A DNA stretch of 64,000 bases from an uncultured Williamsia sp. (GTDB taxonomy: Bacteria > Actinomycetota > Actinomycetes > Mycobacteriales > Mycobacteriaceae), in contig NZ_CANLWM010000005.1 in NCBI RefSeq assembly GCF_947494875.1, positions 310,001 to 374,000 on the forward strand. Direction: 5' to 3'. Below the pieces are notes generated by a model. The model saw only the letters and a program-made list of their open reading frames with translations, had not been told where the DNA came from and did not search any database. Within the stretch, counting starts at the first letter, position 1, and each line of letters starts with the position of its first letter. This document shows positions 1 to 64,000 of this stretch, piece by piece. Both the position numbers and the translations under genes were made by a program.

Positions 1-1
1 G

Positions 2-556
2 CGGGAGGAACTGGGCGAGGCGCTCGACACCGACACCGGACCGACCGCCCTGCGCTACTCGAAGGGCGCTGTCCCCGAGGACATCCGAGCAGTCGAACGT
101 CTCGAGGATGGCGTCGACGTGCTGCACCGCGCGTCGGGGTCGGATCCGGCCGACGTCCTCATCGTCGGCGTCGGCGCGTTCTGTGCGCTCGCCGTCGACA
201 CCGCAGAGCGTCTGTCGAAGCAGGGCATCCGGGCGACCGTGATCGACCCGCGGTGGGTTCTGCCCGTGCCGGACAGCGTCGTCGCGTTGGCCCGCGAGCA
301 CCGGCTCGTCGTGACCCTCGAGGACTCGGGGGTCCAGGGCGGTGCGGGGTCTGCTGTCGCGGCGCGCCTGCACGCCGAGAACGTCGACGTCGCGATCCAG
401 CAGCGCGGTATCCCGCAGGACTTCCTGCAGCACGCCTCACGCGGTGAACTGCTCGCCGAACTGGGCCTCACCGCACAGGATCTCGCACGCGGGATCACGG
501 CGACCGTCGCGACGATGCAGTCGTCGCCGTTGACCGACGACGTCACCGCTCGCTGA
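2..556 (+). CDS. dxs: 1-deoxy-D-xylulose-5-phosphate synthase, C-terminal part (5' end outside window)
   Basis: Dxs condenses pyruvate and glyceraldehyde 3-phosphate with thiamine diphosphate, the first step of the MEP isoprenoid pathway in the cytosol. Only the last 184 residues are visible. They hold the end of the pyrimidine-binding domain and the C-terminal transketolase-like domain, with the family signatures VIDPRWVLPV and TLEDSGVQGGAGSAV and the conserved GIPQDFLQHASR segment. The frame is open from base 2 to TGA at 554-556. It converges with the RNase D gene, whose stop lies 7 bases away. In M. tuberculosis dxs1 (Rv2682c) has the same neighbours, which supports the call. Confidence 0.95.
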   Translation, partial: REELGEALDTDTGPTALRYSKGAVPEDIRAVERLEDGVDVLHRASGSDPADVLIVGVGAFCALAVDTAERLSKQGIRATVIDPRWVLPVPDSVVALAREHRLVVTLEDSGVQGGAGSAVAARLHAENVDVAIQQRGIPQDFLQHASRGELLAELGLTAQDLARGITATVATMQSSPLTDDVTAR

Positions 557-563
557 GACGTGG

Positions 564-1865
564 TCACTCCTCCGGCGCGTCGGCCCCTGCCGTGCTGAGC
601 GCCTCGGCGATGACCGGACCGCAGACCTCGGCCTGCCACGGGCGGGCGCCGAGTGTGCGCAACCGTTCCGCGACCGCGTCATCTGTCGCGGGTTCGACTC
701 CGTCCCAACAGATCTGACGCAGCACGTCCGGCTGCAAAAGGTTCTCGACCGGGGTCGACACCTGCTCCGACAGGGCGGCCATCGCGGGCCGTGCCGCGGC
801 GATCCGCTCGGCGGCCGCCGGATTGCGGTTCGACCACCGGTTCACCGGGGGGAGCCCGACGCTGCGGGCGGTCCGCGGTGGGAGTTCGGAGTCGGGGAGT
901 CGGCGCGCGCGGTCCAGCGCGTCGAACCATCTGCGCGCGGAGCGGCGCTGCCGGTGGCCGCCGAACACCGGCAGCGCGGTCAACTCGTCGACCGAGGCCG
1001 GTCCGGCGGTCGCGGCGGCGACGATTGCGGAGTCGGGCAGGACACGGCCGGGCGCGATGTCCCGCTGCTCGGCGACCTGCTCACGCGCGGTCCACAGTTC
1101 GCGGACGGCGGCGAGGACACGCGGGGCCTTAACGGTGTGCAGTCCGGACGTCCGACGCCACCGGTCGGGTCGCGGCGGCGGCTCGGGCTTGGTGCGGACG
1201 TGGTCGAACTCCTCGACGGCCCAGCGTGTCTTGCCGGCGTCGTCCAGTGCGGCAGCCACGGCATCGCGCAGCTCGACCAGGACCTCGACGTCGAGTGCGG
1301 CGTAGTTCAGCCAGTCGTCGGGCAGAGGCCGTTTCGACCAGTCCGCCGCGCCGTGGCCCTTGGCCAGACCCATGCCCAGGAAGTGGGCGACCATGGCCGC
1401 GAGGTTGACGCGGGGGAGCCCGAGCAGGCGTCCGCCCAACTCGGTGTCGAAGAGGTCGGCGCACACGAAGCCGAGATCTCGCAGGCAGGGCAGGTCCTGG
1501 TCGGCGGCGTGCAACACCCACTGCGGTCCGTCGAGCACCTCGACGAGCGGCCCGAGCGCGTCGGGGTGGTCGATCGGGTCGACGAGGAACGATCCGGACC
1601 CGCGACGGCGGATCTGGATCAGGTAGGCGCGATTGGAGTACCGGAAGCCCGAGGCCCGCTCGGTGTCCAGCGCGATCGGTCCCTCACCGTCGGCGAGGCG
1701 GCGGGCGGCGTCGGCGAACTCCTCCGGCAGCGACAGCAACGGCGGGACGCCGTCGACCGGGCGGTCCAGAGGAACGACGGTGGGCTCGGCCTCGGTGGGC
1801 TCGGCGTCGGGTGTCTCGGGTGCGTCCGGTTCGGAGCCGGGATCGCCACCGGCGGGAGTGGTCAT
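564..1865 (-). CDS. rnd: Ribonuclease D-like 3'-5' exonuclease with HRDC domain
   Basis: Cytosolic 433-aa DEDD-family 3'-5' exoribonuclease, expected to trim the 3' ends of tRNA precursors or other stable RNAs. The DEDD residues are visible: IALDTE (D67, E69), VLHAADQDL near residue 125 and YAALDVEVL near residue 200. An HRDC nucleic-acid-binding domain lies around residues 240-310. ATG 1865 is chosen because it sits 5 bases after the stop of the upstream DUF3000 gene and starts the acidic Pro-rich tail MTTPAGGD typical of actinobacterial homologues; a longer frame to 1994 runs into DUF3000. It matches Rv2681 in content and context. Confidence 0.9.
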   Translation of the reverse strand: MTTPAGGDPGSEPDAPETPDAEPTEAEPTVVPLDRPVDGVPPLLSLPEEFADAARRLADGEGPIALDTERASGFRYSNRAYLIQIRRRGSGSFLVDPIDHPDALGPLVEVLDGPQWVLHAADQDLPCLRDLGFVCADLFDTELGGRLLGLPRVNLAAMVAHFLGMGLAKGHGAADWSKRPLPDDWLNYAALDVEVLVELRDAVAAALDDAGKTRWAVEEFDHVRTKPEPPPRPDRWRRTSGLHTVKAPRVLAAVRELWTAREQVAEQRDIAPGRVLPDSAIVAAATAGPASVDELTALPVFGGHRQRRSARRWFDALDRARRLPDSELPPRTARSVGLPPVNRWSNRNPAAAERIAAARPAMAALSEQVSTPVENLLQPDVLRQICWDGVEPATDDAVAERLRTLGARPWQAEVCGPVIAEALSTAGADAPEE

Positions 1866-1870
1866 CCGCG

Positions 1871-2482
1871 TCAGGTGACGCGGTCGCCGACACCGAGTGT
1901 CGTCACACCGCTCGGCGGCAGACCCGCGGCCAGGGACAGGACGTCGCAGAACGCCTCGACGTGGGCCGCGAGGTCGACCGACAGAGCCGTCCACGACGCG
2001 CGCAGCTCGAGCTGGTGGGCGCGTGGCGGACCGGCGATGTCGCCGTAGCGGACCGACGTCGTCGAGGTCACGGTGCCGCCGAGGGCGGTCATGCTCGACT
2101 CCGACAGCGGTTCTGCCGACAGCGCGTCCACGAGCCAGCTCCAGGCGACCTCCGGCAACAGGGGATCGGTCGCCAGAGCGGCCTCCACCTCGGCCTGGAT
2201 GAACGCGACCAGGCGCATAGTGCCGTTCCAGGCGTCCTGCCCCTCGGGGTCGTACAGCAGGATCAACCGTCCGAACGCGCTGCCGTCGGAGTCGGTCGGG
2301 ATGGGCGCGGAGTCGGGGTCGATGGTGCGGACCTCCGCCCCGATCGCATGGCTGAAGGGCGCGAGTCGCTGGGGCGGACGAATGCTGCCGACCTCGATGT
2401 CGGGGCGGATACGCGCAGCGTGCATCGAATCGACGGCGCTACGGAAATCGTCGGGCTCCGTGCGAGCCCCGGATGAGGTCAC
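1871..2482 (-). CDS. DUF3000 family protein
   Basis: A 203-aa soluble protein of the actinobacterial DUF3000 family (equivalent of Rv2680); its biochemical role is unknown. No signal peptide, membrane segment or catalytic motif is seen. The GTG start at 2482 is preceded by TACCGT (minus strand, 2489-2494) six bases upstream, the spacing expected of a leaderless transcript. Its stop is five bases before the RNase D start, so the two are probably one operon. This pairing is conserved in mycobacteria, which hints at an RNA-related or housekeeping role, but nothing in the sequence shows it. It diverges from hemE. Confidence 0.85.
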
Positions 2483-2488
2483 GTCAGC

Positions 2489-2494
2489 ACGGTA
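2489..2494 (-). promoter_or_regulatory. Probable -10 element (TACCGT) of a leaderless DUF3000-rnd transcript
   Basis: The minus strand reads TACCGT six bases before the GTG of the DUF3000 gene, matching the actinobacterial TANNNT -10 consensus at leaderless spacing. No clear -35 is seen. Confidence 0.5.
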
Positions 2495-2565
2495 GGCCGC
2501 GCCGCCCCGTGTCCGCAGGAGGCGCGCCGGGCGGTGACGGGTGTGCGCCGTGGGACCATGGGGGC

Positions 2566-3627
2566 GTGAAGACGCAGCAGACGCCGGGCACCGTGCGCCG
2601 TATGCCCCTCATCGCGGCCGCGACCGGCGCCACACCGTCCCGTCGCCCCGTCTGGTTCATGCGACAGGCCGGGCGGTCGCTGCCGGAGTACCGCGCCATC
2701 CGCGTCGACCGCGGCATGTTGGAGTCCTGCTTCGACGCCGAGCTGCTCGCCGAGATCACCCTGCAGCCGGTGCGCCGCCACGGTGTGGACGCCGCCATCC
2801 TCTTCTCCGACATCGTCGTGCCGCTGCGGGCCGCCGGGATCGATCTCGACATCGTCGCCGGCACCGGACCCGTCATCGCGTCGCCGGTCCGGGACCGCGC
2901 GGCGGTCGACGCCATCCCACGCCTGATCCCGGGAGAGGTCGGCTCCATCGCGAAGGGGATCGACGCGATCCTCGCCGAGCTCCCGGAGGAGACCGCACTC
3001 ATCGGGTTCGCGGGAGCTCCCTTCACCCTGGCGTCGTACCTGGTGGAGGGCGGCCCCAGCCGGACCTACGAGCGCACCAAGGCCCTCATGCACGGTGACC
3101 CGCAGACGTGGGAGCGACTGCTCGGAGCCCTCGCCGACATCACGATCACCTTCCTGCGCGTCCAGCTCGACGCCGGCGTCCACGCGGTCCAGCTGTTCGA
3201 CTCCTGGGCGGGTGCGCTGTCGCTGGCCGACTACCGGCGGTTCGTCGCGCCGCAGACCCGGCGGGTGCTCGCCGAGGTCGCCGAGTACGGACGGCCCCGC
3301 ATCCATTTCGGTGTCGGCACGGGCGAGCTGCTGCACGAGATGGGTGCCGTCGGCGCCGATGTCGTCGGGGTGGACTGGCGGATCCCGCTCGACGACGCCG
3401 CGCGCCGGGTCGGACCCGGGAAAGCGCTACAGGGCAACATCGACCCGTCCATCCTGTCCGCGCCGTGGGAGGTCGTCGAGGCCGAGGTCCGTCGGGTCCT
3501 GGCCGAGGGCGAGGCCGCCATCGCCGCCGGCGCCACCGGGCACATCGTCAACCTCGGCCACGGGGTGCTGCCGACCACCGACCCCGACGTGCTGACCCGG
3601 ATCGTCGAGCTCGTCCACACCGCATGA
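2566..3627 (+). CDS. hemE: Uroporphyrinogen decarboxylase
   Basis: Decarboxylates the four acetate side chains of uroporphyrinogen III to give coproporphyrinogen III in the cytosol. The 353-aa protein carries both family signatures: [16 protein letters not shown] near the N-terminus and [17 protein letters not shown] mid-protein, plus FDSWAG and the GNIDPSIL segment. GTG 2566 is preferred: a TACCAT-like GACCAT lies six bases upstream (leaderless spacing), and the frame further upstream has no family similarity. Its stop overlaps the start of hemY by ATGA, so hemE-hemY-chdC is one translationally coupled heme operon. Confidence 0.95.
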
Positions 3628-5039
3628 CGGACGGCCCCCGCGTCGCCGTCGTCGGTGCGGGCGTCTCCGGGCTGACCGCCGCGCTGGCGGTGCGGGATGC
3701 GCTCGGTCCGACGGCCCGCATCGACGTCCTCGAGGGATCGTCGCGGCCCGGGGGACTGCTGACCGCACGGACGGTCGCGGGTGTCTCCGTCGACGCCGGT
3801 GCCGAATCATTCATCGTGCGACGACCCGAGGCAGTCGCACTCATCGACCGACTCGGGCTGTCGGAGCACGTCGTGACCCCGACGGGACGGCGCCCGGCCG
3901 TGCTCGCGCGGGGTGCGCTGCATCCGCTTCCCCGGCCGACGGTGATGGGGATCCCGGCCGGGCCCGATGCCGTCGCCGACGTCGCCGACGCGGCCGACCT
4001 GGCGTCGATGGCCGCCGAATCCGACCGCCCCCTGCCGTGGACACCCGGTGACGACGTGGCGATCGGTGCGCTCGTCGGTGGCCGGTTCGGCCGCTCCGTC
4101 GTCGACCGCAGCGTCGACCCGATGCTGTCGGGCGTGTACTCCGCTCGCGCCGACGACATCGGACTGCGCGCCGCGCTCCCGCAGATCGCGGCACGCCTCG
4201 ACGCCGGCGCCCCCAGCCTCGGTGCGGCGATCGCCGCGGTGCTGCCGCCGCCGTCGGACGCGCCGATCTTCGGTGCCCTCGACGGCGGTTACCGAACGTT
4301 GGTCGACGCCCTCGTCGACGCTGCCGGGGTCGAACCCCGCTATGACGCGCCGGTCACCGCGCTCCACCGTGACCGGGACCGGTGGGTGATGACCGTCGGG
4401 GGCGAGCCGGACCTCGTGTGCGACGCGGTCGTGCTGGCGGTGCCGGCGCCCACCGCGGCCCGACTGCTCGAACCCGTCGCGGCGCAGTCGATGTCCGAGC
4501 TCGCACAGGTCCAGGTCGCCGGATCGGCCTTGGTGGTGCTCGCGCTCGACGAGACGGTGACCCTGCCCGACCACTCGGGTGTCCTGGTCGCGACGGGGGA
4601 GGCGACCACCGCGAAGGCGATCACCCTGTCGTCGCAGAAGTGGCCGCATCTGGGTGCCGGACCGCGGTTGGTGCGGGTGTCCTTCGGGCGTCTCGGCGAC
4701 CCGGTCGACGCGATCACCGACGGCGACCTGATCTCCGCCGCCGTCGACGATCTCGGCCTCGTGTGCACGCTGGCGGGCGGTCGGGCACCCCGGACGGACG
4801 AGGTCCTCGACGGCGTCGTCCAGCGGTGGCCGGTCGGACTCCCGCGGTACGGGCCGGGACACCTCGGCCTCGTCGCCCGGGCCGATGCGGCGCTGCCGGA
4901 CGGGGTCGCCACATGCGGTGCCACCTACGCCGGTGTCGGTGTCCCTGCCTGCATCGCCCGGGCGACGGTCGCGGCTGCCCGCGTCGTCGCGCATCTCACG
5001 GCCGACGGGCGAGACGCCGGTGGCACGATGGGGACATGA
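3624..5039 (+). CDS. hemY: Coproporphyrinogen III/protoporphyrinogen oxidase (HemY type, FAD)
   Basis: FAD-dependent oxidase of 471 aa that aromatises coproporphyrinogen III to coproporphyrin III in the Gram-positive coproporphyrin-dependent heme pathway; older annotation calls it protoporphyrinogen oxidase. The N-terminal dinucleotide-binding motif [17 protein letters not shown] is clear, followed by an ADP-ribose-contacting Glu ([13 protein letters not shown]). The C-terminal [16 protein letters not shown] segment is the typical second FAD-binding stretch. It starts inside the hemE stop (ATGA) and its own stop overlaps the chdC start in the same way. The order equals Rv2678c-Rv2676c. A ferrochelatase is not in this window. 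Confidence 0.93.
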
Positions 5040-5731
5040 GCCGTCTCGACTACGCCGCGCTGAACTCCACCGTCCGCTACCTGATGTTCTCGGTGTTCGC
5101 GGTACGCCCCGGTGAGCTCCCGGACGACCGCGCCGACGTGATCGCCGAGACCCGTGAGTTCGTCGACAAGCTCGAGACCAGCGGTGTCGTGGTCCGCGGC
5201 CTCTACGACGTCGCCGGGATGCGCGCCGACGCCGACTTCATGATCTGGTGGCACGCCGAGCACATCGAGGACCTGCAGCGTGCCTACGCCGACTTCCGCC
5301 GGTCGACGACGCTGGGTCGGGCGAGCACCGCGGTGTGGAGCAACGCGGCGCTGCACCGGCCTGCGGAGTTCAACAAGAGCCACGTCCCGGCGTTCCTCGC
5401 CGGTGAGGAGCCGGGCGCCTACATCTGCGTCTACCCGTTCGTCCGCAGCTACGAGTGGTACCTTCTGCCCGACGCCGAGCGCCGCAAGATGCTCGCCGAC
5501 CACGGCAAGGCCGCCCGCGAGTACAAGGACGTGCGCGCCAACACCGTCGCGTCGTTCGCCCTGGGTGACTACGAGTGGATCCTCGCTTTCGAGGCCCCTG
5601 AGCTGCATCGCATCGTCGACCTCATGCGTGATCTGCGCGCCACCGAGGCCCGGCTGCACGTCCGCGAGGAGATCCCGTTCTACACCGGCCCCCGCGTCGA
5701 GGTCGACCAGTTGGTCGCCGCATTGCCCTGA
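5036..5731 (+). CDS. chdC: Coproheme decarboxylase (chlorite-dismutase fold, HemQ)
   Basis: Converts coproheme to heme b by two peroxide-dependent oxidative decarboxylations, the final step of the coproporphyrin-dependent pathway. The 231-aa protein has the actinobacterial HemQ layout: two chlorite-dismutase-like halves, the conserved [10 protein letters not shown] segment with the probable catalytic tyrosine Y133, and [11 protein letters not shown] with H156, the probable proximal heme ligand. It lacks the distal-Arg context of true chlorite dismutases. ATG 5036 overlaps the hemY stop. It ends the heme operon; the next gene has its own ribosome-binding site after 73 bases. Confidence 0.93.
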
Positions 5732-5804
5732 TCTCGACGCGATCGATGAGTTCCCTTCTCGGGTCCGGTCTGTACACAAGACAGCCGAATCAGGAGGACC
5801 GTCC

Positions 5805-6353
5805 GTGCGCGATCTCGTCATCACCCAGAACCTCACCGTCGACGGCGTCGTCGAGGCGACCGACGACTGGTTTGCGACTGCGGGGGAGGACGACCCGGAG
5901 GTCGACGCCGCGCTCGCCGCGCAACGCGACGCCTCCGACGGGTTCCTCGTCGGGCGCGAGACGTTCGTCGGCATGTGGGACTTCTGGGGTCCGAAAACCG
6001 ACGACACGACGGGCGTCACCGCGCACCTGAATCGCGTCGCCAAGTACGTCGTCTCGTCGACACTCGACGACCCGGGATGGGCCAACTCGGAGGTGTTGCG
6101 CGGTGACCTTCGTGCGGCGATCGGCGACATCACCGCGCGACCGGGCGGCGACATCGTCTGCACCGGCAGCATCCGGCTGTGTCACGACCTGCTGGCGATG
6201 GACCTCGTCGACGAACTGCGACTCTTCACGTACCCCTATGTCCGCGGACACGGACGCCGACTGTTCGAGGGCGCGATGTCGCAGCGGTGGATGCCGACGG
6301 AGGTCACCGCGTTCCCGTCCGGGGTGGTGCTCACCCGTCTGCGACGGGCGTGA
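5805..6353 (+). CDS. Dihydrofolate reductase-fold protein (RibD C-terminal family)
   Basis: A 182-aa member of the DHFR/RibD-C superfamily, related to the many YwjB/YyaP-like proteins of unknown substrate. Visible features are the N-terminal beta strand DLVITQNLTVDGVVE, the GFLVGRETFVGMWDFW segment and the GGDIVCTGSIRL NADPH-site stretch. The GTG start at 5805 is fixed by a strong Shine-Dalgarno AGGAGG at 5792-5797. It lies between chdC and the convergent msrB gene. It may be an NADPH-dependent reductase, but nothing here identifies a substrate, and it is not the essential FolA. Confidence 0.8.
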   Translation: MRDLVITQNLTVDGVVEATDDWFATAGEDDPEVDAALAAQRDASDGFLVGRETFVGMWDFWGPKTDDTTGVTAHLNRVAKYVVSSTLDDPGWANSEVLRGDLRAAIGDITARPGGDIVCTGSIRLCHDLLAMDLVDELRLFTYPYVRGHGRRLFEGAMSQRWMPTEVTAFPSGVVLTRLRRA

Positions 6354-6356
6354 GGG

Positions 6357-6782
6357 TCAGGCCTCTTCGAGGCGCATCGAGATCGAGTTGATGCAGTACC
6401 GCAGATCGGTGGGGGTGTCGTAACCCTCGCCGGCGAAGACGTGACCGAGGTGGCTGCCGCAGTTGGCGCAGAGGACCTCGGTGCGCAGCATGCCCATCGA
6501 GCGGTCCTCGTGCTCGATGATCGCGTCACCGGCCAGCGGGCTGAAGAACGAGGGCCATCCGCAGTGCGAGTCGAACTTCTGCTCGCTGCGGAACAGCTCG
6601 GCGTCGCAGGCGCGGCAGCGGTAGACACCGACGGTCTTCGTGTCGGTGTACTCACCGACGAACGGTGCCTCGGTTCCCGCCTGTCGCAGCACCCGGTATT
6701 CCTCAGGGGTCAGCTGCGCACGCCATTCGTCGTCAGATTTCTGGACGGGGGGAGTGGTGCTGCTGGTGCGATCGACGCTCAT
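6357..6782 (-). CDS. msrB: Peptide-methionine (R)-S-oxide reductase
   Basis: Reduces the R-epimer of methionine sulfoxide in proteins, using thioredoxin, and repairs oxidative damage in the cytosol. The 141-aa protein has the two zinc-binding pairs C56-x-x-C59 and C105-x-x-C108, the FDSHCGWPSF signature and the catalytic cysteine C130 in RYCINSISM. Its ATG at 6782 overlaps the stop of aftC (ATGA), so it is the distal gene of an aftC-msrB operon, as for Rv2673-Rv2674. It converges with the DHFR-fold gene with only a few bases between stops. Confidence 0.94.
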   Translation of the reverse strand: MSVDRTSSTTPPVQKSDDEWRAQLTPEEYRVLRQAGTEAPFVGEYTDTKTVGVYRCRACDAELFRSEQKFDSHCGWPSFFSPLAGDAIIEHEDRSMGMLRTEVLCANCGSHLGHVFAGEGYDTPTDLRYCINSISMRLEEA

Positions 6783-8014
6783 GCATCCACGGTAGCGCGC
6801 GGGCTGTCCACGGTCGGGGTCTCGCGCTGGGCGCGGAGGTCGAGCCACCGGAACAGCAGCACACAGAAGATGGTGATCAAGAGCAGCGACCAGCCCCAGG
6901 TCACCTTGTTGTACTCCAGCGCCCGCCCGAACGCGGCCCAGCGTTTCGACAGGAACGAGTCGAACGTCATGCACCCGACGACACCGAGCCAGGCAGGCCA
7001 TGCCCGCATCACCGATCCGGGCCGGACGACGGTCATCAGCAGGGGGAACAGGAGCATCGAGTAGTAGCCCTGGCCGAGTGAGGACACCAGGAAAACGGTG
7101 ACCAGCAGGACGCCGCTGGAGGTGGCAGCCCACAGGAGCTCGTCGGTCTGCCGGTAGAACCGCCAGAGGAACCACAGGCAGAACACGGCCATCAGCACGA
7201 ACGCGATGCGCAGCACGTAGAGCAGCCACGGCTGTACGCCGAAGTAGGCGCCGTTGCCGGCGATCGAGCTGTTGTAGTAGTCCCGTGCCTCCCCCAGATA
7301 GGGGACGGTGCGCTTGATGAAGTCGACGGGGTCCACCGACAGCGGCCACGCCAGAGCGGTGAGAACAAGCGGGATCCCGATCGCACCGCCGAACACCCGC
7401 CACCGTCGCGTCAGCAGGGGCAGCAGGAGCAGGGGCGCGAGGACGGGCTTCACCGCGAGCGTCAGGCCGATCGGTACACCCGCCCACCAGTCCCGCTTGG
7501 CCAGCAGCAGCATGAGGAAGGCGATCTCACCGAGCAGGACGAACGAGTTGAAGTTCGTGAAGATCAGTGTGTGCGCGACGGTCTCGGTGCAGAAGAAGAA
7601 GAACAGCACGATCGGGAACGCCACCGACCGCCCGTCGAAACCGAACATGCGGATCAGCAGGTAGGCACACACGACGAGCGCCACCACGGAGACCGCGATG
7701 AAGATCCACCGGGCCCGTTCGGGGTCGATGTAGGCCATCGGCGACATCAAGAGCGTGCCCGACGGCGGGTAGAGGTAGTGCGGGTCGACGGTGTCGTAGT
7801 TCTCGCCGTAGACCGCGCGGCGGTTCAGGAAGGCCAGCGCGGCGTCGTAGACCGGGCGGAAGTCGTCGGTGCGATCGCCGTTGACGCCCATGATGATCGA
7901 CCGCTGCAGGACGATCACGACGGTGATCGGCCACAGGATCAGCGCGATGATCCGATCGGTGGACATCGCGGGGAACAGACGGGCATCTCTGCGCGCAGAG
8001 AGGTCAAGCGACAC
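6779..8014 (-). CDS. aftC: Alpha-(1->3) arabinofuranosyltransferase, GT-C fold (AftC type)
   Basis: Polytopic membrane glycosyltransferase of 411 aa (GT87/DUF2029). The mycobacterial orthologue AftC adds alpha-1,3 branches to the arabinan of arabinogalactan and lipoarabinomannan, using decaprenyl-phosphoryl-arabinose. Around ten hydrophobic segments are seen. The first extracytoplasmic loop carries the acidic motif DRTDDFRPVY, followed by DPHYLYPPSG, as expected for the GT-C catalytic site. The location between msrB and the Rv2672-like gene matches Rv2673 and is the main support for AftC over other GT87 enzymes. The GTG start is 6 bases downstream of a TACGGT -10, so the mRNA is probably leaderless. 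Confidence 0.88.
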   Translation of the reverse strand: MSLDLSARRDARLFPAMSTDRIIALILWPITVVIVLQRSIIMGVNGDRTDDFRPVYDAALAFLNRRAVYGENYDTVDPHYLYPPSGTLLMSPMAYIDPERARWIFIAVSVVALVVCAYLLIRMFGFDGRSVAFPIVLFFFFCTETVAHTLIFTNFNSFVLLGEIAFLMLLLAKRDWWAGVPIGLTLAVKPVLAPLLLLPLLTRRWRVFGGAIGIPLVLTALAWPLSVDPVDFIKRTVPYLGEARDYYNSSIAGNGAYFGVQPWLLYVLRIAFVLMAVFCLWFLWRFYRQTDELLWAATSSGVLLVTVFLVSSLGQGYYSMLLFPLLMTVVRPGSVMRAWPAWLGVVGCMTFDSFLSKRWAAFGRALEYNKVTWGWSLLLITIFCVLLFRWLDLRAQRETPTVDSPRATVDA

Positions 8015-8020
8015 CCGGGC

Positions 8021-8026
8021 ACCGTA
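8021..8026 (-). promoter_or_regulatory. Probable -10 element (TACGGT) of leaderless aftC-msrB transcript
   Basis: The minus strand reads TACGGT six bases upstream of the aftC GTG start. It fits TANNNT at leaderless spacing. No convincing -35 is visible. Confidence 0.5.
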
Positions 8027-8061
8027 CTACGACGCGCGCCGTGACCGGCCGAGGCGGCAGG

Positions 8062-9642
8062 TCACGACGGGCACGCGCCGGACGGGGGGATGTCGCCCGA
8101 GCGCGCGTACCGGTTCACGATGTCGGCGGCGCAGTCGGAGTGCGCGGTGACGGAGAACCCCGGACCGTCGTAGGTGATGGTCGACGCCCTGCCGCCGGCG
8201 GTGATGATCAGCGGGGTGAGGGCGCCGGCGCCGGTGCCGCCGTTGATCGTGTCGAAGCCGCTGGTGAGCACCAGGATGGGCACGTCGAAGCCGAGCGGGC
8301 GGGGTGCCGCGGGACCGGCGGGCCAGCCGGAGCAGCGCAGCAGCGACAGCGCCGTGTCGGTGCCGGTGTAGGGATAGCGGCTCTGCCAGGCCTGCTGGAG
8401 CGCCGTCACGTCGGTGCGGCCGATCGAGCTGCTCGCGTCGTTGCACCGCGACAGCAGCTGACCGTCGGTGCCGCGCAGCGCGCGTGCCCGGTCGACCGCG
8501 GCGGTCAGCGCGGGGGACTCGCCGCCGGCGAGGAGGCGCGCCACGCGGGTGATCGTCGACGCGCGGTCGGTGGTGGTCAGGGCGATCCCGGTGGACAGGG
8601 CGGCCAGCACGTCGGTGTCGGTGATGTCGCCGAGGCGACCCTGCGCCCCCTGCTGCACGAGCGCGCGGATCGCGGCCCCTGGATCGGCGCCGAGCGGGCA
8701 TCCCTGCGACGCGCAGTCCGACGAGAAGCCGGCGATCGCGGCGTCGGTGCCGGCGGCGACCTGCTGCGCGCGGTCGCGCACCGAGGCGCCGTAGGCGGTC
8801 GGCGTGTCGAGGATCAGGCGCCCCACCCGGTCGCGGTAGAGGCCGGCGTAGGCCAGGGCGACATCCGCCCCGGCCCCCACACCGACGATGCCGAGACGGT
8901 CGACGCCCCACGTCCGACGGAGCTGTTCGAGGTCGCCGGCAGCGTTCGCCGACGTGAACGCCAGTTGGTAGGGGCTGATGGTCTCGGTGCAGGCGTCGGC
9001 GGCCTCGCCCGCGGTCGTGGCCAGCAGGTCACCGCGCGCCTGGACGTCCCGGGTCGCCGGGGTGAGCCCGTTGGCGAGAACGATGGACCGTTCCTGGCTC
9101 GTGAAGCAGTCGAGGGGGCCGCTCGAGCCGGTGCCGCGGCGGTCGACGGCGACCAGCGGGTGATCGGCGAGCAGTGCGCGGCCCGGTCCGTCGGCCATCA
9201 GCAGCCCTGCGACGGCCGACGGCATGTCGGTGCCGGAGGTGACGACGAGCGGTGCGCCCGAGGCGGGCGTGGACGTGAGCCGGACGCGGACCGCGGCCAC
9301 GTTCACGGTGTCACGCGTGGCGACACCGGGGGTCACGGACGCCTCGAACGTCGCGCAGTCCAGCCGCACGTCGGCGGCGGGGGCGGGCAGTCCGAACCGA
9401 GCGGCGAGATCGCCGGGGCAGGCGCGCCAGGCGAGGTCGTTCCGGGGTGCCGACAGCGTCGGCGGAGGCGGGGGAGTGCTGGTCGTCTGGCCGGCGCCGC
9501 CGCCGTCGTCGACGATCAGCGGGGGACCGGTGTCCGGCCCGACCGCGCAGCCGGCGACGACGCCGATCGCCACCAGGGCCGAGAGCGCGACCCTGAGGCG
9601 ACGACGCGGTCGCTGGATCCGCGGCGTCGTGGTCGGGCGCAT
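8062..9642 (-). CDS. Lipoprotein of the secreted tripeptidyl-aminopeptidase-like alpha/beta hydrolase family; nucleophile serine missing
   Basis: A 526-aa predicted lipoprotein equivalent in position to Rv2672. The signal peptide has Arg-rich RRRLRVALSAL, a hydrophobic stretch, and the lipobox VAGC. The body resembles the secreted SlpE/TAP-like hydrolases with a C-terminal TAP-like domain (GFDTINGG; H501 in VTAHSDC). The nucleophile elbow, normally GxSxG after WGVDRLxxxG, reads GVGAG: the serine position is Gly256 (codon GGG on the minus strand, 8875-8877). The expected Asp and His region is still present. It may therefore be a binding or regulatory protein rather than an active peptidase. 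ATG 9642 is preferred because TACAGT lies seven bases upstream. Confidence 0.82.
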   Translation of the reverse strand: MRPTTTPRIQRPRRRLRVALSALVAIGVVAGCAVGPDTGPPLIVDDGGGAGQTTSTPPPPPTLSAPRNDLAWRACPGDLAARFGLPAPAADVRLDCATFEASVTPGVATRDTVNVAAVRVRLTSTPASGAPLVVTSGTDMPSAVAGLLMADGPGRALLADHPLVAVDRRGTGSSGPLDCFTSQERSIVLANGLTPATRDVQARGDLLATTAGEAADACTETISPYQLAFTSANAAGDLEQLRRTWGVDRLGIVGVGAGADVALAYAGLYRDRVGRLILDTPTAYGASVRDRAQQVAAGTDAAIAGFSSDCASQGCPLGADPGAAIRALVQQGAQGRLGDITDTDVLAALSTGIALTTTDRASTITRVARLLAGGESPALTAAVDRARALRGTDGQLLSRCNDASSSIGRTDVTALQQAWQSRYPYTGTDTALSLLRCSGWPAGPAAPRPLGFDVPILVLTSGFDTINGGTGAGALTPLIITAGGRASTITYDGPGFSVTAHSDCAADIVNRYARSGDIPPSGACPS

Positions 9643-9649
9643 GTCGGCG

Positions 9650-9655
9650 ACTGTA
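9650..9655 (-). promoter_or_regulatory. Probable -10 element (TACAGT) of leaderless hydrolase-like lipoprotein gene
   Basis: The minus strand reads TACAGT seven bases before ATG 9642, a good TANNNT match at leaderless spacing. It lies within the 3' end region of the RibD-C gene frame upstream, and it supports choosing 9642 over longer starts. Confidence 0.5.
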
Positions 9656-9689
9656 GTCACGTCCGGGCGGCGGCCCGTCCCGCCGCGGG

Positions 9690-10439
9690 TCAGCGGTCGT
9701 CGGTGGCCCGCGACCACCGTGTGAACAGGAACCCCTCGTCGTCGGCGAGGACGTGGTCCCGGGTCATTCGCCGCGGGTCGATCTCGTCGTCACCGTGCGC
9801 GATCCGTCCGGCCGACCCGGCGAGCATCGTCGGGCCGATGGTCAGGCACAGCTCGTCGACCAGATCGGCCGCTGCGAGGCGACCGAGCAGGCCGGGACCG
9901 CCCTCGCTGAGTACGCGCCACCGGCCGCGGGAGGCGAGATGGGCCAACGCGCGCGGCAGCTCGACGTCGTCGCTCCCGCAGTCGACGAGGGTCGCGCCGG
10001 CCTCGGTCAACGCGCGTCGCCGCTCCTCCGGTGCTCCGGAACAGGTCAGCACCGTCGTCTGCGGTGCCCGCACGGCCTCCGAGTCGGGATCGAGGCTCAG
10101 CGACCCCGACAAGATCGCCAGGGTGGGCGCCGTGGGGTCGGCGGGATCGGCGTCGATCGGCCCGTAGTCCTCGCCCGTCACCGTCCCGGATCCGACCAGC
10201 ACGACGTCGGCGAGGGATCGCAGGACCTCGAAGATCTGTTTGTCGCCGTCCCCGCCGAGTCCGGCTGACGCGCCGTCGCGGGTCGCGGCACCGTCGAGCG
10301 AGGTGACCATGTTGACCCGCACGTGGCACCGCGGATCGGGGTGTTCCGGCTCGGGGTAGGCGTAGAGACGCCGCAACTCGGCGTCGTCGACTGTGACCTG
10401 GGTCGCCTTCTGGACGAGGTACATCCGTTCATTGTCCAT
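9690..10439 (-). CDS. Pyrimidine reductase family protein (RibD C-terminal domain)
   Basis: A 249-aa stand-alone RibD-C/DHFR-fold reductase, equivalent to Rv2671, which can act as a minor dihydrofolate reductase in M. tuberculosis and is linked to antifolate resistance (family knowledge). Visible are VRVNMVTSLDGAATRDG, the NADPH-site VVLVGSGTVTGEDYGP and VLSEGGPGLLGRLAAADLVDELCLT, all characteristic of RibD-C. There is no deaminase domain, so it is not a bifunctional RibD. It is divergent from the ATPase gene, with only 20 bases between the two start codons. Confidence 0.85.
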   Translation of the reverse strand: MDNERMYLVQKATQVTVDDAELRRLYAYPEPEHPDPRCHVRVNMVTSLDGAATRDGASAGLGGDGDKQIFEVLRSLADVVLVGSGTVTGEDYGPIDADPADPTAPTLAILSGSLSLDPDSEAVRAPQTTVLTCSGAPEERRRALTEAGATLVDCGSDDVELPRALAHLASRGRWRVLSEGGPGLLGRLAAADLVDELCLTIGPTMLAGSAGRIAHGDDEIDPRRMTRDHVLADDEGFLFTRWSRATDDR

Positions 10440-10447
10440 GTCGTCGC

Positions 10448-10453
10448 TACTGT
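10448..10453 (+). promoter_or_regulatory. Probable -10 element (TACTGT) of leaderless ZapE-type ATPase gene
   Basis: TACTGT ends six bases before ATG 10460, matching TANNNT at leaderless spacing. The intergenic gap to the divergent RibD-C start is only 20 bases, so the -35 region must lie inside that neighbouring coding sequence. Confidence 0.55.
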
Positions 10454-10459
10454 CAGCGG

Positions 10460-11473
10460 ATGACCGCTCGTCTAGTCGACCGCACGCCGCAGGTGTCGCC
10501 GGAGGACCTGGTGCATCAGATGGTGCCGCCGCCGATGTTCGACGACGTGAGCTTCGACTCCTACATCCCGGACCCCGACGAACCGTCGCAGTCCGCGGCG
10601 GTCGAGGCCGGCCGGGACTTCGTCGAGCGGGCGCAGAAGGCGCGCGCGGGTAAGAAGAGCCTCTTCGGGAAGCGGACGCCGGGGCAGGGCGTCGGTCTGT
10701 ACCTCGACGGCGGGTTCGGCGTCGGCAAGACCCACCTGCTCGCGTCGATCTTCCACGAGATGCCCGAGCCGAAGGCGTTCGCGACGTTCGTCGAGCTGAC
10801 CCACGTGGTCGGTGCCCTCGGCTTCACCGCATCGGTGGAGCGGCTGTCGCAGCACAGCGTCATCTGCATCGACGAGTTCGAACTCGACGACCCCGGCGAC
10901 ACGATGCTGGTGTCCCGACTGCTCACCGAGCTCACCGCGAAGGGCGTGTCGATCGCGGCCACCTCCAACACGCTGCCCGGCCAGCTGGGGGAGGGACGTT
11001 TCGCGGCGCAGGACTTCCTGCGCGAGATCCGCAAGCTGGCCGGTGTCTTCGACGCCGTCCGGGTCGACGGCCCCGACTACCGGCACCGCGACCTGCCGCC
11101 GGCTCCGGATCCGCACACCGACGCCGAACTCGCCGAGTTGGCCGAGCGCACCGAGGGCGCCACGCTCGACGAGTTCGACGCCCTGTGCAAGCACCTCGGG
11201 ACGCTGCACCCGTCGAAGTACAAGGCGCTCGTGGAGGGCGTGACGCTGGCGTGTGTCTCGGGCGTGCACGCGGCGCCGGATCAGACCGTCGCGCTGCGCC
11301 TCGTCGTCCTCGCCGACCGCCTCTACGACGCGAACATCCCGCTGATGGTCTCGGGGGGCAAGCTCGACGAGCTGTTCACCGAGGAGATGCTGGCCGGGGG
11401 CTACCGGAAGAAGTACCTGCGAGCGACGTCTCGTCTGCTGGCGCTGTCGCGCTTCGCCGAGAAGACCGGCTAG
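10460..11473 (+). CDS. zapE: AFG1/ZapE-family P-loop ATPase
   Basis: A 337-aa AAA-type ATPase of the AFG1-like family; in E. coli ZapE binds the Z-ring and modulates division. The Walker A motif is GGFGVGKT at residues 84-91, the Walker B is ICIDEFELDD near residue 138, and a sensor-like ATSNTLPGQL follows. It is the equivalent of Rv2670c. It is cytosolic, with no signal or membrane segment. Its stop codon overlaps that of the convergent GNAT gene (shared CTAG at 11470-11473). The gene symbol follows the family; a division role here is inferred. Confidence 0.85.
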   Translation: MTARLVDRTPQVSPEDLVHQMVPPPMFDDVSFDSYIPDPDEPSQSAAVEAGRDFVERAQKARAGKKSLFGKRTPGQGVGLYLDGGFGVGKTHLLASIFHEMPEPKAFATFVELTHVVGALGFTASVERLSQHSVICIDEFELDDPGDTMLVSRLLTELTAKGVSIAATSNTLPGQLGEGRFAAQDFLREIRKLAGVFDAVRVDGPDYRHRDLPPAPDPHTDAELAELAERTEGATLDEFDALCKHLGTLHPSKYKALVEGVTLACVSGVHAAPDQTVALRLVVLADRLYDANIPLMVSGGKLDELFTEEMLAGGYRKKYLRATSRLLALSRFAEKTG

Positions 11474-12042
11474 GCCGGCCGGGACCCCGCCGCGTCGGTC
11501 AGGTCGCGCACCATCACGTAGTCGCGTTCCTCGATCCCGCCGAGCCAGAACGACTTCCGGCCCACGATGCGGAACCCGCTCTTGGTGTAGAACCGCTGCG
11601 CGCGGACGTTGACGTTGCTGACACCCAGCCAGGCGGCGACACTGCCACGCGCGAACGCACGGTCCAGTGACGCGGCGACGAGCGCCTGTGCGGTGCCGGA
11701 TCCGTGGGCGGACTCGAGGACGTACACCTTCGAGATCTCTGTGACCGGACGCATCGGCACCACTTCGCGCACCTCGGGATCCGAGGGCTCGGAGTGCACG
11801 ACGAGCGTGTAGCCGAGGATCGCGCGACCCGCGTCACGCGCGACGAGGACGTCGCGGTCGGATGCCGTGATGTGGTCGGCGAAGTGCGCCGGGGTGAGAT
11901 TCGCAGCGACGAACGCGTCGGTCGACTCCGTCGTCGTCCCGGGCGGGCAGGCGAGCGGGAAGGTCACCGCGGCAACGGATGCCACGGCCTTGGCGTCCGC
12001 GGGATCGGTGACCGTCTCGACGGTCGGTGCTGAGGACGTCAC
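11470..12042 (-). CDS. GNAT-family N-acetyltransferase
   Basis: A 190-aa GCN5-related acetyltransferase, equivalent to Rv2669; the substrate is unknown. The acetyl-CoA-binding motif A appears as ISKVYVLESAHGSGTAQALVAASL (about residues 108-131, with the HGSG pyrophosphate loop), followed by the ASN-like NVRAQRFYTKSGF stretch. It starts with GTG at 12042. This is the last gene of the conserved block; on the far side the order is interrupted by the accessory patch. The convergent overlap with the ATPase gene is 4 bases. Confidence 0.85.
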   Translation of the reverse strand: MTSSAPTVETVTDPADAKAVASVAAVTFPLACPPGTTTESTDAFVAANLTPAHFADHITASDRDVLVARDAGRAILGYTLVVHSEPSDPEVREVVPMRPVTEISKVYVLESAHGSGTAQALVAASLDRAFARGSVAAWLGVSNVNVRAQRFYTKSGFRIVGRKSFWLGGIEERDYVMVRDLTDAAGSRPA

Positions 12043-12256
12043 CGAGACATCTCAACACAGCACACTCGGGCCGACGTGCACGCGCACCACATGGGGTGGC
12101 CACACAACCTCCGACACCCACCCTGGGCCCCGTCACAGCATCGGTGACAGTTCCCGACGGCTGCGAGGTCGGTCCGTACGTTGAGCCGAATTCGATACCG
12201 ATGGTCGGGGGTCCCACGATGCACGTTGTCGGCACGTCGACGCGCGGGGTGAGCCG

Positions 12257-14545
12257 GTGACCCCGGATGTCGGCCGTCGTCGGTTCCTCGCCTACGCCGT
12301 CGCCGCGCCCGTGTTGGTGGTGGCGGGTCGACTACTCGACCCTTTCTCGGCTCCGCGGGCTCACGCCGGCCCCACCCCGCCCCAACCGGGTGACCAGGTC
12401 GACCTCGGAGATCTTCTGACCTATGCAGCGATGCCGACCGCGCTCATGGCGACGCTGCGAGTGGACTCCGATGGAGTCGCCCACTTCGCGCTACCCAGGA
12501 CCGAAGTGGGCCAGGGGTTGTCCACGATGGTGACCCAGTTGATCGCCGAGGAGCTCGACCAGCCCCTCGACAAGATCGTGGTGACCCTGGAGAAGGCGCG
12601 GCCGGACCTCCTGCTCAACCAGCAGACCGGCGGGTCGAACTCGACGCGGTCCATCTACACACCTACCCGGACGATCGCTGCCCTCGCGCGGCAGCGGCTC
12701 CGGGCTGCGGCTGCGCGGGAATGGGGTGTGGCTCCGACCAGGGTCACGACCCGGTCCGGCGTCCTCATGGGTCCGGGCGGCCGCACGGCGAGCTACGGGT
12801 CGATGGCGGAGCGGGCCGCCTCGCGTACGGACGTGGCCGAGCACGTGACACTGAAGCACCCGTCTGACTTCGCCGTGATCGGCCGTCCGCTCGGTCGCGT
12901 CGATGCTCGCGCAGCGGTCACCGGGCAGAAGAAGTTCACACTGGATCTCGACGTAACCGACGCCTTGCCCACCATGATCCGGCGTGCGCCGACGGTCAAC
13001 GGGACGGTGCGCTCGGTCGCGAACCTCGCTGCGGTTCGGTCGATGCCAGGCGTCACCGATGTCGCGAGACTGCGCACCGGAGTCGCGGTACGCGCACGGA
13101 CTTTCGGGCAATGCATCGACGCGGTGAACGCACTCGTCGTCGACTGGGGGCCCGGCACCGTCGACGGGCAGTCGGACAGGAGCGTCCGGAAGGCTCTCGA
13201 CCGGGCGATGGAGCCCATGCCGCCCCAGCTCCCGCACTCCGGCGGTGTCGACATGACATTCCGGTTCGCCTTCCGCAACATCAGCGCCCTCGAACCCGGA
13301 TGCGCGATCGCCGACGTCCGGGCCGACCGTGCCGAGATCTGGACATGCGCCAAGGCCCCGTCGGTCGCGTTGGCGGAAATTGCTGCGGAGCTCGGTCTCT
13401 CGCCGACCGCCGTGACCCTGAACGTGATACCCGGTGGGGGATCGTTCGGGCGCGCCCTCTTCACGGACGCCGCACTGGATGCTGCGCTGGCTTCGCAGGC
13501 CATGGGCAAACCGGTCAGGCTGATGGTGCACAGGACCGACGACGTCCGGCACGGACGCATGCATCCCATGGCCGTCTCACACGTGCGTGCGCTCTGGTCC
13601 GGGCGCGACGTTGTCCAGATGGACCAACGACACTCCTGCGTCCAGCTCGACCTCAGTTCCGGGATGGGTGATGTCGTCGCGGCGTCCGGGCACCTCATAC
13701 CCGGGTTGGCGCTGCTGCCGCTCGTCAAACTGTCGTATGTCCTCAGTCAGAACGTGCCGTACGACGTCGGCGCGGTCTCGCAGGACGTCTCCCAGGCGTT
13801 CGACGTCGGACAGTTCCGTACGGGCAGTATGCGCCAGGTGTTCTCGCCGGACTCGCGCACCGCGACCGAGCTGGTGATCGATCGCATCGCCGAGGCGCAG
13901 GGTCTCGATCCCTACCGGTTCCGGATGAAGTTTCTCCGGGACGACCGCATCCGCGCGTGCCTTCGCGAGGCGGCCAGAGTCGGTGACTGGGGCCGGACTC
14001 TTCCGCCGGGGGTGGCTCAGGGCGTGGGCGTTCACGGAGAATACCGTTCGGCCGCAGCGGTGTTGGTCGAGATCGACTGTTCCGAAGCGACCACGTCGCG
14101 CCGCATCCGCAACGCGATCGCCGGTCCACGCGTCACACGGGTGGTCGTGGCGGTCGACGTCGGCGTGGCCGTCAACCCGCGAGGCCTGGAAGCGCAGATG
14201 CAGGGAGCGGTGATGGACGGTATCGCGCAGACACTCACGGCCGGCCTGCATTTCGATCGCGGCATCCCGCTCGAGGGCAGCTGGGACGACTACTTCTACA
14301 CGCGACAGTGGAACTGCCCTCTGGACCTGACGGTGGTCGTGATGCCGCCGACGAGCGAGTCGCCGGGCGGTGCAGGGGAACTCGCGGTGGCCCCGACGAT
14401 GGCCGCGGTGGCGTGCGCCTACGCCCGTGCGACCGGCGTGGTTCCCACGCAGTTCCCCATCGCTCATGGACAGCTCGGGTTCACACCCAAGAAGCGCAGC
14501 GTGCTCCCACCGTCGCCCGTCGACGGTCTGGCACACGTGTTCTAG
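12257..14545 (+). CDS. Molybdopterin-binding large subunit, isoquinoline 1-oxidoreductase (IorB)-like, Tat-exported
   Basis: A 762-aa large subunit of the xanthine dehydrogenase/aldehyde oxidase superfamily, closest in layout to isoquinoline 1-oxidoreductase beta chains. It hydroxylates an N-heterocycle or oxidises an aldehyde using molybdopterin cytosine dinucleotide. The N-terminus GRRRFLAYAVAAPVLVV, ending near ARAHAG, is a Tat signal, so export in folded form is predicted. Cofactor motifs include EVGQGLSTMVTQLIAEELDQ (about residues 80-100), PGGGSFGRALFTDAALDAA and SPGGAGELAVAPTM with the catalytic base Glu708. It is followed by its 2Fe-2S subunit. No cytochrome c, MoCo chaperone (XdhC) or transporter gene is nearby. 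The substrate is unknown. Confidence 0.85.
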   Translation: MTPDVGRRRFLAYAVAAPVLVVAGRLLDPFSAPRAHAGPTPPQPGDQVDLGDLLTYAAMPTALMATLRVDSDGVAHFALPRTEVGQGLSTMVTQLIAEELDQPLDKIVVTLEKARPDLLLNQQTGGSNSTRSIYTPTRTIAALARQRLRAAAAREWGVAPTRVTTRSGVLMGPGGRTASYGSMAERAASRTDVAEHVTLKHPSDFAVIGRPLGRVDARAAVTGQKKFTLDLDVTDALPTMIRRAPTVNGTVRSVANLAAVRSMPGVTDVARLRTGVAVRARTFGQCIDAVNALVVDWGPGTVDGQSDRSVRKALDRAMEPMPPQLPHSGGVDMTFRFAFRNISALEPGCAIADVRADRAEIWTCAKAPSVALAEIAAELGLSPTAVTLNVIPGGGSFGRALFTDAALDAALASQAMGKPVRLMVHRTDDVRHGRMHPMAVSHVRALWSGRDVVQMDQRHSCVQLDLSSGMGDVVAASGHLIPGLALLPLVKLSYVLSQNVPYDVGAVSQDVSQAFDVGQFRTGSMRQVFSPDSRTATELVIDRIAEAQGLDPYRFRMKFLRDDRIRACLREAARVGDWGRTLPPGVAQGVGVHGEYRSAAAVLVEIDCSEATTSRRIRNAIAGPRVTRVVVAVDVGVAVNPRGLEAQMQGAVMDGIAQTLTAGLHFDRGIPLEGSWDDYFYTRQWNCPLDLTVVVMPPTSESPGGAGELAVAPTMAAVACAYARATGVVPTQFPIAHGQLGFTPKKRSVLPPSPVDGLAHVF

Positions 14546-14590
14546 ATCCGCCGTGAACACCAGTCGGCGCCGGCAGAGACGAGGGGAAGC

Positions 14591-15079
14591 ATGCCCACAT
14601 TCACACTGAGAGTGAACGGTCGATCCCGAACGGTCGACGTCGAATCCGACGTCCGGGTGCTGTGGGTGCTCCGGGACATCCTGGGGATCACGGGCCCGAA
14701 GTACGGCTGCGGGATCGGGGTGTGCAAGGCGTGTACGAGTCACATCAACGGTCGGGCCTTCAACCCGTGCTCGGTGCGGATCGGCGACATCACCTCGACC
14801 GACGAGATCACCACCATCGAGGGACTTCCGGCGACCGTCGGCGCCGAGCTGCATCCGATGCAGGAGGCCTGGCTCGACGCCGATGTCTCCCAGTGCGGTT
14901 ACTGCCAGCCGGGTCAGATCATGGCCGCCGTCGCCGCAGTGGCCGAGGTTCGAGCACGCGGCACCGAGATCAGTGACGACGAACTCGACGAACTGCGCAA
15001 CGTGTGCCGATGCGGCACCTACTTCCGCATCCGAGAGGCCATCCGCGACGGTGCCGCCCGGATGGCCGATCAGGGCTGA
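14591..15079 (+). CDS. 2Fe-2S small subunit of a molybdenum hydroxylase (IorA-like)
   Basis: A 162-aa electron-transfer subunit for the preceding large subunit. A plant-type ferredoxin domain carries one cluster through C40, C45, C48 and C60 (CGIGVCKAC...C). The C-terminal helical domain carries the second cluster through C102, C105, C139 and C141 (QCGYCQPGQ and CRCGTY). All eight ligands are present. It has no Tat signal of its own, so it would have to piggy-back on the large subunit if exported. An AGGGG-like ribosome-binding site (GAGGGGAAGC, 14580-14589) precedes ATG 14591. The large-then-small order is the reverse of the usual small-large order. Confidence 0.88.
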   Translation: MPTFTLRVNGRSRTVDVESDVRVLWVLRDILGITGPKYGCGIGVCKACTSHINGRAFNPCSVRIGDITSTDEITTIEGLPATVGAELHPMQEAWLDADVSQCGYCQPGQIMAAVAAVAEVRARGTEISDDELDELRNVCRCGTYFRIREAIRDGAARMADQG

Positions 15080-15195
15080 GCAGCGCAACTCGAGAAGAAC
15101 CCTGAGCCCGTCCCGTCAAGCGGTCTGTCCACACCCCGTGGGCCCTGTGGATGGACGGATTGGCATGTGACCGCGCGGCAGTGAGGCTGCCGGAC

Positions 15196-15645
15196 ATGGA
15201 CTTCGACGACCCGATCCCGCCCCTCGAGAGCGCAGAGGACCCGTTCACGTCACCCGAGGAGCTGCGGCAGCGGTGGCGCGCTCTGATGGGGCCGCTCGGC
15301 TTCTCGGAACCGCTCGTGTGGGTGGCGCCCGTCCACCCCGACCACACGCTGCACAAGGCACTGATCCAGGTGGAGCGGACGCTCGTGCCGGACTCGTACC
15401 TCGCCGACCTGCTGATGCTGCGCTTGTCGGAGCTGATCGACGGCAATGAGGACCACGTCAGCGGGTTCGCCCTGCTGCTGACACGACCCGGCAGCAACGG
15501 CGTCTCGCACTGGGACCGGGGATGGGCCCGTCTGCTCGCGAACGCTGCCCGGGTCTTCGACGTCCCGGTCGAATCGATCTTCCGCGCGAACGCGAGAGAT
15601 GTCCGGGAGGTACCTCTCGTCGCGGACGAACACACCGCCGCCTGA
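15196..15645 (+). CDS. Hypothetical protein, orphan
   Basis: I do not recognise this 149-aa protein. It is acidic at both ends (MDFDDPIPPLESAEDPF; the C-terminus is charged), soluble, with no signal peptide or membrane segment, and its centre (LIQVERTLVPDSYLADLLMLRLSELIDG) looks alpha-helical. The codon third positions are strongly G/C as in real genes. In-frame starts are ATG 15151, GTG 15181 and ATG 15196; 15196 is chosen because GTGAGG lies about nine bases upstream. It sits alone between the molybdenum hydroxylase genes and the micro-gene cluster, and its role is unknown. Confidence 0.6.
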   Translation: MDFDDPIPPLESAEDPFTSPEELRQRWRALMGPLGFSEPLVWVAPVHPDHTLHKALIQVERTLVPDSYLADLLMLRLSELIDGNEDHVSGFALLLTRPGSNGVSHWDRGWARLLANAARVFDVPVESIFRANARDVREVPLVADEHTAA

Positions 15646-15680
15646 GCGACCGGACGAACCAGTTGCGACCACCCTCAACT

Positions 15681-15725
15681 TTGATGAATCGGATCCTTAC
15701 TTCGCAATACGACACTTACGGTCGC
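15681..15725 (+). promoter_or_regulatory. Promoter region of micro-gene 1, duplicated upstream of micro-gene 3
   Basis: This 45-base block aligns without gaps to 16244-16288 at 33 of 45 positions, ending in the identical TTACGGTCGC. The TACGGT at 15717-15722 fits a TANNNT -10 element and begins 52 bases before the ATG. Micro-genes 2 and 3 have the same element at 52 and 53 bases. No canonical -35 is visible, so the shared upstream GAANCGGA (15686-15693) may be an activator or alternative sigma contact. Confidence 0.55.
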
Positions 15726-15768
15726 AGTGCGGACGCCGTGGGGTGTCCCGTTCGGGAAAGGATCGATC

Positions 15769-15888
15769 ATGGGCTCTGTGGAGAACATCAACGCACTGGT
15801 CACCCTGTGGAACAGCCTCGGCGGCGCCCCGAGCGCCGGTGTCGGCGGACTCGGGCTGGGCCAGCTGCTCAGCGGTCTGTTCGGCTGA
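15769..15888 (+). CDS. Micro-gene 1: 39-aa Gly/Leu-rich peptide
   Basis: A 39-residue peptide starting MGSVENINALVTLWNSLGG and ending in GLGLGQLLSGLFG. It is one of three tandem short genes sharing the start MGS, a hydrophobic segment and a Gly/Leu-rich tail. The reading frame is supported by the upstream box TTCGGGAAAGGA (15751-15762), an SD-like site identical in all three, by the matching -10-to-ATG distance and by a private terminator at 15898-15929. No signal peptide is evident. Size and composition recall the small mycolylated PorA/PorH peptides of corynebacteria or phenol-soluble-modulin-like amphipathic peptides, but this is analogy only; I do not recognise a family. Confidence 0.65.
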   Translation: MGSVENINALVTLWNSLGGAPSAGVGGLGLGQLLSGLFG

Positions 15889-15897
15889 GGTTCGACC

Positions 15898-15929
15898 ACG
15901 ACGGCTCCGGATGCGTCCGGAGTCGTCGT
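15898..15929 (+). terminator. Hairpin terminator after micro-gene 1
   Basis: A 14-bp stem with one G-T wobble (left arm 15898-15911, right arm 15916-15929) and loop TGCG begins 10 bases after the stop codon. There is no U-tract, as is usual for actinobacterial intrinsic hairpins. Confidence 0.7.
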
Positions 15930-16013
15930 ACTGCGCGGTCACATCTGCCGGCCGACGATGTATGACTGCAAACAACATGCACAACAGCGAACCATTCATT
16001 CACGGTGGCGATC

Positions 16014-16019
16014 TACCGT
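16014..16019 (+). promoter_or_regulatory. Probable -10 element (TACCGT) of micro-gene 2
   Basis: TACCGT begins 52 bases before ATG 16066, the same distance as TACGGT before micro-gene 1. The surrounding bases ATCTACCGTCAC resemble the ATTTACGGTCGC of the other copies. The rest of the 45-base block is more diverged here. Confidence 0.45.
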
Positions 16020-16065
16020 CACCCGAGCGGGGCGTGCCCGCGACAGTTCGGGAAAGGACTTCACC

Positions 16066-16146
16066 ATGGGATCGCTGCAACAGGTGTTCACCGTCATCGA
16101 GATCGTCAAGCTCCTTCAGAGCCTTGGTGGCCTGCTCGGAGTGTGA
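16066..16146 (+). CDS. Micro-gene 2: 26-aa amphipathic peptide
   Basis: Encodes MGSLQQVFTVIEIVKLLQSL followed by GGLLGV. On a helical wheel the residues separate into a hydrophobic face (L4, V7/F8, I11, V14, L17) and a polar one (Q5, T9, E12, K15, S19), so an amphipathic helix with a Gly-Leu tail is expected. It shares MGS, the SD-like box TTCGGGAAAGGA (16047-16058) and the promoter spacing with its two neighbours, and it ends in its own perfect hairpin. The repeated architecture, not the length, is what makes this tiny frame credible. Confidence 0.62.
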   Translation: MGSLQQVFTVIEIVKLLQSLGGLLGV

Positions 16147-16162
16147 GGGCCGCGTCGAGCCT

Positions 16163-16193
16163 CGTCGCCCCCGGTCCAGAGCCGGGGGCGACG
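16163..16193 (+). terminator. Hairpin terminator after micro-gene 2
   Basis: A perfect 12-bp GC-rich stem, CGTCGCCCCCGG (16163-16174) pairing with 16182-16193, with a 7-base loop, 17 bases after the stop codon. No U-tract follows. Confidence 0.75.
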
Positions 16194-16243
16194 TGTGTCC
16201 ACGGATATCGGTATGACCGAACCACTCGCAACGTCCACAAAAT

Positions 16244-16288
16244 TTAACGAAACGGACACATAGTTCGTGATCTGACATTTACGGTCGC
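16244..16288 (+). promoter_or_regulatory. Promoter region of micro-gene 3, duplicate of that of micro-gene 1
   Basis: Ungapped 33/45 match to 15681-15725. The -10-like TACGGT at 16280-16285 begins 53 bases before ATG 16333. Conservation across an intergenic region that is otherwise diverged suggests shared regulation of the micro-genes. Confidence 0.55.
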
Positions 16289-16332
16289 GGAGACGGGCGC
16301 ACCGACGCGTCCGATTCGGGAAAGGATTCACC

Positions 16333-16458
16333 ATGGGCTCGTCAGACCTCAGCGCACTGCTCGGACTGCTTTCGACGGGAAGCGCCGGCGGCGACACCGA
16401 CCCGACCACCGGCCTCGGCGGTTTGCTGGGTGGCCTCCTCGGCGGCCTGTTCGGCTGA
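16333..16458 (+). CDS. Micro-gene 3: 41-aa Gly/Leu-rich peptide
   Basis: Encodes 41 residues starting MGSSDLSALLGLLSTGSAGG and ending GLGGLLGGLLGGLFG, with a near-perfect GGLL repeat and the same terminal GLFG as micro-gene 1. The SD-like box TTCGGGAAAGGA at 16315-16326, the promoter spacing and a 20-bp private terminator repeat the layout of the other two. The centre (SAGGDTDPTTG) is a short polar linker between two hydrophobic stretches. Membrane or mycomembrane insertion is plausible; function is unknown. The nearest downstream feature is a convergent tRNA. Confidence 0.65.
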   Translation: MGSSDLSALLGLLSTGSAGGDTDPTTGLGGLLGGLLGGLFG

Positions 16459-16467
16459 CGTCGGTCA

Positions 16468-16511
16468 CACGACGACGCCCCCGGAGCGCAGGCTCCGGGG
16501 GCGTCGTCGTG
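16468..16511 (+). terminator. Strong hairpin between micro-gene 3 and tRNA-Val (bidirectional)
   Basis: A perfect 20-bp stem (16468-16487 with 16492-16511) and a GCAG loop starts 9 bases after the micro-gene 3 stop. Because the tRNA cluster reads towards it from the other side, it probably terminates both transcripts. Confidence 0.8.
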
Positions 16512-16517
16512 TCCTGG

Positions 16518-16589
16518 TGCGCGATACTGGGATTGAACCAGTGACCTCTTCCGTGTCAGGGAAGCGCTCTCCCACTGAGCTAATCGCGC
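16518..16589 (-). tRNA. tRNA-Val (GAC)
   Basis: On the minus strand a full cloverleaf is visible: acceptor GCGCGAT paired with ATCGCGC, D-loop region AGCTCAGTGGGAGAGC, anticodon arm CTTCCCTGACACGGAAG with anticodon GAC, and T-arm GGTTCAATCCC. The discriminator base is A; CCA is not encoded. It is the last tRNA of a Gly-Cys-Val unit transcribed from the promoter at 16817-16845. Confidence 0.95.
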
Positions 16590-16611
16590 GGGTATTGAGT
16601 TGACGATCTGG

Positions 16612-16682
16612 AGGCGGCGACGGGAATCGAACCCGTGTGCACGGCTTTGCAGGCCGTTGCCTCACCACTCGGCCACACCGCC
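16612..16682 (-). tRNA. tRNA-Cys (GCA)
   Basis: Minus-strand cloverleaf with acceptor GGCGGTG, the D-arm GGCCGAGTGGTGAGGC, anticodon GCA in CGGCCTGCAAAGCCG, and T-arm GGGTTCGATTCCC. Discriminator U is the typical cysteine identity base. It sits 22 bases upstream of tRNA-Val in the same transcript. Confidence 0.95.
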
Positions 16683-16703
16683 ACGGTGAAAATTCTTCCT
16701 CCG

Positions 16704-16776
16704 AGCGGATGACGGGATTCGAACCCGCGACCCTCACCTTGGCAAGGTGATGCGCTACCAGCTGCGCTACATCCGC
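16704..16776 (-). tRNA. tRNA-Gly (GCC)
   Basis: Minus-strand cloverleaf with acceptor GCGGATG paired to CATCCGC, anticodon GCC in CACCTTGCCAAGGTG, T-arm GGGTTCGAATCCC and discriminator U. It is the promoter-proximal member of the Gly-Cys-Val unit. Confidence 0.95.
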
Positions 16777-16816
16777 GTGCCCGCGCTGCCTTGTGGGCCT
16801 CGCGGTGCGAAGACGA

Positions 16817-16845
16817 ACACTATCCGAGCCCCGGACCGCTTACAA
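16817..16845 (-). promoter_or_regulatory. Housekeeping promoter of the tRNA Gly-Cys-Val unit
   Basis: On the minus strand TTGTAA (16840-16845) is followed after exactly 17 bases by TAGTGT (16817-16822), about 40 bases before the start of tRNA-Gly. This is the best sigma-70-type promoter in the window. Confidence 0.75.
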
Positions 16846-16931
16846 ATCGCCTGGTGAGCGTTATTTCGCCGGTCGCGCCGGGATCGGGGTGCGACGGCGT
16901 CGGTGATGCGGGAACGCCCGAATCACCGTGA

Positions 16932-16937
16932 TAGTGT
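16932..16937 (+). promoter_or_regulatory. Probable -10 element (TAGTGT) of tRNA-Val (CAC)
   Basis: TAGTGT, the same hexamer as in the divergent tRNA promoter, lies 34 bases before the tRNA 5' end. No good -35 is seen at 16-18 bases. Confidence 0.45.
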
Positions 16938-16971
16938 TCTGCTCCGGTCGGAGCGCACCGTCGTTCCGCGC

Positions 16972-17043
16972 GGTCCCGTGGCTCAGTGGAAGAGCGTCCC
17001 GTTCACACCGGGGAGGTCGCTGGTTCGATCCCAGCCGGGACCA
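16972..17043 (+). tRNA. tRNA-Val (CAC)
   Basis: Plus-strand cloverleaf with acceptor GGTCCCG paired to CGGGACC, D-region GCTCAGTGGAAGAGC, anticodon loop TTCACAC giving anticodon CAC, T-arm GGTTCGATCCC and discriminator A. It reads GTG codons. It is divergent from the Gly-Cys-Val unit and ends 100 bases before the next protein gene. Confidence 0.95.
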
Positions 17044-17143
17044 CCCATCTCGACGATTCACCATCCTTGTGGCCGTACCGTCAGCGGTGTCCGATTCCGT
17101 ACCCTGTGGGGACCCCCTGTTCGCCGACGCGAGGACGCCCGAG

Positions 17144-17611
17144 ATGACCGATCAGACCGAGGCCGCGGTCACGCGTCCCCGCGAGGCCGATCCCGTCGAC
17201 GAGCGCGGCAGTCTCCTGCCCGACGGCCTGCAGCGTCGTCGTCAGGCCCTCGCCAAGCGCCCCGCGCTCGACCTCGCCTACCGGATCGCCGTCGGCGTCG
17301 TGGGCACCGCCGTGCTGATCGTCGGCATCGTGCTCATCCCGTATCCCGGTCCCGGCTGGCTGATCGTGTTCGCCGGCCTCGGCATCCTCGCCACCGAGTT
17401 CACCTGGGCACACCGGCTGCTGCGATTCGCCCGCGCGAAGTACGACGCGTTCGCCGACTGGCTGAAAGTGCAGCACTGGTCGGTGCAGCTCCTGTTCGGG
17501 CTCTTCACCTTCGCGGTCGTCGTCGCCACCCTGTGGATCCTGGGCGCGCTGGAGCTCGCCGCCGGGTGGGTCGGCATCGACTGGTCCTGGTTGGCCAGCC
17601 CGCTCTTCTGA
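17144..17611 (+). CDS. Small membrane protein, TIGR02611/PGPGW family
   Basis: A 155-aa membrane protein with the family hallmark [20 protein letters not shown] between two hydrophobic segments, and a third hydrophobic stretch near the C-terminus ([19 protein letters not shown]). The N-terminal 45 residues are charged and cytoplasmic. Start ATG 17144 is chosen as the first start after the tRNA; longer frames would read through tRNA-Val. Function is unknown. It lies between the tRNA and thrS, with a separate thrS promoter downstream. Confidence 0.8.
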
Positions 17612-17656
17612 CACCCGCCGACGTCGACGGCCCGAGGGCCGCCGGTCGTCGGCCGA

Positions 17657-17662
17657 TACGAT
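17657..17662 (+). promoter_or_regulatory. Probable -10 element (TACGAT) for thrS operon
   Basis: TACGAT lies 46 bases after the stop of the preceding gene and 60 bases before the thrS GTG, inside the only sizeable gap at the head of the thrS-pimA operon. The -35 is not clear. Confidence 0.45.
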
Positions 17663-17721
17663 CTATCCGGCCGCCGCCGGATGGGTGTCGGCCATCCCGA
17701 CATCTGCGAGGAGCCACCGCC

Positions 17722-19776
17722 GTGCCCGAGAACGTCCTGCCCGCATCCGTCCGCGTGCCGGCCGGGACCACGGCGGGGACCGCTCTGCGGGATGCGGGGG
17801 CGCCGAACAAGGGGCCCGACGCGATCGTCGTCGTCCGCGACGCGGACGGGAACCTCCGCGACCTGTCATGGGCACCCGACTCCGACGTCGACGTCGAGCC
17901 GGTCCGCGCCGACACCGAGGCCGGCCGTTCGGTGATCCGCCACTCCACCGCGCACGTGCTGGCCCAGGCCGTCCAGGACCTGTTCCCCGACGCGAAGCTG
18001 GGCATCGGCCCGCCCATCACCGACGGCTTCTACTACGACTTCGACGTCGCCGAGCCCTTCACGCCCGAGGACCTCGCGGCCCTCGAGAAGAAGATGAAGC
18101 AGATCATCAAGAGCGGCCAGCGGTTCTCGCGGCGCGTCTACGACTCCCTCGATGCAGCCAAGGCCGAACTCGCCGACGAGCCGTACAAGCTCGAACTCGT
18201 CGACGACAAGGGGTCCGCCGACGACCCCGAGGTGATGGAGGTCGGCGGGGGAGAGCTCACCGCCTACGACAACCTCAATCCCCGCACCGGCGAACGCATC
18301 TGGGGCGACCTGTGCCGCGGGCCGCACGTGCCGACGACCAAGTACATCCCCGCGTTCAAGGTCACCCGCAGCTCGGCCGCCTACTGGCGGGGCGACCAGG
18401 CCAACGCCGGTCTGCAGCGGATCTACGGCACGGCCTGGGAGTCGCAGGAGGCCCTCGACACCCACCTCGAGCGGCTCGCCGAGGCCGAGCGTCGCGATCA
18501 CCGTCGGCTCGGTGCCGAACTCGACCTGTTCAGCTTCCCCGACGAGATCGGGTCGGGGCTCCCGGTGTTCCACCCCAAGGGCGGCATCATCCGCAAGGAG
18601 CTCGAGGACTACTCGCGCCTGCGCCACGCGCAGGCGGGCTACGAGTTCGTCTACTCACCCCACGCCACCAAGGGCTCGCTCTTCGAGCTGTCGGGCCACC
18701 TCGACTGGTACGCCGAGGGCATGTATCCGCCGATGCAGCTCGACGAGGAGCGCAACGCCGACGGGACCATCCGCAAGCCGTCGGTGGACTACTACCTCAA
18801 GCCGATGAACTGCCCGATGCACAACCTGATCTACCGCTCGCGCGGCCGGTCGTACCGGGAGCTGCCGTTGCGGCTCTTCGAGTTCGGGACGGTCTACCGC
18901 TACGAGAAGTCGGGTGTGGTCCACGGTCTCACCCGGGCCCGCGGGTTCACCCAGGACGACGCCCACATCTACTGCACCCGGGAGCAGATGGGCGACGAGG
19001 TGCGCTCGCTGCTGCAGTTCGTGCTCGACCTGCTGCGCGACTACGGCCTCGACGACTTCTACCTCGAGCTCTCGACGCGCAACCCGGACAAGTCCATCGG
19101 GTCCGACGAGGCGTGGGCCGAGGCGACCGAGGTGCTGCGCGACGCGGCGTCGAGCTTCGGGCTCGACCTCGTCGACGACCCGGGGGGCGCGGCGTTCTAC
19201 GCGCCGAAGATCTCGGTGCAGGCCCGCGACGCGATCGGTCGGACCTGGCAGATGTCGACCATCCAGGTCGACCTGATGCTGCCCGACCGCTTCGAGCTGG
19301 AGTACACGGGCACCGACGGCGCCAAGCACCGTCCGGTGATGATCCACCGCGCGCTGTTCGGGTCGATCGAGCGGTTCTTCGGTGTGCTCACCGAGCACTA
19401 CGCGGGCGCGTTCCCGGCCTGGTTGTCGCCCGTGCAGGTGGTCGGGATCCCGGTGGCCGAGGACTACGTCCCGCACCTGCAGTCCGTGGTCGACGCCCTA
19501 CGCGAGCACGGGATCCGGGCCGAGGTCGACGCCTCGGAGGACCGCATGCAGAAGAAGATCCGCAACCACACCACGGGTAAGGTCCCGTTCATGATGCTCG
19601 CCGGCGACCGCGATCAGCAGGCGGGCGCCGTCAGCTTCCGGTTCCGAGACGGCACCCAGGTCAACGGTGTGCCCGTGGCCGCCGCGGTCGACGCGATCGT
19701 CGAGTGGGTGCGCACCCGCCGCAACGCCTCGCCCACGGAGGCACTGTTCGAGAACCTGGCGCCGGGGTCCGCGTGA
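17722..19776 (+). CDS. thrS: Threonyl-tRNA synthetase
   Basis: Class II synthetase of 684 aa charging tRNA-Thr in the cytosol. Domains in order: an N-terminal TGS-like domain (about 1-70), the editing domain with the zinc-type [11 protein letters not shown] motif (about residues 74-84), and the catalytic core with motif 2 [23 protein letters not shown] and motif 3 [21 protein letters not shown], then the anticodon-binding domain. GTG 17722 has GAGGAG ten bases upstream. Its stop overlaps the start of the HIT gene (GTGA), heading the conserved chain Rv2614c to Rv2610c. Confidence 0.96.
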
Positions 19777-20330
19777 GCGAGGACTCCATCCGCGACGAGG
19801 GCGCCGGCGAACCCGACCGGTTGACCCGGCTGTGGAGTCCGCACCGGATGTCCTACATCACGGGCTCCATCAAGGCGCCGGCCGGTGGGTCCGCGGGATC
19901 GAGCCACCCGTTCATCGACATCCCGCTGATGTCGGACGAGGACGGGCTCGTCGTCGCCCGCGGCGAGAGCGTCTACTGCGTGCTCAACCTGTACCCGTAC
20001 AACCCGGGTCACTCGATGATCGTCCCGTATCGGCAGGTCGCCGACCTCGAGGACCTCACGCAGGCCGAGAGCACCGAGCTCATGGCTTTCAGCCAGCGGC
20101 TCATCCGGGCTATCAAGTCGGTGTCGCGCCCGCACGCGTTCAACGTCGGGCTGAACCTCGGTGCCGCGGCGGGCGGGTCACTGGCCGAGCACCTGCACAT
20201 GCACGTGGTGCCGCGGTGGGGTGGCGACGCCAACTTCATCACCGTGATCGGCGAGACCAAGGTGATGCCACAGCTGCTCCGGGACACGCGCAGCCTGCTC
20301 GCGCAGGCGTGGATCGACGTCGGGGACTGA
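19773..20330 (+). CDS. HIT-family diadenosine tetraphosphate phosphorylase-like protein
   Basis: A 185-aa histidine-triad protein, orthologous by sequence and position to Rv2613c, which phosphorolyses Ap4A. The triad is HLHMH at residues 140-144 in [11 protein letters not shown]. The upstream [16 protein letters not shown] segment is the nucleotide-binding HIT core. GTG 19773 overlaps the thrS stop. Coupling to an aminoacyl-tRNA synthetase gene fits its substrate, because synthetases make Ap4A as a side product. The next gene starts one base after its stop. Confidence 0.9.
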
Positions 20331-20331
20331 C

Positions 20332-21006
20332 ATGGCCCGATTTTTGAGCATCCGCGGTCGCGCGGGGATGAGCAAGATCAACGTCCCGGTCGCGCGGGTG
20401 TTGCTGAAAGCCGGTCTCACACCCGATTCGATGACCGTGATCGGCACCGTCGCGTCGGTCGCCTCGGCGGTCGCCTTGTTCCCGACCGGTCACCTCTTCA
20501 TCGGTGCGTTGCTCATCTGGCTGTTCGTCATGTTCGACATGATCGACGGCGCGATGGCCCGGGAACGCGGTGGCGGAACGCGGTTCGGAGCCGTGCTCGA
20601 CGCGACCTGCGACCGTATCGCCGACGGCGCGATCTTCGCGGCGCTCGGCTGGTGGTCGGTGGTGCACACCGACCACCGCGTGCTGTTCGTCGGCCTGATG
20701 GTCTGCCTGGTGACCTCGCAGGTCATCTCCTACGCCAAGGCGCGCGCGGAGGCCAGCGGTCTCGACGGCAACGGCGGACTCATCGAGCGTCCCGAGCGCC
20801 TCATCATCATCCTGGTCGGCGCCGGTCTCAGCCAGTTCGGCATGCCGTGGCTCATCCATGTCGCGGTGTGGCTCCTCGCGGTCGGCAGCGTCGTCACCGT
20901 CGGCCAACGGATGCTGTCCATCTCGCGGTCGCCGGGTGCGCGCGAGCTCCTCCCGCTCGACAGCCCGGCACCTGCGCCGTCCGGAGAGCAGGACCCGACG
21001 CGGTGA
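20332..21006 (+). CDS. pgsA: Phosphatidylinositol phosphate synthase (CDP-alcohol phosphatidyltransferase)
   Basis: A 224-aa integral membrane enzyme joining CDP-diacylglycerol to inositol phosphate, giving the lipid base of PI, PIMs and lipoarabinomannan. The CDP-alcohol phosphotransferase signature D-x2-D-G-x2-A-R-x8-G-x3-D-x3-D is complete in DMIDGAMARERGGGTRFGAV and the following LDATCD. About six hydrophobic helices are visible. ATG 20332 follows the HIT stop directly. It is equivalent to Rv2612c (pgsA1) and overlaps the acyltransferase start by GTGA. Confidence 0.94.
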   Translation: MARFLSIRGRAGMSKINVPVARVLLKAGLTPDSMTVIGTVASVASAVALFPTGHLFIGALLIWLFVMFDMIDGAMARERGGGTRFGAVLDATCDRIADGAIFAALGWWSVVHTDHRVLFVGLMVCLVTSQVISYAKARAEASGLDGNGGLIERPERLIIILVGAGLSQFGMPWLIHVAVWLLAVGSVVTVGQRMLSISRSPGARELLPLDSPAPAPSGEQDPTR

Positions 21007-21926
21007 GCCTCGCCGAACGCGCCGCCGACCTCGGCTACGGCGCCGGGTGGTCGCTGGTCCGTCGCCTCCCCGAGCCCTGGGTCCGTGCGGCCTTCGACGC
21101 CGCGGGAGGTCGGGCCGGATCGAACGGTGGGCCGGAGCAGTTGCGACGCAACCTCTCCCGTGTCCTCGCGGTCGAGCCCGCCGACGTCCCCGACGAGCTC
21201 ATGCGCGCCGCGACACGCTCCTACGCGCGATACTGGCGCGAGGCGTTCCGACTGCCGTCGGTGGACTTCGCGCAGGCGGCGTCCCGCGTGTACGTCGCGC
21301 CGGAGGACCTCGCCAACTTCGAGGAGGCGTACGCGCGCGGCAAGGGTGTCGTCTTCGCGCTGCCGCACAGCGGAAACTGGGACATGGCCGGCGTCTGGCT
21401 GGTGAACCGGATCGGCGGGTTCTCCACCGTCGCCGAACGACTCAAGCCGGAGTCGCTGTTCGAGCGGTTCGTCGCCTACCGCGAGAGCCTCGGGTTCGAG
21501 ATCTTCCCGCTGAGCGGGGGTGAGACGCCGCCCTTCGCGTTGCTCGCCGATCGCCTCCGCGCCGGACGGGTGGTGTGCCTGCTCGCCGAACGCGACCTGG
21601 CCGAACACGGTGTGCCGGTGACGTTCTTCGGGGAACCCACCCGGATGCCCGCCGGCCCGGCCAAGCTCGCGATCGAGACCGGCGCGGCCCTGCTGCCCGT
21701 GCACCACTGGTTCACCGACACCCACGGGTCGCAGATCTCCTGCGACCCGCCCGTCGACGTCTCCGGTGGGGTGGGTCCGGCGACGCAGGCGATGGCCGAC
21801 GTCTTCGCCCGCAACATCGGGGCGCACCCGCAGGACTGGCACATGCTGCAGCCGCTGTGGGAGGCCGACTGGTCGCAGCGTCGCCGCGCGCAGCTCGGCG
21901 TGACCGGTGAGGGCGAGGCGTCGTGA
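21003..21926 (+). CDS. patA: Phosphatidylinositol mannoside acyltransferase
   Basis: A 307-aa LPLAT-superfamily acyltransferase, orthologue of Rv2611c (PatA), which palmitoylates the mannose of PIM1/PIM2 on the cytoplasmic side of the membrane. The catalytic HxxxxD motif is present in LPHSGNWDMAG, and acceptor-site motifs follow (AERDLAEHGVPVTFFGEP, GAALLPVHHWF). GTG 21003 overlaps the pgsA stop, and its own stop overlaps the pimA start, so stoichiometric coupled expression is likely. Confidence 0.93.
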   Translation: MSLAERAADLGYGAGWSLVRRLPEPWVRAAFDAAGGRAGSNGGPEQLRRNLSRVLAVEPADVPDELMRAATRSYARYWREAFRLPSVDFAQAASRVYVAPEDLANFEEAYARGKGVVFALPHSGNWDMAGVWLVNRIGGFSTVAERLKPESLFERFVAYRESLGFEIFPLSGGETPPFALLADRLRAGRVVCLLAERDLAEHGVPVTFFGEPTRMPAGPAKLAIETGAALLPVHHWFTDTHGSQISCDPPVDVSGGVGPATQAMADVFARNIGAHPQDWHMLQPLWEADWSQRRRAQLGVTGEGEAS

Positions 21927-23047
21927 AGATCGGCATGATCTGCCCCTACGCGTTCGACACGCCGGGTGGCGTCCAGGCGCACGTCGTCGAGCTCGCACAG
22001 GTCTTCATCGAGCGCGGCCACACCGTCAGCGTCCTCGCGCCCGCGGGCGACGGCGTCGACCTGCCCGATTACGTCGTGTCGGTCGGTGCGGCGTTGGCCA
22101 TCCCCTACAACGGCTCGGTCTCCCGCGTGGCCTTCGGGCCGGAGGCCTATCGCCGGCTGCGGACGTGGCTGCGGGACGGGCAGTTCGACGTCCTGCACGT
22201 CCACGAACCCAACGCCCCCAGCATCTCGATGCTGTCGCTGATGGTGGCGCAGGGTCCGATCGTCACGACGTTCCACACGTCCACGACGAAGTCGTTGTGG
22301 CTCAGCATCTTCCAGGGGATCCTCCGCCCGTACCACGAACGGATCGTCGGCAAGATCGCCGTCTCGGAGCTGGCCCGGCGCTGGCAGATGGAGTCGCTGG
22401 GTTCCGACGCGGTCGAGATCCCCAACGGCATCCATGTGTCGGCGTTCGCCGACGCGCGACCGCTGGACGGGTACGCCCGCCACGGCCACACGATCCTGTT
22501 CCTCGGTCGCTACGACGAGCCCCGCAAGGGGATCGACGTGCTGATGCGGGCGCTGCCGACGATCGCCGCCGCGATCCCGGACGTGCGGGTCCTCGTCGTG
22601 GGCACGGGACACGAACGCGCGCTGCGTCGCCGCGCGGGCGCACTGTCCGACCACCTCGAGTTCCTGGGGCAGGTGGACGACGCGACGAAGGCCCGCGCGC
22701 TGGCGTCCGCCGACGTGTACGTGGCACCCAACCTCGGCGGCGAGAGTTTCGGCATCGTGCTCGTCGAGGCGATGGCGTCGGGTGCGGCCGTCGTCGCCAG
22801 CGACCTCGACGCCTTCCGGCGGGTCCTCGACGACGGGCGGGCCGGACGACTGGTGCGTGCCGGAGAACCGGCCGCGCTGTCGTCGGCCGTCATCGACCTG
22901 TTCCGCGACGACGAGGCCCGCGCCGCACTGGTGGCGACCGCCCACGAGGTGGCCCTGCGGTACGACTGGTCCCGCATAGCCGACCGCATCCTGCAGGTGT
23001 ACGAGACCGTGGTGGTGGGAGCCGACCCCGTGTTCGTCAGCGACTGA
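21923..23047 (+). CDS. pimA: GDP-mannose:phosphatidylinositol alpha-mannosyltransferase
   Basis: A 374-aa GT4-family GT-B enzyme that adds the first mannose to phosphatidylinositol at the cytoplasmic membrane face, starting PIM and LAM synthesis. The N-terminal MICPYAFDTPGGVQAHV with its glycine loop, the HVHEPNAPS segment and the C-terminal GGESFGIVLVEAMASG (EX7E motif) are all present. GTG 21923 overlaps the patA stop. It is the last gene of the tight thrS-pimA chain; the next gene has its own AGGAG site. Confidence 0.95.
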   Translation: MKIGMICPYAFDTPGGVQAHVVELAQVFIERGHTVSVLAPAGDGVDLPDYVVSVGAALAIPYNGSVSRVAFGPEAYRRLRTWLRDGQFDVLHVHEPNAPSISMLSLMVAQGPIVTTFHTSTTKSLWLSIFQGILRPYHERIVGKIAVSELARRWQMESLGSDAVEIPNGIHVSAFADARPLDGYARHGHTILFLGRYDEPRKGIDVLMRALPTIAAAIPDVRVLVVGTGHERALRRRAGALSDHLEFLGQVDDATKARALASADVYVAPNLGGESFGIVLVEAMASGAAVVASDLDAFRRVLDDGRAGRLVRAGEPAALSSAVIDLFRDDEARAALVATAHEVALRYDWSRIADRILQVYETVVVGADPVFVSD

Positions 23048-23077
23048 GCCCGTGTCCCCGATCAGGAGAACCCGCCC

Positions 23078-23578
23078 ATGACGGTGTCCGCACTGACCAT
23101 CCTCGTGACCGCGATCGTCGTCGTCGTCATCGGTGTGGGCGTGGGGTGGGTCTACAAGACGGCCAACCGGCTCGACCGTCTGCACGTCCGGGTCGACCTG
23201 GCCTGGCAGGCGCTCGACGCCGCCCTGGCGCGGCGCGCGGTCGTCGCGCGGGCGATCGGCGCCGGCCTCGGTCCCGACGGCCGGGAACTGATCGCGTCGG
23301 CCGATCGGGCGGAACGCGCCGACCGGGAGGACCGCGAGGCCGCCGAGAACACGGTGTCGGCGCAGCTGTCGCAGGTCGACCACTCCACGCTGCGCGCACA
23401 GCTCGTCTCCGAGCTCGCCGACGCCGAGACGCGCGTGATGATCTCGCGCCGCTTCTACAACGACGCCGTCCGCGACACCCTCGCGCTGCGGGGGCGTCGG
23501 CCGGTCCGATGGCTGCAGCTCGGCGGGACCGCGCGCGAGCCCCGATACCTAGAGATCGTCGAGCGCGTCTCCTCCTGA
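23078..23578 (+). CDS. LemA-like single-pass membrane protein
   Basis: A 166-aa protein with one N-terminal membrane helix (ALTILVTAIVVVVIGVGVGW) and a helical, charged cytoplasmic or exposed domain resembling the LemA fold (RVDLAWQALDAALARRAVVARAI near residues 38-60). Function is unknown. AGGAG lies 14 bases before ATG 23078. It occupies the position of Rv2609c downstream of pimA, but as I remember it that protein also carries a NUDIX domain, which is absent here. It may be part of the PIM operon. Confidence 0.75.
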   Translation: MTVSALTILVTAIVVVVIGVGVGWVYKTANRLDRLHVRVDLAWQALDAALARRAVVARAIGAGLGPDGRELIASADRAERADREDREAAENTVSAQLSQVDHSTLRAQLVSELADAETRVMISRRFYNDAVRDTLALRGRRPVRWLQLGGTAREPRYLEIVERVSS

Positions 23579-23646
23579 ACAGTTCGTTCGACATCTCACG
23601 TGTGAGCCCCCGCACTCCGCGTGGGTGAGCGCGGTGGACGTGCGCC

Positions 23647-23652
23647 TAAACT
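23647..23652 (+). promoter_or_regulatory. Probable -10 element (TAAACT) of pdxS
   Basis: TAAACT in the 143-base gap upstream of pdxS, 70 bases before the ATG. AGGAG at 23706-23710 serves as ribosome-binding site for ATG 23722. The same gap also holds a short CTCAC/GTGAG dyad near 23594-23605. Confidence 0.5.
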
Positions 23653-23721
23653 CTCGATGGACACCAGCTGTACGCACTCGATGGTGCGCCGGATCGGCGC
23701 ACGTCAGGAGACGAAAACACG

Positions 23722-24654
23722 ATGACCACCGTCAACGGACACGGGCCCGACGCGACCGAGGGCACCGCACCGACGGGAGCCGGCACAGCGCGCGTCAAGC
23801 GCGGCATGGCCGAGATGCTCAAGGGCGGCGTGATCATGGACGTCGTCACCCCCGAGCAGGCGAAGATCGCCGAGGACGCGGGCGCGGTCGCCGTCATGGC
23901 GCTCGAGCGGGTCCCCGCCGACATCCGCGCCGAGGGCGGCGTGTCGCGCATGAGCGACCCCGACATGATCGACGGCATCATCTCGACCGTCTCGATCCCG
24001 GTGATGGCCAAGGCGCGCATCGGTCACTTCGTCGAGGCGCAGATCCTGCAGAGCCTCGGCGTCGACTACATCGACGAGTCGGAGGTGCTGACCCCGGCCG
24101 ACTACACCCACCACATCGACAAGTTCGCGTTCACCGTCCCGTTCGTGTGCGGTGCGACGAACCTCGGCGAGGCGCTGCGCCGCATCACCGAGGGCGCGGC
24201 GATGATCCGGTCGAAGGGCGAGGCCGGCACCGGCGACGTGTCGAACGCGACGACTCACATGCGGACCATCGGCGGCGAGATCCGCCGCCTCACCTCGTTG
24301 CAGCCCGAGGAGCTCTACCGGGCGGCGAAGGACCTGCAGGCGCCCTACGAGCTCGTCGCCGAGGTCGCCCGCCTGGGCCGGCTGCCGGTCACCATGTTCA
24401 CCGCCGGCGGAATCGCGACCCCCGCCGACGCCGCGATGATGATGCAGCTCGGCGCCGACGGCGTCTTCGTCGGATCGGGGATCTTCAAGTCCGGCAACCC
24501 CGCCGAGCGTGCGGCGGCCATCGTGCAGGCGACCACCTTCCACGACGACCCCGACGTGCTCGCCAAGGTCTCGCGCGGTCTCGGCGAGGCGATGGTCGGG
24601 ATCAACGTCGAGCAGGTGCCGCAGCCGCACCGGCTCGCCGAGCGCGGCTGGTAG
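23722..24654 (+). CDS. pdxS: Pyridoxal 5'-phosphate synthase, lyase subunit
   Basis: A 310-aa PdxS/SNZ TIM-barrel that builds PLP from ribose 5-phosphate, glyceraldehyde 3-phosphate and ammonia supplied by PdxT. The core [31 protein letters not shown] and later [13 protein letters not shown] and [14 protein letters not shown] phosphate-binding loops are family signatures, including the catalytic lysines. A roughly 20-residue variable N-terminal tail precedes the core. The glutaminase partner is 1.8 kb downstream, separated by a PP2C phosphatase and tesB. Confidence 0.96.
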
Positions 24655-24719
24655 GAGTTGCGGATGGGTCGGGGGACCACACGCGCATCGAGGTCGGTTC
24701 GTCCGGGGCCGGCCTCGCG

Positions 24720-25505
24720 GTGAGCGCCGCGCCGATCCGCGACGCGACCGTCGCCGGAATCCAGCACCGCGGTGATCTCGACCTGCTGTGGTCGGCCGTC
24801 AGCGACGTCGGGTTGGTCCGTGAGACGAACGAGGACGCAGCCCTGGTGTCCGACGGTCGGTTCCTCCTCGCCGACGGCATGGGCGGACACGACCGCGGCG
24901 AGGTGGCCAGCGAGAACGCGCTGACGGCACTCGGCGAGGTGGAACTCGGCGAGATGGCCGCCACGCGTGACGGGGTGGTCGCAGCCCTCGACGCCGCGCA
25001 GGAGACGATCGCCGAGATCTCCTCCCGCAACGGTCGACGCGCGGGCACCACCGTCACCGGCGCGGTCCTCGTCACCTACGAGGACACCGACCAGTGGTTG
25101 GTGCTCAACATCGGCGACTCGCGGACCTACCGCTGGTCCGAGGGTGCCCTCGACCAGGTGACCGCGGACCACTCGCAGGTGCAGGAACTCGTCGACGCCG
25201 GGTACCTGACACCCGAGCAGGCCCGCGTCGACCCCCGACGCAACGTCATCACCCGCGCCCTGGGTGCGGGGATGGACGCCGACGCCGACTTCTTCCTGTT
25301 CCCGGTGGTCCGGGGCGACATCCTGCTGGTCTGCTCCGACGGGCTGACCGGCGAGCTGCCCGACGGGGAGATCGCCGCGATCGTCGCCGAGCACGCCGGG
25401 GTCGAGAACCCCGACCCGCAGGCCTTGGCGACCGAACTCGTGCAGGCGACCCTGTCGCTGGGGGCGCGGGACAACGTCACCGTCGTCGTCGTGATGGTGC
25501 GCTGA
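24720..25505 (+). CDS. PP2C-family serine/threonine protein phosphatase
   Basis: A 261-aa soluble PPM phosphatase with all metal-binding motifs: SDVGLVRETNEDAALV, LADGMGGHDRGEVAS, GTTVTGAVL, NIGDSRTYRW, CSDGLTGELPDGEI and GARDNVTVV. It has no membrane helix, unlike PstP, so it is a cytosolic enzyme of unknown target. GTG 24720 is the only in-frame start after the pdxS stop. It lies 65 bases after pdxS and 91 bases before tesB, on the same strand. From memory, M. tuberculosis has no phosphatase between Rv2606c and Rv2605c, so this looks like a lineage-specific insertion. Confidence 0.9.
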   Translation: MSAAPIRDATVAGIQHRGDLDLLWSAVSDVGLVRETNEDAALVSDGRFLLADGMGGHDRGEVASENALTALGEVELGEMAATRDGVVAALDAAQETIAEISSRNGRRAGTTVTGAVLVTYEDTDQWLVLNIGDSRTYRWSEGALDQVTADHSQVQELVDAGYLTPEQARVDPRRNVITRALGAGMDADADFFLFPVVRGDILLVCSDGLTGELPDGEIAAIVAEHAGVENPDPQALATELVQATLSLGARDNVTVVVVMVR

Positions 25506-25596
25506 CCCACATCCGACGCCGCGGATGCGGGATCGGGGCGGCCGAGATGGGAAGATCGTCCACCGTGACGAACGATCCCCGGGCGGTGCAGGGCTG

Positions 25597-26457
25597 ATGG
25601 CGACCATCGAAGAGATCCTCGAACTCGAGCGCATCGACGCCGACATCTACCGCGGCAAGGCGTACACGAGCCAGCTGCAGCGCACCTTCGGTGGCCAGGT
25701 GGCCGGTCAGGCGCTGGTGTCGGCCACCCACACCGTCGACGACGAGTACCGCGTGCACTCGCTGCACGGATACTTCCTGCGGCCCGGCAACCCCGACGCG
25801 CCGACGATCTTCCTCGTCGACCGCATCCGAGACGGCCGCTCGTTCTGCACCCGCCGGGTCACCGGTGTCCAGGAGGGCGAGGCGATCTTCACGATGTCGG
25901 CGTCGTTCGGCAAGCCGTCGGAGGGCCTGGTCCATCAGGACCGCATGCCGGAGGCGCCCGATCCCGAGGACCTTCCCGACGAGGCGACCACCAGGACCGA
26001 GCCGGAGCGTGCGGTGATGCGCGAGTGGGAGAACTTCGACCTGCGGATCGTGCCGCGGGACAGACTGGTCGTCCACCCCAATTTCGCTGCCCAGCAGCGG
26101 GTCTGGTTCAAATACCGCCACCCGCTTCCGGACGACCAGGTGTTCCACGTCTGCACGCTGGCATACATGAGCGACATGACCCTGCTGGGCTCGGCCCAGG
26201 CCGCGCACCCGGACGAGAACCCGCAGAGCGCCTCGCTCGACCACGCCATGTGGTTCCTGCGTCCGTTCCGCGCCGACGACTGGCTCCTCTACGACCAGAC
26301 GTCGCCGTCGGCCGAGGACGGCCGCGCGTTGACACAGGGGCGCATCTTCGACCGCGCGGGCCGGATGGTCGCCGCCGTCACCCAGGAGGGACTCGCCCGG
26401 ACCGGCCGCCCGATGCCCGCCGACCAGCACGCCCGGCGAGCCGGTCAGGACGCGTGA
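25597..26457 (+). CDS. tesB: Acyl-CoA thioesterase II
   Basis: A 286-aa double-hotdog thioesterase that hydrolyses medium and long acyl-CoAs in the cytosol. It shows the TesB family segments [52 protein letters not shown] and [23 protein letters not shown] 25597 follows a gap with no other good start; the GTG at 25565 is out of frame. It equals Rv2605c (tesB2). Its stop overlaps the pdxT start by GTGA, so they are translationally coupled despite unrelated chemistry. Confidence 0.93.
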
Positions 26458-27056
26458 CACCGCGGATCGGGGTTCTCGCGCTGCAGGGTGACGTCCGCGA
26501 GCACGTCTGGGCGCTCGCCGACGCCGGCGCGACCGGTGTCCCGATCCGACGGCCCGAGGAACTCGCCGACCTCGACGGGATCGTGCTGCCGGGCGGTGAG
26601 TCCACCACGATGAGCCGTCTGCTCGGTCTCGTCGGGTTGTTCGAGCCCCTGCGGGACGCGATCGCCGGCGGACTGCCCGCCTACGGGTCGTGCGCGGGGA
26701 TGATCCTGCTGGCCTCGGAGGTGCTCGACACCCGCCCCGACGCCCGTCATCTCGACGCTCTCGACATCACCGTGCGCCGCAACGCCTTCGGCCGGCAGGT
26801 GCAGTCGTTCGAGACCGATCTCCTCATGACCGGGCTGGAGGACGGACCCGTGCGGGCGGTGTTCATCCGGGCGCCGTGGGTGGAGGACACAGGCGCGGGG
26901 GTCGAGGTCCTCGCGCGTGTCCCGGACGGCCCCGCGGCCGGTCGCGTGGTCGCGGTCCGGCAGGGGACGGTGCTCGCGACGTCGTTCCATCCCGAGGTCA
27001 CCGGCGACCACCGGGTGCACCGGCTGTTCGTCGACATGGTCTCGGCGGACGTCTGA
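26454..27056 (+). CDS. pdxT: Pyridoxal 5'-phosphate synthase, glutaminase subunit
   Basis: A 200-aa class I glutamine amidotransferase that feeds ammonia to PdxS. Visible are the N-terminal [14 protein letters not shown], the LPGGESTTM oxyanion segment, nucleophile C80 in [10 protein letters not shown] and the His-Glu pair in [10 protein letters not shown]. Length is normal. GTG 26454 overlaps the tesB stop. It is equivalent to Rv2604c. The yebC gene follows after a 119-base gap with its own promoter-like element. Confidence 0.95.
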
Positions 27057-27074
27057 GGGCCGATGACGTGCGGG

Positions 27075-27080
27075 TAGACT
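27075..27080 (+). promoter_or_regulatory. Probable -10 element (TAGACT) of yebC
   Basis: TAGACT, 18 bases after the pdxT stop, in the 119-base gap before yebC; a GAAAGGGGC-type ribosome-binding site (27160-27168) precedes ATG 27176. The -35 is not clear. Confidence 0.45.
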
Positions 27081-27175
27081 CGGCCCGCTGAGGACGAGCG
27101 TGCGCGCATCCCCGGTCGGCGGACGAATCGGAGTCCGGTGACGTCGCGGCGGGTGCGAGGAAAGGGGCATGTGCG

Positions 27176-27928
27176 ATGAGCGGCCACTCCAAATGGGCCA
27201 CCACCAAGCACAAGAAGGCGGTGATCGACGCCAAGCGCGGCAAGATGTTCGCCAAGCTGATCAAGAACATCGAGGTCGCCGCGCGGACCGGCGGTGGTGA
27301 CCCGGCCGGCAACCCGACGCTCTACGACGCCATCCAGAAGGCGAAGAAGTCGTCGGTCCCCAACGACAACATCGAGCGCGCCCGCAAGCGCGGTGGTGGG
27401 GAAGAGGGCGGTGGGGCCGACTGGCAGACCATCACCTACGAGGGCTACGGCCCGAACGGTGTCGCGATCCTCATCGAGTGCCTCACCGACAACCGCAACC
27501 GCGCCGCCGGTGAGGTGCGCACGGCCATGACCCGCAATGGCGGCACCATGGCCGATCCCGGTTCGGTCGCCTACCTGTTCACCCGCAAGGGTGTGGTCAC
27601 CCTGGAGAAGAACGGCCAGAGCGAGGACGACGTCCTCACCGCCGTCCTCGACGCCGGTGCCGAGGAGATCACCGATCTCGGTGACGCCTTCGAGATCCTC
27701 AGCGAGCCCACCGATCTCGTCGCGGTCCGCAGCGCGCTGCAGGACGCCGGGATGGACTACGACTCGGCCGAGGCCAGCTTCCGTGCGTCGGTGGAGGTCC
27801 CCGTCGACGCCGAGGGCGCCCGCAAGGTGTTCAAGCTGATCGACGCGCTCGAGGACTGCGACGACGTGCAGGAGGTCTACTCCAACGTCGACGTCTCCGA
27901 CGACGTCCTCGCCGAGATCGACGCCTGA
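27176..27928 (+). CDS. yebC: YebC/PmpR (TACO1) family protein
   Basis: A 250-aa cytosolic protein of the YebC/TACO1 family. Members act in relief of ribosome stalling at proline stretches or as DNA-binding regulators; which applies here cannot be told. The N-terminal signature [20 protein letters not shown] and the [20 protein letters not shown] segment are diagnostic. It is equivalent to Rv2603c and, as in many bacteria, lies close upstream of ruvCAB. It converges with the uridine-kinase-like gene, with 7 bases between stops. Confidence 0.95.
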
Positions 27929-27935
27929 GGGGTCC

Positions 27936-28541
27936 TCACGCCACCCGTACCGCGGGGCGGTCGGGGTGATCCCACCGGACCTCGATGTCGGCCGGTCCGG
28001 TTTCGTCTTCGTGCGCGAGCAGCGGTGCGATCGTCCAGTGCCCGTCCTCGGGGGTGCGCCTCCGTAGTGCGCCCGCCGTCATGCGCAGCGCCACCGTGAG
28101 GTCGATGTCGAGCGCGCTGCCGACCAGCATCGGGCCCGCGAGCAGCACGACCTGGTCGGGGCCGGCGGGGCTGGGCACGTCCCGGAACGAGCGGTCGCGC
28201 TGCGGATCCCACAGGCGCGGGAGCCATTCGCCCGTGGACCGCAGGCCGTCGATCACCTCCCGTCCGATCGCCGCGAGGTCGAACCAAACGGTGCGATAGC
28301 TCTCGGCGTCGGTGCGGCCCCACTCCATCCGCGTCGACGCGGGACGCAACCAGTGGTGGAGGTCGACGACGTCGGCGGCACGACCGCCGACGCGCAGCCG
28401 CAGCGCGATCGTCTCGGCGAGCGCGACGGGGTCCGCCGCGTCGGGACCGTCGACCGCGACCACCCGTCGTCCGGGCAGTTCGTCCACGGCGTCCACACAC
28501 GCCTCGACGAGGCCGTCGGGACTGAGGGGTCGGTATCGCAT
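27936..28541 (-). CDS. Uridine-kinase-like protein without a functional P-loop
   Basis: A 201-aa protein with the outline of nucleoside or uridine kinases: [17 protein letters not shown] at residues 27-43 occupies the P-loop position, HHWLRP resembles the substrate segment, and [10 protein letters not shown] and VVLLAGPML follow. The Walker A consensus would read GPDASGKTT; here the SGKT is ADPV, so the phosphate-binding lysine and serine/threonine are lost. ATP-dependent phosphorylation is unlikely. It sits between yebC and ruvC, convergent with the former and divergent from the latter. It may be a degenerate or repurposed paralogue; the reading frame itself is intact. Confidence 0.75.
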
Positions 28542-28608
28542 CGCCGTCCATCCTCCCGCGGCCCGAGGACTCGCCGTGTCGATCCCCGGCGGTGACGGGC
28601 CGGCTGGA

Positions 28609-28614
28609 TAGGAT
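28609..28614 (+). promoter_or_regulatory. Probable -10 element (TAGGAT) of ruvCAB
   Basis: TAGGAT 43 bases upstream of the ruvC GTG, with CCGGAGG at 28638-28644 as ribosome-binding site. No LexA-type box (GAAC-N4-GTTC) is seen; the nearest is GAACAACTGTTCG at 28618-28630, which contains GAAC-5 bases-GTTC and so has the arms of an SOS box with one extra base. Confidence 0.45.
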
Positions 28615-28651
28615 CTCGAACAACTGTTCGTCTCGATCCGGAGGTCTCGGT

Positions 28652-29200
28652 GTGCGCGTGATGGGTGTCGACCCCGGGCTGACGCGGTGCGGCATCGCGC
28701 TGGTGGAGTCCGGCGCGGGTCGAGCGGTCACCGCCCTCGACGTGGACGTGGTGCGCACGCCCTCCTCGATGGACCTCGCCGAGCGGCTGCTCGCGGTCCA
28801 CACCGCGGCCTGCCACTGGCTCGACACCCACCATCCCGACGTCGTCGCCGTCGAGCGCGTGTTCGCGCAGAACCAGGTGAGCACGGCCATGGGGACGGCC
28901 CAGGCGGGCGGCGTGATCGCACTCGCCGCCGCCCAACGCGGCATCCCCGTGCGTTTCCACACCCCCAGCGAGGTGAAGGCGGCCGTCACCGGTAGTGGTC
29001 GCGCGGACAAGGCGCAGGTCACCGCGATGGTGACGCGCATCCTGGGTATGCAGACGAAGCCGAAGCCCGCGGATGCCGCCGACGCGCTGGCCCTCGCCAT
29101 CTGTCACTGCTGGCGGGGCCCGATGGCCGAGCGCCTCGCCGCCGCGCAGGCGCGGGCGGTCGGTGCGGGTGCAACGCGGACGTCGTGGGTGCAGCCGTGA
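28652..29200 (+). CDS. ruvC: Crossover junction endodeoxyribonuclease RuvC
   Basis: A 182-aa Holliday-junction resolvase that nicks four-way junctions symmetrically, working with RuvAB. Catalytic acidic residues are visible at D7 (VMGVDPGL), E68 (VAVERVF) and the C-terminal [12 protein letters not shown] pair. GTG 28652 is chosen for the CCGGAGG seven bases upstream; GTG 28658 is the only close alternative. Its stop overlaps the ruvA start by GTGA. It is equivalent to Rv2594c. Confidence 0.95.
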
Positions 29201-29805
29201 TCGCCTCACTGCGCGGGCCGGTGATCCACATCGCCCTCGACCACCTCGTCATCGAGTGCGCCGGCGTCGGGTACCGCGTGCTGGCCACCCCGTCGACCCT
29301 CGCGAGCGTCCAGCGCGGGGCCGAGACCACACTGCTCACGGCGATGATCGTCCGCGAGGACTCGATGACCCTCTACGGGTTCACCGAACCCGACGCCCGC
29401 GACCTGTTCGCGCTGCTGCAGACGGTCACCGGTGTCGGGCCGCGGCTGGCGATGGCGACGCTGGCGGTCCTCGAACCGTCGGCACTGCGTGCGGCCCTCG
29501 CCGACTCCGACGTGAAGGCCCTGTGCACGGTCCCCGGAGTCGGCAAGCGGGTCGCCGAACGGCTCGTCGTGGAACTGCGCGACAAGGTCGACCGCCCGCA
29601 GTCCGTTGCGACGGACTCCGGGGGGATCGGTCTGGCCGCCTCGATGAGCGTGCGCGACCAGGTCGTCGAGGCCCTGGTCGGACTCGGATTCCCCGTGCCG
29701 GCCGCCGAGAAGGCCGTGACCGCGGTGCTCGCCGACGACCCCGACGCCGACTCCGCCCGCGCCCTGCGCGCCGGTCTCGCGCTGCTCGGGAAGACGACGC
29801 GATGA
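29197..29805 (+). CDS. ruvA: Holliday junction branch-migration protein RuvA
   Basis: A 202-aa protein that binds the four-way junction as a tetramer and loads the RuvB motor. The N-terminal OB domain ([26 protein letters not shown]), two helix-hairpin-helix motifs ([15 protein letters not shown] and [19 protein letters not shown]) and the C-terminal RuvB-binding domain III after a Gly/Ser linker are all present. Both ends overlap neighbours by four bases, coupling ruvC-ruvA-ruvB. Confidence 0.95.
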
Positions 29806-30914
29806 GCGACGGGTACGACCCGGAACCCGACGAGACCGACCGCGCGGTGAGTCCGTTCACGGTCGCCTCCGACGGCGACCTCGACGCGGGCCTGCGCCCG
29901 AAGTCGTTGGCCGACTTCATCGGTCAGCCGCGGGTGTGCGAGCAGCTCGAGCTGGTGCTCGCCGGCGCCCGCGGCCGTGGCGGCACCCCCGACCACATCC
30001 TGCTGTCGGGCCCACCGGGCCTCGGCAAGACGTCGCTGGCGATGATCATCGCAGGGGAGATGGGCTCGGCGATCCGGGTGACGTCGGGCCCGGCGCTCGA
30101 ACGTGCCGGTGACCTGGCCGCCATGCTGTCGAACCTCGTCGAGGGCGACGTGCTGTTCATCGACGAGATCCACCGCATCGCCCGACCGGCCGAGGAGATG
30201 CTCTACCTCGCGATGGAGGACTACCGCGTCGACGTGGTGGTGGGGAAGGGGCCGGGCGCCACCTCCATCCCGCTCGACGTCGCACCGTTCACCCTCGTCG
30301 GGGCGACCACCCGCTCCGGGTCGCTGACGGGACCGCTGCGCGACCGGTTCGGGTTCACCGCGCACATGGAGTTCTACGAGCCGTCGGAATTGGTCCGGGT
30401 GCTCGTGCGGTCGGCCGGGATCCTCGGTGTCCGGATGGCGCCCGATGCGGCGGTCGAGATCGCCGGTCGGTCCCGTGGGACGCCGCGCATCGCGAACCGA
30501 CTGCTGCGACGTGTGCGGGACTACGCCGAGGTCCGCGGCGACGGCACCGTGACCCTCGCGGTCGCCCGAGCCGCGCTCGCGGTCTACGACGTCGACGAGC
30601 TGGGCTTCGACCGTCTCGACCGCGCCGTCCTCGACGCGCTCGTCCGAGGTTTCGGCGGGGGACCGGTGGGCGTCTCGACGCTGGCTGTGGCGGTCGGGGA
30701 GGAACCGACGACCGTCGAGGAGGTGTGCGAGCCGTTCCTCGTGCGCGCCGGGATGATCGCCCGAACCCCCCGCGGCCGGGTCGCGACCGCGGCCGCGTGG
30801 CATCACCTCGATCTCACCCCGCCCGCCGGGGCGATGACCGGCGCCTACGGCGTGCGGACCCGTGATCTGCAGAGCGAGGCCCTGTTCGACCCCGACGACG
30901 ACCCCGTGGTCTGA
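29802..30914 (+). CDS. ruvB: Holliday junction DNA helicase RuvB
   Basis: A 370-aa AAA+ motor driving branch migration. Walker A is GPPGLGKTS, Walker [10 protein letters not shown], sensor 1 LVGATTRSG and the Arg finger region GPLRDRFGF; the C-terminal winged helix has [16 protein letters not shown] charged N-terminal tail of about 30 residues is typical of actinobacteria. ATG 29802 overlaps the ruvA stop. A 124-base gap separates it from yajC. Confidence 0.96.
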
Positions 30915-31038
30915 TCAACACCTCCCGCGACGGCCCGGTGCCCGGAACGTCCGATTCTTGCGTGGGGTGGCACACTGGATGTCGTCCCGGCACGCTGCGG
31001 CGTCGCCCACCCGAGTTCGTCGCGAGGTTCGTCACCCC

Positions 31039-31416
31039 ATGGAATTCCTCTTCCCGGTCATCCTGATCGTCCTGGTCGGCTTCATGCTGCTCACCGCACG
31101 CCGCCAGAAGAAGGCGCAGGCGCAGACCCAGCAGATGCAGGACTCGCTGTCGGTCGGCGACCGCGTGCAGACCACCTCGGGCGTGTACGGCACGGTGACC
31201 GGCGTCGACGACGGTGTCGTCGACCTGGAGCTGGCCACCGGTTACGTCACCCGCTGGAACCGTCTGGCCGTCCGGGAGGTCGTCCACGCCGACGACCTCG
31301 CCGCGTCCTACCCGGGTGCGCCCGTGTCGGGCCCCGCCAGCGACGACACCGAGGGCGGCAGCATCGACGCCGACCACACCGTCGCCCTGGAGAAGGACTC
31401 CGAGCGGGAGCGCTGA
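31039..31416 (+). CDS. yajC: Preprotein translocase subunit YajC
   Basis: A 125-aa single-span membrane protein accessory to SecDF. The N-terminal helix FLFPVILIVLVGFMLLTARRQKK and the following SVGDRVQTTSGVYGTVTGVDDG barrel are the family hallmarks. The C-terminal 40 residues are acidic and low-complexity. ATG 31039 is the start matching the family; longer frames lack similarity. It precedes secD by 143 bases, equivalent to Rv2588c. Confidence 0.92.
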   Translation: MEFLFPVILIVLVGFMLLTARRQKKAQAQTQQMQDSLSVGDRVQTTSGVYGTVTGVDDGVVDLELATGYVTRWNRLAVREVVHADDLAASYPGAPVSGPASDDTEGGSIDADHTVALEKDSERER

Positions 31417-31492
31417 CCGGAACGTCGCGTCGCTGCGCACCCCGGCGGTCGTCTCACGACGACGGCCGGTGATGGTGTGCCCGGGCGCCACG

Positions 31493-31498
31493 TAGCCT
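31493..31498 (+). promoter_or_regulatory. Possible -10 element (TAGCCT) of secDF
   Basis: TAGCCT lies 62 bases before the secD GTG in the yajC-secD gap; CGAGGAG (31541-31547) is the likely ribosome-binding site. Weak on its own. Confidence 0.35.
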
Positions 31499-31559
31499 GT
31501 CTGCGGACCGTCGGCACCCCGACGGCGTCCCCCCGCTTCACCGAGGAGTCGTTGCACTC

Positions 31560-33110
31560 GTGGCACCGTCCAAACGCGAGACCCCGCCCCTGGTCATCGT
31601 GGGCGCATTCATGCTGCTCATAGTCATCGTCTATGTCCTCGTGTTCTTCACGGGCGGCGGAGGCGCGAAGCCCAAGCTCGGCATCGACCTGCAGGGCGGC
31701 ACACGGGTCACCCTGACCGCGCGCACCCCGGACGGCGCCGCGCCGGCGAAGGACCAGCTCGACCGCGCGAAGCAGATCATCGAGCAGCGCGTCAACGGCC
31801 TCGGCGTCTCCGGGTCCGAGGTCATCATCGACGGCAGCAACCTCGTCATCACCGTGCCGGGCACCGACGGTCGTCAGGCTCGGACCCTCGGCCAGACGGC
31901 ACGCCTGTACGTGCGGCCCGTGGTCGACGTGAAGGCCGCGACACCGATGCAGCCCGTGCAGCAGCCGGCGGGGGAGACCAACGCCGCGGCGATCGCCGCC
32001 GCGAAGGCGGCGCGGCAGGCGCCGGCGAACGCGAACACCACGCAGCTCGAGGCGCAGATGGCGAAGACCAACTGCAACCCGGGGAGCGCGGACCCGCTGC
32101 AGGGCAACGACGACCCGAGCCAGTACCTCGTCGCCTGCTCGCAGGACGGTGCGCAGGTCTACCTGCTCGGACCGGAGATCATCGACGGCCGCGACATCGC
32201 GAGCGCGACCGCCACGACCACGCAGCAGAGCGGCGCGTGGATCGTGCAGGTCGGGTTCAAGGGCGCGGCACAGAGCTTCTGGCCCAAGTACACCGGTGAG
32301 AACGTCGGCAAGCAGACCGCGTTCACCCTCGACTCCAAGGTCGTGAGCGCCCCGCAGATCCAGGGTGCGATCACCTCGCCGACCACCGAGATCAGCGGCA
32401 ACTTCAGCCAGACCACGGCCAACGACCTGGCGAACGTCCTCAAGTACGGCTCGCTGCCGCTGTCGTTCAAGTCCTCCGACGCCGAGACCGTCTCGGCGAC
32501 ACTGGGACTCGCATCTCTGCGGGCCGGCCTGATCGCCGGCGCCATCGGTCTCGTCGCGGTGCTGGTCTACGCGTTGCTCTACTACCGGATGCTCGGGTTC
32601 CTGACGATGCTGTCGCTGATCGCCTCCGGTGTGATGGTGTACGGCATCCTCGTGCTGCTCGGCCGGTGGATCAACTTCACCCTCGACCTCTCGGGCATCG
32701 CCGGCCTCATCATCGGCATCGGCATGACCGCGGACTCGTTCGTCGTCTACTTCGAACGAATAAAGGACGAGATGCGTGAGGGGAGGAGTTTCCGATCCGC
32801 TGTGCCGCGCGGCTGGGCACGCGCGCGGCGCACCATCTGGTCGGGCAACGCGGTCAGCTTCATCGCCGCCGCCGCGATCTACTTCCTCGCGATCGGCGAG
32901 GTGCGCGGGTTCGCGTTCACGCTCGGACTGACGACGATCCTCGACATCGTGGTCGTCTTCCTGGTCACCCACCCGCTGGTGGTGCTGGCCAGCCGGTCCT
33001 CGTTCCTGTCGAAGCCGTCGGTCAACGGTCTCGGGGCCGTCACCCAGGTCGCCCGTGAACGTCGCGCCGCGGCGACGGGCACCGCGAAGAAGGAAGAGGC
33101 GGTCCGATGA
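31560..33110 (+). CDS. secD: Protein translocase subunit SecD
   Basis: A 516-aa RND-like membrane protein that uses the proton gradient to pull exported proteins through SecYEG. One N-terminal helix, a large periplasmic region starting with [13 protein letters not shown] (the conserved D-L-x-G-G motif), then a cluster of five helices with [34 protein letters not shown] and the RAxxxGxxRA-type loop. An Ala/Gln-rich insertion at about residues 125-165 (between [10 protein letters not shown] and the CNPGSADP segment) is longer than in E. coli but common in actinobacteria. Its stop overlaps secF. Confidence 0.94.
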
Positions 33111-34267
33111 GCCGGGACACCGACACCGACGTCGTCATCGACGACGACGCCACCGAGGCCCGCAACCGCACGGTCGCGCAGAAGCACTCGTTGCTGTCGC
33201 GGCTGTACACCGGCACCGGTGCCTTCGAGGTCGTCGGCCGGCGACGGATGTGGTTCTCCATCACCGCCGGCATCGTCGCGATCTGTCTGCTGTCCATCGT
33301 GTTCCGCGGGTTCACCCTCGGCATCGACTTCGAGGGCGGCACGCAGATCTCGTTCACGAACACCTCGCAGACGTCGACGTCTGCGGTGGAGAACGTCTTC
33401 TCCGATGCTCTCGGCCGTGACGCGGAGTCGGTACAGACCGCGGGGTCCGGGTCGAGTGCGACCGTGCAGGTCCGCACCTCGACGCTGACCCAGGCGGAGA
33501 CCGAGAAGATCACCGCGGCGCTGGCCCAGCGGTTCGGGCCCGCGTTGACCGCCGACGACATCAACTCCTCCGACGTGAGTTCGACGTGGGGCGGCGAGGT
33601 CACCCAGAAGGCGTTGATCGCGCTCGCGGTGTTCCTCGCGATCGTGTTGGTCTACATCGCGGTGCGGTTCGACAAGGAGATGTCGGCGGCGGCGATGGCC
33701 ACCATGATCTTCGACATCGTCGTCACCGCCGGCGTCTACTCGATCGTCGGTTTCGAGGTCACGCCCGCGACCGTCATCGGTCTGCTGACCATTCTCGGCT
33801 TCTCCCTCTACGACACCGTCGTCGTGTTCGACAAGGTGGAGGAGAACGTCCGCGGCGTCCTGCACACGACTCGCCGCACCTACGCCGAACAGGCGAACCT
33901 GGCGGTGAACCAGACACTCATGCGGTCGATCAACACGACGGTGATCTCGGTGCTGCCGATCATCGCCCTGATGGTGATCGCCGTCTGGCTGCTCGGTGTC
34001 GGGACGCTCAAGGACCTCGGACTGATCCAGCTGGTCGGCGTCGTGGTCGGCACGTTCTCGTCGGTGGCGTTCGCAACACCGCTGCTGGTGACGCTGAAGG
34101 AGCGCCGCAAGGACATCCGGGAGCACACGAGCCGGGTGCTCGCGCGCCGCGCCGGCTCTGATGAAACCGACGCCGTCGGCGCGCGGACGCGCACGTCGCT
34201 GTCGAAGACGTCGGTCGCCACGGCCACGGGCGACCGCCCGTCGGGCAAGCGGAACCGTCGGCGGTGA
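33107..34267 (+). CDS. secF: Protein translocase subunit SecF
   Basis: A 386-aa partner of SecD. It has a cytoplasmic N-terminal extension of about 40 residues, one helix, the periplasmic [12 protein letters not shown] motif and a five-helix bundle including [21 protein letters not shown]-type residues and the [12 protein letters not shown] segment. The C-terminal tail after residue 340 is polar and basic. ATG 33107 overlaps the secD stop, and its stop overlaps apt by GTGA. It is equivalent to Rv2586c. Confidence 0.94.
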
Positions 34268-34827
34268 CCGCCCCGCAGGTCGGAGACGCACTCGCCCGCG
34301 CACGGCAGGCGATCGCGACGCACACCCGCCTGGTGCCGGACTTCCCGGAGCCGGGAGTCCAGTTCAAGGACCTCACCCCCGTCCTCGCCGACCCGGAGGG
34401 TCTCGCCGCCGTCACCGCTGCGCTGGCGGAGGCCGCCGGTGACGCCGATCTCGTCGCCGGGATCGACGCCCGCGGCTTCCTGCTCGGCGGGGCGATCGCG
34501 CTGCACCTCGGCGTGGGTGTGGTCGCCGTGCGCAAGGCGGGCAAGCTGCCGCCGCCGGTCCACGCCGAGAGCTACGACCTCGAATACGGATCCGCCTGTC
34601 TGGAGATCCCGGCCGACGGCGTGACCCTGAGCGGGCGGCGGGTGTTCGTCGTGGACGACGTCCTGGCCACCGGCGGGACGCTGAACGCGGCGATCGCGCT
34701 GCTGTCCGCGGCCGGCGCCGACGTCCACGCCGCCGCCGTCGTCATGGAGATCGAGGGTCTGCCGGGCCGCGACGCGGTCCGTGCGGCGCATCCCGACCTC
34801 GTGCTGACGGGTCTCACCACCGGGTGA
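34264..34827 (+). CDS. apt: Adenine phosphoribosyltransferase
   Basis: A 187-aa purine-salvage enzyme converting adenine and PRPP to AMP. The type I PRTase PRPP loop [17 protein letters not shown] is clear, as are the [15 protein letters not shown] and [14 protein letters not shown] segments diagnostic for Apt. GTG 34264 overlaps the secF stop. It lies directly upstream of rel, an arrangement conserved as Rv2584c-Rv2583c and linking purine nucleotide supply with (p)ppGpp metabolism. Confidence 0.94.
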
Positions 34828-34831
34828 GGAC

Positions 34832-34837
34832 TACGAT
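34832..34837 (+). promoter_or_regulatory. Possible -10 element (TACGAT) of rel
   Basis: TACGAT just after the apt stop, followed by a strong GAGGAGGT ribosome-binding site (34846-34853) before ATG 34858. It would give rel a promoter separate from the secDF-apt unit. Confidence 0.4.
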
Positions 34838-34857
34838 CGGCTGACGAGGAGGTGTAG

Positions 34858-37299
34858 ATGGCCGACGACACCACCGCGGGTCCGCGCGACGCGTCCACCG
34901 ACGTCGCCCCCGACACCGGTGTGTCCGCGCCTGCCCCCCGCCTCGCGTCGGACGTCACGACCACCGCCCCGGTCAGCCCCGAGCCCGCCCCCACGGCGCC
35001 GATGCCCACCGCGGCCGAGTCCGTCGCCCAGTCATCCGGGTCGTCGGCGTCGCGACGGGTCCGCGCCCGCCTCGCCCGGCGGATGACCGCCACCCGCAGC
35101 CCGATCCGACCGGTCCTCGAACCGCTCGTCGCGCTGCACCGGGACCTGTACCCGAAGGCCGACGTGGCGCTGCTGCAGCGCGCCTACGACGTCGCCGAGC
35201 GTCACCACGACGGCCAGTTCCGCAAATCCGGTGACCCCTACATCACCCATCCGCTGGCCGTCGCGAGCATCCTCGCCGATCTCGGCATGGACACGACCAC
35301 CCTCGTCGCAGCGTTGCTGCACGACACCGTCGAGGACACCGGCTACAGCCTCGACGCGCTCGCCGCCGACTTCGGCGACGAGGTGGCGCACCTCGTCGAC
35401 GGTGTCACCAAGCTCGACAAGGTCGCTCTCGGGCACGCCGCCGAGGCCGAGACGATCCGCAAGATGATCATCGCGATGGCCCGCGACCCGCGGGTGCTGG
35501 TCATCAAGGTCGCCGACCGCCTGCACAACATGCGCACCATGCGGTTCCTGCCGCCGGAGAAGCAGGCCCGCAAGGCCCGCGAGACCCTCGAGGTGATCGC
35601 GCCGCTCGCGCACCGACTCGGGATGGCCACGGTCAAGTGGGAGCTCGAGGACCTGGCTTTCGCGATCCTGCACCCCAAGCGGTACGAGGAGATCGTCCGG
35701 CTCGTCGCCGACCGTGCCCCGTCGCGGGACACCTACCTCGCGAAGGTCCGCACCGAGATCACGGCGTCGCTCAACGCCGCCCGCATCACGGCGACCGTCG
35801 AGGGCCGACCGAAGCACTACTGGTCGATCTACCAGAAGATGATCGTCAAGGGCCGCGAGTTCGACGACATCCACGATCTCGTCGGCATGCGCATCCTGTG
35901 CGACCAGATCCGCGACTGCTACGCCGCGGTCGGTGTGGTGCACTCGCTGTGGCAGCCGATGGCCGGACGGTTCAAGGACTACATCGCGCAGCCGAGATTC
36001 GGTGTGTACCAGTCGCTGCACACCACGGTGGTCGGACCGGAGGGCAAGCCCCTCGAGGTGCAGATCCGCACCCGCGACATGCACCGCACGGCCGAGTTCG
36101 GCATCGCGGCGCACTGGCGCTACAAGGAGACCCGGGGGCGCAACGGCGCCAAGCACGGCGACGACGCCGCCGAGATCGACGACATGGCGTGGATGCGGCA
36201 GCTGCTCGACTGGCAGCGCGAGGCCGCCGATCCCGGTGAGTTCCTCGAGTCGCTGCGCTACGACCTCGCGGTCAAGGAGATCTTCGTTTTCACCCCCAAG
36301 GGCGACGTCATCACACTGCCCGCGGGATCCACCCCCGTCGACTTCGCCTACGCCGTCCACACCGAGGTCGGCCACCGCTGCATCGGCGCCCGGGTGAACG
36401 GTCGTCTCGTCGCTCTCGAGCGGACCCTGGAGAACGGTGAGGTCGTCGAGGTCTTCACCTCCAAGGCGCCCAACGCCGGACCGTCGCGGGACTGGCAGGG
36501 CTTCGTGGTGTCGCCGCGGGCCAAGGCCAAGATCCGGCAGTGGTTCGCCAAGGAGCGCCGCGAGGAGGCCCTCGAGGCGGGCAAGGACGCGATCGCGAAG
36601 GAGGTCCGTCGCGGCGGACTCCCGTTGCAGCGGTTGATGAACGGTGAGTCGATGGCCGCGATCGCCGCGGAGCTCCGCTACGGCGACGTGTCCGCGCTGT
36701 ACACGGCGATCGGGGAGGGACACGTCTCCGCTCGCCACGTCGTCGGTCGCCTCGTCGCCGCGTTGGGCGGCGTGGACGACGCCGAGGAGGAGCTGGCCGA
36801 GCGGTCGACGCCGTCGACGATGCCGACGCGCCCCCGCCAGACCGGCGACGCCGGCGTCGTGGTGCCCGGTGCCGACGGTGTCCTCGCCAAGCTCGCCAAG
36901 TGCTGCACGCCCGTGCCCGGTGACGAGATCCTCGGCTTCGTCACCCGCGGTGGCGGCATCAGCGTGCACCGCACGGACTGCACGAACGCCGATGCGCTGC
37001 AACAGCAGTCGGAACGCATCATCGAGGTGAAGTGGGCGCCGTCACCGTCGTCGGTGTTCCTCGTCGCGATCCAGGTGGAGGCACTCGACCGGTCGCGACT
37101 GCTGTCCGACGTGACGCGCGTCCTCGCCGACGAGCGTGTCAACATCCTGTCGGCGTCGGTGAACACCAGCCGCGACCGCGTGGCCATCAGCAAGTTCACC
37201 TTCGAGATGGGCGACCCCAAACACCTCGGCCACGTCCTCAACGTGGTCCGCAACGTCGAGGGCGTCTACGACGTCTACCGGGTGACCTCGGCCTCCTGA
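34858..37299 (+). CDS. rel: Bifunctional (p)ppGpp synthetase/hydrolase (Rel)
   Basis: An 813-aa long RSH enzyme, the single stringent-response alarmone synthetase/hydrolase of this lineage. Order: an Ala/Pro/Thr-rich N-terminal tail (about 1-65), HD hydrolase domain with [14 protein letters not shown] and LLHDTVEDT, synthetase domain with [28 protein letters not shown] domain ([25 protein letters not shown]), helical and zinc-finger-type region ([19 protein letters not shown]) and C-terminal ACT domain. The intact HD motif indicates hydrolase competence. Strong GAGGAGGT site; equivalent to Rv2583c. It converges with ppiB. Confidence 0.96.
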
Positions 37300-37325
37300 G
37301 GCACACACGTCGACCGGCGCCGACA

Positions 37326-37442
37326 CCCGCCGAGTGTGCAGCAGATCCGCGCGAACGTGCACACGATCACGTCGAGCCGAGCCGGCGTGAACTCTCGGCG
37401 GGATCCGCTGCACGATCGGCGGGATCTGGTGCACGGTCGAGG
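37326..37442. repeat. Three short intergenic repeats around core GGATCYGSTGCAC
   Basis: Copy A lies on the minus strand at 37326-37349, and copies B and C on the plus strand at 37400-37423 and 37421-37442, tandem with a 21-base period. All share GGATCYGSTGCAC followed by two or three bases and TCG. They fill the 191-base gap between the convergent rel and ppiB stops. A and B/C face each other, so a cruciform or RNA hairpin with a ~50-base loop could form. No open frame is credible here. Nature unknown; possibly a REP-like element. Confidence 0.55.
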
Positions 37443-37490
37443 ATTTGGGCGCGGCGTTCTGACGCCTCCGGCTCAGTGGTGAGGGCCGGA

Positions 37491-38531
37491 TCAGCTGACG
37501 GTGGCCTTCTCGATCGTCGTGGTCAGCTTCGGGGTGCCGTCGCCCGGCGTGGGGGCGTAGGTCACCGCGCCGGTGTTCGGGTCCTGCTGCGGGCGGATGG
37601 ACGGGGTGATGCCGCCCTTCGAGATCTTGTCCAGGACCGGCAGGCCGGACGGGTCGATCGACCCGACGACGCTGTAGTTCGGGGGGAGCTGGCTGTCGTT
37701 GATCGCGATGAACAGCTGCGACGAGCCGGTGTTCTGGCCCTGCGCCTGTCCACCCTGACCGGTCTGATAGCTGTTCGCGATCGCCACCGTCCCGCGTGGG
37801 TAGACGACCGAGCTCGGCACGCCGAGCGCGGCGAGCTGCGGGTCCTGGGGGATCACCTTCAGGTTCGTCGGGAACTCGTCCGGGCTCGACCATCCGGGCC
37901 CCCCGGCGCCGGTGCCCGTCGGGTCGCCGCACTGCAGGACCGCGATCTTGCCCGCGCCACCCTCGGTGAGGCGGTGGCAGGTGGTGCCGTTGTAGTACCC
38001 GTCCTTGATCAGGGACACGACCGCGCCGACGTTGCACGGCGCCTCCGACCGCTTCAGCGTGATCGGCAACGTGCCCTGCGTGGTGTCCAGTGTCGCCTGC
38101 AGGTCACCCTTCTTCAGCTGACGGTCCGCGGGGATCGGCGCGGTGCGCTGCTTGGTCTTCCCGGCGACGAACTCGTCGCGGTACTGCTCGGCGAGCGTGC
38201 GCTGCTCGGGGCTCAGGTTCGGCGGGATCTGCGGGGAACTGTTGAAGGGGTTCTCCGACGCCGGGGTGGGGGTGAACTGGCACGCGGTGTAGCGGGCCTT
38301 CTCGCGGTCGTCGAGGACCTTGTTGGTGATCAGGGTCGCGCCCGTCGCCACCACCACCACGGCCACCACGATCGAGGTCGTCAGGATGATGCGCTTGCGC
38401 CGCCGGGCGGCGGCCTCCTGGGCACCGAGCTTCTGCTCGAGCTTCCGCTTGGCCTCGGCCCGCCGCTGTTCGTTCGTGAGCTGGTCGCCGCCGTCCGGGA
38501 TGTCCTCGCCGGGATTCTCGGTGTTCGGCAC
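37491..38531 (-). CDS. ppiB: Membrane-anchored cyclophilin-type peptidylprolyl isomerase
   Basis: A 346-aa protein with a charged cytoplasmic N-terminus (about 1-47), a single membrane helix (IILTTSIVVAVVVVATGATL) and an extracytoplasmic cyclophilin domain. Cyclophilin motifs include NVGAVVSLIKDGYYNGTTCHRL, NTGSSQLFIAINDSQLPPNYSVVGSI and KISKGG. It probably assists folding of exported proteins. The canonical FHR and W residues of human cyclophilin are partly replaced, as in actinobacterial homologues. AGGAG precedes ATG 38531. It is equivalent to Rv2582. Confidence 0.92.
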   Translation of the reverse strand: MPNTENPGEDIPDGGDQLTNEQRRAEAKRKLEQKLGAQEAAARRRKRIILTTSIVVAVVVVATGATLITNKVLDDREKARYTACQFTPTPASENPFNSSPQIPPNLSPEQRTLAEQYRDEFVAGKTKQRTAPIPADRQLKKGDLQATLDTTQGTLPITLKRSEAPCNVGAVVSLIKDGYYNGTTCHRLTEGGAGKIAVLQCGDPTGTGAGGPGWSSPDEFPTNLKVIPQDPQLAALGVPSSVVYPRGTVAIANSYQTGQGGQAQGQNTGSSQLFIAINDSQLPPNYSVVGSIDPSGLPVLDKISKGGITPSIRPQQDPNTGAVTYAPTPGDGTPKLTTTIEKATVS

Positions 38532-38753
38532 AGCTCTCCTGACCTGGTCGATGACGGTGATCCGACGGGTCGTCGGGGCTCACGCAGCCGGTGCGGGGCA
38601 CAGTCGGTGACCTGCCCGAGACGCACCGTACGGGCAGGGTCGCCGGTGTGAGTGTGCCAGGACTCCCTGTGAATCGTCCCGACCGGGTCTCGGCCACGTC
38701 ACCGTTGTCCGCGGGTTTGCCATGATGGAGGTTCCGACCACGACGGGAGACGC

Positions 38754-39476
38754 ATGCTGATCACGGGGTTCGCCGCGGGCGTGTTCGCGACGAACTGTTA
38801 TGTCGTCGCCGATCGACCGGGCGCGGACGCGGTGATCATCGACCCCGGGCAGGATGCGGCCCCCACGGTGACCGAACTGCTCGACGAGCACGGGCTCACG
38901 CCGGTGGCGGTGCTGCTGACCCACGGTCACCTCGACCACACGTGGAACGCGGCCGACCTGTGCGAGCAGTACGGGATCCCCGCCTACATCCATCCCGCCG
39001 ACCGCCCGATGCTGGCGGACCCGGCGGCCGGGATCGGCCCCGCGCTGTCGTCGCTGATCGGCGACCTGACGTTCGCCGAACCGGACAAGGTGGTCGAGTT
39101 CGTCGACGGGCACGCGGTGGAGCTCGCGGGCATCCGATTCGACGTCGCCGTGGCGCCCGGACACACCCAGGGCTCGGTGCTGCTCACCGTCACGGTGCCC
39201 ACCGACGACGCCGAGGTGCCGGTCTGTTTCTCCGGCGACGTACTCTTTGCGGGTTCCATCGGCCGGACGGACCTGCCGGGCGGCGACCACCAGCAGCTGC
39301 TGGACAGCATCGCCACCACACTGCTCACCCGCTCCGACGACACCCAGGTGCTGCCCGGCCACGGGCCGCAGACGTCGGTGGGACGCGAGCGCGCCACCAA
39401 CCCGTTCCTGGCCGACCTGCCGGGAGCCGGGCCCGACGCCGCCGCGCACCCCCGGAAAGGACGACACGGACTGTGA
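38754..39476 (+). CDS. MBL-fold metal-dependent hydrolase (glyoxalase II-like)
   Basis: A 240-aa metallo-beta-lactamase-fold hydrolase. Metal ligands: [11 protein letters not shown] (HxHxDH), the [10 protein letters not shown] histidine, the SGDVLF aspartate and LPGHGPQT. This set fits glyoxalase II-like thioester hydrolases (Rv2581c). The substrate is uncertain because mycothiol replaces glutathione in these bacteria. A GGGAG site precedes ATG 38754. Its stop overlaps hisS by GTGA. The 222-base gap to the divergent ppiB start holds no other gene I can support. Confidence 0.88.
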
Positions 39477-40792
39477 GCGCAGACGCGCCCGGATCGAGCC
39501 CCACCCCCACCCCCACCCCCACCCCCACCCCGTCGGCGTTCCAGGCGCCGCGCGGCGTCCCCGACTACCTCCCCCCGACGTCGGCGACGTTCCTCGCCGT
39601 CCGCGACACGCTGAGTCAGGCGGCGCGACTCGCCGGCTATTCACATGTCGAGCTGCCCGTGTTCGAGGACACCGCGCTGTTCGCCCGCGGCGTCGGCGAG
39701 TCGACCGACGTCGTGTCGAAGGAGATGTACACCTTCGCCGACCGCGGTGAGCGGTCGGTGACGCTGCGTCCGGAGGGCACCGCCGGCGTCATGCGCGCGG
39801 TGATCCAGCACGGACTCGACCGCGGACAGCTGCCCGTCAAGCTCACGTACCACGGTCCGTTCTTCCGGTACGAGAAGCCGCAGACCGGCCGGTATCGGCA
39901 GCTGCAGCAGGTGGGGGTCGAGGCGATCGGTGTCGACGACCCGGCGCTCGACGCCGAGGTGATCGCCATCGCCGACGAGGGCTACCGCCGACTCGGACTG
40001 ACCGGTTACCGCCTCGAACTGACCTCGCTGGGCGACGACACCTGTCGCCCGCAGTACCGGGAGACGTTGCAGCAGTTCCTGTTCGGTCTCGATCTGGACG
40101 ACGAGACGCGGCGTCGCGCGGAGATAAACCCGCTGCGTGTCCTCGACGACAAGCGGCCGGAGATCCGGGCCGCGACCGCCGACGCGCCGCTGATGCTCGA
40201 CCACCTGTCGGACTCGGTCGCCGAGCACTTCGCCGCGGTCCGACGGCACCTCGACGCCCTCGGCGTCCGCTACGAGATCAACCCGCGCCTGGTCCGCGGC
40301 CTCGACTACTACACGAAGACGACCTTCGAGTTCGTCCACGACGGTCTCGGCGCGCAGTCGGGCATCGGCGGCGGTGGCCGCTACGACGGCCTCATGCGTC
40401 ACCTCGGAGGCAAGCAGGAGCTGTCGGGCATCGGGTACGGACTCGGCGTCGACCGTACGGTCCTCGCGCTGGAGGCCGAGCAGCTCACGGCCACCACGGG
40501 TGGTCGGTGCACGGTGTTCGGTGTCCCGATGGGCGACGCGGCCCGCGACCGGATGGTGGCGCTGGCCGGTGAGTTCCGCGCCCGCGGCGTCGCCGTCGAC
40601 ATCGCCTACGGCGGACGGGGACTCAAGGGTGCGATGAAGGCCGCCGACCGCTCCGGGGCCCGCTGGGCGCTGGTCCTCGGCGACCGCGAGCTCGAGTCGG
40701 GTCAGGTGGAGGTCAAGGACCTGACCGACGGATCCCAGCGCACCGCCGCGCTCGACGCCGTCGTCGGCGAGATCGTCGCGTCGGCGGGCTGA
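39473..40792 (+). CDS. hisS: Histidyl-tRNA synthetase
   Basis: A 439-aa class II synthetase charging tRNA-His. Signatures: the [20 protein letters not shown] segment, motif 2 [30 protein letters not shown] (HisA) and GGGGRYDGL (HisB). GTG 39473 overlaps the upstream MBL gene stop. Relative to mycobacterial HisS the N-terminus has an added Pro-Thr tract encoded by a hexanucleotide repeat before [11 protein letters not shown]. The rest is of normal length. It is equivalent to Rv2580c. Confidence 0.95.
39499..39531 (+). repeat. CCCCAC-type hexanucleotide repeat in hisS
   Basis: About five tandem copies of a CCACCC hexamer, encoding alternating Pro and Thr at residues 10-18 of HisS. Copy changes keep the frame because the unit is six bases. 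No in-frame start is seen between the repeat and the conserved HisS core, so it is translated if GTG 39473 is the start. Confidence 0.85.
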
Positions 40793-40807
40793 CCCGCCCG
40801 CCCCTGC

Positions 40808-42445
40808 TCAGACGAGGCGGTCCTCGAGTCGACCGCCGTCCATCGTCCATCGCCGTGTGGCGCGGACCGTGTCGAGCATGCGTCGGTCGTGCGTGACCAG
40901 CAGCAGGGTGCCGTCGAAGCTGTCGAGCGCGGACTCGAGCTGTTCGATCGCGGGCAGGTCGAGGTGGTTCGTCGGCTCGTCGAGCACGAGCAGGTTCACC
41001 CCGCGGGCCTGCAGCAGTGCCAGTGCCGCGCGCGTGCGTTCGCCGGGGGAGAGGTCGGCGGCGGGACGTAGCGCGTCGTCGCCGCGGAGGCCGAACTTCG
41101 CGAGCAGCGTCCGCACGTCGGCCTCCGTCTCGTCCGGGACCCGGTCGCGGAACGCCTCGGTGAGCGACTGCGGCCCGGTGAAGACGCCTCGGGCCTGGTC
41201 GATCTCGCCGAGTTCGACCCCCGACCCGGTCGAGACGGTGCCGCGGTCGGGTGGTGTACGCCCGAGGATCACCGACAGCAGCGTCGACTTCCCGGACCCG
41301 TTGCGGCCGGTCACCAGGATGCGGTCGCCGGCGTCGATGCTCGTCGAGACGGGCCCCAGGGTGAAGTCGTCGCGGGTGACGACGACGTCGTGCAGTGTCG
41401 CGACCACGCCACCGCCCCGGGGTGCGCGGGCGATCTCCATGCGGAGTTCCCATTCCTTGCGGGGTTCCTCGACGACGTCGAGTCGTTCGATCCGTCGTTG
41501 CGTCTGACGGGCTTTCGCCGCCTGCTTCTCCGTCGACTCCGCCCGGTGTTTGCGGGTGATGGTGTCGTTGTCGGTGGCCTTGCGGCGGGCGTTGCGGACA
41601 CCGTGCTCGAGCCAGTTGCGTTGAGTACGAACGCGTTCCTCGAGTCCCGCCTTGGTGTCGGCGTACTCCTCGAAGCGTTCCCGCGCATGGCGCCGAGCGA
41701 TCTCCCGTTCGGCGAGGTAGGCCTCGTAGCCACCGGAGTACGCGGCGACGGTGTTCTGTGCGCGGTCGAGTTCGACGATCCCGGTGGCGGTGCGGGCGAG
41801 GAACTCCCGGTCGTGGCTGACCAGCATCATCGCCGCCGGGGTCTCCTGGACGAAGCGTTCGAGGCGTGCGAGGCCCGCGAGGTCGAGGTCGTTGGTGGGC
41901 TCGTCGAGGAGCAGGACGTCGAAGCGGGACAACAGGATCGCGGCGAGACCGGCGCGGGCCGCCTGCCCACCGGACAGCGCGGTCATCGCCGTGGCCGGAT
42001 CGACGTCGAGACCGACGTCGGCGAGGGCACCGGCGACCCGGTCGTCGAGGTCGGCTCCGCCGAGGGCGAGCCACCGTTCGAGCGCCGGCGTGTAGGTGTC
42101 GTCGGTCGCGTCGGCGAGTGCCGCCGCGGCGGTGTCCATCGCGTCCTGCGCATCCGTGACACCCGTGCGGCGGGAGAGGAATGCCAGGACCGACTCGTCG
42201 GGACGTCGGTCGACCTCCTGGGTGAGGAGCCCGATGGTGGCGTCGGGCGGGGTGAGGGTGATCGCGCCGGTGTGATCGGCGTCGGACACGCCCGCGATCA
42301 CACCGAGCAGCGTCGACTTCCCCGCGCCGTTGGCACCGACGAGCCCGACGACATCGCCGGGTGCCACGACCAGGTCGAGCCCGTCGAACAGGACGCGGTT
42401 GCCCCGCGATGCGCCGACGTCGTCCAGGTGCAGGACCGCGCTCAT
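40808..42445 (-). CDS. ABC-F family ATP-binding protein
   Basis: A 545-aa cytosolic protein with two ATP-binding cassettes and no membrane domain. First cassette: GANGAGKST, LSGGQAARAGL and LLLDEPTNDLDL. Second: GRNGSGKST, LSPGERTRAAL and LLVLDEPTNHLDL. The basic coiled linker between them (RHARERFEEYADTKAGLEER to TEKQAAKARQTQRRIERLD) is the ABC-F P-site tRNA-interaction motif. Members act on ribosomes, either as translation factors or in antibiotic protection; a specific role is not evident. Its ATG overlaps the stop of the upstream DUF885 gene. Confidence 0.9.
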   Translation of the reverse strand: MSAVLHLDDVGASRGNRVLFDGLDLVVAPGDVVGLVGANGAGKSTLLGVIAGVSDADHTGAITLTPPDATIGLLTQEVDRRPDESVLAFLSRRTGVTDAQDAMDTAAAALADATDDTYTPALERWLALGGADLDDRVAGALADVGLDVDPATAMTALSGGQAARAGLAAILLSRFDVLLLDEPTNDLDLAGLARLERFVQETPAAMMLVSHDREFLARTATGIVELDRAQNTVAAYSGGYEAYLAEREIARRHARERFEEYADTKAGLEERVRTQRNWLEHGVRNARRKATDNDTITRKHRAESTEKQAAKARQTQRRIERLDVVEEPRKEWELRMEIARAPRGGGVVATLHDVVVTRDDFTLGPVSTSIDAGDRILVTGRNGSGKSTLLSVILGRTPPDRGTVSTGSGVELGEIDQARGVFTGPQSLTEAFRDRVPDETEADVRTLLAKFGLRGDDALRPAADLSPGERTRAALALLQARGVNLLVLDEPTNHLDLPAIEQLESALDSFDGTLLLVTHDRRMLDTVRATRRWTMDGGRLEDRLV

Positions 42446-44097
42446 GCCCCGATCAGTTCGGATCGCAGCACATCGAGGCTGACACCGCCGAGACGCAGTG
42501 CGCGCGTGTGGAACTCCTTCAGCGTGCCGTCGGGGTGTGCCGTGCGGAACTCGTCGCGCGCCTGTTCCCAGACGCGTTGGCCGAGGGCGTACGACGGCGC
42601 CTGCCCCGGCCATCCCAGGTATCGGTTGCGTTCGAACATCAGCACCGTCCGGTCCATCGCGACGGCCTGGGTCAGGAACGACCACATCGTGTCGGCGTCC
42701 CACGTCCCGCCGCCGACCGACTCGGGGGCCGGCAGACCGCAGTGCAGACCGATGTCGACGACGACCCGTGCGGCGCGCAGACGCTGGGAGTCGAGCATGC
42801 CCATCCGGTCGCCGTCGTCGTCGAGCCAGCCGAGGTCGGCCATGAGGCGCTCGGCGTAGAGAGCCCACCCCTCGCCGTGGCCCGAGGTGAACGAGGCCAG
42901 CTTGCGCCACCGGTTGAGTTCCGGGCTCACCATCGCCGACCCGATCTGCAGGTGGTGGCCCGGCACACCCTCGTGGAAGACGGTGGTCGTCTCCTGCCAG
43001 GTGTGGAACACGTCCTGCTCCGGCGGCACCGACCACCACATGCGGCCGGGGCGGCGCATGTCCTCGCTGGGCGCGGTGTAGTAGATGATCCCGGTGGCCG
43101 ACGGTGCGAGCATGCACTGCAGTGCCGTCAGGTTCTCGGGGATCTCGAAGTGGGTGTCGCGCACCGCGTCCAGCGAGCGGTCGGAGAGTTCCTGCATCCA
43201 CGCGACGAACGCGTCGCGGTCGGTGACGCGGTGGCGGGGGTCCTCGTCGAGCGCCGCGAGCGCGCCGGCCACACCCGCGCCCGGGGCGATGCGCTCGGCC
43301 AGGCTCTCCTGCTCGGCCACGATGGTGGCGAGGTGGTCCAGACCCCAGGCGTAGGCCTCGTCGGGGTCGATCGCCGTGCCCACGAACTCGGCCGACCACA
43401 GGCGGTACACGTCGCGCCCGACGGCGTCGGCGGGATCGGCGCGATCGGCGACGGATTCCCGCAGGTGCCGTTGCAGCCGCGAGAACGCCTCTCCCGCGGC
43501 GGCGTGCGCGAGGTCGAGATGGCGCTGCATCGACGGGTCCTGCGCGACCACCCGGTCGACCGTGGCGCGGACCGCGTCCGCGGCGGTGCCGCACTGGTCG
43601 GCGACGAGGCCGACCTGTCGGCGGGCGATCGGCGGGCCCGAGGCCAGTCGACGGTCGAGGCCGGCGATGACGGTGTCGACGGCGGTGGGTATCGCGGTCA
43701 CGCGGGCGAGGACGGCGCCGCGATCGGCCTCGTCGTCGACGCCCATCAGGTCGAACACGTCGCGGATCGCCTGCAACGGCGAGGCGATGACGTTGATCTC
43801 GCCGACGCGCAGCCCCGCGTCGTCGACGGCGACGGCCCGCGACAACTGGTCGGTCATCGTGGCGATGGTGACGCGGTCGACGTCGTCGGCCGGTGTCGCC
43901 GTCGACAGTCGGCGCAGGGTGTCGCGGATGATGTCGGTGCGCTCGGCGACCGCGGCGGGGGAGTAGTCGGTGAGCCGGTGCTCGTGGCCCGACACACCGA
44001 GATCCGTGGCGGCGATCGGGTCCGCGGCACACACGCGGGCGAGGTGGTCCTCGGCGATCGCGTCGACCTCCGTGGGGGTACGGGCGGGGGTGCTCAC
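42442..44097 (-). CDS. DUF885 family protein, putative zinc metallopeptidase
   Basis: A 551-aa soluble protein of the DUF885 family. The metal motif HEGVPGHHLQI (HExxxH-like, in TTVFHEGVPGHHLQ) about two-thirds along, the ALYAERLMADLGWLDD segment and the C-terminal PDGTLKEFHTRALRLGGVSLDVL are typical. Homologues are assigned as dipeptidyl carboxypeptidase-like peptidases, but activity has been shown for few. No signal peptide. GTG start at 44097. Its stop overlaps the ABC-F start (ATGA), so the two are co-translated. Confidence 0.85.
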   Translation of the reverse strand: MSTPARTPTEVDAIAEDHLARVCAADPIAATDLGVSGHEHRLTDYSPAAVAERTDIIRDTLRRLSTATPADDVDRVTIATMTDQLSRAVAVDDAGLRVGEINVIASPLQAIRDVFDLMGVDDEADRGAVLARVTAIPTAVDTVIAGLDRRLASGPPIARRQVGLVADQCGTAADAVRATVDRVVAQDPSMQRHLDLAHAAAGEAFSRLQRHLRESVADRADPADAVGRDVYRLWSAEFVGTAIDPDEAYAWGLDHLATIVAEQESLAERIAPGAGVAGALAALDEDPRHRVTDRDAFVAWMQELSDRSLDAVRDTHFEIPENLTALQCMLAPSATGIIYYTAPSEDMRRPGRMWWSVPPEQDVFHTWQETTTVFHEGVPGHHLQIGSAMVSPELNRWRKLASFTSGHGEGWALYAERLMADLGWLDDDGDRMGMLDSQRLRAARVVVDIGLHCGLPAPESVGGGTWDADTMWSFLTQAVAMDRTVLMFERNRYLGWPGQAPSYALGQRVWEQARDEFRTAHPDGTLKEFHTRALRLGGVSLDVLRSELIGA

Positions 44098-44154
44098 AGG
44101 CGGGCTCCTCGTGTCGGTGCTGTTGTCGGCGGACCTGTTCCCACAGGCCGGGAT

Positions 44155-45024
44155 CTACAGGCTGCGGGCGGAGAACGTGTCGCAGGACGCCGGATCGCCT
44201 GTGCGATAGCCGGTCTGGAACCACCGGACACGCTGCGCGGACGATCCGTGGGTCCAGCCCTCCGAGTCGTTCCTGCCGGACAGCGTGTCGTCGCCGATGG
44301 CCTTCGCGGTCTGGATCACCTCGGAGATCTGCTCCTGGGAGATGGGCGCGAGCATCGCGTCGGGCCCCTTGTCGGCGTGTTCGGCCCACACACCGGCGTA
44401 GCAGTCGGCCTGCAGCTCCAGGCGCACCGAGCCCGACGTGGCGCCGCGGGACCCGAGCCGTTGCGCCTCCTCCATCGTCCCCATCAGGTTCTGTACGTGG
44501 TGACCGAACTCGTGCGCCACCACGTACTCCTGGGCGAGCGGCCCGTTGCTGCCGCCGAGCTGGTCGGACAGCGTCGTGAAGAACGTCGGGTCGAAGTAGG
44601 CGGTGCGGTCGCCGGGGCAGTAGAACGGCCCCACCGACGACGTCGCCGAACCACAGCCGCCGGTGCTGATCGCGTCGGCGAAGATCACGGTCTTCGGCTT
44701 CGTGTAGCCCTGCATCAGGGTCGGCCACACCTCGTCGAGGCTGTTGGTGGTGGCCACGATCCGGCAGATGGTGTCGGAGTTCGCCTTCTGCACCGTGCAG
44801 CTGTCGATCTGCTGCTGGATGGCCTGATTCGTGGTGCCCTGACTCGTCGACGACGATCCACCGTCGCCGCCGAGGATGTCGCCGGGGTTCACCCCGAACA
44901 GAACGGCCACGATCGCGACGATCAGCCCGGCACCACCCCCGAGCGCGATCCGCCCACGACCTCCGCCGCCACCGCCGCCGGACACCCCGCTCGTGTCGAG
45001 CGGACCGTCACCCTGGAACGTCAT
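44155..45024 (-). CDS. Membrane-anchored neutral zinc metallopeptidase (YpfJ family)
   Basis: A 289-aa protein with a Gly-rich cytoplasmic start, one membrane helix ([15 protein letters not shown]) and an outside catalytic domain with the zincin motif HEFGHHVQ in [15 protein letters not shown] and a downstream [15 protein letters not shown] third-ligand region. [16 protein letters not shown] is also diagnostic of the family. Physiological substrates are unknown. It corresponds to Rv2575c. It is divergent from aspS and 57 bases upstream of the DUF885 gene, possibly in one transcript. Confidence 0.9.
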
Positions 45025-45079
45025 GCCACCCCTTCGTGCCCACCACCGACGGGCGTCGAGTCGGACATCTGATCGTACG

Positions 45080-45085
45080 TAGGAT
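45080..45085 (+). promoter_or_regulatory. Probable -10 element (TAGGAT) of aspS
   Basis: TAGGAT in the 119-base gap between the divergent metallopeptidase and aspS starts, 59 bases before the aspS GTG. AGAGAGGA at 45131-45138 is the ribosome-binding site. Confidence 0.45.
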
Positions 45086-45143
45086 GAGCGGCGCCGTGGG
45101 GCCGACCGCAGGCACCCCCGGAGAGTCTCGAGAGAGGACGCAC

Positions 45144-46940
<1,797 letters not shown>

Positions 46941-46950
46941 CCGGCCGTCG

Positions 46951-47880
46951 ATGCTGCACCTGCGGGTGATCGTCCCGGCCGACGAGTCCGCGGAGGTCCT
47001 CGACCACCTGCGGTCGGCGGTGGGCGTCACCCACGTCGTCGTCAGCCCCGGTGCCGCCGTCGACCCCGTCGGTGACCTCCTGCAGGCCGACGTCACCCGG
47101 GAGGCCGCCGACGCGGTGCTCGACGCCCTGACCGCTCGCGGACTGCAGCATCGGGGCGCGATCACCATGGAGCCGCTCGACACCGTCCTCTCCGACGCGG
47201 CGGTCCGGGCGGAGAAGGAGGCGCCGGGTGATCCCGACGACGCCATCGTCTGGCACGAACTCACCGGCCGGACCCGCGACGACGCCACCCTGAGCGTCAC
47301 GTTCCTCGCCTTCCTCACCATCGCGTGTCTGCTCGCCGCGGTCGGGGTCATCACCGACTCACCGGTGACGGTGGTGGGCGCGATGGTCGTCGGACCCGAG
47401 TTCGGCCCGCTCGCCGGCATCGCCGTGGGTGCGGTGGCCCGCCGGGCCGACCTGGCGCGGCGGTCGCTGATCGCCCTGCTCGTCGGGTTCCCCGTCGCCA
47501 TGGTCGTCACCGGCCTGGCTGCGCTGGCGGCCGAGGCGGTCGGGCTCGTCGAACTCCGCGACGTGACCTCCGCCGACCAGGTCGACTTCATCTACCAGGT
47601 CGGGGTGTTCTCGTTCGTGGTCGCGGTCCTCGCGGGGGCGGCCGGCATGCTCTCGCTGGTCTCGGCGAAGTCCGCGGCCCTGGTCGGCGTCTTCATCTCG
47701 GTGACGACGGTGCCCGCGGCCGGGTACGCGGTGATCGCGGCGACCCTGGGACAGTGGGCGGTCGCCGCGGAGTCGGCCGCCCAGCTCGCCGTCAACATGA
47801 TCGGGATCGTGCTCGCCGGGGCGGGCGTGCTCTGGGCACATCGGGCGGCGGCCCGGCGGCGCGCGGCCCGCGCGTCCTGA
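46951..47880 (+). CDS. DUF389 family membrane protein
   Basis: A 309-aa protein with a soluble N-terminal half (about 1-105, ferredoxin-like: MLHLRVIVPADESAEVLDHL) and a C-terminal half of six or so hydrophobic helices including VVGAMVVGPEFGPLAGIAVG, the DUF389 hallmark. Homologues are proposed transporters, but no substrate is established. It starts 10 bases after the aspS stop, with a weak ribosome-binding site, so it is probably in the aspS transcript. A possible terminator stem CGGGTG/CACCCG lies at about 47914-47931 downstream. Confidence 0.85.
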   Translation: MLHLRVIVPADESAEVLDHLRSAVGVTHVVVSPGAAVDPVGDLLQADVTREAADAVLDALTARGLQHRGAITMEPLDTVLSDAAVRAEKEAPGDPDDAIVWHELTGRTRDDATLSVTFLAFLTIACLLAAVGVITDSPVTVVGAMVVGPEFGPLAGIAVGAVARRADLARRSLIALLVGFPVAMVVTGLAALAAEAVGLVELRDVTSADQVDFIYQVGVFSFVVAVLAGAAGMLSLVSAKSAALVGVFISVTTVPAAGYAVIAATLGQWAVAAESAAQLAVNMIGIVLAGAGVLWAHRAAARRRAARAS

Positions 47881-48025
47881 CCTCGAAAGTCCCAGCGGGA
47901 GCGGCTCGCCCACGGGTGACGTCACACCCGCTCGTGCGGTGGGTCCCGCCGATGTGTGATGGGATCGGGGACACCGCCGGGCACCCGAGCTCCGACCAGG
48001 CCGGCGCCGGGAAGGACTCTCCGCC

Positions 48026-51000
48026 GTGACGATCAAGGTCGCCCTCGAGCACCGGACGAGCTACACCTTCGACCGTCCCGTCACCATCCATCCCCACGTG
48101 GTCCGGCTGCGACCAGCGCCGCACTCGCGGACGCCGATCGAGGCCTACTCGCTGCGGGTCGAGCCCGACGACCACTTCGTCAACTGGCAACAGGACGCGT
48201 TCAGCAACTACCAGGCACGCCTGGTGTTCCCGACCCCGGCGACGTCGCTGACCATCACCGTGGACCTCGTCGCCGACCTGACCTCGGTCAACCCGTTCGA
48301 CTTCTTCGTCGAGGAGGCGGCGCAGGAGACCGGGTTCGTCTATGGCGACGCACTCCGCGCCGACCTCGAGCCCTACCTGCGGGATGTCGCACCGACCGGC
48401 CGGCACGCCGAACGCACGGCGGGTGGGGACGGCGCCGCACCGCTCGTCGACGAGTGGGTCGCCGCCCACCGCCCGTCGCCGGGCACCCGCACCATCGACC
48501 ACCTCGTCGCCGTGAACCGGGCGTTGCGCGACGACATCGGGTACACCGTGCGGCTCGAGGCCGGCGTGCAGACCCCCGAACACACGCTGTCGTCGGCGAT
48601 CGGCTCCTGTCGGGACTCGGCGTGGCTGCTCGTCGCGATCCTGCGGCGCATGGGACTGGCTGCGCGGTTCGTCTCGGGCTACCTCGTGCAACTCACCTCC
48701 GACATCCCCGCCGTCGACGGGCCGTCGGGTCCGTCGGCGGACTTCACCGACCTGCACGCCTGGACCGAGGTGTACCTGCCCGGCGCGGGCTGGGTGGGCA
48801 TGGACCCGACCTCGGGCCTGTTCGCCGGCGAGGGGCACATCCCGCTCGCGGCGACCCCGGCGCCTGGCGGCGCCGCGCCCATCACCGGCGCGACCGGTCC
48901 GTGTCACGCGACGATGGACTTCTCGAACACGGTCACACGGTTCCACGAGGACCCGCGGGTCACGTTGCCGTACACCGACGACCAGTGGCGGCGTGTCGTC
49001 GACCTCGGCGCCCACGTGGACGACCTGATGGCGTCGCAGGGTGTCGACCTGACCATGGGCGGCGAACCGACGTTCGTGTCGATCGACGACCAGACGTCAC
49101 CGGAGTGGACGACCGCCGCGGACGGGCCGCACAAGCGGCGTCGGGCGTCGGTGCTCGCCGAGAGCCTGCGTGAGAAGTACGCCCCCCATGGCCTCGTGCA
49201 GCGCAGCCAGGGCAAGTGGTACCCCGGGGAGCCGTTGCCGCGCTGGCAGATCGCGTTGATGTGGCGCACCGACGGGGAGGCCCTGTGGACCCGGCCCGAG
49301 CTGCTCGCCGACCCCTGGCCCGACGACGACGCCGCCCGGCGGTCCATGGCGGGTGAGCCCTCGACGCCCACCGCGGCGACGGCGGCGCGGTCCCGGAGGT
49401 TCATCGAGGCGGTCGCCGCCGCGCTGCACCTGCCGACGACGACCGTCGCACCCGCCTACGAGGACCCACTCCTGGCGCTCGCGGACTCGCTGCGCCGCCC
49501 CGTCGGGACCCCCGCGCCCGCGACGGCGATCGCGGACGACGCGCCCGACCTCGGACCCGACGACGACTCTGCCGACCGACGGGCCGCGTTGCTCGCCGCG
49601 CTCGACGCACCTGTCGTCGACGCGACCGCGCACGTGCTGCCGATCAGCCGCACCGAGGACGACGCGGCGTGGGAGTCGACCCCGTGGACGACTCGGCGCA
49701 AGCGATTGGTGCTGTCGGCGGGGACATCCCCGGCCGGCCTCCGACTCCCGTTGGGATCGCTGTCGTGGTCGGCCCCGCCGCTGCTGCCGGACACGGACCC
49801 CACGGCACCGACACCGGCACTGCGCGCTCCCGGACCGCCGCCGGAGGTGACGATCGTGGCGCCGGGGGCCACCTCGCCACCGCCCGCCACCGACCCCGAG
49901 ACCCGGCCGGTGCCGCGTACCGCCGTCGTCGCCGAGGTCCGCGACGACGTCCTCCACGTCTTCCTGCCGCCGACACAGACGCTGGAGGACTTCGTCGACC
50001 TGGTGTCCGCGGTGGAGGAGGCGGCCGCCCGCACCGGCGAGCCGGTCGTCGTCGAGGGATACGGCCCGCCCGCCGACGCCCGGCTCCAGTCGCTGTCGGT
50101 GACGCCGGACCCGGGTGTCATCGAGGTCAACGTGCAACCGACCGCGTCCTTCGCCGAGCAGTCGGAGTTGTTGGGCGAGTTGTACTCCCAGGCCCGTCTG
50201 GCGCGCCTGGGCACCGAGTCCTTCGACCTCGACGGCTCCCACGGGGGTACCGGTGGCGGCAACCACATCACGCTGGGTGGTGTCACCCCCGCGCGGTCCC
50301 CGTTGCTGCGACGGCCGGACCTGCTCGTCTCGATGATCGCCTACTGGCAGCGGCACCCGTCGCTGTCGTACCTGTTCTCGGGCCGGTTCGTCGGCACCAC
50401 CTCGCAGGCGCCCCGCGCCGACGAGGGTCGCGAGGACGCGCTCTACGAACTCGAGATCGCGTTCGCCGAGATCGACCGTCTCTCCCGGGACGGACACACC
50501 GCGCCGTGGACCGTCGACCGCGCGCTGCGCCACCTGCTCACCGACATCACCGGCAACACCCACCGGGCCGAGTTCTGCATCGACAAGCTGTACAGCCCGG
50601 ACTCCGCGCGGGGACGCCTCGGCCTGCTGGAGCTGCGCGCGTTCGAGATGCCGCCGCACCACCGGATGGCGATGGTGCAGTCGCTGCTGGTCCGCTGCCT
50701 GGTCGCCTGGTTCTGGCAGCACCCGTTCCGTGGTCGGCTCATCCGGCACGGTGCCGAGCTGCACGGCCGACATCTGTTGCCGCACCACGTCATCGCCGAC
50801 ATCGCTTCGGTCGCCGCGGACCTGCGCGACGCCGGACTCGACTTCGACACCGCCTGGCTCGACCCGTTCACCGAGTTCCGGTTCCCCCGCCTGGGGACCG
50901 TCGCCATCCGCGGCCACGAGATCGAGCTGCGCGGTGCGATCGAACCGTGGAACACGCTGGGGGAGGAGTCGACCGGGACCGGGACGGCCCGCTACGTCGA

Positions 51001-51457
51001 CTCCTCGGTGGAGCGTGTGCAGGTCCGGGTCACCGGCAGCGACGACGACCGGTTCGTGCTGACCTGCAACGGGATCCCCGTCCCGCTGGCCGCCACCGAA
51101 CGCCCGGGCGAACGGGTCGCCGGCATCCGGTTCCGGGCGTGGCAGCCGCCGAGCGCGTTGCACCCGACGATCAGCATCGACTCGCCCCTCGTCTTCGACC
51201 TCGTCGACACCGTCACCGGCCGATCGGTGGGCGGCGCGACCTACCACGTCGTGCATCCCGGCGGACGTTCCTACGAGCGGCCCCCGGTGAACGCCGTCGA
51301 GGCCGAGTCCCGACGCAACGGCCGGTTCGAGGCCATCGGTCACACCCCCGGACAGGTCGACGTGGCGTCGATCCGCGAGATGCGTGCCCGCCTGGCCGTC
51401 GACGTCGGTGTGCCGGGCATCCTCGACCTGCGCCGGGCACGTACGGTTTTGAGGTGA
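48026..51457 (+). CDS. Transglutaminase-like protease fused to DUF2126
   Basis: An 1143-aa two-module cytosolic protein, equivalent to Rv2566. Residues about 1-300 are a bacterial transglutaminase-like N-terminal domain plus a papain-like core with C195 (IGSCRDSAWLL), the histidine in DLHAWTEVYLPG and the aspartate in GMDPTSGL. From about residue 335 (QGVDLTMGGEPTFVSIDD) to the end is DUF2126, a predicted COOH-NH2-ligase-type domain, with GTGGGNHITLGG and FCIDKLYSPDSARGRLGLLELRAFEMPPHHRMA. GTG 48026 follows GGGAAGGA. It overlaps the next gene by GTGA. Predicted role: making or trimming an isopeptide-bonded product; unproven. Confidence 0.88.
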   Translation: MTIKVALEHRTSYTFDRPVTIHPHVVRLRPAPHSRTPIEAYSLRVEPDDHFVNWQQDAFSNYQARLVFPTPATSLTITVDLVADLTSVNPFDFFVEEAAQETGFVYGDALRADLEPYLRDVAPTGRHAERTAGGDGAAPLVDEWVAAHRPSPGTRTIDHLVAVNRALRDDIGYTVRLEAGVQTPEHTLSSAIGSCRDSAWLLVAILRRMGLAARFVSGYLVQLTSDIPAVDGPSGPSADFTDLHAWTEVYLPGAGWVGMDPTSGLFAGEGHIPLAATPAPGGAAPITGATGPCHATMDFSNTVTRFHEDPRVTLPYTDDQWRRVVDLGAHVDDLMASQGVDLTMGGEPTFVSIDDQTSPEWTTAADGPHKRRRASVLAESLREKYAPHGLVQRSQGKWYPGEPLPRWQIALMWRTDGEALWTRPELLADPWPDDDAARRSMAGEPSTPTAATAARSRRFIEAVAAALHLPTTTVAPAYEDPLLALADSLRRPVGTPAPATAIADDAPDLGPDDDSADRRAALLAALDAPVVDATAHVLPISRTEDDAAWESTPWTTRRKRLVLSAGTSPAGLRLPLGSLSWSAPPLLPDTDPTAPTPALRAPGPPPEVTIVAPGATSPPPATDPETRPVPRTAVVAEVRDDVLHVFLPPTQTLEDFVDLVSAVEEAAARTGEPVVVEGYGPPADARLQSLSVTPDPGVIEVNVQPTASFAEQSELLGELYSQARLARLGTESFDLDGSHGGTGGGNHITLGGVTPARSPLLRRPDLLVSMIAYWQRHPSLSYLFSGRFVGTTSQAPRADEGREDALYELEIAFAEIDRLSRDGHTAPWTVDRALRHLLTDITGNTHRAEFCIDKLYSPDSARGRLGLLELRAFEMPPHHRMAMVQSLLVRCLVAWFWQHPFRGRLIRHGAELHGRHLLPHHVIADIASVAADLRDAGLDFDTAWLDPFTEFRFPRLGTVAIRGHEIELRGAIEPWNTLGEESTGTGTARYVDSSVERVQVRVTGSDDDRFVLTCNGIPVPLAATERPGERVAGIRFRAWQPPSALHPTISIDSPLVFDLVDTVTGRSVGGATYHVVHPGGRSYERPPVNAVEAESRRNGRFEAIGHTPGQVDVASIREMRARLAVDVGVPGILDLRRARTVLR

Positions 51458-54102
51458 CATCGGCCCGGACACCGTTCGACGCGACGTCGGCGACGTCCGG
51501 CGACGGGCCCGCCGCCGGGCTGATCGAGACCTACCGGGCCGAGCGGTTCGGACTCTTCGACGCCGCCGACCCCCGCGACCTCGGTGCCGGCGGTGTCCCG
51601 CACGACGAGTTCGTCGACCCCGACGGCGCCATCCGCCCGCAGTGGTCGGAACTGGTCGACGCCTACGCCCGCGCCGGTGAACCCGGCCTCACCCGCACCG
51701 ATGCGCGGTTGGCCGCGATGGTCGCCGACGAGGGCATCACCTACACACCGATCGACGACCACCCGCAGTCGCCTGCCTCGCCGGTGCCCTGGCGCCTCGA
51801 CAGCGTCCCGATCGTGCTCGACGGCGAGACCTGGGCGGACGTCGAAGCCGGTGTCGCGCAACGCTGCCGACTCCTCGACGCGCTTCTGGCCGACCTGTAC
51901 GGCCCGCAGCGGACCATCGAGGAGGGGATCGTCGCACCGGAGATGGTGTTCGGTCACCCGGGGTGGGTCGCGAAGGTCGGTGCCGGTGCACCCGCCGGGA
52001 CACGGTCGCTGGTCCTGCACGCCGCAGACCTCGGCCGCCTGCCCGACGGCGCGGTCGCGGTGTGGGGTGACTACACCGGCGCCCCGTCGGGCATCGGGTA
52101 CGCCCTGGCCGACCGGCGCATCGTGTCCCGGGTGCTCGCCGGACCCTTCGGGCGGGCCGTGCCGCGCCCGATCACCTCGTTCGCCGCGGCGCTGCGGGTC
52201 GCGCTCGTCGACGCGGCCCCGAGCGGTGTCGACGACCCGACGATCGTCGTCCTCAGTCCGGGATCGCTGTCGGAGACGTATTTCGACCAGGTCACCGTGG
52301 CGACCCACCTGGGTGTCCCGCTCGTCGAGGGCTCCGACCTGCTGGTCCGCAACGGCGCGGTGTACATGCGTTCGCTCGGCAGCTTCAAACGCGTCGACGT
52401 CGTCCTGCGCCGTGTCGACGCCGCCTGGTGCGACCCGCTGGACCTGCGGACCGACTCGCGCCTCGGTGTCGCCGGTCTCGTCGAGGCGGTCGCGCGGGGC
52501 GCGGTCACGGTGGTGAACACCCTCGGCAGCGGCGTCGTGGAGAACCCGGCGCTCCACACCGTCGCCGAGGCGCTGGCGCGAGCCCTGCTCGACGAGGAGC
52601 TGATCCTGCGTCCCGTCGACACGTGGTGGGCGGGCGATCCCTCCGGTGCCGACGAGATCCGCCGTCGCGTCGGCGATCTCGTGATCGACAACGTCCGCAC
52701 CGGTGAGCGGTTCGTCGGGCCCGAACTCGCCGCGGCGACGCGTGACACCCTGCGCGCCCGGGTGGACGCGGATCCCTGGCAGTGGGTGGGACGCGCCTGC
52801 CCGACGTTCTCGGTGAGCCCGGGCGCCGTCACCGTGCCGGGCGGACGGTCGCGACTGCGGCCCGCATCGGTGGCCCTGCGCACCTTCGCCGTCGCGCACG
52901 GCACCGGCTACACGGTGATGCCCGGCGGACTGGGGCAGGTCCTCGCCGACGGGATCGCCGGGGCGGGACTGCGCTCGGTCGCGGCGAAAGACGTCTGGGT
53001 GGTCGCCCCCGAACCCGCGGGCGACGCGCGCGTCACCGAGACGTCGGTCGCGATGTCGGTGCCGAGCACCGGCGCCGCCATCGACCGGTCGACGCTGGCA
53101 CCCCGTGTGCTCGCCGACCTGTTCTGGCTCGGCCGCTACGGCGAACGCACCGAGGCGACGGTGCGCATGGTGCGGGTGGCCACCGAGCGGCATCAGGCGC
53201 AGCGGTACCGGCCGCGCGCCGACGAGACCACCGTCGTCGCGCGGTTCCTCGCCGGTGTCGGCGCCGCCACCGGCACCGGACACCTCATCGAGGGCGGCGC
53301 GACGGACCTCACGGCCACGCTGGCGGCGATGACGACGGCGCGCACCGTCCCGGGCACCGTCGCGAACGCACTCGACCGCCTCGCGTCCTCGGCTCGCGCG
53401 GTCCGCGACCAGATGTCGACGAGCACATGGATGGTGCTCGGCACCGTCGAACGCGCGATGGCCGACCTGCGCACCGCCGACCCGCTCGACCTCGGCGACC
53501 TCGCCCGCGGTCACGAACAGATGCTGCACGGGATGCTCGCGCTGGCGGGCCTGCAGGCCGACTCGATGGTCCACGACCCGGGTTGGCTGTTCATGGACGC
53601 CGGGCGCCGGCTCGAGCGGATCATCCTGGTCGCCGAACTCCTGCGGGGGATCGCCGCGCAGCGGTCGGACCCGGACGTCGAGCAGGGTCTGCTCGAGGCG
53701 TTCCTCGTCGCCAACGAGTCCGCGGTCATCTACCGGCGGCGCAACCGCGCGGTGATGCGCCTGCGATCGGTCATCATGTTGTCCGTGCTCGACGAGACCA
53801 ACCCGCGGTCGGTGATCTACCAGCTCGACGCCCTGCGCGACGACTGGGACGCCATGCCGGACGAGGTGCGTTCGCCGTCGGTGGAGCGCACCGTCGCCGA
53901 CCTGGTCGCCGACGTGCGCCGTGTGGAGATCGGCGACCTCGTCGCCACCGACGACGCCGGTGCACGCGGCGACCTCGACCAGCTGTTGGCGCGGCTGTCC
54001 CAGGGCGCGCGGTCGGTGTCCGACCAGCTGGGCCGTACCCGCTTCGCGCCGCCGCGCGACCTGCAGCCGCTGTGGGGCGGCGCGCGCGCCCAGGTGCCGT
54101 GA
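51454..54102 (+). CDS. Circularly permuted ATP-grasp ligase fused to alpha-E domain
   Basis: An 882-aa fusion. Residues about 1-530 are a circularly permuted ATP-grasp domain (DUF404/407): PHDEFVDPDGAIRPQWSEL, GYALADRRIVSRVLAG, VEGSDLLVRNGAVYMRSLG, VVNTLGSGVVENPAL and VTVPGGRSRLRP are its landmark segments. Residues about 555-882 are the helical alpha-E (DUF403) domain, starting LAPRVLADLFWLGRYGERTEA. In many bacteria these are two adjacent genes; here, as in Rv2567, they are one. ATP-grasp enzymes form amide bonds from a carboxylate and an amine. It overlaps both neighbours, giving a three-gene coupled cassette. Confidence 0.87.
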   Translation: MTSARTPFDATSATSGDGPAAGLIETYRAERFGLFDAADPRDLGAGGVPHDEFVDPDGAIRPQWSELVDAYARAGEPGLTRTDARLAAMVADEGITYTPIDDHPQSPASPVPWRLDSVPIVLDGETWADVEAGVAQRCRLLDALLADLYGPQRTIEEGIVAPEMVFGHPGWVAKVGAGAPAGTRSLVLHAADLGRLPDGAVAVWGDYTGAPSGIGYALADRRIVSRVLAGPFGRAVPRPITSFAAALRVALVDAAPSGVDDPTIVVLSPGSLSETYFDQVTVATHLGVPLVEGSDLLVRNGAVYMRSLGSFKRVDVVLRRVDAAWCDPLDLRTDSRLGVAGLVEAVARGAVTVVNTLGSGVVENPALHTVAEALARALLDEELILRPVDTWWAGDPSGADEIRRRVGDLVIDNVRTGERFVGPELAAATRDTLRARVDADPWQWVGRACPTFSVSPGAVTVPGGRSRLRPASVALRTFAVAHGTGYTVMPGGLGQVLADGIAGAGLRSVAAKDVWVVAPEPAGDARVTETSVAMSVPSTGAAIDRSTLAPRVLADLFWLGRYGERTEATVRMVRVATERHQAQRYRPRADETTVVARFLAGVGAATGTGHLIEGGATDLTATLAAMTTARTVPGTVANALDRLASSARAVRDQMSTSTWMVLGTVERAMADLRTADPLDLGDLARGHEQMLHGMLALAGLQADSMVHDPGWLFMDAGRRLERIILVAELLRGIAAQRSDPDVEQGLLEAFLVANESAVIYRRRNRAVMRLRSVIMLSVLDETNPRSVIYQLDALRDDWDAMPDEVRSPSVERTVADLVADVRRVEIGDLVATDDAGARGDLDQLLARLSQGARSVSDQLGRTRFAPPRDLQPLWGGARAQVP

Positions 54103-55136
54103 CCCCGGACCCCGCCATGGTCGACCCCGTCGCGCCGGCCCCGGTCGCGGAGGACCCCGTCCCTGCTGGCACCCGCCGCTACGCCGTCACCCATCGCACG
54201 ACCTACTCCTACGACGACCTCGTCAGCTCCTCCTTCGGGCGCTGCCACCTGCTGCCACGAGATTTGCCCGGCCAACGGGTGTTGGAGGCCGCCGTCACCG
54301 TCGACCCCGAGCCGGCGGACCGGTCGACCGGCACCGACGTCTTCGGCAACGCCGACACGTACTTCCACGTACGCACACCCCACCGACGGCTCGAGGTGAC
54401 CGGCACCTCGCTCGTCGACGTCGACCCGATCGCACCCGACCTCGTGGAGCGGGGCCCCGCCCTCGACCCGTGGGAGTCCCACCGGCCCGGCCGGGACCGG
54501 CACCCGAGGTCGGTGGTGTACGTCCTCGACCTCGACCCGCCGGAGATCACCGACGTCGTGCGCGACTACGCGGCCGGTGTCCTCACCCCGGGGCGTCCGC
54601 TGATCGACGTCGTCGTCGACCTCACCACCCGGATCCACGCCGACTTCACCTACCGCTCCGGCTCGACCGCGGTCAGCACCCGGGTCGCGACGGTGATGGA
54701 CCGCCGGGAGGGGGTGTGCCAGGACTTCGCGCGCGTCGCCGTCGCCTGCCTGCGCAGTCACGGCCTGGCCGCCCGCTACGTGTCCGGCTATCTGGCGACC
54801 GAACCGCCCCCCGGACGCGACCGCGTCGTCGGTGCCGACGCGAGCCACGCGTGGGCCGCCGTGGGCACGTCCGACGGCCGCTGGATCGCGTTCGACCCGA
54901 CCAACGACACGCTCGTGGGTGAGAGGCACGTCACAGTCGCCGTCGGACGGGACTATGATGACGTACCGCCCCTGCGGGGCGTGATCTACACCGACGCGAC
55001 ATCGAGCTCCATCGAGGTCTCCGTCGACGTCGCCCCGCAGCCGCCGACGCCCGAGAACCGGGCGGACACCCGCGCGCAAGCAGCGACGCCCGGGTCACCG
55101 CACACCACTACTGCGAACGGGCACGACACCGTGTGA
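54099..55136 (+). CDS. Transglutaminase-like cysteine protease
   Basis: A 345-aa protein with the same architecture as the transglutaminase half of the first gene of this cassette: an N-terminal domain (RYAVTHRTTYSYDDLVSSSF) and the core with C207 (REGVCQDFARVAV), His in GADASHAWAAV and Asp in AFDPTND. The C-terminal 30 residues are low-complexity. GTG 54099 overlaps the preceding stop; ATG 54117 is an in-frame alternative. It is equivalent to Rv2569c. Two transglutaminase cores flanking an ATP-grasp/alpha-E fusion suggest hydrolysis or transfer on an amide product of the ligases. Confidence 0.87.
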   Translation: MTPDPAMVDPVAPAPVAEDPVPAGTRRYAVTHRTTYSYDDLVSSSFGRCHLLPRDLPGQRVLEAAVTVDPEPADRSTGTDVFGNADTYFHVRTPHRRLEVTGTSLVDVDPIAPDLVERGPALDPWESHRPGRDRHPRSVVYVLDLDPPEITDVVRDYAAGVLTPGRPLIDVVVDLTTRIHADFTYRSGSTAVSTRVATVMDRREGVCQDFARVAVACLRSHGLAARYVSGYLATEPPPGRDRVVGADASHAWAAVGTSDGRWIAFDPTNDTLVGERHVTVAVGRDYDDVPPLRGVIYTDATSSSIEVSVDVAPQPPTPENRADTRAQAATPGSPHTTTANGHDTV

Positions 55137-55163
55137 ACGGATGGGCGTGTCCGGCGCGTTGGG

Positions 55164-55169
55164 TAGGTT
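55164..55169 (+). promoter_or_regulatory. Probable -10 element (TAGGTT) of the phosphotransferase gene
   Basis: TAGGTT ends two bases before ATG 55172 but eight bases before the in-frame ATG 55178. If this is the promoter, transcription would begin at or near the second ATG, giving a leaderless mRNA. Confidence 0.45.
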
Positions 55170-55171
55170 GA

Positions 55172-56311
55172 ATGGCGATGACCGTGACCACCGAACCCCG
55201 CCTGGCCGGGGCCGTGCGGACCGCCGAACGGGTGCTGAGTTCCCGCGCCGGCGTCCAGGTCGATCTCACCGATCCCGTGGACCTCGGGGGCAGCGGTCGT
55301 ACCGATGTCGTCCGCGTCCGCGTCGCATCGAACCCGGTGACGATGGACCGCACGCTGGTCATCAAGGTCTGGCCCACCGACGAACCCGGCGACGCGTTCG
55401 CCCGGGAGCTGGCCTCGTACAAGTACGCCACCGCGCTACCGGTGCCCTCTCGCCCCGGCCCCCACCTCATCGCGTTCGACCACCGTGCCCGGGTCATCGT
55501 CCTCAGCGACCTCGGTCACGGTCGGTCGATGGTCGAGATGCTCTCCGCGACCGATCTCGACGCCGCCGAACGCGTCGTGAGTGCTTGGGGGCAGGCCCTG
55601 GGTCGGATGCACGCCGCCACCGTCGGCGGTGAGCAGGACTTCGCCGCCCTGCTCCGACACGGTCCCGACCGCAGCACCGCCGAGTCGCTCGCCGTCCATC
55701 TCGACGCCGGGGTCGCACTCGCCCCCGAGGTGCTCGCCGACGACCTCGGCGTCGGCGCGGCGCCCGAGTTCGTCGACGTGCTGCGGCGCGGCGCGGAGCT
55801 GGTCCGCGAGGGCGACCACCGCGCGTTCAGCCCCTCTGACGTCGGACCGCCGAACATCCTCATCAACGACGCCGGCGTGCAGTTCATGGACTACGAGTGG
55901 GGCGGTTTCCGCGACGCCACCCTCGACATCGCCTACGCCTGCCTCACCTGCTCCTCTGCGCTGGCACCCGCCCTCGACGCCCACCGCGACGACCTCGTGA
56001 CGGGCATGATCGACGCGTGGCGCTCGGAGGTGCAGTCGATCTGGCCGTCGCTCGGACACGACGGGGAGCTGAATCGCAAGATGCTCGTCGCCCGCACCCT
56101 CTGGGTGTGGATGTCGACGCTGTGGATGCTGCCGGTCGACCTCGACGACGACAGCCACGCCCGCGGGCTGGCGTTGCGCACCGGCGACCCGACCGTGGTC
56201 GTGGGCCGGTGGCGCGATCTCGCCGAGGCGGCACGCCGCACCGGCGTCCCCGAGGTGGCCGACTGCTCGGCGGCGATCGCCGAGGCGCTGGACGCCGCCT
56301 GGCTGCGGTGA
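55172..56311 (+). CDS. Phosphotransferase family protein (aminoglycoside phosphotransferase-like fold)
   Basis: A 379-aa protein kinase-like/APH-fold phosphotransferase with unknown substrate. Visible: a probable ATP-site lysine in LVIKVWP, the catalytic loop [14 protein letters not shown], and the metal aspartate in [18 protein letters not shown]. The usual HGD of the catalytic loop is SxD here (S-P-S-D), with the catalytic Asp and Asn kept. The C-terminal helical region ([16 protein letters not shown]) matches the family. ATG 55178 is a credible alternative start. It lies between the amidoligase cassette and rarA with 16 bases to the latter. Confidence 0.8.
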
Positions 56312-56327
56312 CCCCACCGGACGGGCC

Positions 56328-57740
56328 GTGACCGACACCGGCGAGAGGGGGCTGTTCGACCCCCCGGCCCCCGAGGTCGACGCCGGCACCGGACCGCTGC
56401 CCGTCGACGCCGGCGGGCCCCTGGCGGTGCGGATGCGCCCGCGATCGCTCGACGAGGTCGTCGGGCAGGACCACCTCCTGGGCACCGGGTCGCCGCTGCG
56501 CCGACTCGTCGAGGGCTCCGGGGCGGCGTCGGTGTTGCTGTACGGCCCGCCCGGTACCGGCAAGACGACGATGGCCTCGCTGATCTCGACGGCAACCGGC
56601 CGCCGCTTCGTCGCCCTCTCGGCGCTGTCGGCGGGAGTGAAGGAGGTCCGGTCCGTCATCGAGACCGCCCGGCGGGCGCTCGTCGCGGGCGAGCAGACGG
56701 TGCTGTTCATCGATGAGGTCCACCGCTTCTCCAAGACCCAGCAGGATGCCCTCCTCGACGCGGTCGAGAACCGGATCGTCCTGCTGGTCGCGGCCACCAC
56801 CGAGAACCCGTCGTTCTCCGTCGTCGCGCCGCTGTTGTCGCGGTCGCTGGTGCTGCAGCTCAACCCCCTCGGCGACGAGGCGATACGAACCGTCCTCCGG
56901 CGGGCCGTCGACGACCCGCGCGGGCTCGGCGGCCGCGTCCGCGTCGCCGACGACGCGCTCGAGCACATCGTCGCGCTCGCCGGCGGCGACGCACGCCGGG
57001 GACTGACCGCCCTCGAGGTGGCAGCCGGTGCCGTGCAGGAGGGCCCCCGTCCCGACGCTTCCGCCGACGGCCCGCCGACCGTCGACCTCGCCGACGTCGA
57101 GGCCGCGATGGACCGCGCCGCGGTCCGCTACGACCGCGACGGCGACCAGCACTACGACGTCATCAGCGCGTTCATCAAGTCGATCCGCGGGTCCGACGTC
57201 GACGCGGCCGTGCACTACCTCGCCCGGATGATCAGCGCGGGGGAGGACCCCCGCTTCATCGCGCGGCGCCTGATGATCCACGCCAGCGAGGACATCGGCA
57301 TGGCCGACCCGACCGCCATCCAGGTCGCCGTCGCCGCGGCTCAGGTCGTCGCGCTGGTCGGGATGCCGGAGGCCCGCCTGGCGCTCACGCAGGCGACCAT
57401 CCACCTCGCCACCGCACCGAAGTCGGGCGCGGTCGTCTCGGCGATCGGCACGGCGATGTCCGACGTGGCGGCGGGCAAGGCGGGCGCGGTGCCGCCGCAT
57501 CTGCGCGACGGCCACTACGCGGGCGCGACCGCCCTGGGCAACGCCCAGGGCTATCGCTACCCCCACGACGATCCCGATGGGGTGCTACCCCAGCAGTACC
57601 CGCCGGACGAACTCGTCGGTACCGACTACTACATCCCGACCGACCACGGTGCCGAACGCACGCTGGGACCCCGCGTCGAGCGACTGCGGGCGATCGTGCG
57701 CGACACCCGGGGCGGGACACGACGGGCCGGGAAGGACTGA
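56328..57740 (+). CDS. rarA: Replication-associated recombination protein RarA (MgsA)
   Basis: A 470-aa AAA+ clamp-loader-like ATPase acting at stalled replication forks. Walker [10 protein letters not shown], Walker [10 protein letters not shown], sensor AATTENPSF and a C-terminal tetramerisation domain with [26 protein letters not shown] and [10 protein letters not shown]...QQYPPDEL. The first 30 residues ([10 protein letters not shown]) include an FDPP segment that could bind the sliding clamp. GTG 56328. It is equivalent to Rv2559c. A 110-base gap with its own promoter precedes alaS. Confidence 0.94.
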
Positions 57741-57748
57741 CCCCCCGG

Positions 57749-57754
57749 TAGGGT
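57749..57754 (+). promoter_or_regulatory. Probable -10 element (TAGGGT) of the alaS operon
   Basis: TAGGGT nine bases after the rarA stop and about 97 bases before alaS. CAGGAGAC (57837-57844) is the ribosome-binding site and fixes GTG 57851 as the start. Confidence 0.45.
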
Positions 57755-57850
57755 GGACACGCTCTGCCGGACCCGAGTCGGTGGCCCGGTGCCCCACGCG
57801 TGATGCCGTCCCCACGACGGCACCCGCACCCCGACCGCAGGAGACGACAG

Positions 57851-60520
57851 GTGCAGACCCACGAGATCAGGAAGCGATTCCTCGATCACTTCGTCGCGGC
57901 CGGTCACACCGAGATCCCCAGCGCATCCCTCGTCCTCGGCGACCCGAACCTGCTGTTCGTGAACGCCGGCATGGTGCCCTTCAAGCCGTACTTCCTGGGT
58001 GACCGCACCCCTCCGTCACCGCGCGCCACGTCGATCCAGAAGTGCGTCCGCACCCTCGACATCGAGGAGGTGGGCATCACCACCCGCCACAACACCTTCT
58101 TCCAGATGGCGGGCAACTTCTCGTTCGGTGACTACTTCAAGCGCGAGGCCATCGCCTTCGCGTGGTCGCTGCTGACGAACCCCGTCGACGACGGCGGTTA
58201 CGGCATCGACCCCACACGGCTCTGGCCGACGGTCTACCTCGACGACGACGAGGCCGAGGCGATCTGGCGCGACGAGATGGGCGTGCCCGCCGAGCGGATC
58301 CAGCGCCGGGGGATGAAGGACAACTACTGGTCGATGGGCGTGCCGGGTCCGTGCGGGCCGTGCTCGGAGATCTTCTTCGACCGCGGACCCGACTACGGCG
58401 TCGAGGGCGGCCCCGAGGCCGACGAGGACCGCTACATCGAGATCTGGAACCTCGTCTTCATGCAGAACGAGCGGGGTGAGGGCACCACCAAGGACGACTA
58501 CCCGATCCTCGGCCCGCTGCCCCGTCCCAACATCGACACCGGCATGGGTGTCGAGCGGGTCGCGACGATCCTGCAGGGCGTCGACAACGTCTACGAGACC
58601 GACCTGCTCAAGCCCGTCATCGACGTCGCCGCCCGGCTCACCGGCCGCGCCTACGGCGACGGCGGCGACGACGGCCACGCCGCCGACGTGCGCTTCCGCG
58701 TCATCGCCGACCACGCACGCACCGCGGTGATGCTCATCTCCGACGGCGTCCGGCCCGCCAACGACGGACGCGGGTACGTCCTGCGTCGACTGCTGCGCCG
58801 CATCGTGCGGTCCGCGCGGCTGCTCGGTGCCGAGCAGCCCACGATGGGCGAGTTCGTCGACACCGTCCTCGCGACCATGACGCCGTCGTATCCCGTGCTG
58901 GCCGAGCAGGCCGCGGACATCCGCGCCGCCGCGGTCGCCGAGGAGCAGGCATTCCTGGGCACATTGGCAGAGGGGTCGAAGAAGTTCGAGGACGCGGCGA
59001 CCACCACCCGTGGTGCCGGACGCACGGTCATCGCGGGCAGCGACGCGTTCACCCTCCACGACACCTACGGTTTCCCGATCGACCTGACACTCGAGATGGC
59101 GGCCGAGGCCGGCCTGTCGGTGGACGAGCAGGGCTTCGCCGACCTCATGGCCGAGCAGCGCCGGCGCGCGAAGGCCGACGCGATGGAGCGCAAGACCGGC
59201 CACGCCGACATGTCGGTGTACCGCGAGTTCCTCGACCGCGGCCCGACGGAGTTCACCGGCTTCGACGAACTGGTCAGCGACGCAACGGTTCTCGGGATCG
59301 TGGGTGAGGGTGCGACGCAGCCCGTCGCGACCGTCGGTGCGCAGGTCGACATCGTCCTCGACCGCACCCCGCTCTACGCCGAGTCCGGTGGTCAGACCGC
59401 CGACATCGGCACCATCTCGACGTCGGCCGGTGCCCGGGCGCGCGTGACCGACGTGCAGAAGGTCGCGAAGTCCGTCTACCGCCACGTCGCGACGGTCGAG
59501 GCGGGGGAGTTCGCCGTCGGCGACGTCGTGCTGGCCTCGGTCGACCCGCAGTACCGCCGCGGCGCCACTCAAGGCCACTCCGGCACCCACCTCGTCGGTG
59601 CGGCACTCCGCCAGGTGCTCGGTTCCGGTGCGACGCAGGCCGGTTCGCTGAACCGCCCCGGGTATCTCCGGTTCGACTTCCGTTCCTCGGGACCGATGAC
59701 CGAGGCCCAGCGCGGCGAGATCGAGGACATCACCAACTCCGCGGTCGAGGCCGACCACGAGGTGCACACCTTCGAGACCGGGCTCGACGAGGCCAAGGCG
59801 ATGGGCGCCATGGCGCTGTTCGGGGAGAACTACGGCGACCGGGTGCGCGTCGTCGAGATCGGTGGACCGTTCTCGATGGAGCTGTGCGGTGGCACCCACG
59901 TCGGGTCCTCGGCGCAGGTCGGACCCGTGACCCTGCTGGGGGAGTCCTCGGTGGCGTCGGGCGTGCGTCGCGTCGAGGCCTATGTCGGGCTCGACTCGTA
60001 CCGGCACCTCGCCCGGGAGCGTGCCCTGCTCTCCGCGGTGTCCGCCACGCTCAAGGTGCCCGGCGAGGAGGTCCCCGACCGCGTGGCCACGCTTGTCGAA
60101 CGACTGCGCGACGCGGAGAAGAGCCTCGAGAAGCTGAAGGCGGAGGCGGCGCGCGCGTCGGCGGCGTCCGTCCTCGACGACGCGCAGCGCGTCGGCGACA
60201 CCCTGGTCGTCGCGGCGCGGCTGAACGACGGGCTCTCCGGTGGCGACCTGCGCTCGCTGGCCACCGACCTGAAGGGCCGGCTGGGTTCGCAGGCCGGGAT
60301 CGTGGCGTTGTTCTCCGTCACCGACGGCAAGGTCCCGTTCGTCGTCGCGCTCACCGGCGCGGCCCGCGACGCGGGGCTGTCCGCGGGCGCCATCGTCGGT
60401 GACGTCGCCCCGGTGATCGGGGGGCGCGGTGGCGGCAAACCCGACCTCGCGCAGGGCTCGGGGACGGACCCCGACGGCATCGACGCGGCCCTGGCGCGCG
60501 TGCGGCAGGCGGCCGGATGA
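57851..60520 (+). CDS. alaS: Alanyl-tRNA synthetase
   Basis: An 889-aa class II synthetase with an editing domain. N-terminal [23 protein letters not shown], class II core with [35 protein letters not shown] and [12 protein letters not shown]; editing-site zinc residues [13 protein letters not shown] and CGGTHVG; C-terminal DHHA1-type domain with [14 protein letters not shown] and [15 protein letters not shown]. Full length is normal. GTG 57851 follows AGGAG. Its stop overlaps the ruvX start by ATGA, heading the chain alaS-ruvX-mltG-aroE (Rv2555c-Rv2552c). Confidence 0.96.
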
Positions 60521-61011
60521 CCGTCGCCGACCCAGAGCCGTCGTCAGCACCTCGCCGCGGACGTCGACTCGCCGTCGACGTGGGGAGTGTGCGCATCGGC
60601 GTCGCTGCATGTGATCCTGACGGGATGCTGGCGACACCGGTCGAGACCGTGCCCCGTGTCGGCGACGGACGCGACCTGGCCCGGATCGCCGATCTCGTCG
60701 CCGAATACGACGCCGTCGAGGTGATCGTCGGTCTGCCGACCACCCTGCGCGGTGACCACGGTCCGGCGGCGCAGACCGCCACCGCCTTCGCCGAGGCGCT
60801 GGGGCGTCGTGTCGGCGACGTCCCGGTCACGCTGCACGACGAGCGCATGACGACCGCGCTCGCGAGTCGCTCCCTGCGGGCCGGTGGACGCTCGTCGAAG
60901 CAGCAGCGCGCGATCATCGACCAGGCCGCCGCGGTCGAGATCCTCCAGTCGTGGCTCGACCGCCACCTGCGGCGCCCCGCCGTCGACGACCGCGGGGTGT
61001 CCGACCGGTGA
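60517..61011 (+). CDS. ruvX: Putative pre-16S rRNA nuclease/Holliday junction resolvase-like protein (YqgF)
   Basis: A 164-aa RNase H-fold protein of the YqgF/RuvX family, implicated in maturing the 5' end of 16S rRNA. Motifs: [16 protein letters not shown] (first catalytic Asp), [15 protein letters not shown], the [11 protein letters not shown] Glu and the C-terminal [15 protein letters not shown] roughly 15-residue N-terminal extension precedes the core. It is coupled to alaS and mltG by four-base overlaps, as in Rv2554c. Confidence 0.92.
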
Positions 61012-62732
61012 GCGACGAGAACCGGCATCGGCGCCGGACGGACGACGACACACCCAGCGAACGGTTCCGCATCCCGACGGACCCCGACCATCACCCCCGA
61101 CCGCACCGGCGTGCGCGGTCGGCGGACCAGACCGTGGATCCACGGCTGCGGAGGACCCCGGGTCCGGGCCCGACCCGAAGCGGGACTCCGATCGACCCCT
61201 CCGCGGCGGGATGGACCGAACCCCGACGAGCCCGCCCCGAGTCGATCCCGCCCCGGGCACCGGCCGGTCCGCCCGGCCGCGACCCCGGATGGGAGAGGCC
61301 ACTGCGACGGTCGGTGTCCGACCCGTACGGACGCACGCGCGACCAGGGTCGCGATGTCCGCCCGCCCGCTGCCCCCCGTGATCCCGGTGCGGGCTGGTCC
61401 GCGGACGACGACCGCCCGCGGTCGTACGCCCCGCGCGACGAGCCACTGCCCGACTCCCCGGTCGGCGTGGCAGCGGGACCCGACGGCGGATTCCGCGACG
61501 CGGACGCCGCGACCGTGCCCACCCCGGTCGTCGACCGTGAGCGCCCGCGACGGGGCGGCGGCCGCCCGCGGCGACGCACGACCACCGCCACGGTGCGACG
61601 GCGCCGCCGGGTCGCTCTCGTGGGTGTCCTCGTCGTCATGGCCGTGCTGGTCTGCGGAGTCACCTACGCCGGACTGCGCCTCACCGGCTTCTTCGTCGAC
61701 GACAAGGACTTCGGCGGCAGCGCCGGCACCGGCGACGTGCTGGTGCAGATCCCCGACGACGCCCCGCTCAGCCAGTTCGGCCAGATCCTCACCGACCGCG
61801 GCGTGGTGGCGAGCGTGCGGGCGTTCACCGACGCCGCGGACGGCAAACCGATCTCGGCCGGGTTCTACAAACTGCGCACCCGTATCTCCGCGGCGTCGGC
61901 GGTGTCGATGCTCGACGGCGACGACAACCGCGTCGGGCGCGTGGTGATCCCCGCCGGGCGCCAGCTCGACACGAAGCAGACCGCGAACGGCACGTCCACC
62001 ACCGGCATCTTCGCGATGGTCGCGCAGGCCACCACCGTCACCATCGACGGCACCCGACGAGGGGTCACCGCCGAGCAACTCGCGCAGGCCGCCGCCACGG
62101 CCACACCCCAGCAGCTCGGGGTGCCGTCGTGGGCGACGTCGCGGGTGCAGGCGCTCACCGGCGACCACCGTCGGATCGAGGGACTCATCGCGCCCATCGC
62201 GTGGGAGGCGATCGACCCGTCGCTGTCACCGGTCGACATGCTGCGCTACCTGATCTCCACCAGCGCAGGCTATTTCGACCGCTGGGGGCTGACACGCCAG
62301 GGCAGCAGTGGACTCGATCCGTACGACGCCCTCGTCGCGGCGTCCGTGGTCGAGAAGGAGGTGGCCGACCCGAACGACTACGGCAAGGTCGCCCGCGTCA
62401 TCGTCAACCGCCTGGCACGGAACCAGAAGCTCGAGATGGACTCGACCGCCAACTACACCGCGGCGGTGGTGAACATCGACGTGTCCGGTGACGCCTACAC
62501 CGCCGACACAAAGTGGAACACCTACCAGGTGACCGGTCTGCCGGCGACGCCCATCGGCTCGGTCGGCGAGAACGTGATCGCACCCACCGTCGACCCGCCC
62601 GCGGGGAACTGGCTCTACTTCGTCGCCGTCGACGCCCAGGGGACCACGGTGTTCACCGACGACTACCAGCAGCATCTGCGGAACCGGCAACGCGCCTGCG
62701 ACAACAAGGTGCTGTCGGTCGGGTGTCGGTGA
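61008..62732 (+). CDS. mltG: Endolytic murein transglycosylase MltG
   Basis: A 574-aa bitopic membrane enzyme that cleaves nascent glycan strands and sets peptidoglycan chain ends. The first 200 residues are a cytoplasmic, disordered Arg/Pro/Asp-rich tail, far longer than in E. coli but usual in actinobacteria. A single helix follows at about residues 203-222 ([17 protein letters not shown]), then the LysM-like subdomain and YceG domain with catalytic Glu449 in [12 protein letters not shown] and [20 protein letters not shown] 61008 overlaps ruvX; its stop overlaps aroE. It is equivalent to Rv2553c. Confidence 0.93.
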
Positions 62733-63571
62733 CGGATCACGACGGCCCGCGGCACGCCGCGGTCCTCGGGCACCCCGTCGACCACTCACGGTCCCCTGAT
62801 CTGCACCTCGCCGCGTACCGCGCACTCGGGCTCGACGCCTGGACCTACGCGCGGATCGACTGCACGGCGCAGGCACTCCCGGGACTCGTCGCGGGATTCG
62901 ACGAGTCGTGGATCGGGCTGTCGGTCACGATGCCGGCCAAGGTCGCGGCGCTGGAGTTCGCCGACACCGTCACCGACCGGGCACGACGCGTCGGATCCGC
63001 CAACACCCTCGTCCGGACGAGCGGGGGCGCCTGGCACGCCGACTGCACCGACATCGACGGCGTGACCGGCGCGCTGGCGACGCTGGGCGCGGCGGACCTC
63101 AGGGGCTCGACGGCGGTCCTCCTCGGCGCCGGCGGAACCGCCCGCCCCGCACTGGCGGCGCTGCACGCCGCCGGGACGCGGGAGGTCGCGGTGGTCGTCC
63201 GTGACCCCGCCCGAGCCGCAGACCTCGCACGCCTCGGCGACGACCTCGGCGTCGCGCTGACCGTGCTCCCGTTCTCCGACACCCCCGACCTGCGCCGGTG
63301 GGCCGCGACGGCCGCCGTCGTCGTGAGCACCGTGCCCGCCCCGGCCGCCGAGGTGATCGCAGACGCGATCGCCGGTGCCCCTCGACTCGTCGACGCGATC
63401 TACGACCCCTGGCCCACGCCGCTGGCCGCCGCGGTCACCGAGGGTGGGGGTGTGGTCGCCGGGGGGCTCGTGATGCTGCTGCACCAGGCGTACACGCAGG
63501 TCGAGGCGTTCACGGGCCGACCCGCGCCCCGCGCGGCCATGGCCGCCGCGGTCGGCGCGCACGCCGACTGA
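62729..63571 (+). CDS. aroE: Shikimate dehydrogenase
   Basis: A 280-aa NADPH-dependent enzyme reducing 3-dehydroshikimate to shikimate for aromatic amino acid synthesis. Substrate site: LGHPVDHSRSPDLHLAAY, the lysine in LSVTMPAKVAAL, and CTDIDGVTGAL; cofactor site: AVLLGAGGTARPALAALHAAG. The C-terminal GGLVMLLHQAYTQVEAFTG is typical. GTG 62729 overlaps the mltG stop; GTG 62723 is in frame but less likely. It is equivalent to Rv2552c. Confidence 0.93.
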   Translation: MTDHDGPRHAAVLGHPVDHSRSPDLHLAAYRALGLDAWTYARIDCTAQALPGLVAGFDESWIGLSVTMPAKVAALEFADTVTDRARRVGSANTLVRTSGGAWHADCTDIDGVTGALATLGAADLRGSTAVLLGAGGTARPALAALHAAGTREVAVVVRDPARAADLARLGDDLGVALTVLPFSDTPDLRRWAATAAVVVSTVPAPAAEVIADAIAGAPRLVDAIYDPWPTPLAAAVTEGGGVVAGGLVMLLHQAYTQVEAFTGRPAPRAAMAAAVGAHAD

Positions 63572-63678
63572 CCCGTCGGTCGCCCCGGCTCGTGCACCGA
63601 TCCCGGCGCGTCCACACCTCGGCGCCGTCGCGGCCGTCGCTGGGATCGACGGTCGTCTGCACCGGTGACGATCGACCG

Positions 63679-64000
63679 GTGCAGACACCTCTGGCCCTGG
63701 CGGCCCCCGTCGTGGCGTGGCTCCTCGTCCTCACCGGCACCGACCTGCGGGACCGGCGTCTGCCGAACGCCCTCACGATCCCCGGTGTCGTCGCAGCCCT
63801 GGGTGCGGCGCTGATCCATCCGACGATCGGTGTCGCCGTCGCCGTGGCCGCGAGCCCGTACCTCGTCGCGGTCCTCGCCGGGGCATGCGGTGCCGGCGAC
63901 CTCAAGCTCGCCGTCGTCGCCGGGGCACTCGCGGGGGACGCCGTGCGCGCGGGTGCGGTCGTCGCGCTCGCGGCGCTGCTGACCGTCGTCGCGGTGGTCG
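63679..64000 (+). CDS. Prepilin peptidase (A24 family), N-terminal part (3' end outside window)
   Basis: The first 107 residues of an aspartyl prepilin/type IV leader peptidase. Both catalytic aspartates are present: D22 in GTDLRDRRLPNALT and D74 in GAGDLKLAVV. Hydrophobic helices surround them. The N-terminal methylase domain with its zinc cysteines is absent, as in the short actinobacterial form (Rv2551c) used for Flp/Tad-type pili or type II-like secretion. GTG 63679 is the first start in frame, 107 bases after aroE. Confidence 0.85.
   Translation, partial: MQTPLALAAPVVAWLLVLTGTDLRDRRLPNALTIPGVVAALGAALIHPTIGVAVAVAASPYLVAVLAGACGAGDLKLAVVAGALAGDAVRAGAVVALAALLTVVAVV

Follow-up and report, generated by a model that had tools for sequence, protein, structure and literature searches.

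The Williamsia window that we analyzed (a single stretch of 64,000 nucleotides, considered as a whole) contains three micro-frames of 39, 26, and 41 codons in one tandem array. These are very probably real micro-genes that belong to a narrow lineage and have no match in the family libraries that we searched. We suggest, tentatively, that their products could be exported helical peptides of the cell envelope, most likely of the mycomembrane, and that they are perhaps acylated at an invariant Gly-Ser.

The tandem array and its sequence elements

The micro-genes, and all of the elements of the units described here, lie on the + strand. Gene 1 (15769-15888) would encode a peptide of 39 amino acids (P1, MGSVENINALVTLWNSLGGAPSAGVGGLGLGQLLSGLFG), gene 2 (16066-16146) a peptide of 26 amino acids (P2, MGSLQQVFTVIEIVKLLQSLGGLLGV), and gene 3 (16333-16458) a peptide of 41 amino acids (P3, MGSSDLSALLGLLSTGSAGGDTDPTTGLGGLLGGLLGGLFG). 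An initial annotation of this DNA had described three frames that begin with MGS, each with the same box, a TANNNT element, and a 3' hairpin, and we found all of these in the sequence. Across both strands of the window, there are 244 ATG-initiated frames of 20-60 codons, and just three of them start with MGS, which are exactly these micro-frames.

The TTCGGGAAAGGA box lies ahead of gene 1 (15751-15762, where we propose that it is a ribosome-binding site), gene 2 (16047-16058), and gene 3 (16315-16326). The genome (4,770,481 bases) has three exact copies of the box, all within the array, and no copies of the pattern read backwards. If up to two mismatches are allowed, the window has 3 matches, as compared to a mean of 1.82 for shuffled sequences, and 27 of 100 shuffles reach 3. 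Because this looser count lies within the range of the shuffles, the signal is carried by the exact copies. The proposed -10 elements are TACGGT for gene 1 (15717-15722), TACCGT for gene 2 (16014-16019), and TACGGT for gene 3 (16280-16285), which begin at -52, -52, and -53 relative to the start codons. As to the claim that each gene has its own promoter, leader, and terminator, the motifs are indeed present three times, and the case for separate transcription units consists of these sequence motifs.

We compared the scores for pairs of units to those from 500 dinucleotide shuffles. Units 1 and 3 score 88 (the highest shuffle scored 19), units 2 and 3 score 27.5 (equalled by 1 of 500 shuffles), and units 1 and 2 score 17 (equalled by 8 of 500). 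If we consider the leaders alone, then the number of shuffles that score as high is 0 of 500 for 1 versus 3, 0 of 500 for 2 versus 3, and 5 of 500 for 1 versus 2; for the coding parts alone, the corresponding numbers are 0, 3, and 221 of 500. By these scores, units 1 and 3 are clear paralogues, well beyond chance, and unit 2 is tied to unit 3 mainly via its leader.

Upstream of gene 1, a block that includes the promoter region and the leader (15654-15768, or -115 to -1) is 81-88% identical among the gene-1 orthologues; gene 3 has a conserved upstream block as well (16218-16332). Identity falls to 59-74% for -230 to -116, which is a poor control because different genes are found there in different species. 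The conserved block includes the proposed -10 element, a possible leader hairpin (see below), the GGGAAAGGA site, and, further 5', a AACTTTGATGAA-like block some 80-92 bases ahead of the start codon, at 15677-15688 for gene 1 and in the matching part of 16218-16332 for gene 3. The AACTTTGATGAA-like block is similar in genes 1 and 3 in three species, with a weaker resemblance in gene 2, and it might be the site for a regulator.

Each gene in the window is followed by a GC-rich hairpin: 15898-15929 for gene 1 (terminator-like), 16153-16203 for gene 2, and 16467-16512 for gene 3, whose hairpin has two perfect 21-base arms and separates this gene from the tRNA-Val gene that converges with it. The folding energies of the 75-base stretches that contain them are -35.7, -40.6, and -56.3 kcal/mol, respectively. 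These hairpins have no T-run, and a terminator scan reported none. The idea of a private 3' hairpin for each gene holds for all three genes in the window and fails for gene 1 of W. serinedens, which has none. A second hairpin, which the initial annotation does not mention, can form in each leader, 5' of the box (15731-15748, 16027-16041, and 16295-16312 for genes 1, 2, and 3). In the alignment, its pairs join columns 9-14 with columns 21-26, and 90.2% of cells are paired, versus 29-52% when the pairing is slid. For gene 1 of W. serinedens and of W. deligens, the minimum-energy fold of the leader differs from this possible hairpin. There were no two-sided changes in the leader hairpin, and 500 of 500 shuffles scored as high, so the hairpin gives no proof of a covarying RNA.

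Could these loci be structured RNAs or leaders, with the frames being incidental? The conserved upstream block, the possible leader hairpin, and the strong 3' hairpins are what such a locus might show, but the evolution of the frames argues otherwise. The initial annotation had proposed conservation of the frames as a check, and genes 1 and 3 passed it: both are unbroken in both relatives. For gene 1, in three pairs of species, pS is 0.25-0.28 and pN is 0.061-0.077. For gene 3, pS is 0.19, 0.34, and 0.41 and pN is 0.062, 0.196, and 0.231 in the three pairs, and the constraint is weaker in W. deligens. pN is below pS in all six pairs, although individual values are rough because the genes are short. 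Differences in length among the orthologues are whole codons (gaps in threes), and gene 1 of W. serinedens starts with GTG. Given the intact frames, the lower pN, the gaps in threes, and the GTG start, we regard it as very probable that both genes are translated. We have almost no doubt that these two genes are coding, and gene 2 is probably coding. Also, the window has no Rfam matches other than tRNAs, and the hairpin pairs lack two-sided changes. We consider it highly improbable that these are RNAs with incidental frames.

Genomic neighborhood and occurrence

The neighbors of the array are tRNA genes, a PGPGW protein, and oxidoreductase genes. The array converges with the adjoining tRNA-Val(gac) gene (16515-16589, - strand) in all three of the genomes that carry it. 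The tRNA cluster by which the locus can be recognized in both relatives starts with this gene. Both W. serinedens and W. deligens carry intact copies of genes 1 and 3 next to these tRNA genes, with no gene 2 in between. (Sequence searches for P2 covered its own genome.)

Other genes near the array are less stable. Just 5' of the array, 15151-15645 encodes a protein of 164 amino acids with no Pfam match; in W. serinedens, it is matched as two pieces in different frames, and the 20 kb that we compared from W. deligens contain no match. The gene for a molybdopterin-binding oxidoreductase and the gene for a 2Fe-2S subunit are at 12257-15079, and neither has a match in the 20 kb from either relative. 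The GNAT, AFG1, and PGPGW genes are retained in the stretches from both relatives. Thus, the micro-genes persist while adjoining DNA is lost. The three species share no retained partner gene immediately upstream of the array, consistent with a product that is self-contained.

We also used the neighborhood to consider if the peptides are precursors of a modified peptide, or signals that are cut from a leader. In P1 and P3, the N-terminal part is conserved and the C-terminal part is repetitive, which could suit a precursor. However, we scanned 10 neighboring frames between 8062 and 20135 with Pfam and recognized no modifying enzyme, protease, or dedicated transporter (3 of the 10 frames have no match at all). 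We view precursors as very unlikely.

A profile built from six sequences gave convincing E-values in just 3 of 401 genomes from the family, all of them Williamsia (3 of 8 genomes of that genus). The host does come from the mycolic-acid group, as had been expected; the anticipated spread to Gordonia, Rhodococcus, or Dietzia was not borne out. Another 25 genomes, all outside Williamsia, had weak matches (E = 0.036-0.80), and at the one locus per genome that we inspected, there was no MGS micro-frame on the matched strand. In three other Williamsia genomes, the tRNA-Val site has other sequence instead of the array; for two more, the tRNA cluster was outside of the stretch that we fetched, and these were covered by the whole-genome profile search. 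Because it is absent from 5 of 8 Williamsia genomes, the family is dispensable.

The box followed by RTGGG occurs in 5 of the 401 genomes, namely the 3 Williamsia and two others, and we rejected the two others because their frames are of 501 and 114 amino acids and are not micro-genes. Upstream DNA from gene 3 has many weak matches across all 8 Williamsia genomes and real ones in just three; the best of the other matches (E = 2.6e-4) has no micro-gene and was rejected. In the genome that contains the array, a GGA-type site followed by ATGGGNTC has 24 matches, versus 8 for the pattern read backwards, and the only Gly/Leu-rich micro-frames among the 24 are the three known genes. (This pattern leaves out serines that are encoded by AGY.)

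In keeping with the view that the peptides match no described family, Pfam and NCBIfam gave nothing for them. P1 had a single chance-level match among PDB sequences (E = 0.24). Searches of plasmids found nothing for the array DNA or for P1, and searches of phages found nothing for P1, P3, or the Rhodococcus peptide described below. Viral contigs contain five matches to the box pattern, but four of these precede a frame of 7 residues and one precedes a frame of 675 amino acids, so we consider them to be unrelated. (The four viral contigs share a box-like site before a 7-residue frame that begins with MGTTPK.) Our literature searches, which covered open PMC papers, gave no title or abstract on the MGS-peptide families of Williamsia or Rhodococcus.

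A second family of MGS peptides

With a looser version of the box pattern, we found four matches outside of the arrays in 61 genomes, and one of these opens a frame of 30 amino acids (MGSAGIDFNVAFEAFLKWLSVTFGGGIGLG). The pattern required ATGGG, so the glycine that is common to the two families is built in. This Rhodococcus peptide recurs in 12 of the 28 genomes of the genus, with up to 5 matches in each, some of them partial. It is also found in 16 plasmid records, all from Rhodococcus, and 9 of the 16 matches cover at least 80% of the query. In 15 of the 16 records, no gene is listed under the match; the sixteenth has no annotation (the gene table used for all of these is, by its own note, incomplete).

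A profile for the Rhodococcus family matched 28 of the 401 genomes over most of its length (E < 0.002), including 12 from Rhodococcus and 16 from three other genera. At this threshold, it matched none of the 8 Williamsia genomes. (Overall, 79 of the 401 genomes reach E = 0.5, and those beyond the 28 have weak or partial matches.) At the 16 loci outside of Rhodococcus, all of the frames are 29-32 amino acids long, with a sequence that resembles a ribosome-binding site. Nine of these begin with MGS, two with MGP, two with MDS, and one each with MGT, MSF, and VSA; the serine of the second family is common, not invariant. Among 18 distinct 30-codon genes that begin with MGSAG, the mean pairwise differences at the three codon positions are 6.5, 3.0, and 10.9, which is the pattern of coding sequence. 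We found no recurring partner gene in seven plasmid regions (two of which have the same neighbors), and the member of the family that we tested has no match in Pfam or NCBIfam. The leader is foldable, and so is a stretch after the frame.

We rejected homology between the Williamsia and Rhodococcus families, as nothing could be aligned beyond MGS: hhalign aligned 1 and 3 columns, and pairwise comparisons of the peptides were within the range of shuffles (at the lowest, 160 of 2,000 scored as high). The second family shows that a similar layout recurs, without demonstrable homology. We also did not accept a kinship of the Rhodococcus peptide with PorH, for which 17 of 2,000 shuffles scored as high, given that this was one of ten comparisons. 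Since the second family is multicopy in some Rhodococcus and is found on plasmids, the question of what such peptides do can be tested in laboratory strains.

Peptide properties and possible role

Gly2-Ser3 is invariant in all 7 of the Williamsia peptides. AlphaFold2, run with alignments of three rows, predicts helices at residues 2-17 and 26-38 of P1 (mean pLDDT 73.4) and at residues 3-18 and 24-40 of P3 (mean pLDDT 74.9), with a pTM of 0.38 for both. With medium confidence, P1 and P3 are predicted to be helix-loop-helix. The hydrophobic moment is equalled by 2.6% of the peptide's own shuffles for P1, by 14.6% for P2, and by 1.1% for P3, so P2 is not clearly the amphipathic helix that it had been taken for. 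Judged by eye, the peptides do lack a signal sequence, as had been noted. The net charges of P1, P2, and P3 are -1, 0, and -3.

Short hydrophobic helices, in several copies and with a structured leader, might also be micro-proteins of the inner membrane: either small regulators that act on a membrane protein, or a type I toxin that is paired with an antisense RNA. The long Gly-rich segments and the lack of a basic tail count against this. A promoter scan of both strands was empty, so it gave no antisense promoter, but it missed the proposed sense promoters as well. We think that a role in the inner membrane is unlikely.

Secreted surface-active or antagonistic peptides, such as phenol-soluble modulins or leaderless bacteriocins, are another alternative. 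These are also short, leaderless, and clustered, with hydrophobic helices, and the patchy occurrence of the tandem micro-genes (3 of 8 Williamsia) would make sense for them. However, leaderless bacteriocins are usually cationic, while the Williamsia peptides are neutral to acidic. Using Pfam, we recognized no dedicated exporter or other transporter and no immunity gene in the 10 neighboring frames, although an immunity gene could escape recognition, and the lack of a retained upstream neighbor across the three species also argues against this explanation. It seems to us about as unlikely as a role in the inner membrane.

Our preferred reading remains that these are peptides of the envelope. 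Lineage-specific and self-contained micro-genes, duplicated in tandem, would encode helical peptides of 26-41 residues without a signal sequence. Each unit would have a promoter of its own, with the leader hairpin shielding the short mRNA, the GGGAAAGGA site driving high translation, and the 3' hairpin terminating the transcript. Removal of the methionine would leave an N-terminal Gly-Ser. The peptides would then leave the cell and form small helical oligomers in the envelope, with the mycomembrane as the most likely site. O-acylation at the invariant serine might serve as their anchor, as in PorA, PorH, and ProtX of Corynebacterium, which are unrelated. The expression, methionine removal, export, acylation, oligomer, and envelope location are steps that we infer.

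PMC12632848 describes PorA (45 amino acids), PorH (57 amino acids), and ProtX as mycomembrane proteins that lack signal sequences and are linked to O-mycoloylation, and states that their route across the inner membrane is unknown. The same paper reports that the assembly of PorH at the surface requires O-mycoloylation of PorH or PorA. In C. urealyticum, the cell-wall channel is a 37-amino-acid peptide on its own, according to PMC5944148. PMC11066868 indicates that mycoloylation has no strict motif and favors a serine among small residues such as Gly or Ala, and its authors liken this to the motif for the acylation of ghrelin (GSSFL).

If the Williamsia peptides are parts of the mycomembrane, then helical envelope peptides without a signal sequence are not confined to Corynebacterium, and the unknown route by which such peptides are exported could be studied with genes that are short and genetically simple. 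Gene finders often pass over frames of this length, and annotations may therefore lack entire classes of envelope peptides. A broader proposal is that, in mycolic-acid bacteria other than Corynebacterium, several independent and overlooked families of Gly-Ser micro-peptides are the missing small mycomembrane peptides. They would be anchored by acylation at the Gly-Ser end and encoded, on chromosomes and plasmids, in self-contained units that each comprise a promoter, a leader hairpin, a strong ribosome site, the micro-frame, and a terminator hairpin. This strikes us as doubtful.

We do not place the peptides in the PorA/PorH family. All of P1-P3 have fewer than 60 residues, as expected for that family, but the locus is not groEL2-ppk2 and the suggested kinship found no support from sequence similarity: in six comparisons of P1-P3 with PorA and PorH, the lowest number of shuffles that scored as high was 215 of 2,000. 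(The lengths and acylated serines of the PorA and PorH sequences that we used agree with PMC12632848.) Nor did the peptides show an MspA domain, as all three lack a Pfam match. The genome that contains the array has five separate MspA-type matches, as two neighboring pairs and one single match, on three contigs. Because of these, the genome is not missing a general porin, which argues against a need for another one.

The Williamsia micro-genes can also be set beside other families of small peptides. Like most members of the second family, their products begin with MGS, and the two families are also alike in size, in having a hydrophobic helix-like stretch and then a Gly-rich tail, in the strong ribosome-binding site, in the foldable leader and post-frame stretch, and in being present in several copies (in some genomes). 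The second family is found at scattered loci instead of in a tandem array. As compared to PorA, PorH, and ProtX of C. glutamicum, the Williamsia peptides are similarly tiny, helical (by prediction, for P1 and P3), without a signal sequence, and from a mycolic-acid host, and the likeness in working to PorA and PorH is drawn from these features; also, porH and porA adjoin, as the micro-genes do. The micro-genes differ from porA and porH in their locus, in that each has promoter-like elements and hairpins of its own, in the MGS start, and in the Gly/Leu-rich second helix. Finally, PorACur (37 amino acids, C. urealyticum) is encoded at groEL2-ppk2 instead of beside tRNA genes, but by description, both it and PorACj (40 amino acids, C. 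jeikeium), which form channels from a single peptide, resemble the Williamsia peptides in size, in their helices (predicted for P1 and P3), and in needing no partner.
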